Both the position numbers and the translations under genes were made by a program. A stretch of DNA of 54,001 nt from Alistipes sp. (GTDB lineage Bacteria > Bacteroidota > Bacteroidia > Bacteroidales > Rikenellaceae), in the NCBI GenBank assembly GCA_021204515.1, contig JAJPZH010000107.1, positions 1-54,001 of the forward strand, read 5' to 3'. Below, one piece after another: positions 1 to 54,001 of this stretch (within the stretch, counting starts at the first letter, position 1; each line of letters opens with the position of its first letter). The notes beneath the pieces are model-generated. The model saw nothing but the letters and a program-made list of their open reading frames with translations. It had not been told where the DNA came from and made no database searches.

Positions 1-2
1 CT

Positions 3-2351
3 GTTTCGGATGTAGCCCAGACCGAAGCTACCATAACGGTAACTCCCAGCGACGCCCACGCTACCTACTATTATGCGGCTGTAAAGAAGGCCGAGTTCGA
101 TACGTTCGAGTCCGACGCAGCCTATGCCCAGCATATTCTCGACAATCTGCAGGCTATCGCGGATAAGAAAGTGCTGTCGCTCAGCGAATATCTTGCAACG
201 GCCCTCGTCAAGGGAAGCACTCCGCAGAAAATCACCGATCTGACGGCCGGCACCGACTACTACGCCGTTGCGCTCGGCATGCTGACGGACGGCCGCTTCA
301 CCTCCGATCTGGTAAAAGAGGCGTTCAAGACGGACGATGCTCCGGAGCCTGCTCCTGAATTGACCCTTTCCATGAGAGCCGGCGACGCCAGCGGTGCGAA
401 CACTTCTTCGTATGTCACCTGTCATATCAAGTCCTCGGATATAGTTTCGGCAAAAGCAGCATTCCTTATGAAATCTGCTGTCGATAACGCGCTTGCCGAG
501 GGAAAAACGCTTGCTGACATTTTGGCTGGAGTTACGAATGATCCGACTCTTACAGCTGAACAGGTTGAGAAGATAAACAGCGCTGACGGTTATGACCTGC
601 CTTGCCGCGGTGTGCCTGCTTCTACGGCTGTTACGGCGATTGTTTCCGTTACGAGTGTCAATGGAAAAACAACGGTCGATTCGGCTTCGGCAACTACTGA
701 TGCTGCTCAGAGCGGAGGTGATCTTACATTATCTATCAACGTTACCGATATTACTGCAACAACCGCTAAGGTAAGTGTCACATCGAGCGATGAAACTTCG
801 TCCTATTTTTTCAGTGTGCTCTCTGAATCCCTTTATGCCCAACTTGGCTCTACTCCCGAAGGTATCGCAGCATTTATACCGATTTTGTGGGAGAGTTATC
901 AAGAGGACTATCCGTCAATGACACTTCCGCAGATTCTTGCTCAGCTTCTTTCGATCGGAAATGATAGTTATGATTTTGATGAACTGACTCCCGGTGCTAA
1001 ATATTATGCTTTCGCTATCGGTGTTGATGCGACAACCGGAGCTACGACTACCAGTGCCGTCGTAAAAGACTTTACTACTGAAACCGGCAGCGGAGGTGAT
1101 GGCCCGGAACTGACTTTGACACTTCGTGCTGGAGATGCTAATGGTGCAAATACCGATACTAAGGTTTATATGGGTGCCTATGCCCCGACTGCAACAGGTG
1201 CATATTATGGACTATTTTTAACTTCGGATGTTGAAAAAGTACTTGCTCAGGGAGCTTCTTATGATGCTATAGTTACTCAGAACGGAACGGATATGTCTAC
1301 TAAAGAAGGATGGTTGGAATGGCTTGTTACGAATCCCGGAATTGGAGTTATCTTTGGTGGATTAGATCCCGGTACTTCTTATACTTGTATTTTAAAAGTT
1401 ACAGATTCGGCTGGTAAATCGACTACAAAGCATGTCGCAGCCACTACCGAAGGTGGTGGGGAAGCTTCGGATGCTTACAAGGCATGGCTCGGTACGTGGA
1501 CGGTGACGAGTACCTCGTCGGTATATACAAAAAAACCGTTGACGTTTGATGTTGTTTTCAAGCAGAAAGTTGCAAATGTTTCCTATTCCGTTGAAGGATG
1601 GACAGCTTCTATTTTCCGCGATCAGCCGGATGAGAGTCCTTATTTCCCGGTAGCTACATTCAACGACGGTGGATTTTATTTTGCAAATGGTCAGACCTTT
1701 GGTAAATTCAATTTGGGTGAGTATGGTACCGGAACTTTGACATATTGCTGTTTCTTTACGCTTGCAGGTAAGAATTACTATTCCAGCCAAACTGAGTTCA
1801 GTGATGGTACGCCTTTCGTCAGCTTGTACGGAACTATGAACAGCGATAAGCAGTCTGCTGTAGTCAAGGGTGCAGAAGTTGAGTATAGTGATGGTGACGC
1901 TATAATGGAATACGCAGACTTTATATACGTATTGGATAGTGGGCAAGGAGCAATGGGTATTCTTCCCGGTGAAGGGTTCAAATATTCGACGTCGGCGGGT
2001 GAATATACCGATTCTCCGATAGGTCCTTATACAATGGTCAAAAAGGGTTCTGTAACGTCTGCATTGTCTGCTCCGTCAAAATCTGCTGTTGATATGAACG
2101 CTATGCCGTATGCAGGCAAATTGTCGAGTGTACTTTCGTCAAGAACGGCAGTTGCTGTTACTTCTCCTGAGCAGAATGGCGTGGTATTCGAAAGCCAAGT
2201 AGCAATGCCGATCTCGCTTGTATTCGATCGTCCTGTTGCGTTGAAGGCTGTCATTGACAACAGAGGGAATTTTGAAAATGCTGGATTGGAAAAGCAGATT
2301 TCAAATAACTTGGATAATAACACGGATTGCCAACTCTTGAATAGATTGTAA
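3..2351 (+). CDS. Repeat-containing secreted/surface protein, 5' end outside window
   Basis: The reading frame is open from base 3, so the N-terminus lies outside the window and at least 782 residues are present. It contains at least three repeats of a fibronectin/Ig-like size (roughly 100-130 residues). Each begins with an LTLS- or LTLT-type strand (for example LTLSMRAGDASGAN and LTLTLRAGDANGAN) and ends in a TTD/TTE segment followed by a Gly-rich or Pro-rich linker (APEPAPE, SGGD, GSGGDGPE). A fourth partial copy lies at the window edge. From about nt 1470 the sequence changes to a non-repeat domain starting AYKAWLGTWTV, which resembles lipocalin-like beta-barrel domains of Bacteroidales surface lipoproteins. 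No enzymatic motif is seen. Base use shifts inside the gene: the first 350 bases are GC-rich and later parts are AT-rich. The function is unknown; an exported adhesin-like or glycan-binding lipoprotein is my inference. Confidence 0.8.
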   Translation, partial: VSDVAQTEATITVTPSDAHATYYYAAVKKAEFDTFESDAAYAQHILDNLQAIADKKVLSLSEYLATALVKGSTPQKITDLTAGTDYYAVALGMLTDGRFTSDLVKEAFKTDDAPEPAPELTLSMRAGDASGANTSSYVTCHIKSSDIVSAKAAFLMKSAVDNALAEGKTLADILAGVTNDPTLTAEQVEKINSADGYDLPCRGVPASTAVTAIVSVTSVNGKTTVDSASATTDAAQSGGDLTLSINVTDITATTAKVSVTSSDETSSYFFSVLSESLYAQLGSTPEGIAAFIPILWESYQEDYPSMTLPQILAQLLSIGNDSYDFDELTPGAKYYAFAIGVDATTGATTTSAVVKDFTTETGSGGDGPELTLTLRAGDANGANTDTKVYMGAYAPTATGAYYGLFLTSDVEKVLAQGASYDAIVTQNGTDMSTKEGWLEWLVTNPGIGVIFGGLDPGTSYTCILKVTDSAGKSTTKHVAATTEGGGEASDAYKAWLGTWTVTSTSSVYTKKPLTFDVVFKQKVANVSYSVEGWTASIFRDQPDESPYFPVATFNDGGFYFANGQTFGKFNLGEYGTGTLTYCCFFTLAGKNYYSSQTEFSDGTPFVSLYGTMNSDKQSAVVKGAEVEYSDGDAIMEYADFIYVLDSGQGAMGILPGEGFKYSTSAGEYTDSPIGPYTMVKKGSVTSALSAPSKSAVDMNAMPYAGKLSSVLSSRTAVAVTSPEQNGVVFESQVAMPISLVFDRPVALKAVIDNRGNFENAGLEKQISNNLDNNTDCQLLNRL

Positions 2352-2372
2352 GAGTTTGAATTATCATTATCG

Positions 2373-2405
2373 AACTGCGGTCCAATTTGGACCGCAGTTT
2401 TTTTT
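2373..2405 (+). terminator. Rho-independent terminator after the repeat protein
   Basis: An 11-bp perfect stem (2373-2383 with 2389-2399), loop AATTT, is followed by a run of T. It lies 21 bases after the stop codon of the preceding gene. Confidence 0.9.
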
Positions 2406-2559
2406 ATTCCAATATATACGTATTTCGAAAATATGAGGATTGGTTTGTAAAAATTTTCCTAAGAAGATGAAATAATATGCCTAATTTATTGTATATTTAA
2501 ATAATTCCAATGTTTTTCCTGCGGCTTTTTATTATTCACCCACTTAAATAATTTAAGCT

Positions 2560-3687
2560 ATGAAAAAATCTTACTTCTTTCGAAATTCGTTATTGCCGTT
2601 GCTCGGTGCATTGGCCGTAATGTGTGCAGGTTCCTGCTCGCAGGAAATCCTCGAAGTATCCGAAGACCTTGCGCCGGATAATTTGCAGACGCGCGCAGGC
2701 ATTGCTCAGATCGGCATTGTCAGTAATCCTATGGGAAGAGGAATTGGCAATGAGTATTATGGAAAGGATATAGATTATACGTTTAACCTCGTGACGTCAG
2801 GAGTTGATGCGGGTATAGAAGTGATAAATACAAACATTTCATTCTTTACTACGATAGACGGCGGCATCGATCAAATTTCGCGGACCGATAAATCGCTGAA
2901 ACTACGTTTTACGAAATGCGGTGTTTATCAGATATTGGCAACACGGAATTATCGTGATCTTGCGGACCCGTCGGGACCGATTATTATCCAACAGGCAACC
3001 ATTACTTGTCGGGTGGCGTCGCCTGTGGCAAGTATCGAAGGGCCGAGTTCTGTGGCACTCGGTAAAGTTTATAATTTCAGTGTCAATTTCGAAGAGCCTG
3101 ATTATCCTGATCCCAATCTGGAAATAACGGAGTCGATTTTTAATGATCCGAAGTGTACGGTTATCAATAACGACGGAGCCGGAAACTATTTGATTCGTTT
3201 CGACCAGCCGGGTGCATATGAGATTAAACCCGGGTTGACATGGACTAACTCTTCCGGTTTTATGAAGGTCGGTCCACATTATTATGTAGAGGTGTTTTTT
3301 AGGCCGGAGATGAGTTATGGGTTCATGAAAGGTATTTCTAAACTAGGTGCAGGTGTAATGTATCTGAATTATATTGATTTGTGCGATCAGCAACAAGATG
3401 TTTATGCTTCTTTGCCATATAGAGTGTATTTCAAGTATAAAGAGGTGGGCATAAGGTCTAATGGAATTGCTCTCGAGGTCGTTGATTGGAAAGAAATCCG
3501 TCAGGCGGCTGGAGAGTCTGGAACAGTTATTATGCCTGCTACGACAACTCCAATGGATGGCATTTTTATGGGGCCTAATCCGGATCTTCCCGGAGATTAT
3601 TGGAAAATAGAGATTCCGAGCGATAAATGCTATTCTTTGGAAGATGTAGTAGGGGGAATTGTTGTTCCGGGAGAACCGATGGAATAA
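2560..3687 (+). CDS. Lipoprotein with PKD/Ig-like region, function unknown
   Basis: This is a 375-residue protein with a lipoprotein signal: MKK, a hydrophobic stretch, then lipobox AGSC near residues 23-26, so it is probably anchored to an outer-membrane leaflet. The middle part (about residues 70-240) has two beta-rich segments spaced like PKD/Ig-like modules, including a phrase of the form SVALGKVYNFSVNFE. I recognise no catalytic motif and cannot name the family. It follows the repeat protein with a terminator in between, so it probably has its own promoter in the AT-rich 155-base leader, although no clean promoter is visible there. It is AT-rich compared with the rest of the window and like the 3' part of its neighbour, which suggests the two share an accessory or acquired origin. 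Confidence 0.8.
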   Translation: MKKSYFFRNSLLPLLGALAVMCAGSCSQEILEVSEDLAPDNLQTRAGIAQIGIVSNPMGRGIGNEYYGKDIDYTFNLVTSGVDAGIEVINTNISFFTTIDGGIDQISRTDKSLKLRFTKCGVYQILATRNYRDLADPSGPIIIQQATITCRVASPVASIEGPSSVALGKVYNFSVNFEEPDYPDPNLEITESIFNDPKCTVINNDGAGNYLIRFDQPGAYEIKPGLTWTNSSGFMKVGPHYYVEVFFRPEMSYGFMKGISKLGAGVMYLNYIDLCDQQQDVYASLPYRVYFKYKEVGIRSNGIALEVVDWKEIRQAAGESGTVIMPATTTPMDGIFMGPNPDLPGDYWKIEIPSDKCYSLEDVVGGIVVPGEPME

Positions 3688-3706
3688 CTTTCTCAGCCTA
3701 ACGCCT

Positions 3707-3745
3707 AAAACAACGCCCGAAGCATTATGCTTCGGGCGTTGTTTT
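3707..3745. terminator. Bidirectional terminator between convergent genes
   Basis: A perfect 18-bp stem with A-run and T-run flanks (3707-3724 with 3728-3745, loop TTA) lies between the convergent lipoprotein and ferredoxin genes. It can terminate transcription from both sides. Confidence 0.92.
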
Positions 3746-3762
3746 CATGTTGTAACCGTGCG

Positions 3763-3930
3763 TTATTCCGGAATGATCGCCTCGCTGGGGCAAACGCCTG
3801 CGCAGGTGCCGCAGTCGATGCAGGTATTGGGGTCGATTACATAGATATCGCCAGCCGAGATAGCCTCTACCGGACATTCGCCGATGCAGGTACCGCAGGC
3901 AACGCAGGAGTCGGTGATTTTGTAAGCCAT
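3763..3930 (-). CDS. Small 2[4Fe-4S] ferredoxin
   Basis: This 55-residue protein begins MAYKITDSC. It carries two classical clostridial-type motifs, CVACGTCIGECP (residues 9-20) and CIDCGTCAGVCP (residues 37-48), giving eight cysteines and two [4Fe-4S] clusters. It is a low-potential cytoplasmic electron carrier, whose usual partners in anaerobes are pyruvate:ferredoxin oxidoreductase and hydrogenases; neither is in this window. The start is fixed by an ATG at 3930-3928. A well-matched promoter lies just upstream, overlapping the end of serS, so it is probably transcribed alone. Its stop is next to a bidirectional terminator. Confidence 0.95.
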   Translation of the reverse strand: MAYKITDSCVACGTCIGECPVEAISAGDIYVIDPNTCIDCGTCAGVCPSEAIIPE

Positions 3931-3971
3931 TTTATGAAAAATTTATTTGTTAATGTGTGTGTAAGTAACGG

Positions 3972-4002
3972 CAAATATAAAAACTTATTTGATAATATCA
4001 AA
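3972..4002 (-). promoter_or_regulatory. Bacteroidota promoter for the ferredoxin gene
   Basis: Read on the minus strand, TTTG (4002-3999), 19 bases, then TATATTTG (3979-3972) is an exact match to the TTTG-N19-21-TAnnTTTG pattern. The -33 box lies inside the last codons of serS and the -7 box lies just past its stop. Confidence 0.8.
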
Positions 4003-5256
4003 ACCCGTATAGGGAATCAGCGCTTCGGGAATGCGGATGCCCTCGGGGGTCTGGAAGTTTTCGAGCAGGGCGGCGACGATGCGCGGCAGGGCCAGCGACG
4101 AGCCGTTCAAAGTATGCGCCAGCTGGGTCTTCTTGTCGGCGTCCTTGTAGCGGAGTTTGAGACGGTTGGCTTGGAACGATTCGAAGTTCGAGACGGACGA
4201 AACCTCCAACCAGCGTTTCTGCGCTTCGGAGTACACCTCGAAGTCGTAGGTGAGCGCCGAGGTGAACGACATGTCGCCGCCGCACAGACGCAGGATGCGG
4301 TAGGGCAGGCCGAGCGACTTGACGATCGACTCGACATGCGCCACCATGCCGTCCAGCGCTTCGTACGATGCGTCGGGCAGGCTCAGTTGCACGATCTCGA
4401 CCTTGTCGAACTGGTGCAGGCGGTTCAGACCCCGCACGTCCTTGCCGTACGATCCGGCTTCGCGGCGGAAGCAGGGGGTGTAGGCGGTCATTTTTACGGG
4501 GAAATCCTTTTCGTCGAGGATCACGTCGCGGTAGATGTTCGTGACGGGAACTTCGGCCGTGGGGATCAGGTAGAAGTTATCGACCGTGGCGTGGTACATC
4601 TGCCCCTCCTTGTCGGGGAGCTGTCCCGTGCCGAAGCCCGAAGCCTCGTTGACCATGATCGGCGGCTCGACTTCGAGATAGCCGGCTTTGGTGTTACAGT
4701 CGAGGAAGTAGTTGATCAGCGCCCGCTGCAGGCGTGCGCCCTTGCCCTTGTAGACGGGGAATCCGGCGCCCGTGAGCTTTACGCCCAGATCGAAGTCGAT
4801 GATGTCGTATTTGCGGGCCAGCTCCCAGTGGGGCAGCGGGTTTTCGGGCAGCTCGGTGTAGCTCTCGACGAGTTTTACGACGAGGTTGTCCTCTGCGGTT
4901 TTGCCCTCCGGAACGATCTCGGCGGGGAAGTTGGGCAGCGTGACGATCGCGGCCTGCAGCTCCTCCTGCACTTCGCGCGATTCGGCCTGCAGGCGGTTCG
5001 ATTTCTCCTTGAGGTCGGCGACGAAGCGTTTGCGCTCCTCGGCCTCTTCGCGGCGGCCCTGACCCATCAGCGCGCCGATCTCCTTGGCGGCTTTGTTCTG
5101 TGCGGCCAGCGTATTGTCCAATTCTGCCTGAATGGCCTTGCGGCGGTCGTCCAGCGTTTCGATCTTTTCGATGACGGGCGCGGCGTCCACACCCTTTTTG
5201 GCCAGTTTGCGGATCGCGGCCTCTTTGTCATCGCGGATTTGCTTTAGCGTAAGCAT
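3985..5256 (-). CDS. serS: Seryl-tRNA synthetase
   Basis: This 423-residue class II synthetase charges tRNA-Ser with serine in the cytoplasm. The N-terminal roughly 100 residues form the long antiparallel coiled-coil arm (charged heptads around residues 30-100). The catalytic domain follows, with the TGQLPDKEGQMY region, the LIPTAEVP segment, motif 2 around CFRREAGSYGKD and the motif 3 segment LNGSSLALPRIVAALLEN near the C-terminus. Length is normal for the family (about 420-430). The ATG at 5256 gives the expected MLTLKQIRDD start. A TAAATTTG -7 box sits at 5302-5295. Confidence 0.98.
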   Translation of the reverse strand: MLTLKQIRDDKEAAIRKLAKKGVDAAPVIEKIETLDDRRKAIQAELDNTLAAQNKAAKEIGALMGQGRREEAEERKRFVADLKEKSNRLQAESREVQEELQAAIVTLPNFPAEIVPEGKTAEDNLVVKLVESYTELPENPLPHWELARKYDIIDFDLGVKLTGAGFPVYKGKGARLQRALINYFLDCNTKAGYLEVEPPIMVNEASGFGTGQLPDKEGQMYHATVDNFYLIPTAEVPVTNIYRDVILDEKDFPVKMTAYTPCFRREAGSYGKDVRGLNRLHQFDKVEIVQLSLPDASYEALDGMVAHVESIVKSLGLPYRILRLCGGDMSFTSALTYDFEVYSEAQKRWLEVSSVSNFESFQANRLKLRYKDADKKTQLAHTLNGSSLALPRIVAALLENFQTPEGIRIPEALIPYTGFDIIK

Positions 5257-5294
5257 ACTATCTGTTGATTTTTGAGTATTCGTATTACAAACCG

Positions 5295-5302
5295 CAAATT
5301 TA
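5295..5302 (-). promoter_or_regulatory. -7 promoter box upstream of serS
   Basis: TAAATTTG on the minus strand, 39 bases before the serS start, matches TAnnTTTG. No convincing -33 box is seen at the right spacing. Confidence 0.5.
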
Positions 5303-5379
5303 TAAAAATAGCGGCAATATTGCTCGGGCGGAGTGCTAAATTTTCAGTTCCTGCAGAAAAATGTACCGCAGAACGGAGC

Positions 5380-5433
5380 GCATCGGCGGCAGATCGGCTC
5401 TGCCGGGCCTGCCGTGTATTCGGCCGCCGATGC
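5380..5433. other. Structured palindrome between sulfatase and serS
   Basis: An 11-bp perfect inverted repeat (5380-5390 with 5423-5433) encloses a smaller competing hairpin (5388-5393 with 5399-5404). There is no T-run on either side, so it is not an ordinary intrinsic terminator. It lies in the 194-base gap after the sulfatase stop. Confidence 0.5.
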
Positions 5434-5450
5434 CGCATGGAGCGGGCGGG

Positions 5451-6917
5451 TCAGCGGACCGGCTGCGCCCCGAACAGCGGCCATGCCGGGTCGGGTGTGC
5501 GGGCCTGCCGCATCAGGGATTTCAGTTCGGCCGTTATGGCCGGATATTGGTCCGATAGGTCGTGCCGCTCCGAGGGGTCGTCGTCTAAGTTGTAGAGTTC
5601 GTAACGCGGATTTTCCGTCCGGATGTCGAGATGGAGCAGTTTCCACGGTCCGCGGCGCACCGCCTGCCGGCCGTTTTTCTCCATGAATTCGAAATAGAGG
5701 AAAGCGTGCTCCTGCTGCCCGCCGCGGTTTTCCAGCAGCGGCAGCAGGCTGATCCCGTCGTCGGAGACCGTGTCCGCCCCGCATGCGAGCAGTTCGCCGA
5801 ACGTCGCGGGCAGGTCCCAGAAAGCGCACATGAAATCGGTCTCTGTTCCCGGCACGGTATGCCCCGGCCATGCGACGATCATCGGCACGCGGATTCCGCC
5901 TTCGTACAGATCGCGTTTGTAACCCCGGTAGATGCCGTTGCTGTCGAAGAAGTCGGGATCGGCACCGCCCTCGCGGTGGGGACCGTTGTCGCTTGAGAAG
6001 ACGATGATCGTATTGTCGTATACGCCACTCTCTTTGAGCTGCTGCACGAGTTCGCCGACGTAATGGTCGAGACGGGTGACCATGGCCGCGAATGCCGCCC
6101 GCGGGCAGGGCTGCGAGCAATAGCCGCCTTTGCGGAAGTTTTTGCCGGAGTCGGTCCCGACATAAGGTGTTTCGGGATAGAGTCCGCGGAAACGTTCGGC
6201 GATGCTGTCCTGCGGCATGATGAGTTCGGCGTGGGGAATGGTCGTGGGGTAGAAAAGAAAGAACGGTCCCTGCCGGGCGGCTTTGTTGATGAATTCGAGC
6301 GCCCGCGCATGGATCAGGTCCGGGGCGTAGGAGCCTTTGCCGTAAGGCACCGAGTCCGTGTTGTCCGCCAGTTCGATACGGCGGTTTCCGTCCCACAGAT
6401 GGTCGGGGTAGTAACTGTGGGCGAGCAGCTGGCAGTTGTATCCGTAAAACCGGTCTACGCCCTGCCGTGCCGGATCGCCCGTGGAACCGACGAAGCCGAG
6501 GCCCCATTTGCCGAACACGCCCGTCGTGTAGCCTGCGTTCCTGAAGTTGAGGAACAATGCTGCGGCTCCTTCGGGCAGGGGATATTGTCCTTCGGGCGGG
6601 AGTTCGATGTTTCCCCTTACGGGTGTATGTCCCGAGTGGGTTCCCGTAAGCAGGCATGAGCGCGACGGGGCGCTGACGGTCGTCCCGGCGTAACACTGGG
6701 TGAAGCGCATGCCGGCCGCGGCCAGCGAGTCGATATGCGGAGTCCGGAATTTCCGCTGTCCGTAACAGCTGAGATCGCCGTAGCCGAGATCGTCGGCGAG
6801 GATGAACAGTACGTTGGGCCTGCGTGCCGGCTGCGGTGCTGGATTCCGGGCCGAAGTCCGGTCGACTCCTGCCAGTCCGGTCAGCAGGACGCCGCTGAGT
6901 AAAAGACGGTAGTTCAT
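5451..6917 (-). CDS. Exported sulfatase, S1 family, Ser-type
   Basis: This 488-residue arylsulfatase-like enzyme hydrolyses sulfate esters. Members in gut Bacteroidota usually act on host glycans, but the substrate cannot be read from the sequence. An N-terminal signal peptide (about residues 1-23) sends it to the periplasm. The mature part opens with PNVLFILADDLGYGDLS, whose Asp pair (42-43) binds calcium. The active-site signature is S82-A-P-S-R86 followed by SCLLTG, so the residue converted to formylglycine is Ser, not Cys. Maturation needs a radical-SAM anaerobic sulfatase-maturating enzyme, which is not in this window. Length is normal. A near-consensus -7 box (TATCTTTA, 6954-6947) is visible. 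It stands alone, with no SusC/SusD pair nearby. Confidence 0.95.
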   Translation of the reverse strand: MNYRLLLSGVLLTGLAGVDRTSARNPAPQPARRPNVLFILADDLGYGDLSCYGQRKFRTPHIDSLAAAGMRFTQCYAGTTVSAPSRSCLLTGTHSGHTPVRGNIELPPEGQYPLPEGAAALFLNFRNAGYTTGVFGKWGLGFVGSTGDPARQGVDRFYGYNCQLLAHSYYPDHLWDGNRRIELADNTDSVPYGKGSYAPDLIHARALEFINKAARQGPFFLFYPTTIPHAELIMPQDSIAERFRGLYPETPYVGTDSGKNFRKGGYCSQPCPRAAFAAMVTRLDHYVGELVQQLKESGVYDNTIIVFSSDNGPHREGGADPDFFDSNGIYRGYKRDLYEGGIRVPMIVAWPGHTVPGTETDFMCAFWDLPATFGELLACGADTVSDDGISLLPLLENRGGQQEHAFLYFEFMEKNGRQAVRRGPWKLLHLDIRTENPRYELYNLDDDPSERHDLSDQYPAITAELKSLMRQARTPDPAWPLFGAQPVR

Positions 6918-7047
6918 AAAGGTCGGGATTGGTATGAAAAACGGACTAAAGATAGGAATAATATTCCGGATAGCGGAGTCTGCGGACTAAAACCTCGCAG
7001 GGGTGTGTTTTTTCGGCTTTCGGTTCCGGTTTTGTCGGGGAATTTGT

Positions 7048-7055
7048 TATTTTTG
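7048..7055 (+). promoter_or_regulatory. -7 promoter box upstream of the U32 gene
   Basis: TATTTTTG matches TAnnTTTG and lies 16 bases before the ATG. The -33 element is not clear. Confidence 0.5.
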
Positions 7056-7071
7056 CAAAAATAAATAAAGC

Positions 7072-11976
<4,905 letters not shown>

Positions 11977-11989
11977 AGAAGATTTTTTT

Positions 11990-13018
11990 ATGCAAGAACA
12001 GCTGACACCCGCTTTCGGGGATTACGAATTGATCGATACGGGCGATTTCGAGAAACTCGAACGCTTCGGGCGTTACGTTACGCGGCGTCCCGAACCGCAG
12101 GCCATCTGGCGGCGGACGCTCTCCGAGGAGGAGTGGCGTCGCGCGGCCGATGCCTCCTTTCTGCGCGATACGCGCAGCGAGGAGCGCGGCGAGTGGCGTC
12201 TCGGTCCCGAAATGCCCTCGCGCTGGACGGTGGATTACGTCTATAAGGGGATGCGGCTGCGCATGCGGCTGGGACTCACCTCGTTCAAGCACGTCGGCAT
12301 CTTCCCGGAGCAGGCCGCCAACTGGAATTTCATCTACGACAACTGCCGGGCGCTGGCTTCGGGCGGGGCCGCTGCGATGGGGATTGCGGGCGGAAAGGCA
12401 CCGGATGCGATGCCGGACACAACCGCTCCTGCAGGCGCTCCGGCCACAACCGCATCCGAGGGCGTCCTGTCCGGAGCTGCGCCGAAGGGCCGGACTGCGC
12501 CGCGAAAACCGGTTACGCCCCGCGTGCTGAACCTTTTCGCCTATACGGGCGGCGCGAGCCTTGCGGCGCGCGCCGCCGGGGCGGAGACGACCCATGTCGA
12601 TTCGGTGAAGCAGGTCGTGACGTGGTCGCGCGAGAATATGGAACTGAGCGGGCTGGACGGCATCCGGTGGATCGTCGAAGACGCGCTCAAATTCGTCCGG
12701 CGCGAAGTGCGGCGCGGCAGCCGCTACAACGGCATCATCCTCGATCCCCCGGCCTACGGCCGCGGCGCCAACGGCGAAAAGTGGATTCTGGAGGAGAATA
12801 TCTGCGAGATGCTCGCCTGCTGCGCGCAGCTGCTGGAGCCGCAGGGGGCGTTTCTCGTGTTGAACCTCTACTCGATGGGCCTTTCGTCCACGCTGGCCCG
12901 TACCGCCGTGCGGCAGGCTTTCGGCGCGCCGCTCGAAGAGCAGTACGGCGAACTCTGTTTCACCGACCGAGCGGGCAAGCAGCTGCCGTTGGGGACCTAT
13001 TACCGTTTCATCCGCTAA
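11990..13018 (+). CDS. Class I SAM methyltransferase, RlmI/RlmK-like, with low-complexity insert
   Basis: This 342-residue protein has a Rossmann SAM-binding core: motif I LNLFAYTGGASLAA (near residues 180-195), an acidic residue in THVDSVKQ, VEDALKFV, and the catalytic motif DPPAYGRG. It resembles the C-terminal half of RlmI/RlmL-type rRNA methyltransferases, so an RNA (cytosine or guanine) substrate is likely but not proven. An Ala/Pro/Gly/Thr-rich stretch of about 50 residues (roughly 122-175) sits between the N-terminal domain and the Rossmann fold and looks like an expanded flexible linker. It starts 13 bases after the beta-galactosidase stop, so it is probably co-transcribed. Confidence 0.88.
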   Translation: MQEQLTPAFGDYELIDTGDFEKLERFGRYVTRRPEPQAIWRRTLSEEEWRRAADASFLRDTRSEERGEWRLGPEMPSRWTVDYVYKGMRLRMRLGLTSFKHVGIFPEQAANWNFIYDNCRALASGGAAAMGIAGGKAPDAMPDTTAPAGAPATTASEGVLSGAAPKGRTAPRKPVTPRVLNLFAYTGGASLAARAAGAETTHVDSVKQVVTWSRENMELSGLDGIRWIVEDALKFVRREVRRGSRYNGIILDPPAYGRGANGEKWILEENICEMLACCAQLLEPQGAFLVLNLYSMGLSSTLARTAVRQAFGAPLEEQYGELCFTDRAGKQLPLGTYYRFIR

Positions 13019-13030
13019 AAGATTTCGATT

Positions 13031-13318
13031 ATGGCTATTCTGACTCTGTTGTTCGGTTTGTTGAGCGGCTGCCTGCTGGCTGTTCTGGTGGGTATCATCG
13101 GCAGCCGCCGGCGCATCGGCTTCGGGCTGGCTTTCCTGCTGAGCCTGATCTTCACGCCGCTTGTCGGCCTGATCATAACTCTGCTGACCGATCCGCTGCC
13201 GGGCGGCGATCAGCGCTGGGGCTGTATCGGCACGTTCATAGCCGTTCTGGGGCTGTTGTGTCTCGGAGTCTTCCTGTTCCTGCTGCTGGCGGGTGCGGCG
13301 GTCGTCGCCGTGGTGTGA
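13031..13318 (+). CDS. Small hydrophobic membrane protein, unknown function
   Basis: This 95-residue protein is almost wholly hydrophobic, with three predicted membrane segments (about residues 3-23, 31-53 and 65-95) separated by SRRR and DPLPGGDQRW loops. There is no signal peptide cleavage site and no known motif. It begins 12 bases after the methyltransferase stop and is followed by a terminator, so it is the last gene of that transcription unit. The positively charged loop predicts which side faces the cytoplasm, but nothing more can be said about its role. Confidence 0.8.
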   Translation: MAILTLLFGLLSGCLLAVLVGIIGSRRRIGFGLAFLLSLIFTPLVGLIITLLTDPLPGGDQRWGCIGTFIAVLGLLCLGVFLFLLLAGAAVVAVV

Positions 13319-13333
13319 TCGGCGACTGTCGGG

Positions 13334-13371
13334 AAAACAGCGGCCGGGGCGTATGTGCTCCGGCCGTTTTT
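13334..13371 (+). terminator. Terminator after the 7072-13318 transcription unit
   Basis: An inverted repeat (cggccgg at 13341-13347 with ccggccg at 13360-13366), flanked by an A-run before and five T after, lies between convergent genes and can work in both directions. Confidence 0.75.
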
Positions 13372-13388
13372 ATAGGAGAGGGACGGGG

Positions 13389-13961
13389 TCAGAATACGTA
13401 ATAGATCAGGATTCCCGCTGCGGCCGAGAGGGCGATCAACAGAATGGGATTCACTTTTTTGACCGAAGCGATGAAGACGCCGCCGAACAGCGCCCAGCTC
13501 CAGCCGTCGATGAAATTCTGCTCGTCGGGGGCTTTGCTATGGGGGAACATCAGCAGCAGCGCCGCCGACGCGATCATGCCGATCACCACGGGCCGCATGC
13601 CTTTCATGGCTCCTTCGACGAGCGGATTTTGCTTGAGCCGCAGGAAGAAGCGCGTGATGAGCAGCATCAGCGTCAGCGAGGGCAGGCAGACCGCGAATGT
13701 CGCCAGCGCCGCCCCCAGAATGCCGCACCACTCGTTTCCGGCCTGCGCGCCGACGGTATAGCCGACGTAGGTCGCGGAGTTGATGGCGATGGGGCCGGGC
13801 GTGATCTGCGAGACGGCCACGATGTCGGCGAATTCGGCGTTGGTCATCCATGCGTGCTGGACGACCACTTCGTTCTGGATCAGGGAGAGCATGGCGTATC
13901 CGCCGCCGAAGCCGAAGAACCCTATTTTGAGGTAGCTTGCGAAGAGTTGCCAGAAGATCAT
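13389..13961 (-). CDS. CHR-family (chromate-type) transporter, half-size subunit 2
   Basis: This 190-residue membrane protein is one CHR domain: an N-terminal FGFGGGYAML motif, followed by the QITPGPIAINSATYVGY signature and about six membrane segments. Full-length ChrA is two such domains fused; short CHR proteins come as pairs and act together. CHR proteins export chromate in resistant bacteria, but many homologues in organisms that never meet chromate have unknown anion substrates. Its ATG overlaps the stop of the partner half (13958-13961, ATGA), so the pair is translationally coupled. It is the last gene of the Ehr operon. Confidence 0.92.
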   Translation of the reverse strand: MIFWQLFASYLKIGFFGFGGGYAMLSLIQNEVVVQHAWMTNAEFADIVAVSQITPGPIAINSATYVGYTVGAQAGNEWCGILGAALATFAVCLPSLTLMLLITRFFLRLKQNPLVEGAMKGMRPVVIGMIASAALLLMFPHSKAPDEQNFIDGWSWALFGGVFIASVKKVNPILLIALSAAAGILIYYVF

Positions 13962-14506
13962 TTTTTTGCCTTTTTAGTGATGAGCAGCGTCCATGAAATG
14001 CCGATCGCGGCCGCGGCGATCAGGATGTAGATCGGCGACCAGCCCAGATACCATACGGCGAAGGCCGCCGCCGCGATGACGAAGAACATCGACCAGTGCA
14101 TGCCGCGTGCGAGCGAAAAAACCGGCACCACGATCAGCGCAACGACAGCCGGGCGCATGCCCTTGAAGGCCGCGTCCACGACCGGATTGTGGCGGATGTC
14201 GGCGAACAGCAGGGCGATTGCGAGGATGATGACGAACGACGGCAGGACGCTGCCCAGCAGTGCCGCGACGGCACCTTTGAGACCCCGCATCTTGTAGCCG
14301 ACGAATACCGAGGTATTGATGGCGATCGGTCCGGGAACCGACTGCGCGAGGGTCAGCAGGTCCAAGAATTCCTTGTGCTCGATCCATCCGCGCTTGGCGA
14401 TCAGCTCCTGCTCGATGAGCGGCAGCATGGCGTATCCGCCGCCGAAGGTGAAAAGCCCGATCTTGAAGAACGAGGCGAAAATCGTTCGGAGTCGTTGCAT
14501 GGTCAT
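13958..14506 (-). CDS. CHR-family (chromate-type) transporter, half-size subunit 1
   Basis: This 182-residue single CHR domain has the FTFGGGYAMLPLIEQEL motif near residue 20 and the QSVPGPIAINTSVFVGY signature. It pairs with the following gene, with which it shares about the same length and topology. Its ATG (14506) overlaps the stop of the upstream small-subunit gene as ATGA, placing it in one translationally coupled unit with the Ehr complex. A second in-frame ATG two codons later could also serve. The transported anion is unknown. Confidence 0.92.
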   Translation of the reverse strand: MTMQRLRTIFASFFKIGLFTFGGGYAMLPLIEQELIAKRGWIEHKEFLDLLTLAQSVPGPIAINTSVFVGYKMRGLKGAVAALLGSVLPSFVIILAIALLFADIRHNPVVDAAFKGMRPAVVALIVVPVFSLARGMHWSMFFVIAAAAFAVWYLGWSPIYILIAAAAIGISWTLLITKKAKK

Positions 14507-15267
14507 TCGCGTTTTTTCTTGCCTAACAGGTTGAGGATGCCGTCGATGAAGGTCATCGGATGCGTCGGGGCGCCCGGCAGCCAGAGATCGGCGGCGTGCG
14601 TATCGAAGAAGGTGCGGTCCACGGCGCGGCTGCCGGCGAACAGACCGCCCGAACAGGCTTCCGAGCCGCAGACGACGAGGATTTTGGGATCGGCAACGGC
14701 ATCGCAGCAGATTTGCAGCGCTTCAGCCATATTGACCGTGATCGGGCCGGACACCACCACGCCGTCGGCATGGCGGGGCGAAGCGGTGAAGCCGATGCCG
14801 TAACGTCCCAAGTCGAAATTGACGTTGCCCGTGGCGTTGAGTTCCATTTCGACCGATGCGTCGCCCCCGGCGCAGACCTCGCGCAGTTGGAGCGAGCGGC
14901 CGAAGTAGCGGCCGATTTCGGGGCGTACGGCCGCGGGGTCGAACCGCACGCATTTGTCGCCGGGCCGCACGACGAGTCCTTCGCGCGTCGGCGAGCCGAT
15001 GCGGTAGTCGTTCGTGAAGCGGATATTGCGCGGCGCCGTGCGGGCGCATTCGCCGCAGAAGAGACAGCGGCCGAGGTCGAGCGAGAGCGGCGCGGTGGTC
15101 AGCGCCCCGGTGGGGCAGATTGCCGCTGCCCGTTCGAGGTCCGCGGTGTCCGGGGTTTCGGTCAGTTCGGGCCGTCCGCGGAACTCTTCGGTCAGTTCGA
15201 CGGCGTCGAGATCGGGAATGTATTGTTTCCCGTGGCTGCGCAGTACTTTTATTTTCGGTAGTATCAT
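14503..15267 (-). CDS. Ehr complex small subunit (HycG/NuoB-like) with N-terminal ferredoxin domain
   Basis: This 254-residue protein has two parts. The N-terminal part (about residues 40-115) has C51 in CPTGA and C68/C71/C74 in CLFCGEC, enough for one [4Fe-4S] cluster. The C-terminal part (about residues 120-250) is homologous to HycG/NuoB: YGIGFTASPRHADGVVVSGPIT, EACSGG and a DGILNLL end. The proximal-cluster ligands that HycG and NuoB share are mostly missing. The first pair position reads DASVE (136-140), the last one reads GAPTHP (232-237) instead of GCPP, and only C205 remains. It is therefore unlikely to hold the usual N2-type cluster. The start at 15267 gives MILPKIKVL, 11 bases after the large-subunit stop. 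Confidence 0.9.
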   Translation of the reverse strand: MILPKIKVLRSHGKQYIPDLDAVELTEEFRGRPELTETPDTADLERAAAICPTGALTTAPLSLDLGRCLFCGECARTAPRNIRFTNDYRIGSPTREGLVVRPGDKCVRFDPAAVRPEIGRYFGRSLQLREVCAGGDASVEMELNATGNVNFDLGRYGIGFTASPRHADGVVVSGPITVNMAEALQICCDAVADPKILVVCGSEACSGGLFAGSRAVDRTFFDTHAADLWLPGAPTHPMTFIDGILNLLGKKKRE

Positions 15268-15278
15268 GTTTTTCGTCT

Positions 15279-16790
15279 TTACAAATCGTGGCCGCAGTAG
15301 GAGAGGTTGAAACTCTTGTTGCAGATCGGGAAGTCCGAAATGCCTTCGCCGCGCACGGCCAGCGCCAGTGCCAGCCAGTTGTGCAGGCTGGGGTCCTTGA
15401 TGCGGCAGGCGGCGATCCGGCCTTGGGCGTCGGTCAGCAGGACGTGGCACGTTTCGCCGCGCCACCCCTCGATCAGCCCGAACGCGAGCGAATTGGGTGC
15501 GGGTGGAGCGGCATAATCGGGTGCAGGCAGGCTTCCGGGGACATAGTCCGCCAGCAGGCGGTCGATATACCCGGCCGATTGCAGCACCTCGCGGCAGCGC
15601 ACCATCAGACGCGCCATCACGTCGCCGTGGCGTTTGACGATGCTTTCGTGCCGGATCGTTCCTGCGAAAACGCCCCACGGGTGCGTGGCGCGGATGTCGC
15701 GGGCCGCGCCGCTCGCGCGGGCCGCCTGACCCACGCCGCCGATGCGGAGCATCTCCTCGCGCGGCACGATGCCGCACTGCTCGAAGCGGGCCAGCAGCGT
15801 CGGCGACGACTTGATGTCGCGGCGCACTTCGTCGTAACGGCGGGCGATCTGCGCGACGTTGCGGCGGATCGTCTCCGCCTTTTCGGCCGTCAGCGGATGG
15901 TTCGTGCCGCCGGGGCGGATCAGCCCCTTGCCGAAGCGGTTGCCGCACCACGCCTGCGTGGTGTTGATCGTCATCGTCCGGAGCGCTTCGCAGGCCACCT
16001 GTCCCAGCTGGTAGCCGACGTCCATGCAGAGCGCGCCCGTGTCGGCGATCTGCATCGCCATCCGTTCCAGTTCGAGCGCTACGGCGCGTTCGACGCCGAG
16101 CCGTGCGGAGGGGACGCCGCCCGTGAGTTTCTCGACCGCCGACGCGAACGTGGCGGCGTGGGTCACGGCGCTGTCACCCGCGACGGCTTCCGCGAGACAC
16201 ATCTGCCGCAGGCGGTTGGCCGTAGTCTCGAATTCATGCTCGACGCCGCGGTGCTGGTATCCCAGCGCGATTTCGAGGTGGAGCACCTGCTCGCCGTTGC
16301 AGATGAAGCGGAACGCGCCCGGTTCGATGATTCCCGCATGAATCGGGCCGACGTTCACTTCGTGCAGCGAACGGCCCTCCATCGTGTAGAAAGGGTAGTT
16401 GTCCATCGTACTGCCGCGGTCGAACCGGTCGAACGGAAAACGCAGCGGCTTGGGCCACGGCATGCCGTCGAAACGCACGCCGTAACGTTCGGCGATGTCG
16501 CGCTCGAACGGGTGCACCTGCGGGTGCAGGGCCGTGAGCGAAGGGAGTTCCTGCTCGTCGTAGTACTCCATGGCGTGCGACGCGATCAGCACCTTGGCCT
16601 CCGTGTCGTCGAGCAGCAGGCAGAAGAACCGGAGCCGGTCGCCGAGCGGCAGGGCGAAATAGTGGGCTATATGGTAACGCGCGTCGGCCAGCTTGGCGGC
16701 CAGATCGGCGTAGAATTCGGCGTACGACGCTTCGGGAATTTCCGACAGCGGTACGGCGGGGGCTGTATTATCGGTTATATAATATTTCAT
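15279..16790 (-). CDS. Ehr complex large subunit (HycE/NuoCD-like) lacking NiFe ligands
   Basis: This 503-residue protein has an N-terminal NuoC/HycE-like domain (about residues 1-130) fused to a NuoD/hydrogenase-large-subunit domain (about 140-503) with the landmarks VGPIHAGIIEPG and GYQHRGVEH. In true hydrogenases the NiFe atoms are held by two CxxC pairs. Here the first pair aligns to A204 and S207 (in EAVAGDSAVTH), and the second aligns to S497 and G500 in FNLSYCGHDL, where a single displaced Cys remains. It therefore cannot form a NiFe centre and matches the energy-converting-hydrogenase-related (Ehr) group. The ATG at 16790 overlaps the stop of the preceding antiporter-like gene (ATGA). 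Confidence 0.92.
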   Translation of the reverse strand: MKYYITDNTAPAVPLSEIPEASYAEFYADLAAKLADARYHIAHYFALPLGDRLRFFCLLLDDTEAKVLIASHAMEYYDEQELPSLTALHPQVHPFERDIAERYGVRFDGMPWPKPLRFPFDRFDRGSTMDNYPFYTMEGRSLHEVNVGPIHAGIIEPGAFRFICNGEQVLHLEIALGYQHRGVEHEFETTANRLRQMCLAEAVAGDSAVTHAATFASAVEKLTGGVPSARLGVERAVALELERMAMQIADTGALCMDVGYQLGQVACEALRTMTINTTQAWCGNRFGKGLIRPGGTNHPLTAEKAETIRRNVAQIARRYDEVRRDIKSSPTLLARFEQCGIVPREEMLRIGGVGQAARASGAARDIRATHPWGVFAGTIRHESIVKRHGDVMARLMVRCREVLQSAGYIDRLLADYVPGSLPAPDYAAPPAPNSLAFGLIEGWRGETCHVLLTDAQGRIAACRIKDPSLHNWLALALAVRGEGISDFPICNKSFNLSYCGHDL

Positions 16791-18187
16791 AACGCGGCGA
16801 TTTCGGTGATGATCCGTTGCAGAAGTTCCGACTGCCACATGCCCAGCACGACGGCGGCAGCGAGCAGCGACAGGGCCGACCACGAGAGCGCCTTGTGGGC
16901 TTTCGACGGGTGCAGACGGTCCTGATTGGGCTGGTAGCAGAGCCGGATCAGGCGCGATCCGAACGAGTAGATGACGATGCACATCAGCAGGAGCAGACCC
17001 GCCACGAGCCACCAGTTTTGGTCGGTGATGACCTGCTTGAGGATCATCAGCTCGGAGACGAACAGCGGCGAGGGCGGGAAGGCCAGCAGTACGACCATGC
17101 CCGTCAGCAGGCCGACGGCCCCGACGCGGTTGATGCGGATGTAGTCGCCGATGCGGTTGATGCGGTAGCTGTCGTACACCTGCCGTACGACGGCCATCTG
17201 CAGGAAAAGACTGCTCTTGACGAGCGTATGGCAGAATACGTGGAACAGCGCCGCCCATACGCCGATGCCGCCGATGCCCAGTCCGATGGCGGCGATGCCC
17301 ATGTTCTCGACGGTGGAGTAGGAGAGGAAGCGCTTGTAGTTGTTGGTGCGGCGCAGGAAAAGCGCGCCCACGCCGAGTGAGAGGATGCCCACGATGAGCA
17401 GTACCGAACGCACCCACGGGAAAACTTCCGTCCCGGCGAGCAGTTTGTAGACGCGCAGCAGCGCGAGGAATCCGGCGTTGACCAGTCCCGTGGAGATCAG
17501 CGCCGAAGCCGGTGCGGGGGCCGCGAAATTGGCGTCTATGCCGACCGTATAGAGCGGGAACAGCTCCATTTTGCAGCTGTAACCGCTGAGGATCAGCAGG
17601 AACGCCGTCTTCAGGTAGAGCGGGTAGCCCGACGAGGCCGCTTCGGCGACGGCTTCGTACGAAAGCGTTTCGCACTTGGTCGCGGCGGCCAGCAGCAGGA
17701 TGCCCAGATAGGCCATGGCGATGCCCGTCGAGCAGACGAAGACGTATTTCCACGCCGCTTCGAGCGCCTGCGCCGTGCGGCGGTGGTAGATGATGCCCGC
17801 CGAACAGAGCGTCGTCGCTTCGAGGAAGATCCACGTCACGGCGAGGTTGTTGGCGAAATAGGCTCCGGCGATGGCCGTGGTGAGCAGCATCAGCAGGGCG
17901 AAATAGAGGCGGTAGGAGCGGATGTTGTCGTTCTGCAGGTAAGCTTCCGAATGGCCGAAGACGTACATCGAGACGACGACCAGCAGCAGATAGAAAAGCG
18001 TGCCGAGCGCGTCGAAGGTGAAGAATGCGGCCGAGGTCGTGTCGTAGAGTCCGCCCCAGAGCAGCAGGCCCGCGGCGGCGATCTGTACGGCGTAGAAGAG
18101 TATGCCGGCGGCGAGAACCGCACGTTTGGTCCGGGCGAAGAGCGCCGCGACGGCGATCAGGATGCTGGCGATCAGGTAGTATATCAT
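16787..18187 (-). CDS. Ehr complex antiporter-like membrane subunit (HyfF/NuoN-like)
   Basis: This 466-residue polytopic protein of the proton-translocating NADH dehydrogenase / Mrp antiporter family has about 14 membrane segments. Expected landmarks are present: a membrane Glu in TWIFLEATTLC, a Lys segment in GYSCKMELFPLY, YKRFLSYSTVENMG, and FHVFCHTLVKSSLF with the conserved His/Lys pair. It should carry protons or sodium. It overlaps the large-subunit start by four bases and starts 4 bases after the HyfE-like gene. Confidence 0.93.
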   Translation of the reverse strand: MIYYLIASILIAVAALFARTKRAVLAAGILFYAVQIAAAGLLLWGGLYDTTSAAFFTFDALGTLFYLLLVVVSMYVFGHSEAYLQNDNIRSYRLYFALLMLLTTAIAGAYFANNLAVTWIFLEATTLCSAGIIYHRRTAQALEAAWKYVFVCSTGIAMAYLGILLLAAATKCETLSYEAVAEAASSGYPLYLKTAFLLILSGYSCKMELFPLYTVGIDANFAAPAPASALISTGLVNAGFLALLRVYKLLAGTEVFPWVRSVLLIVGILSLGVGALFLRRTNNYKRFLSYSTVENMGIAAIGLGIGGIGVWAALFHVFCHTLVKSSLFLQMAVVRQVYDSYRINRIGDYIRINRVGAVGLLTGMVVLLAFPPSPLFVSELMILKQVITDQNWWLVAGLLLLMCIVIYSFGSRLIRLCYQPNQDRLHPSKAHKALSWSALSLLAAAVVLGMWQSELLQRIITEIAAL

Positions 18188-18191
18188 GGCG

Positions 18192-18821
18192 TCAGTCCTT
18201 TACGTTGGTGAGTGAATCGGCGTCGTCGGCGTGTATCTTGCCGTCGATCTTGGTGAAGAAGATACCCAGCATCAGCACCGAGATCAGGATGTCGAGCAGG
18301 ATGGCGAAGTTGATCAGCAGCGGCATTTCGACGCCTATGGCCATCGAAAAGAGGAAAACGCCGTTCTCGATCACCAGAAAGCCGACCATGTGCGAGAAGA
18401 TGCGTGAGCGCAGGACGATTAGGATCAGGCCGCTCAGCAGGGCGTATAGCGCCACGCCGAAGAATACGAGGTCGATGGCCGAGTCGGCGATGTAGTAGGT
18501 AATCGAAGCGCTGACCGCCAGCGCCATGAGCGACAGCAGGAGCGAACCCGACTGCGACGATCCGGAGCGGCGTACGCGGTTGATCTTGGTTTTGCGGATC
18601 ATGGCGAAGAGAATGGCCGGGACCAGCAGGGCCTTGAACGCCAGCGTCTCGATGGCGATGAAGATCAGTTCCAGCGGATTGATGGCGTGCAGGCGCAGCA
18701 GGGCGACGGCGAAGAGAATCCACCCCTGCAGTCCGATGATCGACGCGAAGTTGCGGAAACGTTCGGTGATCGCCAGATAGACGAGCGTGATGACGTAGAG
18801 TATGACCAGCGGGAGTATCAT
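18192..18821 (-). CDS. Ehr complex membrane subunit HyfE-like
   Basis: This 209-residue protein with six or seven membrane segments is homologous to HyfE, whose C-terminal part corresponds to NuoK/MrpC. Visible landmarks are the N-terminal LVYLAITERFRNFASIIGLQGW and the NuoK-like stretch HMVGFLVIENGVFLFSMAIG, in which the in-membrane Glu of IENG is the expected proton-pathway residue. The start at 18821 (MILPLVILYV) is chosen because it overlaps the previous stop as ATGA and gives the family's usual length (about 210-220). Confidence 0.92.
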   Translation of the reverse strand: MILPLVILYVITLVYLAITERFRNFASIIGLQGWILFAVALLRLHAINPLELIFIAIETLAFKALLVPAILFAMIRKTKINRVRRSGSSQSGSLLLSLMALAVSASITYYIADSAIDLVFFGVALYALLSGLILIVLRSRIFSHMVGFLVIENGVFLFSMAIGVEMPLLINFAILLDILISVLMLGIFFTKIDGKIHADDADSLTNVKD

Positions 18822-19732
18822 TGGATGCTGATGTTTAGTTGCAGCAGGTAGCCCGTGAAGAAGCCCACAGCCGCCAGAGCCGCGATGGTGAGAATGAATG
18901 TGGTGTTGCGCGAGAGTTTGTTGCGGGCCTGCGTCGATTCGACCACGCCGACCGAGAGTCCGGTGAGGAGTACCGCCAGCGGCGCCGCGGCCCACCAGTG
19001 GGGGCAGAGCGCCGCCGTCACGGCATCGGCCGCCAGCATCGACAGCGCCGCGGTTTTGAGCCACCCGGCGATTTTGATCATGCCGAGGTCCGTGCCGCAG
19101 TAGTCGAGACACATCACCTCGTGGATCATCGTCAGTTCGAGGTGGGTGCGGGGATCGTCCACCGGTACGCGGCCGCTTTCGGTGAAGACGATCTTCACCA
19201 GCACGTAGGCCGTGAGCAGCAGCAGAACGGTCAGCTGCAGGTCGCCCGTCGCCGCTTCGGCGAAGATCCGGGCGAACGACGTATGTCCCGCCAGCAGGGC
19301 CAGCGTGCCGGCCGTGAGCATGAGCGCCGGTTCGACCAGCGCGCCGTAGAGGGCCTCGCGGCTCGCGCCCATGCCTTCGAACGAACTTCCGGTGTCCATG
19401 GCGCCGAGTATCAGCGCGAAGCGGCCGAGAGCCATCAGGTAGGCGAAGCAGACGATGTCGCCGTTGAACGACAGCAGGGGTTTCAGTTCCCCGACGGGGA
19501 TGAAGAGTGCGGCGACGATTGCCGAGCCGAGGTAGACCGACGGCACGGCGCGGAACAGCGCCGATGCGGTCGTCGAATAGACCGCGCCTTTGCGCAGCAG
19601 CAGGCGCACGTCGTAGAGGTGCTGGGCGAAGCGGATGCCCCGGCGGCCCGCCAGCACGGCCCGCGTGCGGTTTATCAGGCCCGGAATGCAGACGGCCGTC
19701 AGCAGGATCAGGAGAGTGTTGAGTGCCGTCAT
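18818..19732 (-). CDS. Ehr complex membrane subunit HyfC/NuoH-like
   Basis: This 304-residue membrane protein of the NuoH/HyfC/HycD family anchors the hydrophilic arm to the membrane arm. About eight membrane segments are seen. The family landmarks are GINRTRA-like GLINRTRAVLAGRRG near residue 20, a YDVRLLLRK loop, and ESGRVPVDDPRTHLELTMIHE (about residues 175-196), which holds the conserved acidic residues of the quinone-side or E-channel loop. Length matches HyfC (about 310-320). It starts two bases after the HyfB-like stop. Confidence 0.93.
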   Translation of the reverse strand: MTALNTLLILLTAVCIPGLINRTRAVLAGRRGIRFAQHLYDVRLLLRKGAVYSTTASALFRAVPSVYLGSAIVAALFIPVGELKPLLSFNGDIVCFAYLMALGRFALILGAMDTGSSFEGMGASREALYGALVEPALMLTAGTLALLAGHTSFARIFAEAATGDLQLTVLLLLTAYVLVKIVFTESGRVPVDDPRTHLELTMIHEVMCLDYCGTDLGMIKIAGWLKTAALSMLAADAVTAALCPHWWAAAPLAVLLTGLSVGVVESTQARNKLSRNTTFILTIAALAAVGFFTGYLLQLNISIQ

Positions 19733-19734
19733 TG

Positions 19735-21720
19735 TCAGATCAGGTTAAAGATGGACAACAGGAATATCAGGACCAGAAACGCCAGCGCGAAGAGTACGTA
19801 GTGGTTGATTTTGCCCGTACGCAGGCGCATGGCGCGCTTGTTTATCACGCGCAGCAGTTCGACCCACCACGCCGCGAAGAGTTTGTCGAAACGGTCCTTG
19901 TGGCGGATGTCGAAGTTGTGCGCCGCAGGGAAAATCTCGCCTTTGCCGACGGCGCCGCCTTCGCCGCTGTTCTGCGTGAGCGACGTGGCGATCGACTGCA
20001 GTCCTTCGGAGTAGGATTCGCCGCTGTACTGCATCCGCACGTTGGGCGAGGTGAAGCCGCAGCCCCACGTCGCGCCTTCGGCCACCTTGCGCGTGCGCAA
20101 GGCGCGGCTGCGGAGCCATGCCAAGAGTCCGACGACCAGAATCAGCAGCCATGCCGTGCGGCTGACGGCCGCCAGCGTGGGCGACAGCAGGTAGTCCGCC
20201 GCATCGGCGGGGTGGTGGATGAAAAATCCCGCGGCGCGGGTTACCACGCCCACGGCGGCCTGCGGAAAGAGTCCTATGAAGAGGATTCCGGCCAGCGGCA
20301 GCGCCATGGCGGCGATGCGGAAATTATCGACCTCGGAGGCTTCGGCCACTTCGTGCGTGCGGGGCGCGCCGAGGAACACCGTGCCGTAGAGTTTGGTGAA
20401 GGCCAGAATCACCACTCCGCCGATCAGCGCCAGCGCGGCCAGTCCGGCTGCCGAAGCGAGTACGTCGCTGCCCGAAGCGATGCCGTCGAGCATGCCGAGG
20501 TAGATCAGCAGTTCCGAGACGAATCCGTTGAGCGGCGGCAGGGCGCAGATGGCCGCCGTGCCGGCCAGAAACAGCAGGCCCGTGACGGGCATGTGTTTGC
20601 CCAGTCCGCCCAGTGCGTCGAGCGACGTGGTGTGCGTTTTGGAGAGTATGTTGCCGGCTCCGAAAAAGAGCAGCGATTTGAACAGCGAATGGTTGAGCGT
20701 GTGGAGCAGTGCGCCCGAGAGACCGCAGATCGCCGCGAGCTGGTTGCCCGAACTCTTGCCCAGCGCAGCGATGCCCAGTCCGATCAGGACGATGCCGATG
20801 TTTTCGATCGACGAGTAGGCCAGCAGCCGTTTCACGTCGTTCTGCGCCGCGGCGAGGATCACGCCCCAAAGTCCCGTGACGATGCCTGCGACGAGCAGGA
20901 TCAGGCCCGCGGTGCGGAGTGTCGGCAGGTCGGCGATCTGCGCCGTGACGCGCAGGATGCCGTAGACGCCCGTCTTGATCATCACGCCCGACATCAGGGC
21001 CGAGACATGCGACGGGGCGGCGGGATGCGCTTCGGGAAGCCAGACGTGCATCGGGAACATGCCGGCCTTCATGCCGAAGCCCGCGAGGAAGACCACGAAC
21101 AGCGGCAGGGCGGGCTGCGTGCGGAAATATTCGCCCAGCAGGGCGAAGTCGGCCGATCCGCAGACGCTGTCCAGCCGCACGAAGCCGATGAGCAGCAGGG
21201 CGAATCCCACGTGCATCATGATCACGTAGGCCAGTGCGGCGCGGCGCACTTCGCGGCGCTCGGCGTCGAACAGGATCAGCAGGAACGATGCGACGGTCAT
21301 CAGCTCCCAGAAAAAGAGAAACGAAAATCCGCCTTCGGAGGTCACTACGCCCAGCATGGCGTAGAACATCGCCGCCAATGCGGTGTAGTGCAGCGAGATG
21401 TGGGCCGGGGATTTGCGGCTTAGGTAATGCGCGAGATACCCCCGCGAATAGAGTACTGCGGCGACGGCTCCGACCGAGACGATCAGTACGAACAGCGCCG
21501 AAAGAGGGTCCATCGAACCTGCGTCGCTTCCGAAGAGGAAGACGCTGGTCGCCCACAGCCGTACGGTATGTCCGCCGGCAAGCACTCCGACGGCCGTTGC
21601 CGACGCCCAGAGCGCCCCCGCCGCGACCACTGCCAGCGCCGCCCACACCTTGGCTTTGAGGGGAGCGGCGAATATCAGCGCCGTCACCACCGCCAGCGCG
21701 AGAAGTGAATAGAGAAACAT
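19735..21720 (-). CDS. Ehr complex antiporter-like membrane subunit (HyfB/NuoL-like)
   Basis: This 661-residue polytopic protein of the NuoL/NuoM/HyfB family has about 16 membrane segments. Core landmarks are FSFLFFWELMTVASF (membrane Glu), SALMSGVMIKTGVYG (Lys), DVKRLLAYSSIENIG, and LLHTLNHSLFKSLLF with the His/Lys pair. The C-terminal extension beyond residue 500 resembles the HyfB/HycC tail. It is the first gene of the eight-gene operon and probably the distal cation pump. No obvious promoter is seen in the 172-base gap upstream. Confidence 0.94.
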   Translation of the reverse strand: MFLYSLLALAVVTALIFAAPLKAKVWAALAVVAAGALWASATAVGVLAGGHTVRLWATSVFLFGSDAGSMDPLSALFVLIVSVGAVAAVLYSRGYLAHYLSRKSPAHISLHYTALAAMFYAMLGVVTSEGGFSFLFFWELMTVASFLLILFDAERREVRRAALAYVIMMHVGFALLLIGFVRLDSVCGSADFALLGEYFRTQPALPLFVVFLAGFGMKAGMFPMHVWLPEAHPAAPSHVSALMSGVMIKTGVYGILRVTAQIADLPTLRTAGLILLVAGIVTGLWGVILAAAQNDVKRLLAYSSIENIGIVLIGLGIAALGKSSGNQLAAICGLSGALLHTLNHSLFKSLLFFGAGNILSKTHTTSLDALGGLGKHMPVTGLLFLAGTAAICALPPLNGFVSELLIYLGMLDGIASGSDVLASAAGLAALALIGGVVILAFTKLYGTVFLGAPRTHEVAEASEVDNFRIAAMALPLAGILFIGLFPQAAVGVVTRAAGFFIHHPADAADYLLSPTLAAVSRTAWLLILVVGLLAWLRSRALRTRKVAEGATWGCGFTSPNVRMQYSGESYSEGLQSIATSLTQNSGEGGAVGKGEIFPAAHNFDIRHKDRFDKLFAAWWVELLRVINKRAMRLRTGKINHYVLFALAFLVLIFLLSIFNLI

Positions 21721-21892
21721 GAGCTATTTGTGTGTAATTATACTGTTTATACCGTGCCGCTTCCGGGGCGGCCGTTGTCGCCGCCTGCGGCGTCGTTTGC
21801 AGATCCGACTTCTACCCAAGCCCTTCTCTTGGGCGGGGCTTTGTGCTGCCATGCGGCAGAATCAGCGGTGCGGACCGTTTTTGTTCATATCG

Positions 21893-22606
21893 CTACCCGT
21901 TTGCCACGGAGACCATCACCGCTGCGGCCACTGCGGCCGTTTCGGTGCGCAGACGCTGCGTGCCGAGGGTTATCTCCTCGAACCCATTCGCACATGCGAA
22001 GGCGATCTCTTCGGACGAAAAATCGCCTTCGGGACCGATCAGGATCAGCGCCGCTTCGCCCCTGCGGAGTGTTGCTGGGAGGTAGGCTTTGCCTTCGGAC
22101 GACTGCGCCGGGGCGCAGTGGGCGATGAATTTGCGCCCTTCGAAGGGCATGGCCGCCGCTTCGCGGAAGAGCGTGAGCGGACGCAGCGTGGGACGGTAGG
22201 CTTTGAGCGACTGCTTCATGGCCGCCGTGATGACCCGCTCGCCGCGTTCGGGCCTGAAGACCCGGCGTTCGCTGTGCTCGGTTTCGAGCGGTATGATCGT
22301 ACCGACGCCCACTTCGGTCGCCTTTTCGAGGAACCATTCGAAGCGGTCGGCGTTCTTGGTCGGTGCAACGGCCATCGTCAGCGAGTAGGGAAGCGCCTCC
22401 CACCCGGCGCGGGTCTCCGTGACGCGCACCGTGCAGCGCTTCGGATTGTCGTCCGTAATCTCGCAGCAAAATAAATTGCCCCTTCCGTCAGTTATATGAA
22501 GGGTATCTCCGCGTCCCAAACGCAGCACCCGCACGCAGTGTTTCGACTCCTCTTCGCTCAGCGTATGGAGGGGCGGCGTGATGTCGGGGGCGTAAAAAAG
22601 TTGCAT
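21893..22606 (-). CDS. rsmE: 16S rRNA (uracil-1498-N3)-methyltransferase
   Basis: This 237-residue SPOUT-class methyltransferase methylates N3 of U1498 in 16S rRNA using SAM. It has an N-terminal PUA-like domain (SKHCVRVLRLGRGDTLHITDG, residues 22-42) and a C-terminal knot domain with IGPEGDFSSEE and TLGTQRLRTETAAV, which form the SAM-binding trefoil knot. Length is typical (about 235-245). It is divergent from the M3 peptidase gene, with the two promoters intertwined. In many Bacteroidota rsmE stands near unrelated housekeeping genes, as here. Confidence 0.96.
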   Translation of the reverse strand: MQLFYAPDITPPLHTLSEEESKHCVRVLRLGRGDTLHITDGRGNLFCCEITDDNPKRCTVRVTETRAGWEALPYSLTMAVAPTKNADRFEWFLEKATEVGVGTIIPLETEHSERRVFRPERGERVITAAMKQSLKAYRPTLRPLTLFREAAAMPFEGRKFIAHCAPAQSSEGKAYLPATLRRGEAALILIGPEGDFSSEEIAFACANGFEEITLGTQRLRTETAAVAAAVMVSVANG

Positions 22607-22630
22607 ACCTCTTATAATTTACTAACTTTG
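22600..22630 (+). promoter_or_regulatory. Promoter for the first M3 peptidase
   Basis: GTTG (22600-22603), 19 bases, then TAACTTTG (22623-22630). The -7 box is exact and the -33 box is off by one. The -33 element overlaps the first codons of the divergent rsmE. Confidence 0.75.
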
Positions 22631-22638
22631 CAACGTTA

Positions 22639-22663
22639 TACGGATGCATTGCGCGCATCCGTA
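22639..22663. promoter_or_regulatory. Palindrome shared by two divergent 5' leaders
   Basis: A perfect 9-bp inverted repeat (22639-22647 with 22655-22663, 7-base loop) is centred between the two opposed -7 boxes. Both predicted transcripts would begin just outside it, so both carry the hairpin near their 5' end. It could also be an operator. Confidence 0.6.
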
Positions 22664-22674
22664 TTTTCCGCTCG

Positions 22675-22706
22675 CAAAGTTACATAAATAACATGAATAG
22701 ATGAAA
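22675..22706 (-). promoter_or_regulatory. Promoter for rsmE
   Basis: On the minus strand, TTTC (22706-22703), 20 bases, then TAACTTTG (22682-22675). The -33 box lies within the first codons of the divergent M3 peptidase gene. Confidence 0.7.
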
Positions 22707-24875
22707 CGTATTGCAGGTTTATTCACAACACTCTTACTGCTTATGGCACTTGCGTCATGCAACTCCCCGAAAAGCGCAGGGGAGAATCCGTTCTTCAGCC
22801 AGTGGGACACGCCTTTCGGCGTGCCGCCCTTCGATAAGATCCGCGCCAAACACTTCATGCCCGCCTTCGAGCGCGGCATGTCGCTGCACGACGCCGAGAT
22901 CGACGCCATCACGTCGAACAACGACGAGACGACGTTCGAGAATACGATTCTGGCTTACGACAACGCCGGGCAGATGCTGGCTCAGACCGAGCTGATTTTC
23001 GGCATGCTCTGCGCCGCCGAGACCAACGACCGGATGCAGGCTCTGCAGGAGCAGGTGATGCCCCTGCTCTCGGCGCACCGCGATAAAATCCGGCTCGACG
23101 AAAAACTTTTCTCCCGCGTGAAGGATGTCTATGACCGGCGCGCGTCGCTGGGGCTCGACGCCGAGCAGAGCCGACTGCTCAGGAAGACCTACGACGCTTT
23201 CGTGCGTGCCGGCGCCCTGCTCGACGCCGGACAGAAGGCCCGGCTGAAGGAGATCAACGGCGAACTGTCGCTTACGGCCGTGAAATTCGGCAACAACATG
23301 CTGGCCGAGAACAATAACTTCGCGCTCGAACTGACGACGGCGGACGACCTCGACGGTCTGCCTACGGGTGTCCGGGACGCTGCGCGCGAAAAGGCGCAGG
23401 CGATGGGCAAGGGCGACAAGTGGGTATTCACGCTCCACAAACCGAGTCTGATTCCGTTTCTGACCTACTCGACCAAGCGCGACCTGCGCGAAAAGATCTA
23501 TAAGGCGTACCTGAACCGCTGCAACAACGGCGATCAGTACGACAATAAACAACTTATCAACGATTTCATCCGCCTGCGGACGGAGAAGGCCAAGATGCTG
23601 GGCTACCCGTCGTACGCCGCCTATGTCGTGGCCGACGAGATGGCCGGCACGACCGATGCGGTTTACTCGCTGCTGGACCAGATATGGACTCCGGCGCTCG
23701 ATCGTGCCAAGGACGAACTGGCCGAGATGGACAAACTCCTGCAGCAGGACGTTCCGGGCGCGACGTTCGAGTCGTGGGACTGGTGGTATTACGCCGAGAA
23801 GCTGCGCAAGAAGAATTATGCCCTCGACGAGGAGATGCTGCGGCCCTATTTCTCGCTCGAAAACGTGCAGGGCGGCATCTTCTACCTCGCCAACCGGCTT
23901 TACGGCATCACCTTCCAGCCCATCGTGGCGCCGCTCTACCACCCCGAGGCGATCGCCTACGAGGTGCTCGACGCCGACCAGTCGCATCTGGGCGTGCTCT
24001 ATTTCGACTTCTTCCCGCGCGACGGCAAGAGTCAGGGGGCGTGGTGCGGCAACTACGTCGAACAGACCTACCGGGACGGCGAGCGCGTCGCTCCCGTGGT
24101 GAGCATCGTCTGCAACTTCACCCGGCCGGTGCGCAACACCCCTGCGCTGCTGACGCTCGACGAGACCGAAACGCTTTTCCACGAATTCGGCCATGCGCTC
24201 CACTTCCTGTTCCACGACGTGAAATACCGCGGCCTTACGGAGGTCGAGGGCGACTTCGTGGAGCTTCCTTCGCAGGTGATGGAAAACTGGGCCTTCGAAC
24301 CCGAAATGCTGAAACAGTACGCCGTACACTACCGCACGGGCGAGGTGATTCCCAAATACCTCGTCGATAAACTGCGCAGGAGCGAACTCTTTAATCAGGG
24401 CTTCGCCACTACGGAACTGATTGCCGCGTCGCTGTCCGACATGGACATCCATTCGACGACCGATTACGAACCGTTCGATCCGATGGTGTTCGAACGCAGG
24501 GCGCTCAATGAAAAACGCGGTCTGATTCCGCAGATCGAACCCCGCTACCGTTATCCCTATTTCAGCCATATTTTCGACGGCGGCTATTCGGCGGGCTACT
24601 ACTTCTATACGTGGGCCGAGGTGCTCGACAAGGATGCGTTCGCGGCCTTCCGCGAGAGCGGCGACCTGTTCAACAAGAAGATCGCCGCCGATTTCCGTAC
24701 CAAGATCCTCGCACGCGGCGGTTCCGAGGACGGAATGACGCTCTACCGGGCCTTCCGCGGGGCCGATCCCGACAAGCGGGCGATGCTCCGTGGCCGCGGC
24801 CTGCTCGCCGAACCCGATCCGCAGCCGGACGAAGAGACCCCGATTCCCCTCGAACCGGAATCGGACGGGCAATAG
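22701..24875 (+). CDS. M3-family zinc metallopeptidase (Dcp-like), lipoprotein
   Basis: This 724-residue thimet-oligopeptidase/Dcp-type peptidase cleaves short peptides, classically releasing C-terminal dipeptides. The zinc motif H494-EFGH is within LFHEFGHALHFLF, and the third ligand Glu follows in a GDFVELPSQVMENW segment. The N-terminus has a lipoprotein signal with lipobox ASC near residue 20, so the enzyme is tethered to a membrane in the envelope rather than cytoplasmic as E. coli Dcp is. Length is normal (about 680-720). The ATG is overlapped by a three-codon mini-frame at 22693 that ends on its own start (ATGA), which might modulate initiation. A paralogue follows directly. Confidence 0.96.
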   Translation: MKRIAGLFTTLLLLMALASCNSPKSAGENPFFSQWDTPFGVPPFDKIRAKHFMPAFERGMSLHDAEIDAITSNNDETTFENTILAYDNAGQMLAQTELIFGMLCAAETNDRMQALQEQVMPLLSAHRDKIRLDEKLFSRVKDVYDRRASLGLDAEQSRLLRKTYDAFVRAGALLDAGQKARLKEINGELSLTAVKFGNNMLAENNNFALELTTADDLDGLPTGVRDAAREKAQAMGKGDKWVFTLHKPSLIPFLTYSTKRDLREKIYKAYLNRCNNGDQYDNKQLINDFIRLRTEKAKMLGYPSYAAYVVADEMAGTTDAVYSLLDQIWTPALDRAKDELAEMDKLLQQDVPGATFESWDWWYYAEKLRKKNYALDEEMLRPYFSLENVQGGIFYLANRLYGITFQPIVAPLYHPEAIAYEVLDADQSHLGVLYFDFFPRDGKSQGAWCGNYVEQTYRDGERVAPVVSIVCNFTRPVRNTPALLTLDETETLFHEFGHALHFLFHDVKYRGLTEVEGDFVELPSQVMENWAFEPEMLKQYAVHYRTGEVIPKYLVDKLRRSELFNQGFATTELIAASLSDMDIHSTTDYEPFDPMVFERRALNEKRGLIPQIEPRYRYPYFSHIFDGGYSAGYYFYTWAEVLDKDAFAAFRESGDLFNKKIAADFRTKILARGGSEDGMTLYRAFRGADPDKRAMLRGRGLLAEPDPQPDEETPIPLEPESDGQ

Positions 24876-24911
24876 ACGAATCGTAAGAATTAACCCAATA
24901 TTTGCAGTAAC

Positions 24912-27032
24912 ATGAAAAAAGCACTTATCATTATGACCTTTTCAGCTATGGCGGCAGGCTGCGCCGACAATTCGATTCCCAAAGCGCAGCTGCCCGAACT
25001 GGATACCACCAACCCCCTGCTGGCGGAGTGGAACACGCCCCATCAGACGCCGCCGTTCTCGCAGATCGAGCTTTCGGATTACGAGCCTGCGTTCGATGCG
25101 GCCATCGCCTGCTCGCGCGCCGAGATCGAGGCGATCGTCAAAAACCCCAAGAAGCCGACGTTCGGCAATACCATCGTGGCGCTGGAGCGTCAGGGAGCGC
25201 TGCTCGATCGTATTTCGGGCATCTTCTACAACCTGCTCGAAGCCGCGACTTCGGACCAGATGCAGGAGATCGCGCTCCGCGTTCAGCCCAAGCTCACCGA
25301 GCTGTCGAACGACGTTTCGCTCAATCCGGAGCTTTTCGCCCGTGTGAAGGCGGTTTACGAGAAACCCGGCCGCGGTCTTTCGAAGGAGGACAAGAAACTG
25401 CTGGAAGATACCTATCAGAGCTTTGCCCGCAGCGGCGCAGCCCTTTCGGACGCCGATAAGGAGCTTTACCGCAAGTATACCTCCGAGTTGTCGGCCGCGA
25501 CCCTGCAGTTCGGTCAGAACGCGCTGGCGGCGACCAACGCCTTTACGATCAATATTACCGACCCGAAGGTCGTTGCCGAGCTGCCCGCATTCGTCCGGGA
25601 GGGTATGGCCGCCGACGCCAAGGCACGCGGCGAGAAGGGCTGGACCGTGACGCTGCAGGCGCCGAGCTATGTGCCGTTCATGACCTATTCGTCGAACCGT
25701 GCGCTGAAGGAGAAGCTCTGGCGCGCCTACAATTCGCGTGCGCTGGGCGGCGAGAATGACAACACGCAGATCGTGAAGCAGATCGCCAACCTGCGTCTGA
25801 AGATCGCCAACCTGCTGGGCTACAAGTGCTATGCGGATTACGTGCTCGAACGCCGTATGGCCGAAAACACCCCGACCGTCACGGCGTTCCTCGACGAACT
25901 GCTCGGCGAGACCAAGGCCTATGCCGACAAGGATTACCGGATGATCGGCGACTATGCCGCTTCGCTCGGCTTCAAGGGCCAGCTGATGCCGTGGGACTGG
26001 GGCTATTACAGCAAGAAATACAAGGACGAGAAATATGCGCTCAACGACGAGGTCGTGAAGCCCTATCTGAAGCTCGAAAACGTGAAGAAGGGCGTGTTCA
26101 TGCTTGCCAACAAGCTTTACGGCCTGAATTTCACGCCCAATGACAAGATCGAGGTCTATCATCCCGACGTGACGGCTTACGACGTAACCGACGAGAACGG
26201 CCGCTTTATGGCCGTGCTCTACCTCGACTTCTTCCCCCGCGAATCGAAGCGCTCGGGAGCGTGGATGACCGAATTCCGCGGTACGAAGATCGAGGACGGC
26301 GAGGAGACCCGTCCGCTTGTGTCGCTGGTGATGAACTTCACCAAACCTACGGAAACCGCGCCGTCGCTGCTGACGTTCGACGAGCTGGAGACTTTCCTCC
26401 ACGAGTTCGGACACGCCCTGCACGGTATGCTGGGCGAGGGCGAATACGAGTCGCAGACCGGTACGAACGTCTACCGCGACTTCGTGGAGCTTCCTTCGCA
26501 GATTATGGAAAACTGGGCTACCGAGAAGGAATTCCTCGACCTGTGGGCCGTGAATTACCAGACCGGCGAGCCGATTCCCGCCGAGATCGTGGACCGCATT
26601 ATCGCGGCGCAGAACTATCTGGCCGCCTACCTGAACGTGCGCCAGTTGTCGTTCGGTCTGACCGACATGGCTTGGCATACGATCACCGAACCCTTCGAGG
26701 GCGACGTCGAGCAGTTCGAAGTGGCGTCGATGGCTCCCTCGCAGGTCGTGCCCGTCGTGCCGGGTACGGCGATGGCCCCCGCTTTCGGTCATATCTTTTC
26801 GGGCGGTTATGCCGCCGGTTATTACGGCTACAAGTGGGCCGAGGTGCTGGAAGCCGACGCTTTCTCGCTCTTCAAGGAGAAAGGCATCTTCAACCGCGAA
26901 GTATCCGGATCGTTCCGCGAGAACATCCTTTCGAAAGGCGGTACGGAACATCCCATGGAGCTTTATGTGCGTTTCCGCGGTCACAAGCCCGAAACCAAGG
27001 CGCTGATCGAAAAGATGGGGCTGGGGAAGTAA
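24912..27032 (+). CDS. M3-family zinc metallopeptidase (Dcp-like), second lipoprotein paralogue
   Basis: This 706-residue paralogue of the preceding gene is collinear with it along its length. Its zinc motif is H497-EFGH in FLHEFGHALHGML, followed by DFVELPSQIMENW. The lipobox AAGC near residue 17 predicts envelope anchoring. The 36-base spacer has a near-match -7 box (AATATTTG), so it may have its own weak promoter as well as read-through from the first copy. The two have diverged considerably, so this is an old duplication with possible split of peptide preference. Confidence 0.96.
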   Translation: MKKALIIMTFSAMAAGCADNSIPKAQLPELDTTNPLLAEWNTPHQTPPFSQIELSDYEPAFDAAIACSRAEIEAIVKNPKKPTFGNTIVALERQGALLDRISGIFYNLLEAATSDQMQEIALRVQPKLTELSNDVSLNPELFARVKAVYEKPGRGLSKEDKKLLEDTYQSFARSGAALSDADKELYRKYTSELSAATLQFGQNALAATNAFTINITDPKVVAELPAFVREGMAADAKARGEKGWTVTLQAPSYVPFMTYSSNRALKEKLWRAYNSRALGGENDNTQIVKQIANLRLKIANLLGYKCYADYVLERRMAENTPTVTAFLDELLGETKAYADKDYRMIGDYAASLGFKGQLMPWDWGYYSKKYKDEKYALNDEVVKPYLKLENVKKGVFMLANKLYGLNFTPNDKIEVYHPDVTAYDVTDENGRFMAVLYLDFFPRESKRSGAWMTEFRGTKIEDGEETRPLVSLVMNFTKPTETAPSLLTFDELETFLHEFGHALHGMLGEGEYESQTGTNVYRDFVELPSQIMENWATEKEFLDLWAVNYQTGEPIPAEIVDRIIAAQNYLAAYLNVRQLSFGLTDMAWHTITEPFEGDVEQFEVASMAPSQVVPVVPGTAMAPAFGHIFSGGYAAGYYGYKWAEVLEADAFSLFKEKGIFNREVSGSFRENILSKGGTEHPMELYVRFRGHKPETKALIEKMGLGK

Positions 27033-27052
27033 ACCGGCTGCATGTATGACGG

Positions 27053-27083
27053 ACAAAAGGGGACCTTTCAGGTTCCCTTTTGT
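27053..27083 (+). terminator. Terminator after the M3 peptidase pair
   Basis: A 14-bp stem (27053-27066 with 27070-27083, one G-T pair) has a TTC loop and T-rich sequence after it. Confidence 0.9.
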
Positions 27084-27128
27084 TTTATTTCTTTTGCCCA
27101 AAAAAAGATCAATTTGTCAATATTTTAC

Positions 27129-27136
27129 TAAATTTG
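27129..27136 (+). promoter_or_regulatory. -7 box upstream of the putative regulator
   Basis: TAAATTTG matches TAnnTTTG and lies 43 bases before the ATG. No -33 box is found at the usual 19-21 spacing. Confidence 0.5.
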
Positions 27137-27179
27137 CGGTTGGGATTGAGAATTTGATAATAGATTTAATATTTGCACT

Positions 27180-28187
27180 ATGCCTCTTGAAAAACTGAAT
27201 GCGGCGCTGATCGCCGCTATTCAAGACAGCACGCCGGAATACTCCAATCCGGCGGCCATACTGACCGATAAACTGAATATCGGCCGCGAAGCGGCTTACC
27301 GTCGTCTCCGCGGCGAGGTGCCCTTTACCTTCGGTGAAGCGGCGGTACTTTCGGCCCAGATGAATTTTTCGCTCGACCGCACTGTCGGAGCCGTCGATCT
27401 GGGAAACATACTCTTCCGGCTCAGCTTCAACGACTATCATACGGCGCTCGAAGAATACACGGGCGTTATCGACCAAGACACGCTTTTCTATCGTGAAATC
27501 TCGTCGGACGCCGATGCGGAGCAGGCTATCGCCGGAAACTCGTTTCCGCGGATGCTTTACATGCGTTACGAAGGGCTGACCAATTTCAAACTCTTCAAGT
27601 GGCTTTACCAGCAGGGGCTCGTCGATTGTTCGACGACTAAATTCAAGGATATGAAAGCTCCCGATACGCTTTTGCAGAGTTATCGCGACCTGCTGAAAGA
27701 GGCGCAGCTGATGCCTTCGACGACGCTGGTGTTCGACGGCAGCTGCACCAAGCGCTGGGTCAATGCCATCTGCGCGTTCCGCAACATGCACCTGATAACC
27801 GACGAGAGCGTTGAGATGCTGAAGGCCGAACTGCTGCAACTGCTCGACGAATTGGAAGAAATAGCCGTCACCGGTCAGTTCCGCAGCGGAAAACCGGTGT
27901 CTATTTATATATCGGACATGGATATCGAAGCGACATACTGCTATGTTACGGCACGGCATTACCGGGCGAGCTGTATCGAGACATTCTCGATCAATTCGCT
28001 GAGAAGCGCCGATCCGGGCATGTTCGAGCATATTAAGCGGTGGATTACGTCGCTGAGTCGTTTTGCGACGTTGATTTCGTGCAGCGGAGAATTGCAGCGG
28101 ATTCATTTCTTCAAGCGTCAGCGTGCCATAGTGGCAGAATTGGAAAGGGAGGGCTTAGAACCCTCCCCCGAAGTCTTGCAGGAATAA
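27180..28187 (+). CDS. Putative HTH transcriptional regulator, Bacteroidales type
   Basis: This 335-residue soluble protein has no signal peptide. The N-terminal 70 residues look like a helix-turn-helix: AAILTDKLNIGREAAYRRLRGEVPFTFGEAAVLSAQMNFSLD reads as two helices with a recognition segment around EAAYRRLRG. The remaining roughly 260 residues are predicted mostly helical, contain no enzyme motif, and might sense a ligand or dimerise. Similar proteins are common in Bacteroidales, where they are usually annotated as hypothetical. It stands alone between a terminator and the tRNA-Gln region. The regulator role is inferred only from the N-terminal fold. Confidence 0.65.
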   Translation: MPLEKLNAALIAAIQDSTPEYSNPAAILTDKLNIGREAAYRRLRGEVPFTFGEAAVLSAQMNFSLDRTVGAVDLGNILFRLSFNDYHTALEEYTGVIDQDTLFYREISSDADAEQAIAGNSFPRMLYMRYEGLTNFKLFKWLYQQGLVDCSTTKFKDMKAPDTLLQSYRDLLKEAQLMPSTTLVFDGSCTKRWVNAICAFRNMHLITDESVEMLKAELLQLLDELEEIAVTGQFRSGKPVSIYISDMDIEATYCYVTARHYRASCIETFSINSLRSADPGMFEHIKRWITSLSRFATLISCSGELQRIHFFKRQRAIVAELEREGLEPSPEVLQE

Positions 28188-28528
28188 ACGGAACCTTGCG
28201 TCTAGCTCCATATGTTTAGCCTGTGCTTCAAATCCTGACGGATTTTCCACTTGCGTCACTTTTGCGGGTGTAACCCGCCCCTTGCACAATCCCACTTGAA
28301 TTCTTCATATCTCCTGTGCAATACAAACGTACTGCATTTTCAGGGGACGAGCAAGACGGAAAACAGAAATCAGCAGGAATCTTCGCACCTAATTTCGAAA
28401 CAGTTTCGGGGTGCAGGCGTGTGTTGTGAAAATCGACGGTCGGATTTTTGCTGTATTGTCGATTCGCGGGGTTCGGCAGGTTATTTGTTTCGGAATTCGA
28501 AACAGACGCATGCGCCGGATAAAAATGA
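28188..28528. other. Gene-poor stretch between regulator and tRNA-Gln
   Basis: This interval is AT-richer than its surroundings. Reading frames of about 130 residues exist on both strands but lack start context, domains or coding-like codon use. I see small palindromes (for example gcgggtgtaacccgc near 28264 and a gtttcggaattcgaaac type repeat near 28487) but no integrase, IS end or attachment-site repeat of the tRNA. I assign no function. Confidence 0.5.
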
Positions 28529-28554
28529 AAAAGCGAGGATAATTCCTCGCTTTT
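28529..28554 (-). terminator. Terminator of tRNA-Gln
   Basis: A perfect 11-bp stem (28529-28539 with 28544-28554, loop TAAT) starts three bases after the tRNA 3' end on the minus strand and is followed by T-rich sequence. Confidence 0.88.
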
Positions 28555-28557
28555 CAG

Positions 28558-28628
28558 TTGAGCTACCTGGATTCGAACCAAGAATAACAGGACCAGAATC
28601 TGTCGTGTTACCATTACACCATAGCTCA
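28558..28628 (-). tRNA. tRNA-Gln (anticodon CTG)
   Basis: This 71-nt cloverleaf on the minus strand has a 7-bp acceptor stem TGAGCTA/TAGCTCA with the U1-A72 pair typical of tRNA-Gln, and an encoded discriminator base A. The D-arm is GTGTAATGGTAACAC. The anticodon loop TTCTGGT gives anticodon CTG, which reads CAG. The T-arm has TTCGAAT with a CTTGG/CCAGG stem. The anticodon stem has one apparent A-C mismatch next to the loop. CCA is not encoded. It has its own promoter and terminator and so is a single-gene unit. Confidence 0.95.
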
Positions 28629-28645
28629 ATGACGTTTTGGTGATG

Positions 28646-28676
28646 CAAAAGTAGAACTTTATTTTTCAATTGCAAA
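28646..28676 (-). promoter_or_regulatory. Promoter for tRNA-Gln
   Basis: On the minus strand, TTTG (28676-28673), exactly 19 bases, then TACTTTTG (28653-28646). Both boxes match the Bacteroidota consensus. The predicted start is about 10 bases before the mature tRNA 5' end. Confidence 0.88.
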
Positions 28677-28698
28677 GAAAATTCCGAAAAAAATTTCG

Positions 28699-28706
28699 TA
28701 CATTTG
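28699..28706 (+). promoter_or_regulatory. -7 box upstream of the nucleoside permease
   Basis: TACATTTG matches TAnnTTTG and lies 59 bases before the ATG. A -33 box at standard spacing is not evident. Confidence 0.5.
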
Positions 28707-28765
28707 TTTTAATCGTTTCCGAACTAAATGGACCTGAAAATAAAATAACGTAAAATCAGAGAATT

Positions 28766-30010
28766 ATGGGAATTAAGTTTCGCCTTATCGTTATGAACTT
28801 CCTCCAGTACGCCATCTGGGGCTCGTGGCTTATTTCGCTGGGCGCCTATCTGGGAGGGGGACTTGACTTCACGGGGCTGCAGATCGGCAGTTTCTTCGCG
28901 ACGATGGGCGTCGCTTCGCTGTTCATGCCCGCCGTGATGGGAATCATAGCCGACCGGTGGATTCCGGCGCAGAAACTGCTGGGCATCTGCCACCTGATCA
29001 GCGGCGCCTTCCTCGTGGCGGCGGCTTCGCAGACGACCTATGCACCTTTATACAGTTGTATGCTGCTGAGCGTGATGTTCTATATGCCGACGATCGCGCT
29101 CTCCAACTCGGTGGCTTACAACGCCCTCGATCTGGCGAAACTCGATACCGTGAAACATTTTCCGCCGATCCGCGTGTGGGGAACCGTGGGATTCATCGCC
29201 GCGATGTGGTTCGTCGATCTGACGCATATCGGCGGTATCCAGATCAAGCTCACCGCTTGGCAGCTCTATGTTTCGGCGTTTCTGTCGTTCGTATTGGCGG
29301 TCTATTCCTTCTCGCTGCCCGGATGCTCCGTAGACCGCAGCGTCAAATCGCAGTCGTGGATCGACACGCTGGGCCTCCGCGCTTTCGCGCTTTTCAAAGA
29401 GAAGCGTATGGCCGTCTTCTTCATCTTCTCGATGCTGCTCGGCGCTGCGTTGCAGATTACCAACGCTTTCGGCGATACCTATATTCAGAACTTCGGTTCG
29501 ATGCCGCAGTATGCAGATTCGGCCATCGTGAAGCACTCGGTGATCCTGCTGTCGCTCTCGCAGATGTCCGAGACGTTCTGTATTCTGCTGATTCCGTTCT
29601 TCCTCCGGCGTTTCGGCATCAAGAAGGTGATGCTGATTTCGATGCTGGCGTGGGTGCTCCGCTTCGGATTCTTCGGGATAGGCAATCCCGGTTCGGGCGC
29701 GACGTTCCTGATCCTTTCGATGATCGTGTACGGTGTGTCGTTCGATTTCTTCAACATTTCGGGTTCGCTGTTCGTCGAGAAGGAGACCAGCCGCGAAATC
29801 CGCTCTTCGGCGCAGGGCGTCTTTATGATTATGACCAACGGCTTCGGCGCGTTCTTCGGGTCGTATGCCGCAGGCGCCGTCGTCGATGCGTGGGGATGGC
29901 CCGATTCGTGGTTTATCTTCGCGGGTTACGCTCTCGTGGTGGCCGTAGTCTTCGCCTTGGTGTTCAAATACAAGCACAACCCCGCGGAGATGGCGTCGGT
30001 GAACCATTAA
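28766..30010 (+). CDS. Nucleoside:proton symporter, MFS (NupG-like)
   Basis: This 414-residue major facilitator has 12 predicted membrane segments. The N-terminus MGIKFRLIVMNFLQYAIWGSW and the RVWGTVGFIAAMWF segment are characteristic of the NupG/XapB nucleoside permease family, which imports purine and pyrimidine nucleosides with protons across the inner membrane. Length matches (about 415-420). It is a single-gene unit: tRNA-Gln is divergent upstream, and a strong bidirectional terminator follows. No nucleoside-catabolic genes are adjacent. Confidence 0.93.
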   Translation: MGIKFRLIVMNFLQYAIWGSWLISLGAYLGGGLDFTGLQIGSFFATMGVASLFMPAVMGIIADRWIPAQKLLGICHLISGAFLVAAASQTTYAPLYSCMLLSVMFYMPTIALSNSVAYNALDLAKLDTVKHFPPIRVWGTVGFIAAMWFVDLTHIGGIQIKLTAWQLYVSAFLSFVLAVYSFSLPGCSVDRSVKSQSWIDTLGLRAFALFKEKRMAVFFIFSMLLGAALQITNAFGDTYIQNFGSMPQYADSAIVKHSVILLSLSQMSETFCILLIPFFLRRFGIKKVMLISMLAWVLRFGFFGIGNPGSGATFLILSMIVYGVSFDFFNISGSLFVEKETSREIRSSAQGVFMIMTNGFGAFFGSYAAGAVVDAWGWPDSWFIFAGYALVVAVVFALVFKYKHNPAEMASVNH

Positions 30011-30014
30011 TCCT

Positions 30015-30063
30015 AAAAACGATTCCGGCGGCAGGGACTTCCTTTGCCGCCGGAATCGTTTTT
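30015..30063. terminator. Bidirectional terminator between permease and acetyltransferase
   Basis: A 19-bp perfect stem (30015-30033 with 30045-30063) has A-run and T-run flanks and separates two convergent genes. Confidence 0.93.
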
Positions 30064-30064
30064 G

Positions 30065-30508
30065 TTACCGTCTCAGCATCCTGACATGCGGAATGCCCGC
30101 TTCGTGGTAAGTTCCGGAAACGGCTTCGAAACCGAGCGACGCATAAAATCCGGCGAGGTGTTCCTGTGCCGAGATGCGGACCGGCTGCGGACCCCATGTC
30201 TCCGTGATGTACCGCAGGGCTTCGAGCATCAGGCGGCGGCACAATCCGCGGCGGCGGTAACCGGCATCGACCAGAACCCGGCCTACGGAGACTTCGTCTT
30301 GGACGATTCCTGCGGGGATGATTCGCAGGAATGCGATGACGCGGCCGTCTTCCTCCATCCAGAGAAAGACGCTCTGCGGATCGACGGCGTCGGCGTCGGG
30401 GGCGGTGATATGCTGTTCGAGGAAAAAGACGGCTTCGCGGGCCTGCACGATGCGGTGGTACTCGGCGGCGGAGATTTCGCTGAAATGTTTGATGACGACG
30501 GGGTACAT
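30065..30508 (-). CDS. GNAT-family acetyltransferase, ElaA-like
   Basis: This 147-residue GNAT N-acetyltransferase uses acetyl-CoA. The opening (YHRIVQAREAVFFLEQ) and the core stretch VGRVLVDAGYRRRGLCRRLM, whose RRRGL loop binds the acetyl-CoA pyrophosphate, match ElaA-type proteins (about 150 residues), whose substrate is unknown. A longer upstream frame exists, but the ATG at 30508 gives the family length, and a TATCTTTG box (30537-30530) lies 22 bases before it. It is divergent from the ferredoxin-nitroreductase, with only 49 bases between the starts. Confidence 0.9.
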   Translation of the reverse strand: MYPVVIKHFSEISAAEYHRIVQAREAVFFLEQHITAPDADAVDPQSVFLWMEEDGRVIAFLRIIPAGIVQDEVSVGRVLVDAGYRRRGLCRRLMLEALRYITETWGPQPVRISAQEHLAGFYASLGFEAVSGTYHEAGIPHVRMLRR

Positions 30509-30529
30509 GGTGTTTGTCGGATAGATGGC

Positions 30530-30537
30530 AAAGATAT
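30530..30537 (-). promoter_or_regulatory. -7 box for the GNAT gene
   Basis: TATCTTTG on the minus strand matches TAnnTTTG. It lies 22 bases upstream of the chosen start, which supports that start over longer options. Confidence 0.55.
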
Positions 30538-30557
30538 TGAAAAATTTTGAAAGACAT

Positions 30558-31427
30558 ATGGAGAATACGATTCGTATAAACGATGCGACCTGCATTCGCT
30601 GCGGCCGCTGCATGAAGGTCTGTCCTTCGCAGATTTTCGTACAGGAGAAGGCCGGGGCTGCGGTGACGCTGCATAAACCCGAAAACTGCATCGTCTGCGG
30701 CCATTGCGCGGCGGTCTGTCCCACGGGGGCGGTCGAACATGCCGATTTCCCGGCGGAAAAGGTGCATCCGATCGACTATGCGGCTTTGCCGACGCCCGAA
30801 CAGGTCGAACTGCTGCTCGCCGTGCGGCGTTCGAACCGGGCTTTTTCACAGCGTCCCGTGCCGCAGGAGTATCTGGACCGCATCGTTGCGGCGGCCGATC
30901 GTGCGCCGACGGCGACCAATGCCCGGCAGCTGGGCTATACGCTGGTGACCGATCCCGATATGCGGCGCGGAATCATCGAATATACGCTCGGCGTCTTCGG
31001 CTCGCTCGTGAAGCGTTTGTCGAATCCGCTCGTGCGGCCTTGGCTGAGCCGGCTGCTGCCGGGCGTTTACCGTTACGTCCCGGTATTTAAGAAGATGCGC
31101 CGTGAATACACAGAGCAGGGGATCGACCGTATCCTGCGCGGAGCGACAGCCGTGCTGTTCATTCATGCGCCGAAGGAGAGCCGTTTCGGCGCCGAGGACG
31201 CCAACCTCGCTTATCAGAACGCCTCGCTGACGGCCGAATCGCTCGGAGTGGGACAGGTCTACATGGGATTCGTGCTGATCGCCGTGCGGCAGGACAAAAA
31301 AGGCGGACTGAACCGGATGCTGGGGCTTCGAGACCGCCGTATCTGCGCCGTCATGGCGCTCGGCATGCCGCAGTTCCGCTATCCGAACTACATCGACCGC
31401 AAAGAATCGGAGATCCGGAAAATTTAG
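30558..31427 (+). CDS. Ferredoxin-nitroreductase fusion protein
   Basis: This 289-residue protein has an N-terminal 2[4Fe-4S] ferredoxin domain (C12/C15/C18/C22 and C44/C47/C50/C54) fused to an FMN-binding nitroreductase domain (about residues 85-275). The latter includes the opening RRSNRAFSQRPVP, APTATNARQLGY and the C-terminal ALGMPQFRYP. The fused ferredoxin suggests that FMN is reduced from low-potential ferredoxin rather than NAD(P)H. The substrate is unknown. An upstream ATG at 30525 would add 11 residues, but the M at 30558 begins a conserved-looking ferredoxin N-terminus, so I choose it. Confidence 0.93.
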   Translation: MENTIRINDATCIRCGRCMKVCPSQIFVQEKAGAAVTLHKPENCIVCGHCAAVCPTGAVEHADFPAEKVHPIDYAALPTPEQVELLLAVRRSNRAFSQRPVPQEYLDRIVAAADRAPTATNARQLGYTLVTDPDMRRGIIEYTLGVFGSLVKRLSNPLVRPWLSRLLPGVYRYVPVFKKMRREYTEQGIDRILRGATAVLFIHAPKESRFGAEDANLAYQNASLTAESLGVGQVYMGFVLIAVRQDKKGGLNRMLGLRDRRICAVMALGMPQFRYPNYIDRKESEIRKI

Positions 31428-31472
31428 TTCCGCAGGGTGGCCGTGCTGATTGTGCGGACTTCCTATATATAT

Positions 31473-31506
31473 ATGAAAACGCCCTGCATCGGCAGGGCGT
31501 TTTCAT
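31473..31506. terminator. Bidirectional terminator between nitroreductase and lptD
   Basis: A 15-bp perfect stem (31473-31487 with 31492-31506, loop ATCG) has A/T flanks and lies between convergent genes. Confidence 0.92.
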
Positions 31507-31535
31507 TTTCCGGACGGGCGGCGGCTTTTGTATGT

Positions 31536-34436
31536 TTAGTACATATTGTCGTACATACTCTGACTCTTGTCGTATTTGAGGTCGGAGAGCGATGCCGCCT
31601 TGACGCCGATGTTGAAACTCCAGCTGCGGTGGTAACCGAACGGAATCCACGAAAAGGACATCTGCCAGCAGTGCAGGTCGCGCGAAATGGAGACCGACGA
31701 GGTCGTCAGTTTGTTTTGTTTGATGTCGTAACCGCCTTGGAACGTGACGCCCGTTTTCGGCGTCAGATTGACGCTGCCGTTGAAGCCGATCGTCTGCGTA
31801 ATATTCTTTTTGTAGCCTTTGGGCGGATAATTTCCCCGCGATATGGAGTAATTGACCGTGTAGTTGAAACCGAAGTTCCACGGCAGCGAGAAGTCGTAAT
31901 AGGTTTGGGCCATGTACTGCCTTCGCAGTACGGGGTCCATGTTGCCGTAGGGGTCGTAGAACGGGTTCATGTATTCGGGCGGAATACTCGTGATGTCGTT
32001 GATGGCACGTTCCGTACGGTCCTGACGCGATTTGAAAGTGTAGCCGAACGACCAGCCCGTCGATTCGATACGTCCCGGCAGGAAGAGCTTGTCGTACAGT
32101 TTTCCGTCGGGGGTCAGCTTGTAGAGGTTGAGCGTCGCCGAGAGATTGATGCTGAAATTGCCGAACAGCGTGGTGCGGAACGAGATGGGAATGGTCGAGA
32201 GTCCCATCGAGTCGGCCAGAAAGTTATACGAACCGCTGAGCCGCAGCTCGTCGATCAGTTTGATCTTCTTGACGCCTGAGGTGTCGCGCTTGCTCAGCAC
32301 CTTCATTTCGAGGTTCTGCGACAGCGAGAAGTTCATCGACATCGAACGGCCCGAACTGGGGACGCCGTAGGCATTGACCGAATAGGGCGAATAGGTGCGG
32401 AACGTACCGGTCGAATCGGACTGGTAGTTGCTCTGATAGCCGTATTTGGGATCGCCGAAGTCCGGAGCGTACGAGAATCCGATCGACGGCGTGATCGTGT
32501 GGCGGATCGCCTGAATCTTGCGGTCGCGGCGTTTTTTGGTGAAGTCGTACATGCCGTATACGGTCGTCGATGTCGAGACACTGAAGTTGTAGTTGTAAAG
32601 ACGGTAGAAGCCGTACTGCGCCGGCAGCGTATCGACGCTGTTGGTGACGGGGTTCCATTCCAGCTCGACTTTTTTGAAATACCACTTCTCGTTGTAGTTG
32701 GCCGACGGCGAGATGTTGATGTAGTTGAAGAGGTTGAACGACGCCGAGACCGGGATGTTGTGTTCGATGCCGTTCTTCATGTTGTCCAACGTCTCCTTCG
32801 AGAATATTTTGTCCTCGGTGGTGCTCACCGAGTTGGTCATTTTACCCGTGTACTGCATTGAGATCTTCTCGTACCAGCGGTCCTTGCCGGTTTTCTCCTT
32901 GCGCTTGAAGGGGTAGAAGCGCGAGACGTTGAAGACCAGCGTGGGCAGGGTTACCGAAATGGTCTTGTTCTGGGAGTTCTGCGAAATGGACATGTTCGCC
33001 GAAAGCGAGAAAGGAGTGCCGGCCCAGTTCTTCGAATAGGCGATCGACGAGTTGGTCTGCGTGGCGAGAATGTCGTTGAGGTTGGTCGCCGAATATTTGC
33101 TGTAACCGCTGGTGGCGAAGTTCACCGACGCCGAGAAAGTCGAACCGGGATTGGCTTTGGCGTCCTGCGAGTGGGTCCACTGAATGCGGAAGTTGCTCTG
33201 CTTGATATAGTCGGGTTCGCCTTTTTCGCCCGTCTTGATGTTCGAGTACTGCATGTTGAAACTGCCGCTGTACTTGTAGCGCTTGATGTAGCGCGATGCC
33301 GCCGAGGCTTCCCATGAACCGAGCGTGTAGATACCGCCGCGGACGGCCAGATCGGCGTAATCGCCCAGCGTGAAGTAATAACCCAGATCGCGCAGGAAGA
33401 ATCCCTTGGTGTACTCTTCGCCGTAGGTGGGCATCAGCAGACCCGACTTGGGACCCGAACTGATCGGGAAGAAGCCTTCGGGAATGCCCAGAAAGTAGAT
33501 CGGCACGTCTTCCATGACCAGATAGGCCGGACCCGTGACGACTTTCTTGCCCGGAATGACCTTGGCTTTGGTCATCGCCAGATAGAAGTGCGGATGATCC
33601 GTTTCGTCGCAGGTCGTATATTTTCCGTTCTCGATGTTGATCGTGTTGTCGGGCATCTTCTTGACGCTGCCGCCCACCAGCCAGCCGTCGCCCTGCTGTG
33701 TCGCCACGCCCTTGATCTTGGCCTTCTTCGATTCGAGGTTGTAGGTGATCGTGTCCATCTTGTAGGGGGCTTCGCCGCCGTCGGAGAATTCGGGTTTGGT
33801 GACGATGGCCTTGCCTTCGAGCGAGTCGGGTTTGCCGTATGCGTGGATCAGCTTGGAGTTCATGTCGATCTGCATATAGTCGGCCTTGAGGTTGCTTTTC
33901 TGATAGGTGACGTCGCCTTCGTTGTAGATATAGACCATTTTGTTGCGGACGTCGTAAACCAGCGAGTCCTTGTTCTTGCCCGAAATCGGATCGTCGAGGA
34001 AGGCGCCGGGCTTGCGCGGCCGCTTGACCGAGTCGCGTGCCACGGTGTCGGCCTGCCGGTTGGCCAGCGAATCGACCCGTTGGGCGATGAGCGAATCGAC
34101 CTGCGAACTGAACATCGAGTCGCGTTCCTGCTGCGACATGGCTTCGAATTCGGCGTGGCGGCGGGCTTTTTCCCGGGCGGCCCGGGCTTGCGCGCGGCGT
34201 TCGCTGCGCGTCAGGGCCGTGGCTTCGGGAACTTCGGCCGTGGCTTCCGGAAGGGTATATGCTGGGATGGAATCTTGGGTGCGGGCGCTGTCTGCGGCGG
34301 CTGCGGCGAACATGCTCCGGGGTGCGGACGAGCCGAACACCAGCTGAGCGAAGAACAGGATTACCGCCGCCGAAATTAGATATTTTACCCTAAGTTTAGC
34401 CAAAATTCCAATACTTTTTCGTAACTTTGACGACAT
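31536..34436 (-). CDS. lptD: LPS-assembly outer membrane protein LptD
   Basis: This 966-residue protein inserts lipopolysaccharide into the outer leaflet together with LptE and the Lpt bridge. A signal anchor or peptide (about residues 18-36) is followed by a roughly 100-residue charged, low-complexity segment rich in Arg, Ala, Gln and Asp (LTRSERRAQARAAREKARR, then DSL repeats). An OstA/LptA-like beta-jellyroll follows (about residues 150-300; phrases such as VYIYNEGDVTYQKSNLKADYMQID). The rest is a beta-barrel that ends near the final Tyr. The charged N-terminal extension is absent in enterobacterial LptD and seems to be a Bacteroidota feature. A TATCTTTG box lies at 34503-34496. Confidence 0.93.
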   Translation of the reverse strand: MSSKLRKSIGILAKLRVKYLISAAVILFFAQLVFGSSAPRSMFAAAAADSARTQDSIPAYTLPEATAEVPEATALTRSERRAQARAAREKARRHAEFEAMSQQERDSMFSSQVDSLIAQRVDSLANRQADTVARDSVKRPRKPGAFLDDPISGKNKDSLVYDVRNKMVYIYNEGDVTYQKSNLKADYMQIDMNSKLIHAYGKPDSLEGKAIVTKPEFSDGGEAPYKMDTITYNLESKKAKIKGVATQQGDGWLVGGSVKKMPDNTINIENGKYTTCDETDHPHFYLAMTKAKVIPGKKVVTGPAYLVMEDVPIYFLGIPEGFFPISSGPKSGLLMPTYGEEYTKGFFLRDLGYYFTLGDYADLAVRGGIYTLGSWEASAASRYIKRYKYSGSFNMQYSNIKTGEKGEPDYIKQSNFRIQWTHSQDAKANPGSTFSASVNFATSGYSKYSATNLNDILATQTNSSIAYSKNWAGTPFSLSANMSISQNSQNKTISVTLPTLVFNVSRFYPFKRKEKTGKDRWYEKISMQYTGKMTNSVSTTEDKIFSKETLDNMKNGIEHNIPVSASFNLFNYINISPSANYNEKWYFKKVELEWNPVTNSVDTLPAQYGFYRLYNYNFSVSTSTTVYGMYDFTKKRRDRKIQAIRHTITPSIGFSYAPDFGDPKYGYQSNYQSDSTGTFRTYSPYSVNAYGVPSSGRSMSMNFSLSQNLEMKVLSKRDTSGVKKIKLIDELRLSGSYNFLADSMGLSTIPISFRTTLFGNFSINLSATLNLYKLTPDGKLYDKLFLPGRIESTGWSFGYTFKSRQDRTERAINDITSIPPEYMNPFYDPYGNMDPVLRRQYMAQTYYDFSLPWNFGFNYTVNYSISRGNYPPKGYKKNITQTIGFNGSVNLTPKTGVTFQGGYDIKQNKLTTSSVSISRDLHCWQMSFSWIPFGYHRSWSFNIGVKAASLSDLKYDKSQSMYDNMY

Positions 34437-34495
34437 GTCGGCAAAAACGCCTGAATCAGGTCTCTGGCGACCTCCCGCGGGGTTTTCAGGCGCGA

Positions 34496-34503
34496 CAAAG
34501 ATA
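34496..34503 (-). promoter_or_regulatory. -7 box for lptD
   Basis: TATCTTTG on the minus strand matches TAnnTTTG, about 60 bases before the lptD ATG. A GC-rich inverted repeat (around 34449-34490) lies in the resulting 5' leader. Confidence 0.55.
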
Positions 34504-34544
34504 GGTAAAAAATTACAGAAAGCTTACACTTGATCTTTTAAAAT

Positions 34545-35789
34545 ATGCGCACACGACTGTTCCTGTTATTCGCATTTGCGGCCGTAACCGTTCTTACGAA
34601 CGTAGCAGCCGCCGGGAATATTGCGCACGGAGTCGAAGTTGTGGTGATCGACGCCGGTCACGGCGGCAACGATCCCGGCGCGCACTACGGCGGAGTCAGT
34701 GAAAAGGACCTGACGCTGAAGGTGGCTCTCAAACTCGGCAAAATGATCGAGGAGGGCATGCCCGGCGTGAAAGTGGTTTATACGCGCAAGACGGACAAGG
34801 CGCTGAATCCCGACAAGGCGAAAGACCTTCAGGCGCGCGCCGACATCGCCAACAAGGCCGGCGGCGACCTCTTTATCTCGATCCATGTCAACGCCGCCAA
34901 ATCCACGGCTGCGCGCGGCGTCGAGACGCTGATTATGGGCGAAAGTCCCAAGGAGCAGCGTTACAACGAAAACGCACTGTTCGAGAACAACCGCGAGGAC
35001 CTGATCGACATGTCCGACGAACGCACGGCGGCTATCGTGCGGGCCTATATCCAGAATCTGCAGTTCACCTACGGCGAATACAGCATGGCCGTCGCCCGCT
35101 GTATTCAGAACAATTATCTGAAGGCGGGCCGCCACTCGCGGGGCATCAAACCCCAGCTGCTGCGCGTGCTTTATGCGACCGATATGCCGGGCGTGCTGAC
35201 CGAGATCGGATTTCTTTCCAATGCGCAGGAGGCGGCCTACATGAAGTCGGATAAGGGGCAGACCGAGATCGCCCGTTCGATTTACGAGGGCGTGAAGGAC
35301 TATTCGGCCTATGTGCTCGAAACACGCAACGCCGAAGAGGAAGCCGCGGCAGCGCCGCAGCCGGAGAAAAAACCGGAACAGGTGATCGTCGGCAAGGAAC
35401 CCGTGCGCGGGGCCGGCGGAGAGACGGATGCGAAGGATTCCGCTGCCGAATCCGAACCGGTGACTGCGCCGGCAAAGCAGGAGACCTCCCAAGCGCAGAC
35501 TACGAAGGCCGACGCTCCGAAACGAACGACTCCGAAACAGGATGCGCAGCCGCTGCGCTATACCGTGCAGGTGCTGGCCAGCCCCCAGACCGTGCCGACT
35601 TCGTCCGCGCGGTTCAAGAGCTACCGCGGCAGGGTGAAACAATATACGGCCGACGGCAAATACCGTTATAAGTATTGCGTCGGCGAATACGAGACCCGCG
35701 ATGCGGCGCAGAAACAACTGGCGGCGGTGCGCAAAGTTTTCCCCGACGCCTTTGTGGTGAGCTGCCGGGGAACGCAGATCGTGAAATAA
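34545..35789 (+). CDS. N-acetylmuramoyl-L-alanine amidase with SPOR domain
   Basis: This 414-residue periplasmic amidase_3 enzyme cuts the bond between MurNAc and the stem peptide during cell separation. After a signal peptide (about residues 1-23) come the zinc ligands H39 (DAGHGG), E53 (SEKDL) and the His of SIHVNA (about residue 114), with the catalytic Glu in LTEIGFLS (about residue 226). A Glu/Ala/Pro-rich linker (about 265-335) leads to a C-terminal SPOR domain (about 337-414, starting LRYTVQVLAS) that binds denuded septal glycan. The SPOR domain replaces the AMIN domain of E. coli AmiC. It is divergent from lptD and followed after 13 bases by an MCE protein. Confidence 0.96.
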   Translation: MRTRLFLLFAFAAVTVLTNVAAAGNIAHGVEVVVIDAGHGGNDPGAHYGGVSEKDLTLKVALKLGKMIEEGMPGVKVVYTRKTDKALNPDKAKDLQARADIANKAGGDLFISIHVNAAKSTAARGVETLIMGESPKEQRYNENALFENNREDLIDMSDERTAAIVRAYIQNLQFTYGEYSMAVARCIQNNYLKAGRHSRGIKPQLLRVLYATDMPGVLTEIGFLSNAQEAAYMKSDKGQTEIARSIYEGVKDYSAYVLETRNAEEEAAAAPQPEKKPEQVIVGKEPVRGAGGETDAKDSAAESEPVTAPAKQETSQAQTTKADAPKRTTPKQDAQPLRYTVQVLASPQTVPTSSARFKSYRGRVKQYTADGKYRYKYCVGEYETRDAAQKQLAAVRKVFPDAFVVSCRGTQIVK

Positions 35790-35802
35790 AAACATACGAG
35801 AT

Positions 35803-36804
35803 ATGAAAAGGGAAGTTAAGATCGGAATTTTCGCCGTGGCGATGATCGGCGTCGCATGGGCGGGCATCCGCTTTCTGAAAGGATTCGATATTTTCAGCCG
35901 CAACGTCGAATATTATGCGGCTTACGACCAGATCAACGGCGTGCAGAATGCTTCGCCGATTATGATGAAGGGTGTCAAAATCGGTTCGGTGACGGGCCTT
36001 TCGTTCGATCCCGCCCGCAGCGACAAAGTCGTGCTGCGGTTCACCATCAAACGCGAATACCGCATTCCGACCGACTCGGAAGCCAAGATCTTCAGCAACG
36101 GACTGATGGGCGCCAAGGCGATCGAAATAACCTACGGCACGGCCGATACTTATCTGCATAAGGGGGATACGCTGCGTTCGAGCCGCGACCGCGACCTGAT
36201 GGACGTGGCCGGTTCGGAACTGGATTTCTTCAAACAGAAAGTCTCGCAGCTCACCACCGATCTGTCGCGTGCGCTCGATAATCTCAATAAGCTGATGGAG
36301 AGCAATGCCGATAATATCGCCGGAACGCTCGGCAACCTCAATTCCGTGACGGGCGACATGGCGCAGATACTTTCCGCCGAGAAAAACAACCTGAAAAGCG
36401 CGCTGGAGAATCTTTCGAAATTCTCCGACATGCTCGGCGACAACGCCCAGCGCGTGGACAGCATCATCGGCAATGTGGACCGGGTCGTCGCGCAGTTCTC
36501 CGAAGAGGAGTTCGCCGTCAAGCTTTCGCAGACGGTCGGGCATCTCGACGATCTGGTGGCCCGTATCGCGCAGGGCGAGGGTACGGTCGGTCGGCTGATG
36601 AACGATCCCGAACTTTACGATTCGCTCAACCGGGCCAGCGAGAATCTCGCCGCACTGCTGGCCGACTTCAAACAGTATCCGGGCCGTTACGTCCATCTTT
36701 CGCTCTTCGGGCGCAACCCCGAGAAAATGAAGGAGAAGGCCGACAAAAAGGCCGCGAAGGCCGCCGAGAAAGCCGAGCGCGATTCGCTCAGGCGGCTGCG
36801 GTAG
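35803..36804 (+). CDS. MCE/MlaD-family lipid-transport protein
   Basis: This 333-residue protein has one N-terminal membrane helix (about residues 6-24), then an MCE domain (about 35-115) with the central NGVQNASPIMMKGVKIGSVT and SNGLMGAKAIEIT. A long helical or coiled-coil region (about 130-285) precedes a Lys/Ala/Glu-rich tail. MCE proteins shuttle phospholipids between membranes, usually with an ABC transporter. No MlaE or MlaF partner is in this window, so the partner must be elsewhere. It probably shares a transcript with the amidase and mutS2. Confidence 0.94.
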   Translation: MKREVKIGIFAVAMIGVAWAGIRFLKGFDIFSRNVEYYAAYDQINGVQNASPIMMKGVKIGSVTGLSFDPARSDKVVLRFTIKREYRIPTDSEAKIFSNGLMGAKAIEITYGTADTYLHKGDTLRSSRDRDLMDVAGSELDFFKQKVSQLTTDLSRALDNLNKLMESNADNIAGTLGNLNSVTGDMAQILSAEKNNLKSALENLSKFSDMLGDNAQRVDSIIGNVDRVVAQFSEEEFAVKLSQTVGHLDDLVARIAQGEGTVGRLMNDPELYDSLNRASENLAALLADFKQYPGRYVHLSLFGRNPEKMKEKADKKAAKAAEKAERDSLRRLR

Positions 36805-36825
36805 CTCTTTACCCGACATAACACC

Positions 36826-39318
36826 ATGATTTATCCTGCAAACTTCGAGCAGAAGATCGGTTTCGACCGGCTTCGTGAACAGGTTGCGGCACGCTGTACC
36901 ATGCGTGCCGCCCGTGCGCGGCTGGCCGAAGAGACCTTTTCGACTTCGGCGCGCGAGATCGCCCGGCGGCTGACGCTGGCCGACGAAATGCGCCTGTTGC
37001 TCGATATGGAACACGAATTTCCCGGCGGGGAGTATCCCGACGTCGATCATATCGTCGCCAAGCTGCGCGTCGAAGGTTCGTTCCTCGACGTCGAGGAGGT
37101 GGTGACGCTGCATCGTGCGCTGACGGTCGTCGGCGGCATCGTCGCCTTCATTCTCAACCGCGAAGAGCAGTATCCTGCGCTTCACGCCCGCAGCCGCGGC
37201 GTCGCGGCGTTTCCCGAAATCGTGCAGCGGATCGACGCTATCGTCGATCGCTTCGGCAATGTGAAGGACAACGCTTCGCCCGGCTTGCTGGAGATTCGGC
37301 GGGCTATCCGCGAACGCGAGGGGCAGGCCGCCAAGCGTCTGCAGGCCGTGCTGTCGGCCGCCAAGAACGCCGGTATCGTCGATGCCGACGCCCAGATTTC
37401 GATCCGCGAGGGCAAAGCCGTGATTCCGGTCGCTGCGGCCAACAAACGCAAACTGCAGGGCTTCATTCACGACGAGTCGGCCACCGGACGCACGTTCTAC
37501 GTCGAGCCGGTCGAGGTGGTGGAGATCAACAACGAACTGCGCGAACTGGAATATGCCGAGCGGCGCGAGATCGTCCGCATCCTCTCGGAGTTCACCGATT
37601 CGGTGCGCCCCGATGCGGAGCTGATCGCCGATTCGGGCGACTACCTCGCCCAGATCGACATGCTGCGCGCCAAGGGGCGCTGGGCTTCGGAGAACGGCTG
37701 CGTGAAGCCGATCGTCTCGACCGACGACCGGCTGGTGCTGAAAAACGCCCGCCATCCCTTGTTGCAGCAGACGCTCCGGGCGCAGGGCCGCGAGGTCGTG
37801 CCGCTCGACATGCAGCTGGACCGCCGCAAGCATATCCTCGTCATTTCGGGTCCCAATGCGGGCGGCAAGTCTGTCTGTCTGAAAACCACGGGCATCGTGC
37901 AGTATATGTTCCAGTGCGGTTTTCTCGTCCCGGCGTCGGAGGTCTCCGAACTGCCCGTGTTCCGGTCGATCTTCATCGACATCGGCGACGAGCAGTCGAT
38001 CGACGACGATCTTTCGACCTATTCGTCGCACCTGCTCAACATGAAGAACATGCTGGCCGGGGCCTCCTCCGCGACGCTGGTGCTGATCGACGAATTCGGA
38101 TCGGGTACCGAGCCGATCATCGGCGGCGCCATCGCCGAAGCTATCCTCGAACGCCTGCTGGCCAAGGGATGCTACGGCGTTATCACGACCCATTACGCCA
38201 ATATCAAATACTATGCGTCGAACACCGAAGGCATCGCCAACGGCGCCATGATGTTCGACGTGCAGCATATCCGGCCGCTGTTTCGGCTCGAAACGGGCAA
38301 GCCCGGCAGTTCGTTCGCCGTGGAGATCGCCCGCAAGATCGGCCTACCGGAAGACATTATCCGCATTGCGGGCGAGAAGGCCGGCAGCGACCATATCAAC
38401 ATCGAGAAACAGTTGCGCGAAATCGCCCGCGACAAACATTACTGGGAACAGAAACGCGACCGCATCCGTCTGACGGACCGCAAGGTCGAAGAGCTGGAGC
38501 AGACTTACGCCGAGCAGCTGGCGAAGATCAAGTCCGAGCGGCAGGAGATTCTGAAAAAGGCCAAGCAGGAGGCCCAGCGGCTGATCGCCGACGCCAACAG
38601 GCAGATCGAGAATACGATCAGGACCATCCGCGAAGCGCAGGCTGAAAAGGAGCTGACGCGGCTGGCGCGCCGCGAGCTGGACGACTTCCGCGATGCGGTC
38701 GAGCAGGCCGATACGGCTGAAAAAGACGCGCAGGTGGCCCGCGAGATCGAGCGTATCGAACGCCGCCGCCAGCGGCGCATCGAGCGCAAAACCCAGCGCG
38801 GCGAAGCGCAGGCGGCGGCCGCTGCCCCCGAACCGCCCAAACCCCGCGAGGTCGAAACCGGTTCCAAGGTCCGCATGGCCGGGCAGGATATGGTCGGCGT
38901 GGTGCAGTCGGTCAAGGGGAAGAAAGCGCAGGTCGCCTTCGGCCAGATACTGACCACGGTTGATAAAAACCTGCTGACCGTAGTTTCGAACAATGAATTC
39001 CGCGAGGCGACGCGCCCGCAGACGGCCCGTACGGTGGTCTCGGTCGATATTTCGGCCCGCAAACTCAATTTCAGGGACCATATCGACGTGCGGGGCATGC
39101 GCGCCGCCGAAGCGCTGGATGCCGTGCAGGATTTCGTCGATGACGCTCTGATGGTGGGCGTGGGTTCGGTTTCGATTCTCCACGGCAAGGGTACGGGGGC
39201 CTTGAAGGAGGAGATCCGCCGCTATCTGCGCACGGTTCCCGAGGTCGAGAGCGCCAAGGACGAGCATGCCGACCGCGGCGGGGCGGGCATTACGATCGTG
39301 ACTTTTAAGATGGACTGA
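36826..39318 (+). CDS. mutS2: Endonuclease MutS2
   Basis: This 830-residue MutS-like ATPase with a C-terminal Smr domain suppresses recombination in some bacteria and rescues stalled ribosomes in others. It has helical core domains, then an ABC-type ATPase with Walker A GPNAGGKS (residues 342-349), DDDLSTYSSH and Walker B LVLIDEFGSGTEP. A long coiled coil rich in Arg, Glu and Gln (about 510-680) follows. The Smr domain (about 755-830) carries the DVRGMRAAEAL opening and the HGKGTGAL motif of the nuclease. The N-terminal mismatch-recognition domain of MutS is absent, as expected. Length is slightly above the usual 780-800. Confidence 0.97.
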   Translation: MIYPANFEQKIGFDRLREQVAARCTMRAARARLAEETFSTSAREIARRLTLADEMRLLLDMEHEFPGGEYPDVDHIVAKLRVEGSFLDVEEVVTLHRALTVVGGIVAFILNREEQYPALHARSRGVAAFPEIVQRIDAIVDRFGNVKDNASPGLLEIRRAIREREGQAAKRLQAVLSAAKNAGIVDADAQISIREGKAVIPVAAANKRKLQGFIHDESATGRTFYVEPVEVVEINNELRELEYAERREIVRILSEFTDSVRPDAELIADSGDYLAQIDMLRAKGRWASENGCVKPIVSTDDRLVLKNARHPLLQQTLRAQGREVVPLDMQLDRRKHILVISGPNAGGKSVCLKTTGIVQYMFQCGFLVPASEVSELPVFRSIFIDIGDEQSIDDDLSTYSSHLLNMKNMLAGASSATLVLIDEFGSGTEPIIGGAIAEAILERLLAKGCYGVITTHYANIKYYASNTEGIANGAMMFDVQHIRPLFRLETGKPGSSFAVEIARKIGLPEDIIRIAGEKAGSDHINIEKQLREIARDKHYWEQKRDRIRLTDRKVEELEQTYAEQLAKIKSERQEILKKAKQEAQRLIADANRQIENTIRTIREAQAEKELTRLARRELDDFRDAVEQADTAEKDAQVAREIERIERRRQRRIERKTQRGEAQAAAAAPEPPKPREVETGSKVRMAGQDMVGVVQSVKGKKAQVAFGQILTTVDKNLLTVVSNNEFREATRPQTARTVVSVDISARKLNFRDHIDVRGMRAAEALDAVQDFVDDALMVGVGSVSILHGKGTGALKEEIRRYLRTVPEVESAKDEHADRGGAGITIVTFKMD

Positions 39319-39411
39319 CGATTTTTCGCAGCGTTCCGGCCGTGTGCGGCGTGTCGTGTCGGCTGCCGAGAGCAGACCGCGCGGCGGACGGAACGGAAAA
39401 ATGACAAGAGG

Positions 39412-41790
39412 ATGAATTACAGACTTTCACGTATTGCCGCCATTTGCGGCGGAAAGTTCTCGGGCTGCGATTCCGAGGTGCGGTCGGTCGTTACCGACAG
39501 CCGTTCGCTTTCGTGCGAGCTGGGATGCAGTCCGATGTTCGTCGCCATGCGCGGCGCGAACCACGATTCGCATGATTTCATCGCCGACATGCAGGGCCGC
39601 GGCGTGCGTGCGTTCCTCGTCGAGCGGGACGTCGAAGCCTCCTCGTGCACCGGGGAGTGCGGTTTCGTGCAGGTGGACAACGCTATCGAAGCCCTTCAGC
39701 GGCTGGCGGCCTATCACCGGGCGCAGTTCCGTGGCACGGTGGTCGGCATCACCGGCTCGAACGGCAAGACCGTCATTAAGGAGTGGATCGCCGAGGAGCT
39801 GCCCGAAGGCATGAAATATTACCGTTCGCCGAAGAGTTACAATTCGCAGCTGGGCGTGCCGCTTTCGGTGCTGATGCTGGAGGGCGACGAGGAGCTGGCG
39901 ATTTTCGAAGCGGGTATCTCGAAACCCGGCGAGATGGAGCGGCTCGAACGCATCATCCGCCCCGACGCGGTGATCTTCACTTCGATCGGCGACGCCCATC
40001 AGGAGAATTTCATCAATCTGGAACAGAAATGCGACGAGAAGATGATTCTCGCCCGCAGCGCTTCCAAAATCATCTACCACAGCTATTACGAGCCGCTGGG
40101 CCGTATGGTCGCGGCGCATTTCGCCGACCGCCGTCCCATCGATGCCGCCGCGTATCCCGAAGTGCCGGAATCGGTCATCGGCAACGCCGCTTCGCGCCGC
40201 AACGCCCAGATCGTCGAGGCGTTCTGCGATGCGATGCATTATTCCGCCCCTTCGTTCGCCGCGGCTCCCTCGGTGGCGATGCGTCTCGAAGTGAAGGAGG
40301 GCATCAACGACTCGATACTTATCAACGACGCCTACAACCTCGACCTCAATTCGCTGGCGCTGGCGTTGGACTACCTGCACAGCGTGGCGCTGAACCGCCG
40401 CCGTACGCTCGTGCTGTCGGACATTTCGCAGAGCGGTCTTTCGGACGACGAGCTTTACGGCCGCGTGGCAGGCATGGTCGCACGCGCCGGAATCGATTTC
40501 CTGATCGGTATCGGTCCGTGTCTGAAGCGCTATGCCGCGCTGTTCGCCTGCGACAAGGAGTTCTTTGCGACTACCGACGAGTGCATCGCGCGCATCAACC
40601 GCGACGCCGTGGCCGGTCGTGCGATCCTGCTGAAAGGCGTGCGCGATTTCCGTTTCGAAAAACTGGTGCACCTGCTCTCCCGCAAGAGCCATACGACGGT
40701 GTTGGAGGTCGATCTCGACGCCATGATCCATAATCTCAACTATTTCCGGTCGAAGTTGAGCTTCGGGACCCGGCTCGTGGCGATGGTCAAGGCCGGATCG
40801 TACGGAGCGGGCGATTTCGAAGTCGCGCAGATGCTCCAGCATCAGGGCGTGGACTATCTCGCCGTGGCGTTCGCCGACGAGGGCGTCCTGCTGCGCGAAC
40901 GGGGTATTTCGATGCCGATCGTGGTGCTCAACGCCGACGCCGACAGTTTCGACGTGATGATCGCCAATAGGCTCGAACCCGAAATATACAGTTTCCACTC
41001 GCTCGGCGCTTTCGCCGACGCCGTGACGCATGCGGGCGAAACCCGTTACCCAATCCACCTCAAGCTGGATACGGGCATGCACCGGCTGGGCTTCATGGAA
41101 GAGGAGGTAGCGCAGTTGTGTGCGACGCTCGCCGCGACGCCGCAGGTCAAGGCGGCTTCGGTCTTCTCGCACCTCAACTGCGCCGACATGCCCGAGGAGG
41201 ATGCCTATACGCGGGCGCAGATCGCCCTGTACGACCGCATGAGCGCGCAGATCGCCGCCTCGCTGCCTTATCCGGTCATCCGCCATACGGCCAATTCGGC
41301 CGCCATCGAGCGTTTCCCCGAAGCGCAGTTCGACATGTGCCGCTTGGGGCTGGGGCTTTACGGCTTCGGGTTCCGGCACAACGACACCCTGCGTCCCGTC
41401 TCGACGCTTAAAACTCGCATCGTGCAGATCAAACGCCTGCCTGCGGGCGATGCGGTGGGATACGGCCGCGCCGGGAAGCTCACGCGGCCGACCGCCACGG
41501 CCACGATCCCGATCGGCTATGCCGACGGGCTGGACCGGCATCTGGGGTGCGGCCGCTGGTCGGTGCTCGTGGCCGGACAGCCTGCGCCGATCGTCGGCCG
41601 GGTCTGCATGGACAGCTGTATGATCGACATTACGGATATTCCCGGCGTGAAGGAGGGCGATGAAGTGATGATCTTCTCGCCCGTGCCGGGCAACGACCTC
41701 GAAACGATGGCCCGTGTGCTCGATACGATCTCCTATGAAATCATGACCTCGGTTTCGGGGCGTGTGAAACGCATCTATCTCAAAGAATAA
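39412..41790 (+). CDS. Bifunctional MurF ligase / alanine racemase
   Basis: This 792-residue fusion is characteristic of Bacteroidota. Residues 1 to about 425 are Mur-ligase-like: an N-terminal UDP-substrate domain, then the ATP P-loop GITGSNGKT (113-121, Lys 120 in this motif) and the C-terminal ligase domain (DLNSLALALDYL). It should add D-Ala-D-Ala to the UDP-MurNAc-tripeptide. Residues from about 430 are a fold-type III alanine racemase, with the PLP-binding Lys near 460 (MVKAGSYGAG) and the other catalytic region in VGYGRAGKLT; the GYADGLDR segment is the family signature. Fusion supplies D-Ala beside the ligase that uses its dipeptide. Confidence 0.94.
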   Translation: MNYRLSRIAAICGGKFSGCDSEVRSVVTDSRSLSCELGCSPMFVAMRGANHDSHDFIADMQGRGVRAFLVERDVEASSCTGECGFVQVDNAIEALQRLAAYHRAQFRGTVVGITGSNGKTVIKEWIAEELPEGMKYYRSPKSYNSQLGVPLSVLMLEGDEELAIFEAGISKPGEMERLERIIRPDAVIFTSIGDAHQENFINLEQKCDEKMILARSASKIIYHSYYEPLGRMVAAHFADRRPIDAAAYPEVPESVIGNAASRRNAQIVEAFCDAMHYSAPSFAAAPSVAMRLEVKEGINDSILINDAYNLDLNSLALALDYLHSVALNRRRTLVLSDISQSGLSDDELYGRVAGMVARAGIDFLIGIGPCLKRYAALFACDKEFFATTDECIARINRDAVAGRAILLKGVRDFRFEKLVHLLSRKSHTTVLEVDLDAMIHNLNYFRSKLSFGTRLVAMVKAGSYGAGDFEVAQMLQHQGVDYLAVAFADEGVLLRERGISMPIVVLNADADSFDVMIANRLEPEIYSFHSLGAFADAVTHAGETRYPIHLKLDTGMHRLGFMEEEVAQLCATLAATPQVKAASVFSHLNCADMPEEDAYTRAQIALYDRMSAQIAASLPYPVIRHTANSAAIERFPEAQFDMCRLGLGLYGFGFRHNDTLRPVSTLKTRIVQIKRLPAGDAVGYGRAGKLTRPTATATIPIGYADGLDRHLGCGRWSVLVAGQPAPIVGRVCMDSCMIDITDIPGVKEGDEVMIFSPVPGNDLETMARVLDTISYEIMTSVSGRVKRIYLKE

Positions 41791-41794
41791 CGGG

Positions 41795-42304
41795 ATGAAG
41801 TGCTACGACTGCGGCGGCTTGATCGCGCCCGGAGCGGACAAATGCTCCGCCTGCAACTGTCCGGCGGAGAGGGTGCAGGCCGTGAAGTGTCTCGAAGCCC
41901 GGTTGCTGACGGCCCGCGTCGAAGCGGAGTCGGCCCTCGACCAGCTGGGCCGGGCGAAGGTCGCGATGCTCTGCGCCGCGTTTTTCGCGCTTGTCGGCGG
42001 CGTGGTCGTGCTGGTGCATGCCGAGGGCGACGCGACGATGCTGGCCGTCGGGATTTTCATGGTTGCGCTGGCGTGCGTCTATGCGGCATTGGCCTTTCTT
42101 ATCCGGAAGGCTCCGCTGGCGCTTTCGACCGCGGGATTTCTGCTCAGCTGGCTCTGTCTGGGCGGGCTGCCCGGTCTGGTGATCGTCGGGGCCATGGCGC
42201 TGAGTCTCTGGTTCGCCGTGCAGTATACCCGTATTGCGAACCGCGTCGGATTGTTGGAACGAAAAATCGCTGAACTGAAAAAATGTACGGAACACTCTAT
42301 CTGA
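41795..42304 (+). CDS. Zinc-ribbon membrane protein, unknown function
   Basis: This 169-residue protein begins with a treble-clef or zinc-ribbon pair, CYDC (3-6) and CSAC (17-20), on the cytoplasmic side. A short helix and four membrane segments (about residues 58-78, 83-104, 110-128 and 133-150) follow, then a charged C-terminal helix. The family is not recognised. The start lies 5 bases after the MurF-Alr stop, and its last 22 bases overlap the following methyltransferase gene, so the three genes are co-transcribed. Confidence 0.8.
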   Translation: MKCYDCGGLIAPGADKCSACNCPAERVQAVKCLEARLLTARVEAESALDQLGRAKVAMLCAAFFALVGGVVVLVHAEGDATMLAVGIFMVALACVYAALAFLIRKAPLALSTAGFLLSWLCLGGLPGLVIVGAMALSLWFAVQYTRIANRVGLLERKIAELKKCTEHSI

Positions 42305-42993
42305 TCCCGTGTCCGATTTCGGACGAAACGGCGCCGTGGGACGTGTTGCCCGCCGCAAACCGCGCCGTTATGGATTCACTCGACTATTTTATCGTCGAGA
42401 ATACCCGCACGGCGCGGCGCTTTCTGTCGAAAGCGGGCGTGGCGCGCCCGATCGACACGCTCTGTTTCCGCGAACTGAACGAACATACCGTCGCCGGGCG
42501 TGAGGTCGAAGAACTGGTGAAACCGCTCGTCGAGGGGCGTTCGGCGGGCGTGATCTCCGAAGCGGGCGTACCGGGCGTCGCCGATCCGGGAGCGCTGGTG
42601 GTCGAAGCCTGTCACCGCCGCGGAATCCGTGTCGTGCCGCTCGTCGGTCCCTCGTCGATCGTCATGGCGGTCATGGCGTCGGGACTCAACGGGCAGTCGT
42701 TCGCCTTCAACGGCTACCTGCCCGTCAAGCCGCCCGAACGGGCGCAGGCGATCCGCCGTTTCGAACGCCGCGCGCACGCCGAAGGCCAGTCCCAGCTCTT
42801 CATCGAAGCGCCGTACCGCAACGTCAAACTGATGGAACAGCTGTTGCAAACCCTCGCGTCCGAAACGCGGCTGACGGTAGCCATGGACATCACGGCCCCC
42901 GGCGAATTCATCCGCACGCTGCGCGTCCGCGAATGGCGTGCCGCCGAATTGCCTGAGATGAACAAACGTCCTGCGATTTTCATCATCGGATAG
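42283..42993 (+). CDS. RsmI-like SAM-dependent methyltransferase
   Basis: This 236-residue protein belongs to the tetrapyrrole-methylase superfamily. Landmarks are GTLYLIPCPI near the N-terminus, the SEAGVPGVADPG loop (about residues 92-104) and VGPSSIVMAVMASGLNGQSFAFNGYLP. It is closest in kind to RsmI, which 2'-O-methylates C1402 of 16S rRNA, but it is shorter (236 against about 285) and lacks the C-terminal region of E. coli RsmI. Bacteroidota often have this short form beside or instead of RsmI. The exact target is unproven. Confidence 0.88.
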   Translation: MYGTLYLIPCPISDETAPWDVLPAANRAVMDSLDYFIVENTRTARRFLSKAGVARPIDTLCFRELNEHTVAGREVEELVKPLVEGRSAGVISEAGVPGVADPGALVVEACHRRGIRVVPLVGPSSIVMAVMASGLNGQSFAFNGYLPVKPPERAQAIRRFERRAHAEGQSQLFIEAPYRNVKLMEQLLQTLASETRLTVAMDITAPGEFIRTLRVREWRAAELPEMNKRPAIFIIG

Positions 42994-43060
42994 CTCCTTT
43001 CGGACGGTTGGTATACAATTTGATCGCTTATAAGACGGAAAATCTGAAAAACAACTATAT

Positions 43061-43660
43061 ATGAAAAAGGAAAAAGCTTATAATGAAGCCATTAACGGCG
43101 ACGAAGGATTCGAGCCGGGCGACGGTTACCCCTCGTGCGACGGCGAACCCTGTGCCAATGTGTCAGACGAATCGCAGGACGAGACTGACACAATGGCAGA
43201 CGAGGCCGACAGCGGCGCCACGCCCGATTTAGCGGCGGCAGTCGCCGAATGGCAGGATAAATACATCCGTCTGCAGGCTGAATTCGACAACTACCGCAAG
43301 CGTACGCTCAAGGAGAAGATGGATCTGGTACAGACCGGAGGCCGCGACGTATTGCTGGCGATGCTTCCCGTGCGCGACGACGTGCAGCGGGCGGTCGATG
43401 CCATGCAGAAGAGCGACGATATCGAAGCGCTGCGCGCCGGCGTAAACCTGATATCGCAGAAATTTACCGATACGCTGCGTCAGAAAGGCGTGACCGAAAT
43501 CGACGTCAAGGGCAGGGAGTTCGACGCCGACCTGTGCGAAGCCGTTGCGAAATTCGCCGCCGGAGAAGATATGCAGGGCAAGGTCATCGACATCGTTCAG
43601 ACCGGCTATATGCTGGGCGACAAGGTGCTGCGTTTTGCAAAAGTCGTTGTAGGAGAGTAA
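43061..43660 (+). CDS. grpE: Nucleotide exchange factor GrpE
   Basis: This 199-residue cochaperone promotes ADP release from DnaK. An acidic N-terminal tail (to about residue 60) is followed by the long dimerisation helix ([16 protein letters not shown], about 67-82) and the beta-wing domain with [21 protein letters not shown] at the C-terminus. Length is normal. It is followed after four bases by dnaJ. DnaK is not in the window. No CIRCE or HAIR operator is visible in the 67-base leader. Confidence 0.97.
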
Positions 43661-43664
43661 GAAG

Positions 43665-44834
43665 ATGGCTGAAAAGAGGGATTACTACGAAGTGCTGGGC
43701 GTCCAGAAAAACGCTAACGCCGACGAAATAAAGAAGGCTTACCGCAAGGCTGCCATTCAGTATCACCCGGACAAGAATCCGGGCGACAAGCAGGCCGAGG
43801 AGAAGTTCAAGGAGGCCGCAGAGGCCTACGACGTGTTGTCGAACCCCGACAAGCGCGCCCGTTACGACCAGTTCGGCCATGCGGGCATGAGCGGTGCGGC
43901 GGGCGGCGGCGCCGGAGGTTTCGGCGGATTCAGCGGCGGCGGTTTCTCGATGGAGGATATTTTCTCGCAGTTCGGCGATATTTTCGGCGGACATTTCGGC
44001 GGGGGCGGGTTCCGTTCGTCGTCCGGCGGCGGCCACCGCGTGAACCGCGGTTCCGATATCCGCATCAAGGTCAAACTTACGCTGGCCGAGATCGCCAACG
44101 GCGTCACCAAGAAGCTCAAGATCAACAAGACCGTCGCCTGCGACAAGTGCGGCGGTACGGGAGCCAAGGATGCCAATGCTTATTCGACCTGTTCGACCTG
44201 CAACGGCACGGGCTATGTGACGCGCGTCGAAAACACCTTCTTCGGTCGTATGCAGACGCAGGGCGTATGTCCGACCTGCGGCGGTACGGGCAAGGTCATC
44301 ACTTCGCCCTGCGACAAGTGCAAGGGCGAAGGCACCGTCCGCGGTTCGGAGGTCGTTGAGATCAAGATTCCGGCCGGCGTGGGCGAGGGCATGATGCTGA
44401 CCGTCACGGGCAAGGGCAATGCCGCGCGCCACGGCGGGGTCAACGGCGACCTGCAGGTACTGATCGAAGAGGAACAGCATCCCGAACTGATGCGCGACGG
44501 CAACGATCTGATCCACAACCTCAATATCACCGTGACGATGGCCCTGCTGGGCGGTACGGTCGAGGTGCCGACGGTAGACGGCCGCGCCAAGATCAAGATC
44601 GCTCCGGGAACGCATGCCGGCAAGGTGCTGCGTCTGGGCGGCAAGGGGCTGCCCGACGTGAACGGTTACGGCCGCGGCGACGAGCTGGTCGTGGTGGACA
44701 TCACCATTCCGTCGAAACTCAGTGCCGAGGAGAAGCGTCTGATCGAGCAGTTGTCCCAGCAGCCCGGTTTCCAGAAAGCCGACTCGGTCAAAAACCAGAA
44801 TATTTTCGAGCGGATGAAGAGTTTCTTCCGTTAG
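43665..44834 (+). CDS. dnaJ: Chaperone protein DnaJ
   Basis: This 389-residue type I J-protein stimulates DnaK ATPase. The J domain (residues 1-70) has the HPD triplet in YHPDKN. A Gly/Phe-rich segment (about 75-125) follows, then four zinc-finger repeats of the CxxCxGxG kind (about 160-230: [32 protein letters not shown]), and C-terminal substrate-binding domains. Length is typical (about 375-390). It forms the usual operon with grpE. Confidence 0.98.
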
Positions 44835-44855
44835 GAAACGATACGGTTTCGTCTC

Positions 44856-44903
44856 TACGGCGGAATGCTGAATACCCCCTGCGGGTCCCGGCATTCCGCC
44901 GTA
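44856..44903. other. Large hairpin after dnaJ
   Basis: A perfect 13-bp inverted repeat (44856-44868 with 44891-44903) with a 22-base loop lies 22 bases after the dnaJ stop. No T-run follows, so it may be an RNA-stabilising or attenuating structure rather than an intrinsic terminator. Confidence 0.55.
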
Positions 44904-45013
44904 TTGGCAGATCGGGAGCAGACCAGACCGCAGTCCGTTTCCCGTGCACGGCGGGTGCATGCTCCCGCATCGGAAAAAGGAATTCGCAGGCAATAAAATT
45001 GCGGAAGAATTCG

Positions 45014-45036
45014 TATCTTTACAAAAAAATAGGAGG
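45014..45036 (+). promoter_or_regulatory. Near-consensus -7 box and strong Shine-Dalgarno before the 45044 gene
   Basis: TATCTTTA (45014-45021) is one base from TAnnTTTG. A full AGGAGG (45031-45036) stands seven bases before the ATG at 45044, which is unusual in this phylum and decides that start over an upstream ATG at 44999. Confidence 0.6.
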
Positions 45037-45043
45037 ACACGCC

Positions 45044-45493
45044 ATGTTAGGTTTCAGCCCGTTCAAGAAGCACGCGAACAAATTCAACTACATACCGCGT
45101 TATTACGACCCCGAAAAGGAGGCGCGCGAACAGCGCCGTGCCGAACTGCGCGGCGAAAGAGCCGAGGATGCCGGCAGCGAATACCGTCCCGGACAATATA
45201 TCCGCACCCAGCGCGATGCGCGCGCCGCACGCCGTTCCAAGGAGGAGAAGACGGGTCGCGACCGCATTTGGAAGATGGCCGTGGGCGCGGTTCTGGTGCT
45301 GCTGTTCATCTATATCCTCTATCCGAGACTCGCCGACGTTTTCCTGCGGGCGCGGACCTCGGCCCCGGCGCAGACCGAAGCGGCGGGCGCCGAAGAGACG
45401 GTGCGGCGCAACGGTCTCGACCAGTCGGGTGTTTCCGATGTCGAGTGGCAGGAACAGCCTATCACGGTGGTCCCCAACGATTATCAGGAGTAA
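45044..45493 (+). CDS. Single-pass membrane protein of unknown function upstream of mutL
   Basis: This 149-residue protein has no signal peptide. Residues 1-75 are strongly charged and rich in Arg and Glu (KEAREQRRAELRGERAED), probably a cytoplasmic helix. One membrane segment (about 77-93, MAVGAVLVLLFIYILYP) and a short acidic tail ending in DYQE follow. It resembles small proteins found next to mutL in Bacteroidales, but I cannot assign a family with certainty. The stop codon directly abuts the mutL ATG (45493/45494), implying coupling. Confidence 0.75.
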   Translation: MLGFSPFKKHANKFNYIPRYYDPEKEAREQRRAELRGERAEDAGSEYRPGQYIRTQRDARAARRSKEEKTGRDRIWKMAVGAVLVLLFIYILYPRLADVFLRARTSAPAQTEAAGAEETVRRNGLDQSGVSDVEWQEQPITVVPNDYQE

Positions 45494-47533
45494 ATGGCAG
45501 ACAAGATCAGATTATTACCCGAGGTCGTAGCCAATCAGATCGCGGCGGGCGAGGTCGTCAACCGTCCCGCCTCGGTGGTCAAGGAGATGATGGAGAATGC
45601 GATCGACGCAGGCGCACGCACCGTAAAGGTCAATTTCCGCGACGGCGGAAAGGACCTGATACAGATCGTGGACGACGGCTGCGGCATGTCGCCCATCGAC
45701 GCGCGCATGGCTTTCGACCGCCACGCTACGAGCAAGATAACCTCCGTGGACGATATTTACGCGCTCAATACCTTCGGGTTCCGCGGCGAAGCGCTGGCTT
45801 CGATCGCCGCTGTGGCGCAGGTCGAACTGCGGACGAGGCAGGAGGGCGACGAAGTGGGTACGCAGACCGAGATCAACGGCGGCCAGTTCGCCGGACAGAC
45901 CCCGGTGATGTGTCCCGTGGGTTCGCAGTTTTTCGTGCGCAACCTTTTCTACAACGTGCCGGCCCGCCGCCGTTTTCTGGACAAGAGCACCACGTCGGCC
46001 GCGCAGATCAAGTCGGAATTCCAGCGCGTGGCGTTGTGCAACCCGCAGATCGCCTTCGAACTGTACGCCAACGACGCCCCGGTCTATACGCTGGGCGCGG
46101 CGTCGCTCGCCGGACGTATCGTCGATGTGGTGGGCCGCCATATCAAGCAGAATCTGCTGGAGGTCGAGGCCGACACTTCGATCGCCCGCATCGAAGGCTA
46201 CATCGGCCGCCCTGCCGCCGCCAAACGGCGCAACGGCGAACAGTATCTCTTCGTGAACGGCCGCTACTTCAAGAGTACGTACCTCACGAGCGCCATTATG
46301 AAGGCCTATGAGAAACTGATTCCCGAAAGTAGTTCGCCGTCGTATTTCCTCTACCTGACGGTCGATCCGTCGCGGATCGACGTCAATGTCCACCCGCAGA
46401 AAACCGAGGTGAAATTCGCCGACGAGGAGGCCGTGTGGCAGATCGTGAACGCCGCCGTGCGCGAAACGCTCGCCAAGACGGGCGCCGTGCCGCTGATGGA
46501 TTTCGACCGCGAAGGCATCGTCGAGATTCCGGTGCTGACCAAAGGGGCGGTCTACAGCGAGCCTCGGGCCATGTCGAACAGCGAATACAATCCTTTCCGC
46601 GAAGAGTACATCGACCCGTCGGCGCCCGATCCGAACGTCGATTTCGCCGGATTCGACGTGCCGTTCAGCGACAACGGCCAAACTCTCTCCGACAATGTCG
46701 GCGCGGGTTTCGTTCCGCGCGGCGGAGGACGCGGTTCGGGCGTCGCTTTGCCGGGCGGCCTGCGCAGCGCCGGGGGCGGGGGATTCCTTGTGGCCGGCAG
46801 CGGCGCCGATGAATTTTCGATCCCTTCTGCGGCGGACGACGCCTTCGAGGATTTCGTGTCGGGCGGGGGCTTCGAAGTGACTTCGGAGAGCGGTTTCGAC
46901 GCCAGCGAACTGGAGTTCATCCCATCCGAAGCGACGGCCGAACAACAGCGGCTGGCCGTCGAACAGCGGCCCGAATTCACCGACCCGCTGCCGCTCGGAG
47001 GCGGCTATGTCGCCGCCCTGCTGGGCGGACGGTTCGTCGTGGTGGACGTGCGCCGTGCTCGTGAGAGGATACTTTACGAAGACTACCTGAAGATGCTCGG
47101 CAACGGTTCGTCCGTGAGTCAGCAGTTGCTCTTTCCCGAACGGCTGGTGCTTTCGGACAGCGAATACGCTCTGCTCGAAGAAAACGCCGTCGAATTCGCA
47201 TCGCTGGGCTTCGACCTCGATTTTCAGGGCGAATGCGCCGTCGAGGTGAAGGGTACCCCGGCCGACATGCCTGCCGACTCGGTGGACCGGCTGCTTTACG
47301 AACTGCTGCAGGCGTTCTCGACGCCCGTGTCGCTCGCCGACGTGCGGCGCGAGAAAATCGCCGCCGTGATGGCGCGCGGAGCGGCGAAACAGGCTGTGCG
47401 CCTGCTGTCGCGCGACGAAGCCGCCGCACTGCTCGCGCGGCTGGCCGCTTCGGGCAATTTCAGCTTTTCGCCATCGGGCAAAGCCATAACCGCCGAGATA
47501 ACCGTCGAAGATATCCGGGCCAAGTTGGGATAA
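45494..47533 (+). CDS. mutL: DNA mismatch repair protein MutL
   Basis: This 679-residue GHKL ATPase links mismatch recognition by MutS to strand removal. The N-terminal ATPase domain (residues 1 to about 330) has MENAIDAGA, DDGCGM, the DRHATSKI segment and GFRGEALASI. A disordered Gly/Ser/Asp-rich linker (about 370-490) leads to the C-terminal dimerisation domain (about 495-679). The nuclease motifs of endonucleolytic MutL are degenerate: DQHAxxE reads DVRRARE, and the CPHGRP motif reads SPSGKA. It therefore probably lacks intrinsic nicking activity, as in E. coli MutL. Confidence 0.96.
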   Translation: MADKIRLLPEVVANQIAAGEVVNRPASVVKEMMENAIDAGARTVKVNFRDGGKDLIQIVDDGCGMSPIDARMAFDRHATSKITSVDDIYALNTFGFRGEALASIAAVAQVELRTRQEGDEVGTQTEINGGQFAGQTPVMCPVGSQFFVRNLFYNVPARRRFLDKSTTSAAQIKSEFQRVALCNPQIAFELYANDAPVYTLGAASLAGRIVDVVGRHIKQNLLEVEADTSIARIEGYIGRPAAAKRRNGEQYLFVNGRYFKSTYLTSAIMKAYEKLIPESSSPSYFLYLTVDPSRIDVNVHPQKTEVKFADEEAVWQIVNAAVRETLAKTGAVPLMDFDREGIVEIPVLTKGAVYSEPRAMSNSEYNPFREEYIDPSAPDPNVDFAGFDVPFSDNGQTLSDNVGAGFVPRGGGRGSGVALPGGLRSAGGGGFLVAGSGADEFSIPSAADDAFEDFVSGGGFEVTSESGFDASELEFIPSEATAEQQRLAVEQRPEFTDPLPLGGGYVAALLGGRFVVVDVRRARERILYEDYLKMLGNGSSVSQQLLFPERLVLSDSEYALLEENAVEFASLGFDLDFQGECAVEVKGTPADMPADSVDRLLYELLQAFSTPVSLADVRREKIAAVMARGAAKQAVRLLSRDEAAALLARLAASGNFSFSPSGKAITAEITVEDIRAKLG

Positions 47534-47556
47534 TCCGGCGGAAAAACGTACATTTG
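47524..47556 (+). promoter_or_regulatory. Promoter for the rhomboid gene
   Basis: GTTG (47524-47527), 21 bases, then TACATTTG (47549-47556). The -7 box is exact and the -33 box is off by one. It overlaps the end of mutL and would give a 5' leader of about 170 bases. Confidence 0.6.
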
Positions 47557-47731
47557 CATAAATTTTCGGCACCCGGAATCCGGCCGGCTTTATTCGGCTT
47601 GTTTCCGGCAGAGGAAAGGCTGAAGACCGCCCCGCCGGATCAGGTGCGTGAATGCGGCGCTGAGCCGCGTATTAGGCTCTGAGAAAACGGGACGGGGACA
47701 AAACCGCAATAAAACTGAAAAAAGATAATTT

Positions 47732-48340
47732 ATGAACAGGAACTATTTCCAGACACCCCCGGTGGTGTTGAATCTGATAATCATCAACGTCCTGATCTTT
47801 ATGGCTACGGCGTTGTTGCCGAAGGCGGGCAATACGATCATGGAGTACTGCGCCCTGTCGCTCGGTACGCCGTTTTTCCATGTCTATCAGTTCATCACCT
47901 ACATGTTCCTGCATGCCAATTTCGAACATATCTTCTTCAACATGTTCGCCCTTTGGATGTTCGGACGCACGCTGGAGTATGAACTGGGGCAGAAACGTTT
48001 TCTGACCTATTACATGGTCTGCGGTATCGGTGCGGCGTTTATCCAGTACCTGACGGCGCTGGCTTTCGGCGAATTTCCGCTGGTGCTGGTCGGCGCTTCG
48101 GGCGCCGTGATGGGACTGTTGCTGGCTTTCGGAGTCATGCACCCCAACGCGGTCATCATGCTGCTGATTCCCCCGATTCCGATGAAAGCCAAATGGTTCG
48201 TCGTTATCTACGGCGTGATCGAGCTGTTTCTGGGCTGGCGCGGCGTGGGCAATGTGGCGCATTTCGCTCATGTGGGAGGTATGTTGTGGGGCTTCCTGCT
48301 GCTCCAATGGTGGAAACAGCGGGGTATAATCCGCTTCTGA
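47732..48340 (+). CDS. Rhomboid-family intramembrane serine protease
   Basis: This 202-residue protein with six membrane segments cuts other membrane proteins inside the lipid bilayer. The HxxxN motif is in HANFEHIFFN (His 66, Asn 70), the nucleophile Ser123 is in GASGAVMG, and the catalytic His is in AHFAHVGGML (about residue 180). This is the minimal bacterial form (about 200 residues), with no N-terminal cytoplasmic domain. The next gene starts 4 bases after it, so both are likely in one transcript. A long leader precedes it. Confidence 0.95.
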   Translation: MNRNYFQTPPVVLNLIIINVLIFMATALLPKAGNTIMEYCALSLGTPFFHVYQFITYMFLHANFEHIFFNMFALWMFGRTLEYELGQKRFLTYYMVCGIGAAFIQYLTALAFGEFPLVLVGASGAVMGLLLAFGVMHPNAVIMLLIPPIPMKAKWFVVIYGVIELFLGWRGVGNVAHFAHVGGMLWGFLLLQWWKQRGIIRF

Positions 48341-48344
48341 CCCT

Positions 48345-49496
48345 ATGGCCGAGACCTATTACAGCGGTTATGACAGCGACCGCGGCCGCAAGCCGCGGCG
48401 TAGTTTGCTGCTGTGGCTGCTCGACCTGCTGATGACGCTCCTGACGGCGGTAACGGCCGTTACGATGGTCATTACCTTTTTCGTGCCTTACGTCGATCCG
48501 TGCCGGGTGTGGTTCTTTCCCGTGCTGGGGCTGGCCGCACCGGCGGTCTATGTCGCTACGGTCATTCTGGCGCTCTATTGGATCATCCGCTGGCGGCTGG
48601 TGCGGGCCGGGATCATGGTCGCGCTCGTGGTCGTAGGGCTTTTCAAGGTGTCGCTCTTCTACAGACCCGAATTCCGCCGTAATTACGGTGACGAGAGATA
48701 CGACCGTCGCGCCTTCAAGCTGATGACCTACAACGTGCGGGGATTCTACGGTGAAGACGGGCGCAGCAGCGTCGGGGACATTCTGCACCTGATCGGCGAC
48801 CATGATCCCGATATTATCTGCATGCAGGAGTTCAACGCGCGTCTGGCAGACGAGTCCGACGAGTTCGCGCTGCTGGACGAGAAGTACGAGAGCGCCGTTT
48901 TCGGACGCACGCAGGCGCCCGATTCGCTTTACGGCGCGCCGCTGGTGATTCTGAGCAAATACCGCATTCTGCGTTCCGGCGTCGTGCTGACCCCCAATAC
49001 CTCGGTCTGGGCCGACCTGCTGATCGGCGACGATACGATCCGGGTGTTCAACAACCACCTGCGTTCGACGGCGATCAAGGCGGCCGACAACGACTACCTC
49101 ACCAGCCGCGTATTCCTGTCCGATACGGCGCGCGAGGATAAGCTGCGGAGCATGGCGGGCCGTTTCCGCGAGAACAGCGTGCTGCGTGCCGCGCAGGTGG
49201 ACAGCATCGCGGTCGTGGTGGAGGCGTGGCGTTCGCGGTGCATCGTCTGCGGCGACTTCAACGATACCCCCATGTCGTACGTTTACCGCACTATGGCCAA
49301 GGGCCTGAACGACGCTTTCAGCCAGTGCGGTTCGGGCTATTCGCATACGTTCCGCGGATTTTTCAATACGCTGCGGATCGACTACGTGCTCAGCTCGGAA
49401 GGTTTCGAGGCGATTTCGTACGAGGTGCCCGCGGTCGATTATTCGGACCACCATCCCGTCGTCGTCCGGCTGCGGAAAAATGTAATGAACAACTAA
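48345..49496 (+). CDS. Endonuclease/exonuclease/phosphatase family membrane protein
   Basis: This 383-residue protein has three N-terminal membrane segments (about residues 22-45, 55-75 and 80-95) followed by a large domain of the EEP fold. Catalytic landmarks are LMTYNVRGF, IICMQEFN (metal-binding Glu), VCGDFNDTP and the C-terminal YSDHHPVVVRL. The membrane tether places the catalytic domain in the periplasm or facing the membrane, where it might act on lipids, nucleotides or DNA; the substrate is unknown. It is probably transcribed with the rhomboid gene. Confidence 0.9.
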   Translation: MAETYYSGYDSDRGRKPRRSLLLWLLDLLMTLLTAVTAVTMVITFFVPYVDPCRVWFFPVLGLAAPAVYVATVILALYWIIRWRLVRAGIMVALVVVGLFKVSLFYRPEFRRNYGDERYDRRAFKLMTYNVRGFYGEDGRSSVGDILHLIGDHDPDIICMQEFNARLADESDEFALLDEKYESAVFGRTQAPDSLYGAPLVILSKYRILRSGVVLTPNTSVWADLLIGDDTIRVFNNHLRSTAIKAADNDYLTSRVFLSDTAREDKLRSMAGRFRENSVLRAAQVDSIAVVVEAWRSRCIVCGDFNDTPMSYVYRTMAKGLNDAFSQCGSGYSHTFRGFFNTLRIDYVLSSEGFEAISYEVPAVDYSDHHPVVVRLRKNVMNN

Positions 49497-49508
49497 TCCG
49501 ATATAATT

Positions 49509-49958
49509 ATGATTTTCGATTCTTTGAAGAACAGTGCGCTTTATTATTCGTTGAACCCGCGCTTGGAAAAGGCCTTCGGCTACATCGCTTCGACCGATTG
49601 GGAGAAGATGGAACCCGGTATCCACGAACTCGACGGCAAGGATATCTATGTGAATGTCATGGACCCCGAACTGAAGAAGCCCGCCGATGCCAAACTGGAG
49701 ATCCACAATGCCTATCTCGATATTCAGGTGCTTGTCCGCGGTGAACGCGAGACCTTCGGCTGGAGCGAACGCGCCGCCCTGAGCAAGCCGCTGGGCGGTT
49801 TCGATGCCGAGAAGGATATTCAGTTCTTCGACGACGAGCCGCAGACCTACTACACGATCCGTCCCGGCCAGTTTACGATTCTCATGCCTGAGGACGGCCA
49901 TGCGCCGATGGTGGGCGAGGGCAGCGTACGCAAAATCATCGTCAAGGTCCGTATGTAG
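49509..49958 (+). CDS. YhcH/YjgK/YiaL-family protein
   Basis: This 149-residue cupin-like protein (DUF386) is of the YhcH/YiaL/EbgC type. Landmarks are the N-terminal MIFDSLKNS, the EIHNAYLDIQVLVRGEE-like strand (LEIHNAYLDIQVLV) and the C-terminal FTILMPEDGHAPM, whose His is a likely metal ligand. Relatives are linked with sialic acid or galactoside catabolism, possibly as sugar epimerases or anomerases. No sugar operon is adjacent, so its role here is open. A strong hairpin follows. Confidence 0.92.
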   Translation: MIFDSLKNSALYYSLNPRLEKAFGYIASTDWEKMEPGIHELDGKDIYVNVMDPELKKPADAKLEIHNAYLDIQVLVRGERETFGWSERAALSKPLGGFDAEKDIQFFDDEPQTYYTIRPGQFTILMPEDGHAPMVGEGSVRKIIVKVRM

Positions 49959-49971
49959 GGCCGCCGAACCG

Positions 49972-50015
49972 ATGAAAGCAAGGGCCGGAGTGTAAACTCC
50001 GGCCCTTGCTTTCAT
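49972..50015 (+). terminator. Hairpin terminator after the YhcH gene
   Basis: A 20-bp perfect stem (49972-49991 with 49996-50015, loop GTAA), A-rich before and T-rich inside the 3' arm, starts 14 bases after the stop codon. Confidence 0.85.
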
Positions 50016-50145
50016 GGCGCTTCTGCTCCTGCTTTCGCGGCGTGCCGCGCATGGGCGGTCCGCCGCCGCTTGTTTTTGCTGCGGGGCAGCGCGTTCTTCG
50101 GCACAATCCCTGTCCGCCGGTATTTCGTCCCGGAGGCGGCGATAA

Positions 50146-50179
50146 CAAAAAAAGCCAGCTTTCGGAGCCGGCTTTGTTT
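50146..50179 (-). terminator. Terminator of ugd
   Basis: A 10-bp stem with one mismatch (about 50151-50160 with 50166-50175) is followed on the minus strand by seven T. Confidence 0.85.
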
Positions 50180-50195
50180 ATTAGGACAATTCGCG

Positions 50196-51509
50196 TTATT
50201 TTCCGATGCCGTAATAACGGAATCCGGCGTTCAGCGCCTCTTCCTTGTCGAGGATATTGCGGCCGTCCACGATGATGTTGTTGCGCATGGCCGAACGCAG
50301 AAGCGCCCAGTCGGGCATGCGGAACTGCTTCCACTCGGTGATCAGTGCGACGGCGTCGGTTCCTTCGGCGGCTTCGTACATCGTCGCGGCATGATAAACG
50401 CGCTCTTCGCCGAGTCTGCGGCGGGACTCGCTGACAGCGACCGGATCGTATGCGCGGACCGTCGCTCCCGCTTCGAGCAGCCGGTCGATCACGACCAATG
50501 CCGGAGCTTCGCGCATGTCGTCCGTCTCGGGTTTGAACGCAAGTCCCCAGATCGCTACGGTCTTGCCGCGCAGGTCGCCCAGCGCCTGCTGCAGTTTGTC
50601 GAAAACGATCGATTTCTGGCGTTCGTTGACCCGCTCCACGGCTTCGATCACCTGCATCGTGTATCCGTATTCATGCGCCGTGTGGGCCAACGCCTTCACG
50701 TCTTTCGGGAAGCACGAGCCGCCGTAACCGCAGCCCGGATAGAGGAACTTGCTGCCGATGCGGGCGTCGGAGCCGATTCCCTTGCGGACCATTTCGACGT
50801 CGGCGCCTACCAAGTCGCACAGGTTGGCGATCTCGTTCATGAACGAAATTCGCGTCGCCAGCATGGCGTTGGCGGCGTATTTGGTCATCTCGGCCGAGGG
50901 AATATCCATGAACAGCACGCGGAAATTGTTGATCAGGAACGGCCGGTAGAGCTTGGTCATCAGCTTGCGCGCCCGTTCGCTTTCGATGCCCACGACCACG
51001 CGGTCGGGAGACATGAAATCCTTGATAGCTGCTCCCTCTTTCAGAAATTCGGGGTTCGATGCGACGTCGAACGGCACTTTGCACTTTCGCCGGGCAAGCT
51101 CTTCGCGGATTACGGCCTTGACTTTCTGCGCAGTGCCTACGGGAACGGTGCTTTTCGTCACCAGAACCGTATATTTCTTGATGTTCCGGCCGAACGTGCG
51201 GGCCACTTCCAGCACGTATTTCAGGTCGGCCGACCCGTCTTCGTCGGGCGGCGTGCCCACGGCCGAGAAGACCACCTCCACGTCGTCCAGACAATCCGTG
51301 AGTTCGGTCGTGAAGTGCAGACGGCCCTCTTCGACATTGCGCCGGACGACCTCTTCCAGCCCCGGTTCATAGATCGGGATGACGCCGTTGTTCAGCCCGT
51401 CGATCTTCTTTTTGTCTACATCGACGCACGTGATGTCGAGTCCCATTTCGGCGAAACATGCTCCCGAAACCAGACCGACGTACCCCGTTCCTACGACTGC
51501 GATTTTCAT
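50196..51509 (-). CDS. ugd: UDP-glucose 6-dehydrogenase
   Basis: This 437-residue NAD-dependent enzyme oxidises UDP-glucose to UDP-glucuronate for capsule, LPS or exopolysaccharide sugars. The N-terminal Rossmann fold has GTGYVGLVSG (residues 7-16), followed by SVGTPP-like FSAVGTPPDEDG and STVPVGT. The catalytic Cys266 is in GCGYGGSCFPKD. The C-terminal UDP-binding domain has WGLAFKPETDDMREAP. Length is normal (about 430-440). The ATG at 51509 (MKIAVVGTGY) fits the family start; an in-frame upstream stretch in the flavoprotein gene is not part of it. It lies 26 bases after the stop of the full-length flavoprotein frame. Confidence 0.97.
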   Translation of the reverse strand: MKIAVVGTGYVGLVSGACFAEMGLDITCVDVDKKKIDGLNNGVIPIYEPGLEEVVRRNVEEGRLHFTTELTDCLDDVEVVFSAVGTPPDEDGSADLKYVLEVARTFGRNIKKYTVLVTKSTVPVGTAQKVKAVIREELARRKCKVPFDVASNPEFLKEGAAIKDFMSPDRVVVGIESERARKLMTKLYRPFLINNFRVLFMDIPSAEMTKYAANAMLATRISFMNEIANLCDLVGADVEMVRKGIGSDARIGSKFLYPGCGYGGSCFPKDVKALAHTAHEYGYTMQVIEAVERVNERQKSIVFDKLQQALGDLRGKTVAIWGLAFKPETDDMREAPALVVIDRLLEAGATVRAYDPVAVSESRRRLGEERVYHAATMYEAAEGTDAVALITEWKQFRMPDWALLRSAMRNNIIVDGRNILDKEEALNAGFRYYGIGK

Positions 51510-51535
51510 ATTGTGTGTGTTTGGTGTGTGCTTTT

Positions 51536-52723
51536 TCAGCGGCGGAAGCGCGCGGCGACGCCGTCGGCGAACCGGCTGCAGAAGTCGTGGCAGCCGGACG
51601 AGAAGCCCTGCTTCATCTCCACGGGATCGCAGATCGGCTCCCACTTCATGCGCTGCGCGAATTCGCTCATGCCGCGCACGGCGGCTCCGGCCCAGCAGAA
51701 CGACCCGAACCAGCCGAAATTACGCTGCGGGACTCAGCGTGCGGCGATCAGGTCGAGCAGGCGCGCCGCGGGCGGGTAGATGCCTCCGTTGTAGGTCGGT
51801 GCGCCGACGATAAGCGTGTCGTAGCGGAATACGTCGCGCAGGACGATGGATTCGTCGGCGAACGAAAGATTATACATGACGATCGGTCCGACGCCACGGC
51901 TCGCCAGTTCCCGGGCAATGCGTTCGGCCATCTGCTCCGTGTTGCCGTACATCGAACCGTAGGCGAGTACCACGCCGGGTTCGCCTTCGTAGCGGCTCAG
52001 ACGGTCGTAAATATCCATTACCTGCGGAATCTGCCGCTGCCATACGGGACCGTGGGTCGAACAGATGGTCGTGGGGTTCAGTCCGCGGACCTTTGCCAGT
52101 GCTTTCTGCACGGGACCGCCGTATTTACCCACGATGCAGGCGTAGTAGCGGCGCATCTCGTCCCAGTAGCGCGACGGGTCGAGCTGCGAATCGGTGATGC
52201 CGCCGTCGATAGCCCCGAACGTGCCGAAGGCGTCGCCGGAGAAGAGCGTCCCGGTCTCGGCGCACCACGTGACCATCGTTTCGGGCCAGTGCACCATCGG
52301 CGCCATGTAGAACGAGAGCGTCTTCGCGCCGAGCGAAATCGTGTCACCCTCCTTGATTTCGAGCGTCCCGGCGTCGATGCCGTAAAAGCCCTGAATCATT
52401 TGCAGGGTTTTGGCGTTTCCGACGATTTGAATACCGGGGTAGAGCATGCGCAGGGCGCGGATGGACGACGAGTGGTCCGGCTCCATGTGATTGACCACGA
52501 GGTAGTCGATCTGCCGGTCGCCGATCGTCTCGCGGATATTTTCGAACAAGCGGCTTCCGAAAGCCTCTTCGACGGTGTCGATCAAGGCGACCTTCTCGTC
52601 TGCGACCAGATATGCGTTGTATGAAACCCCGTGGGGAAGCGACCAGAGTCCTTCGAAGCGGGTTGTCGTGCGGTCATTGACCCCGACGTAATGAATGCCG
52701 GGCAGAATTTCAGTGATGTTCAT
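51536..52723 (-). pseudogene. FprA-type flavodiiron protein with in-frame TGA
   Basis: The full frame of 395 residues is a flavodiiron protein that reduces oxygen or nitric oxide. The beta-lactamase-like domain has the diiron ligands H79-x-E81-x-D83-H84 (NHMEPDHSSS), MVHWPE, SGDAFG and STHGPV. The flavodoxin domain begins near residue 250 (LAYGSMYGNTEQ). A TGA at 51736-51734 (codon 330) ends translation after DLIAAR. The frame continues past it with VPQRNFGWFGSFCWAGAA, REFA-like MSEFAQRMKWEP and MKQGF, ending at 51536, which restores a normal family length. The truncated 329-residue product lacks the last flavodoxin strand and helix that close the FMN site. Mutation, readthrough or a sequencing error are all possible. 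Confidence 0.88.
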
Positions 52724-52743
52724 AATATATGACGTATTTTGTC

Positions 52744-52751
52744 CAAAGATA
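52744..52751 (-). promoter_or_regulatory. -7 box for the flavodiiron gene
   Basis: TATCTTTG on the minus strand matches TAnnTTTG, 21 bases before the ATG. A TTTT stands 21 bases further upstream in place of the TTTG -33 box. Confidence 0.6.
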
Positions 52752-52871
52752 GTGAAAAATGTGCCAAAACGGAAAACCTGTATCTATCCTGCTGTCCGTC
52801 TGGTGGTTCTGTAATATTATTTAGTTCGAGTGGCAAATATAGCAGTTTTTAGGATACGAACGGCGTTCGCA

Positions 52872-52905
52872 GCCGGAAAACAGCGGTTGGGGCGGCTTTT
52901 CCGGC
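52872..52905. other. Second hairpin next to the lipoprotein terminator
   Basis: A 9-bp inverted repeat (52872-52880 with 52897-52905) lies beside the terminator at 52908-52939. It may act as a back-up terminator. Confidence 0.5.
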
Positions 52906-52907
52906 AT

Positions 52908-52939
52908 AAAAAAATCTCCGGTCGGAAGACCGGAGATTT
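52908..52939 (-). terminator. Terminator of the lipoprotein/subtilase unit
   Basis: A 12-bp perfect stem (52912-52923 with 52928-52939, loop GGAA) is followed on the minus strand by a T-run. Confidence 0.92.
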
Positions 52940-52966
52940 GCTGTTTTGACCTTTGCGGAGGGGTAC

Positions 52967-53434
52967 TTACAACGGCAGGTGTACCGCCGAACGGGTGGAT
53001 TTCATTACGATAGCGCCGTCCTTGACCGAATTCGGAATCGTGCTGCGCTCGTATACGCTCACCTCCGTAACGTCCGTGGCGCTGGTCAGCGTCAGCGTGT
53101 TGCCCGATTCGTTGAACGAAATGTCGTAGGTGCTTCCGAAGTTCTTGCCGTCGCTGTATTTTCCGTTGAGCACGTCGTTCTGCACCTGATAATTGCCGGT
53201 GAATTTCTGATACTTTACCTCGGCGAGCCTTTGGTATATCTCGAAGCTGTTATCCGCATCGAACGAGAGGTAAATATCGAAATCCTGCGGAGTCTCGCCC
53301 GTCCATGTCTTGAGCTGCCACTCGCCGACGAGCTGTTTTGCCGTGGGCGAAACCTTCTCCTTGTCCGACGATCCGCAGCCGGCCAGCAAACACAGGCCCA
53401 ATGCGGCCAATACGATATAGATAGTCTTTCTCAT
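52967..53434 (-). CDS. Small lipocalin-like lipoprotein
   Basis: This 155-residue protein has a lipoprotein signal (MRKTIYIVLAALGLCLLAGC, lipobox LAGC with Cys 20). The remainder resembles lipocalin-like beta-barrel domains common in Bacteroidales (LVGEWQLKTWTGETPQ then alternating strands such as NSFEIYQR and LTLTSATDV). The function is unknown. The ATG at 53434 is chosen because it starts the signal peptide; longer upstream readings lack one. It follows the subtilase gene after 19 bases and precedes a terminator, so the pair forms one transcript. It might be a propeptide-like inhibitor or surface partner of the protease, which is speculation. Confidence 0.88.
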   Translation of the reverse strand: MRKTIYIVLAALGLCLLAGCGSSDKEKVSPTAKQLVGEWQLKTWTGETPQDFDIYLSFDADNSFEIYQRLAEVKYQKFTGNYQVQNDVLNGKYSDGKNFGSTYDISFNESGNTLTLTSATDVTEVSVYERSTIPNSVKDGAIVMKSTRSAVHLPL

Positions 53435-53453
53435 AATCTTTATACACTTACTA

Positions 53454-54001
53454 TTATAACCAACCTCCGTTGCCGGCCTGTACCGCGCGGGCGATGATCG
53501 CAAATTCCTTGGTGATCTCCATGCCGCTCATACCGCCGTTTGCGGAGGAACTTCCGGCCATGGCCTTGATTTTGATTTTGGCGACACCCGGTTTGGTGCA
53601 TTTGATCTGCAGTTTTCCGTACGAGAACGCAGGTGCGGCGGTGATACCCAGTTTATCCATATCGGCCTGCGACATTTCGGCGCTCTTGTAGGTCAGGTTC
53701 GCCGAAGCTTGGCCGAAGAACTTATCGAGCGAGAGCACCTGCTGTACGCCGACTTTAGCGGGCAGGCAGGGCGTGCCTTCGATCTGCATCAGCAGCTGGT
53801 AGGCATCAATCGATCCGGTACCCATATTCTTGCGGTAATTCCGAAGTATCATGCCGTTTTTGGTTCCGTCGATAAGATAGGAGTCGATGTCGTTAACCGA
53901 GGTCAGGAGCATCGATTTGAATTCGTCCACCGTGTAATGCTTTCCTTTGGCCAGCGCATAGGAGAGTCCCAGTGCGGCCACGCCCGATACGTGCGGGCAA
54001 G
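53454..54001 (-). CDS. Subtilisin-like serine protease (S8), 5' end outside window
   Basis: The frame is open at the right edge, where the first complete codons read CPHVSGVAALGLSYA, the segment right after the catalytic Ser of subtilases (GTSxAxPHVSG). The active-site Ser itself is just beyond the window. About 182 residues are visible, including a C-terminal region (about 120 residues) after the catalytic domain with a beta-sandwich-like KIKIKAMAGSS segment. No Por secretion signal is seen. It is presumably exported, but the signal peptide is not visible. It is the first gene of a two-gene unit with the small lipoprotein. Confidence 0.88.
   Translation of the reverse strand, partial: CPHVSGVAALGLSYALAKGKHYTVDEFKSMLLTSVNDIDSYLIDGTKNGMILRNYRKNMGTGSIDAYQLLMQIEGTPCLPAKVGVQQVLSLDKFFGQASANLTYKSAEMSQADMDKLGITAAPAFSYGKLQIKCTKPGVAKIKIKAMAGSSSANGGMSGMEITKEFAIIARAVQAGNGGWL

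Follow-up and report, generated by a model that had tools for sequence, protein, structure and literature searches.

The Ehr complexes described from Geobacter, comammox Nitrospira and Riflemargulisbacteria are group-4- and complex-I-like assemblies that carry antiporter-type subunits and lack the NiFe-binding cysteines (PMC6349859, PMC10284858, PMC7894505), and the openly available parts of this literature assume a redox role for them, with a formate dehydrogenase as partner and an acceptor that is not settled. The complex encoded in the window analysed here (a 54,001-nucleotide stretch of DNA from the gut bacterium Alistipes sp.) has the same subunit set and likewise no NiFe-binding cysteines, the comparison with Geobacter being by description only. 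It differs in that its clade is also devoid of the N2-type (proximal) and N6a-type (outer ferredoxin) cluster ligands, whereas the open portions of the Ehr reports name missing NiFe ligands only. Judged by its ligands, an Ehr variant with N2-type and N6a-type losses beyond that of the NiFe site appears to be new. Our literature search returned nothing relevant on N2 loss or on this operon in Alistipes or Bacteroidales, and an earlier description is possible (Coppi 2005 and Marreiros 2013 lay outside the search).

The complex resembles the E. coli formate hydrogenlyase (HycBCDEFG) and the P. furiosus MBH in subunit types, in fold and in the order of relatedness, but it lacks the four NiFe cysteines, the proximal cluster and one ferredoxin-domain cluster of group 4 [NiFe] hydrogenases, and its genome has no HypD. 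The core is also homologous to respiratory complex I/NDH-1 (NuoB, CD, H, I, L/M/N), with the charge set of NuoM in hyfB and the NuoH-like glutamates kept, but without the NADH module and the N2 ligands of NuoB. The MBS sulfane reductase of P. furiosus (6u8y), group-4-like and of the same fold, is a distant match (E 5.4e-12 for the large subunit, L, and 1.4e-6 for the small subunit, S). MBS has no hydrogenase activity and keeps its proximal cluster. Coupling of ion flux to the non-redox handling of small molecules is a property of the DAB and NDH-1MS systems. In the DAB2 (DabA/DabB) vectorial carbonic anhydrase, as far as the open text describes it, a NuoL-like ion-conducting subunit drives a non-redox reaction (PMC13144422); the operon studied here differs from it in having no annotated DabA-like subunit, and no carbonic anhydrase signature was found in the sequence of L.

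The operon and its host genome

The six genes, all on the minus strand, occupy positions 14503-21720. The first, hyfB (21720-19735), encodes a NuoL/M-like antiporter-type membrane subunit of 661 aa (PF00361, E 5.8e-54) that matches the NCBIfam hydrogenase 4 subunit B model with an E of 7.7e-152, yet under the family cut-off. It is followed by hyfC (19732-18818), a NuoH/HycD-like membrane subunit of 304 aa (PF00146, E 2e-24), and by hyfE (18821-18192), a small membrane subunit of 209 aa whose gene overlaps hyfC by 4 bases and which had no Pfam match at 0.01 and an NCBIfam hydrogenase 4 membrane subunit match (E 1.8e-11) under the family cut-off. A second antiporter-type membrane subunit of 466 aa is encoded by hyfF (18187-16787; PF00361, E 8.4e-37). 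The large subunit L (16790-15279) is a 503-aa fusion of the 30-kDa and 49-kDa subunit types (PF00346, E 6e-32; PF00329, E 2.3e-5), and S (15267-14503) joins a ferredoxin domain to a NuoB-like domain. All six reading frames are open and intact, most of them touching or overlapping. The initial annotation had rightly filed the set as an Ehr-type, group-4/complex-I-like complex without a NiFe site; the range it gave for the operon, 13389-21720, included two CHR-family genes that it had overlooked.

At E ≤ 1.3e-90, 87 of the 393 Bacteroidales genomes searched have the operon, and the order of the subunit genes is kept in the named relatives with sufficiently long contigs. Comparison with six relatives gave dN/dS values of 0.12-0.19 (S) and 0.19-0.25 (L), indicative of purifying selection.

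The initial statement that the window holds neither an NADH module nor hydrogenase maturation genes extends, as far as searched, to the whole draft genome (97% complete). There were no matches to PF00374 (NiFe hydrogenase) in the draft and no [FeFe] hydrogenase in the searches of the host genome, and HypD (PF01924) had no match in a search whose controls were positive in 4 of 14 genomes, including E. coli. NuoE, NuoF and NuoG were not among the reading frames neighbouring the operon, and the single PF01512 match in the genome is the same 448-residue reading frame as RnfC. A separate, canonical NuoB is encoded on contig C150. Because the genome encodes Rnf, a ferredoxin pool is likely.

Cluster ligands of the small subunit and their history

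At the four cysteine sites of the proximal [4Fe-4S] cluster, S carries D136, V139, E203 and A233. The motif of the outer ferredoxin cluster is also absent, a two-cluster domain of the HycF/NuoI type was not encountered, and only the middle (N6b-type) cluster is complete, with C51, C68, C71 and C74. Misalignment of the N2 cysteines was considered and rejected, since the SPRHAD, PGxPxHP and GxxAxSGG segments could be matched to MbhJ, HycG and NuoB by two methods with no gap introduced, and relatives with an intact site (N2-plus) carry cysteines in those exact columns. The view that only the classical catalytic site had gone stands for the NiFe site, but the ligands of the proximal and outer ferredoxin clusters have gone with it. 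With the N2-type and N6a-type ligands absent, the usual electron route into the L pocket is interrupted.

Among 179 Bacteroidota-type relatives, all three cysteines at positions 136, 203 and 233 were present in 17 and none in 161 (one with a gap), the remaining row being a fragment with two of them; five loci without S (L003, L012, L017, L075 and L077) were excluded from the S counts. Replacements were D or E at 136, D or E (one N, one A) at 203, and N, A or T at 233. As aligned, loss of the N2 ligands is all-or-none among these relatives. The N6a motif was found in 14 of 17 N2-plus and 0 of 160 N2-minus rows, so its loss throughout the Bacteroidota was discarded, while the four N6b cysteines are present in every row with letters at these positions (177/177).

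These counts bear on whether the complex is an ordinary Ehr complex that has lost the NiFe site alone, with electrons running through S to an acceptor at L. Relatives with intact clusters do exist in the same family (the 17 of 179, L147 of genome G261 being one N2-plus row), in the outgroups L125 and L126 and among the plasmid loci (13 of 14), but the three diagnostic cysteines are missing from the window and from 160 other rows, which contradicts that arrangement for a canonical cluster, and we consider it unlikely.

Other lineages show different combinations. In Allomeiothermus, too, the N2 ligands are missing (T136, D139, E203 and S233), probably through a loss separate from that in Bacteroidota, although its place in the tree is unsure because of its long branch. 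In 12 of the 14 plasmid Ehr loci (our choice from 40 listed among 234 plasmid records) N2 is present and the ferredoxin domain is not, with no CxxCxxCxxxC reading frame nearby; one plasmid locus, L225, had no match to the GD[ST] motif pattern of the large subunit. Relatives with N2 only were seen in Azospirillum brasilense Sp7 and Cupriavidus metallidurans CH34, among others. With Allomeiothermus lacking N2 and the 12 plasmid loci lacking the ferredoxin domain, the relatives compared here do not all share any one Fe-S cluster.

A single origin of N2 loss had been suggested by an earlier tree in which the N2-minus Bacteroidota rows formed one clade (support 95/83), but was dropped since it rested on trees built without four Bacteroidales N2-plus rows, L214-L217. 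With these included, the best tree has four changes and the bootstraps three to four, the starred branches forcing only one; the number of N2 losses, or of regains by transfer, may be anything from one to four changes. The trees took in Bacteroidota, plasmid and Hyc rows only, and the genome's own NuoB (L127), with cysteines at 138/139, was excluded from the later ones.

The large-subunit pocket and the membrane arm

Alignment of L with E. coli HycE bears out the initial assignment of A204, S207, S497 and G500 to the four NiFe cysteine sites, with C499 between, and both NiFe-binding CxxC motifs of group 4 [NiFe] hydrogenases are absent. Across 170 relatives, the window included, a single row has cysteine at 204 and no row has it at 207, 497 or 500; 151 rows retain C499. 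The place of the NiFe cysteines is taken by D206, S207, S497, Y498, C499, G500 and D502. The best solved relative of L is the formate hydrogenlyase HycE (7z0s_E; Foldseek TMq 0.80). The tyrosine of the complex I 49-kDa subunit that we take to be the quinone-binding one falls on G205 in the alignment to Thermus Nqo4. Thirteen pocket and core positions (G205, D206, R243, D257, D365, R367, E441, E446, N491, S497, Y498, G500 and D502) are invariant in all 17 N2-plus and all 147 N2-minus rows, so the head has been kept without the wire. The AlphaFold models have pLDDT below 50 at L 481-503, the end of the pocket, and at S 135-150, around the lost ligands.

That the operon is a decaying relic heading for loss is highly improbable. 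The loss of two clusters and of the NiFe site would fit decay, as would the five named loci without S beside L (three of these genomes have a full S elsewhere, one has a 56-residue fragment, and in one S was not found), but the six reading frames are intact, dN/dS is low, the distribution among Bacteroidales is wide and the pocket residues do not vary.

The membrane charges, which the initial annotation had described as kept, are indeed so in hyfB, hyfC and most of hyfF. The NuoM-like set E139, K218, K249 and E403 of hyfB was found in 16/16 rows, as were the NuoH-like acidic residues E126, E134, E185, D192, E199 and E205 of hyfC and E123 and K206 of hyfF, which has E or K at 379. The exceptions are N237 of hyfF, at the site of the middle lysine (NuoM K265/NuoN K247), and NuoK E36/E72, for which our own alignment gave no counterpart in hyfE. 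In these 16 rows the charges are the same in N2-plus and N2-minus complexes. The predicted ion path has nearly, but not fully, retained its charges.

Possible activities and neighbouring genes

The metal site and two of the three Fe-S stepping stones are gone and the rest is strictly conserved, which makes classical electron-driven chemistry improbable; the complex probably does something else. The reading we prefer, to which we give about an even chance, is that of an ion-translocating Ehr-type complex with a cut electron wire, no longer in need of the canonical one. Judged by sequence, the former N6a-N6b-N2 chain is reduced to its middle [4Fe-4S] site, from which electrons presumably could not reach the L pocket at useful rates, and the complex would thus not be a ferredoxin-driven, hydrogenase-like reductase. 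Flux of H+ or Na+ through hyfB, hyfF and hyfC would instead be coupled to a non-redox event: either a small molecule handled in the L pocket, the foremost candidate being CO2/HCO3- or some other anion, or plain cation/proton exchange resembling that of Mrp. The remaining cluster would then have a structural role or sense redox state and gate the ion path accordingly.

Several observations weigh against the cut-wire reading. The missing cysteines are compatible with a non-canonical cluster or another cofactor, and position 139, V in the window, is still cysteine in 64 of 160 N2-minus rows. Further cysteines lie near the lost site, namely C187, C200 and C205 (74, 63 and 46 of 75 rows in the window's family; 138, 76 and 45 of the 160 N2-minus rows). 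The invariant middle cluster would be needless in a purely non-redox machine unless structural or sensory, and SulP and EIIA neighbours were seen in N2-plus relatives only. The constancy of the four middle-cluster cysteines, together with Rnf and the likely ferredoxin pool, would suit a redox pump with a shortened path, in which ferredoxin reduces the middle cluster, a quinone or a bound partner accepts the electrons at a new site nearby, a conformational change drives the ions and the L pocket is a proton relay only. Such a pump is possible but rather doubtful: the operon is not accompanied by a gene for such a partner, the usual entry-side cluster N6a is lost, and the lone middle cluster can take up a single electron, with no conserved carrier to follow it.

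More broadly, and only tentatively, the Ehr class as a whole may consist of ion-motive machines rather than redox enzymes, with a non-redox L pocket (for CO2/HCO3- or another anion, for example) and Fe-S clusters as dispensable accessories kept or lost variously by lineage; if so, the window's clade would be the natural experiment showing it. A widespread clade with pocket and ion path and without the electron wire means that natural selection has separated the two halves of the machine. Should the complex prove to be an ion pump or exchanger, it would allow coupling in the complex I superfamily to be studied without electron transfer; if it is still redox-active, it must use a route not yet known. 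Both outcomes bear on the link between chemistry and ion flow in complex I.

Downstream of S lie chrA2 (14506-13958, minus strand; PF02417, E 8.5e-54), a CHR-family (chromate transporter) half overlapping the S stop by 4 bases, and chrA1 (13961-13389, minus strand; PF02417, E 7.2e-52), the second half, overlapping chrA2 by 4 bases. Of the 74 named loci that could be assessed, 34 have chrA2 immediately after S, and it is probably co-transcribed with the operon but outside the core of the complex. This proximity, along with the SulP and/or EIIA genes next to the operon in 8 of the 10 flanks from N2-plus relatives and the SulP-STAS-EIIA genes inside the L143 operon, could make the transporters a working part, the complex energising the CHR proteins (or SulP in N2-plus relatives) to export or import anions. 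We regard this as decidedly unlikely, given that 40 of the 74 loci have no chrA neighbour, 10 of these having a Na+:alanine symporter-type gene instead, and that SulP/EIIA genes were absent from all 7 N2-minus flanks (two nearly empty upstream, one consisting of S alone), from the eight annotated plasmid loci and from the window's genome. Neighbour classes were formed by single linkage, which mixes families, and names are firm only for the Pfam-searched proteins. Loss of an electron-input gene together with the wire was also considered and set aside, as the neighbours of N2-plus operons are SulP and EIIA genes and no redox proteins. In the flanks surveyed, SulP and EIIA neighbours occur in N2-plus relatives only.

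Operon organization and the large-subunit site

The Ehr-type (energy-converting-hydrogenase-related) operon occupies the minus strand in the order hyfB (21720-19735), hyfC (19732-18818), hyfE (18821-18192), hyfF (18187-16787), large subunit L (16790-15279) and small subunit S (15267-14503), followed by two CHR-family genes, the first with no gap after S (14506-13958 and 13961-13389). Spacers of 11 bases before S and 4 bases before hyfF aside, neighbours in the operon abut or share 4 bases, and a single eight-gene transcript from hyfB to the second CHR gene is therefore likely. Pfam and NCBIfam matches in the operon were Proton_antipo_M, NADHdh, Complex1_49kDa, Complex1_30kDa and Oxidored_q6; all listed NCBIfam matches fall under the curated cut-offs, which thus supply no curated name for the complex. 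The closest named relatives of the source draft genome (3.54 Mb, 97% complete; window on contig C133) place it in Alistipes (Rikenellaceae). An RNA methyltransferase-type gene (PF04452; 21893-22606) sits immediately upstream of hyfB in the same orientation, and a gene of similar size precedes hyfB in most named Rikenellaceae loci. A tandem pair of M3-family peptidase genes (22701-24875 and 24912-27032, plus strand) also adjoins the operon.

The absence of NiFe ligands proposed in the initial annotation was borne out by alignments with HycE, in which A204, S207, S497 and G500 of L occupy the ligand columns and C499 sits between S497 and G500. Among 170 relatives, cysteine was found at position 204 in one, at 207, 497 and 500 in none, and at 499 in 151. 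Searches of the draft genome returned no PF00374 large subunit, HypD or [FeFe] hydrogenase, and thus a hydrogenase of neither kind. A further, canonical NuoB is encoded on contig C150 of the same genome, next to antiporter-type genes; with RnfC as the only PF01512 match in the genome, a complex I lacking the NADH module seems likely.

Iron-sulfur cluster ligands of the small subunit

A profile search of 393 Bacteroidales genomes found 88 full-length places for S (E ≤ 1.3e-90), spread over 87 of them; a sample of 395 Bacteroidota genomes gave 15, the window's own included. Residues were read in 179 rows comprising all these places and the named loci. The diagnostic cysteines of the proximal [4Fe-4S] cluster N2, at 136, 203 and 233, were all present in 17 rows (N2-plus) and all absent from 161 (one gapped), with two cysteines in one fragment; 84 of the 88 Bacteroidales places were N2-minus and four N2-plus. 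The replacing residues are conserved, being D/E at 136 (161 rows), D/E at 203 (159 rows) and N/A/T at 233; position 139, the fourth ligand, is less constrained (cysteine in 64/160 N2-minus rows). The motif for N6a, the outer ferredoxin-domain cluster, occurred in 14/17 N2-plus versus 0/160 N2-minus rows, and the cysteines of the middle cluster N6b (C51, C68, C71, C74) in all 177 rows with letters at those positions. These counts indicate that the predicted N2 and N6a clusters vary together and that N6b is retained.

Two trees built without the four Bacteroidales N2-plus rows united the Bacteroidota N2-minus rows in one clade (support 95/83 in one). With these rows added, the best tree required 4 changes and bootstraps 3-4, well-supported branches forcing 1; judging by the latter trees, N2 was lost within Bacteroidota either a single time or on a few occasions, and transfer or regain is possible. 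S of Allomeiothermus silvanus (Deinococcota; T136, D139, E203, S233) was separate from these N2-minus rows, on a long branch. An Alistipes-type sequence (L080) is recorded under an alphaproteobacterial MAG, perhaps through mis-binning.

Fourteen loci, drawn from 234 plasmid records that encode a related large subunit, were compared, with flanks of 6.5-10 kb. In every one a NuoB-like gene comes behind the large-subunit gene. Its product in 12 of them has 169-180 residues and carries the N2 cysteines but lacks a ferredoxin domain, and their flanks contain no CxxCxxCxxxC[P/G/E] ORF. A Variovorax plasmid locus had both ferredoxin and N2-type domains, and the Allomeiothermus locus a ferredoxin domain without N2 ligands. 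Three-cluster, two-cluster (L113-L115, L125), N2-only and N6b-only forms thus occur, and no one predicted cluster is common to all relatives examined. Another Ehr operon stands behind the first on a Variovorax plasmid (L152:15433-21260), truncated by the edge of the stretch compared.

The Ehr class is already known; the passages on Ehr in PMC6349859, PMC10284858 and PMC7894505 report absent NiFe ligands, unknown function and an assumed redox role, and do not mention loss of N2 and N6a (PMC4378227 cites the founding papers). A search of largely open-access literature gave no match for this loss, which is apparently new within the class.

Conservation of the pocket and membrane arm

Thirteen L pocket or core positions (G205, D206, R243, D257, D365, R367, E441, E446, N491, S497, Y498, G500, D502) were invariant in 17/17 N2-plus and 147/147 N2-minus rows, and H143, H151, E156, E184, E201 and S/T207 nearly so across both classes. 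Likewise, E139, K218, K249 and E403 of hyfB and the buried acids of hyfC were kept in 16/16 rows of mixed N2 class; hyfF lacks the middle lysine. Against six relatives, dN/dS was 0.12-0.19 for S and 0.19-0.25 for L. In three genomes S lies outside the operon, yet is retained elsewhere in each.

In complex I, electrons passing from N6b via N2 to the substrate cover well over 20 Å, a distance that, with N2 missing, would be too long for useful tunnelling. The head would then have no electron handover of a known type from N6b to the L pocket, whose job would be something other than electron transfer. Such a role would best explain why pocket and ion path are fully constrained without the usual wire.

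A solitary N2-minus S gene (L145, approximately 9503-10264, genome G057) adjoins TPR and PD-(D/E)XK transposase-family genes, the rest of the Ehr operon being absent from the flank compared. Some Bacteroidota operons (L137, L141 and L144) carry two hyfB-type frames in tandem ahead of hyfC, which gives them three antiporter-type subunits, like complex I.

Transporter genes beside the operon

A SulP anion permease and/or a PTS-EIIA regulator adjoined the operon in 8/10 N2-plus flanks (SulP 4, EIIA 7), and in an outgroup (L143:5979-8141) a 720-residue SulP-STAS-EIIA fusion lies inside it, between the L and S genes. A strong claim about the pocket's job is weakened by the finding of SulP/EIIA in 0/7 N2-minus flanks (L137 and L144 being nearly empty upstream of hyfB, and L145 consisting of S alone) and of no SulP in the window's genome. 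In the window's family, 74 loci were assessable; S is followed by chrA in 34 of them and by a Na+:alanine symporter-type gene in 10 others (one checked by Pfam). Such ion-coupled or anion transporters are compatible with a machine serving ion gradients, and ordinary operon drift would fit these neighbours also. BicA, a SulP-type Na+/HCO3- symporter, has been discussed beside Mrp-type clusters (PMC7784846), and in DAB2 CO2 hydration can be driven by a NuoL-like subunit (PMC13144422); these systems and the SulP/EIIA neighbours may offer leads to the pocket's job. In L026 (10427-11830) and nine other Rikenellaceae loci, the Na+:alanine symporter-family gene stands almost directly after S and chrA is absent.
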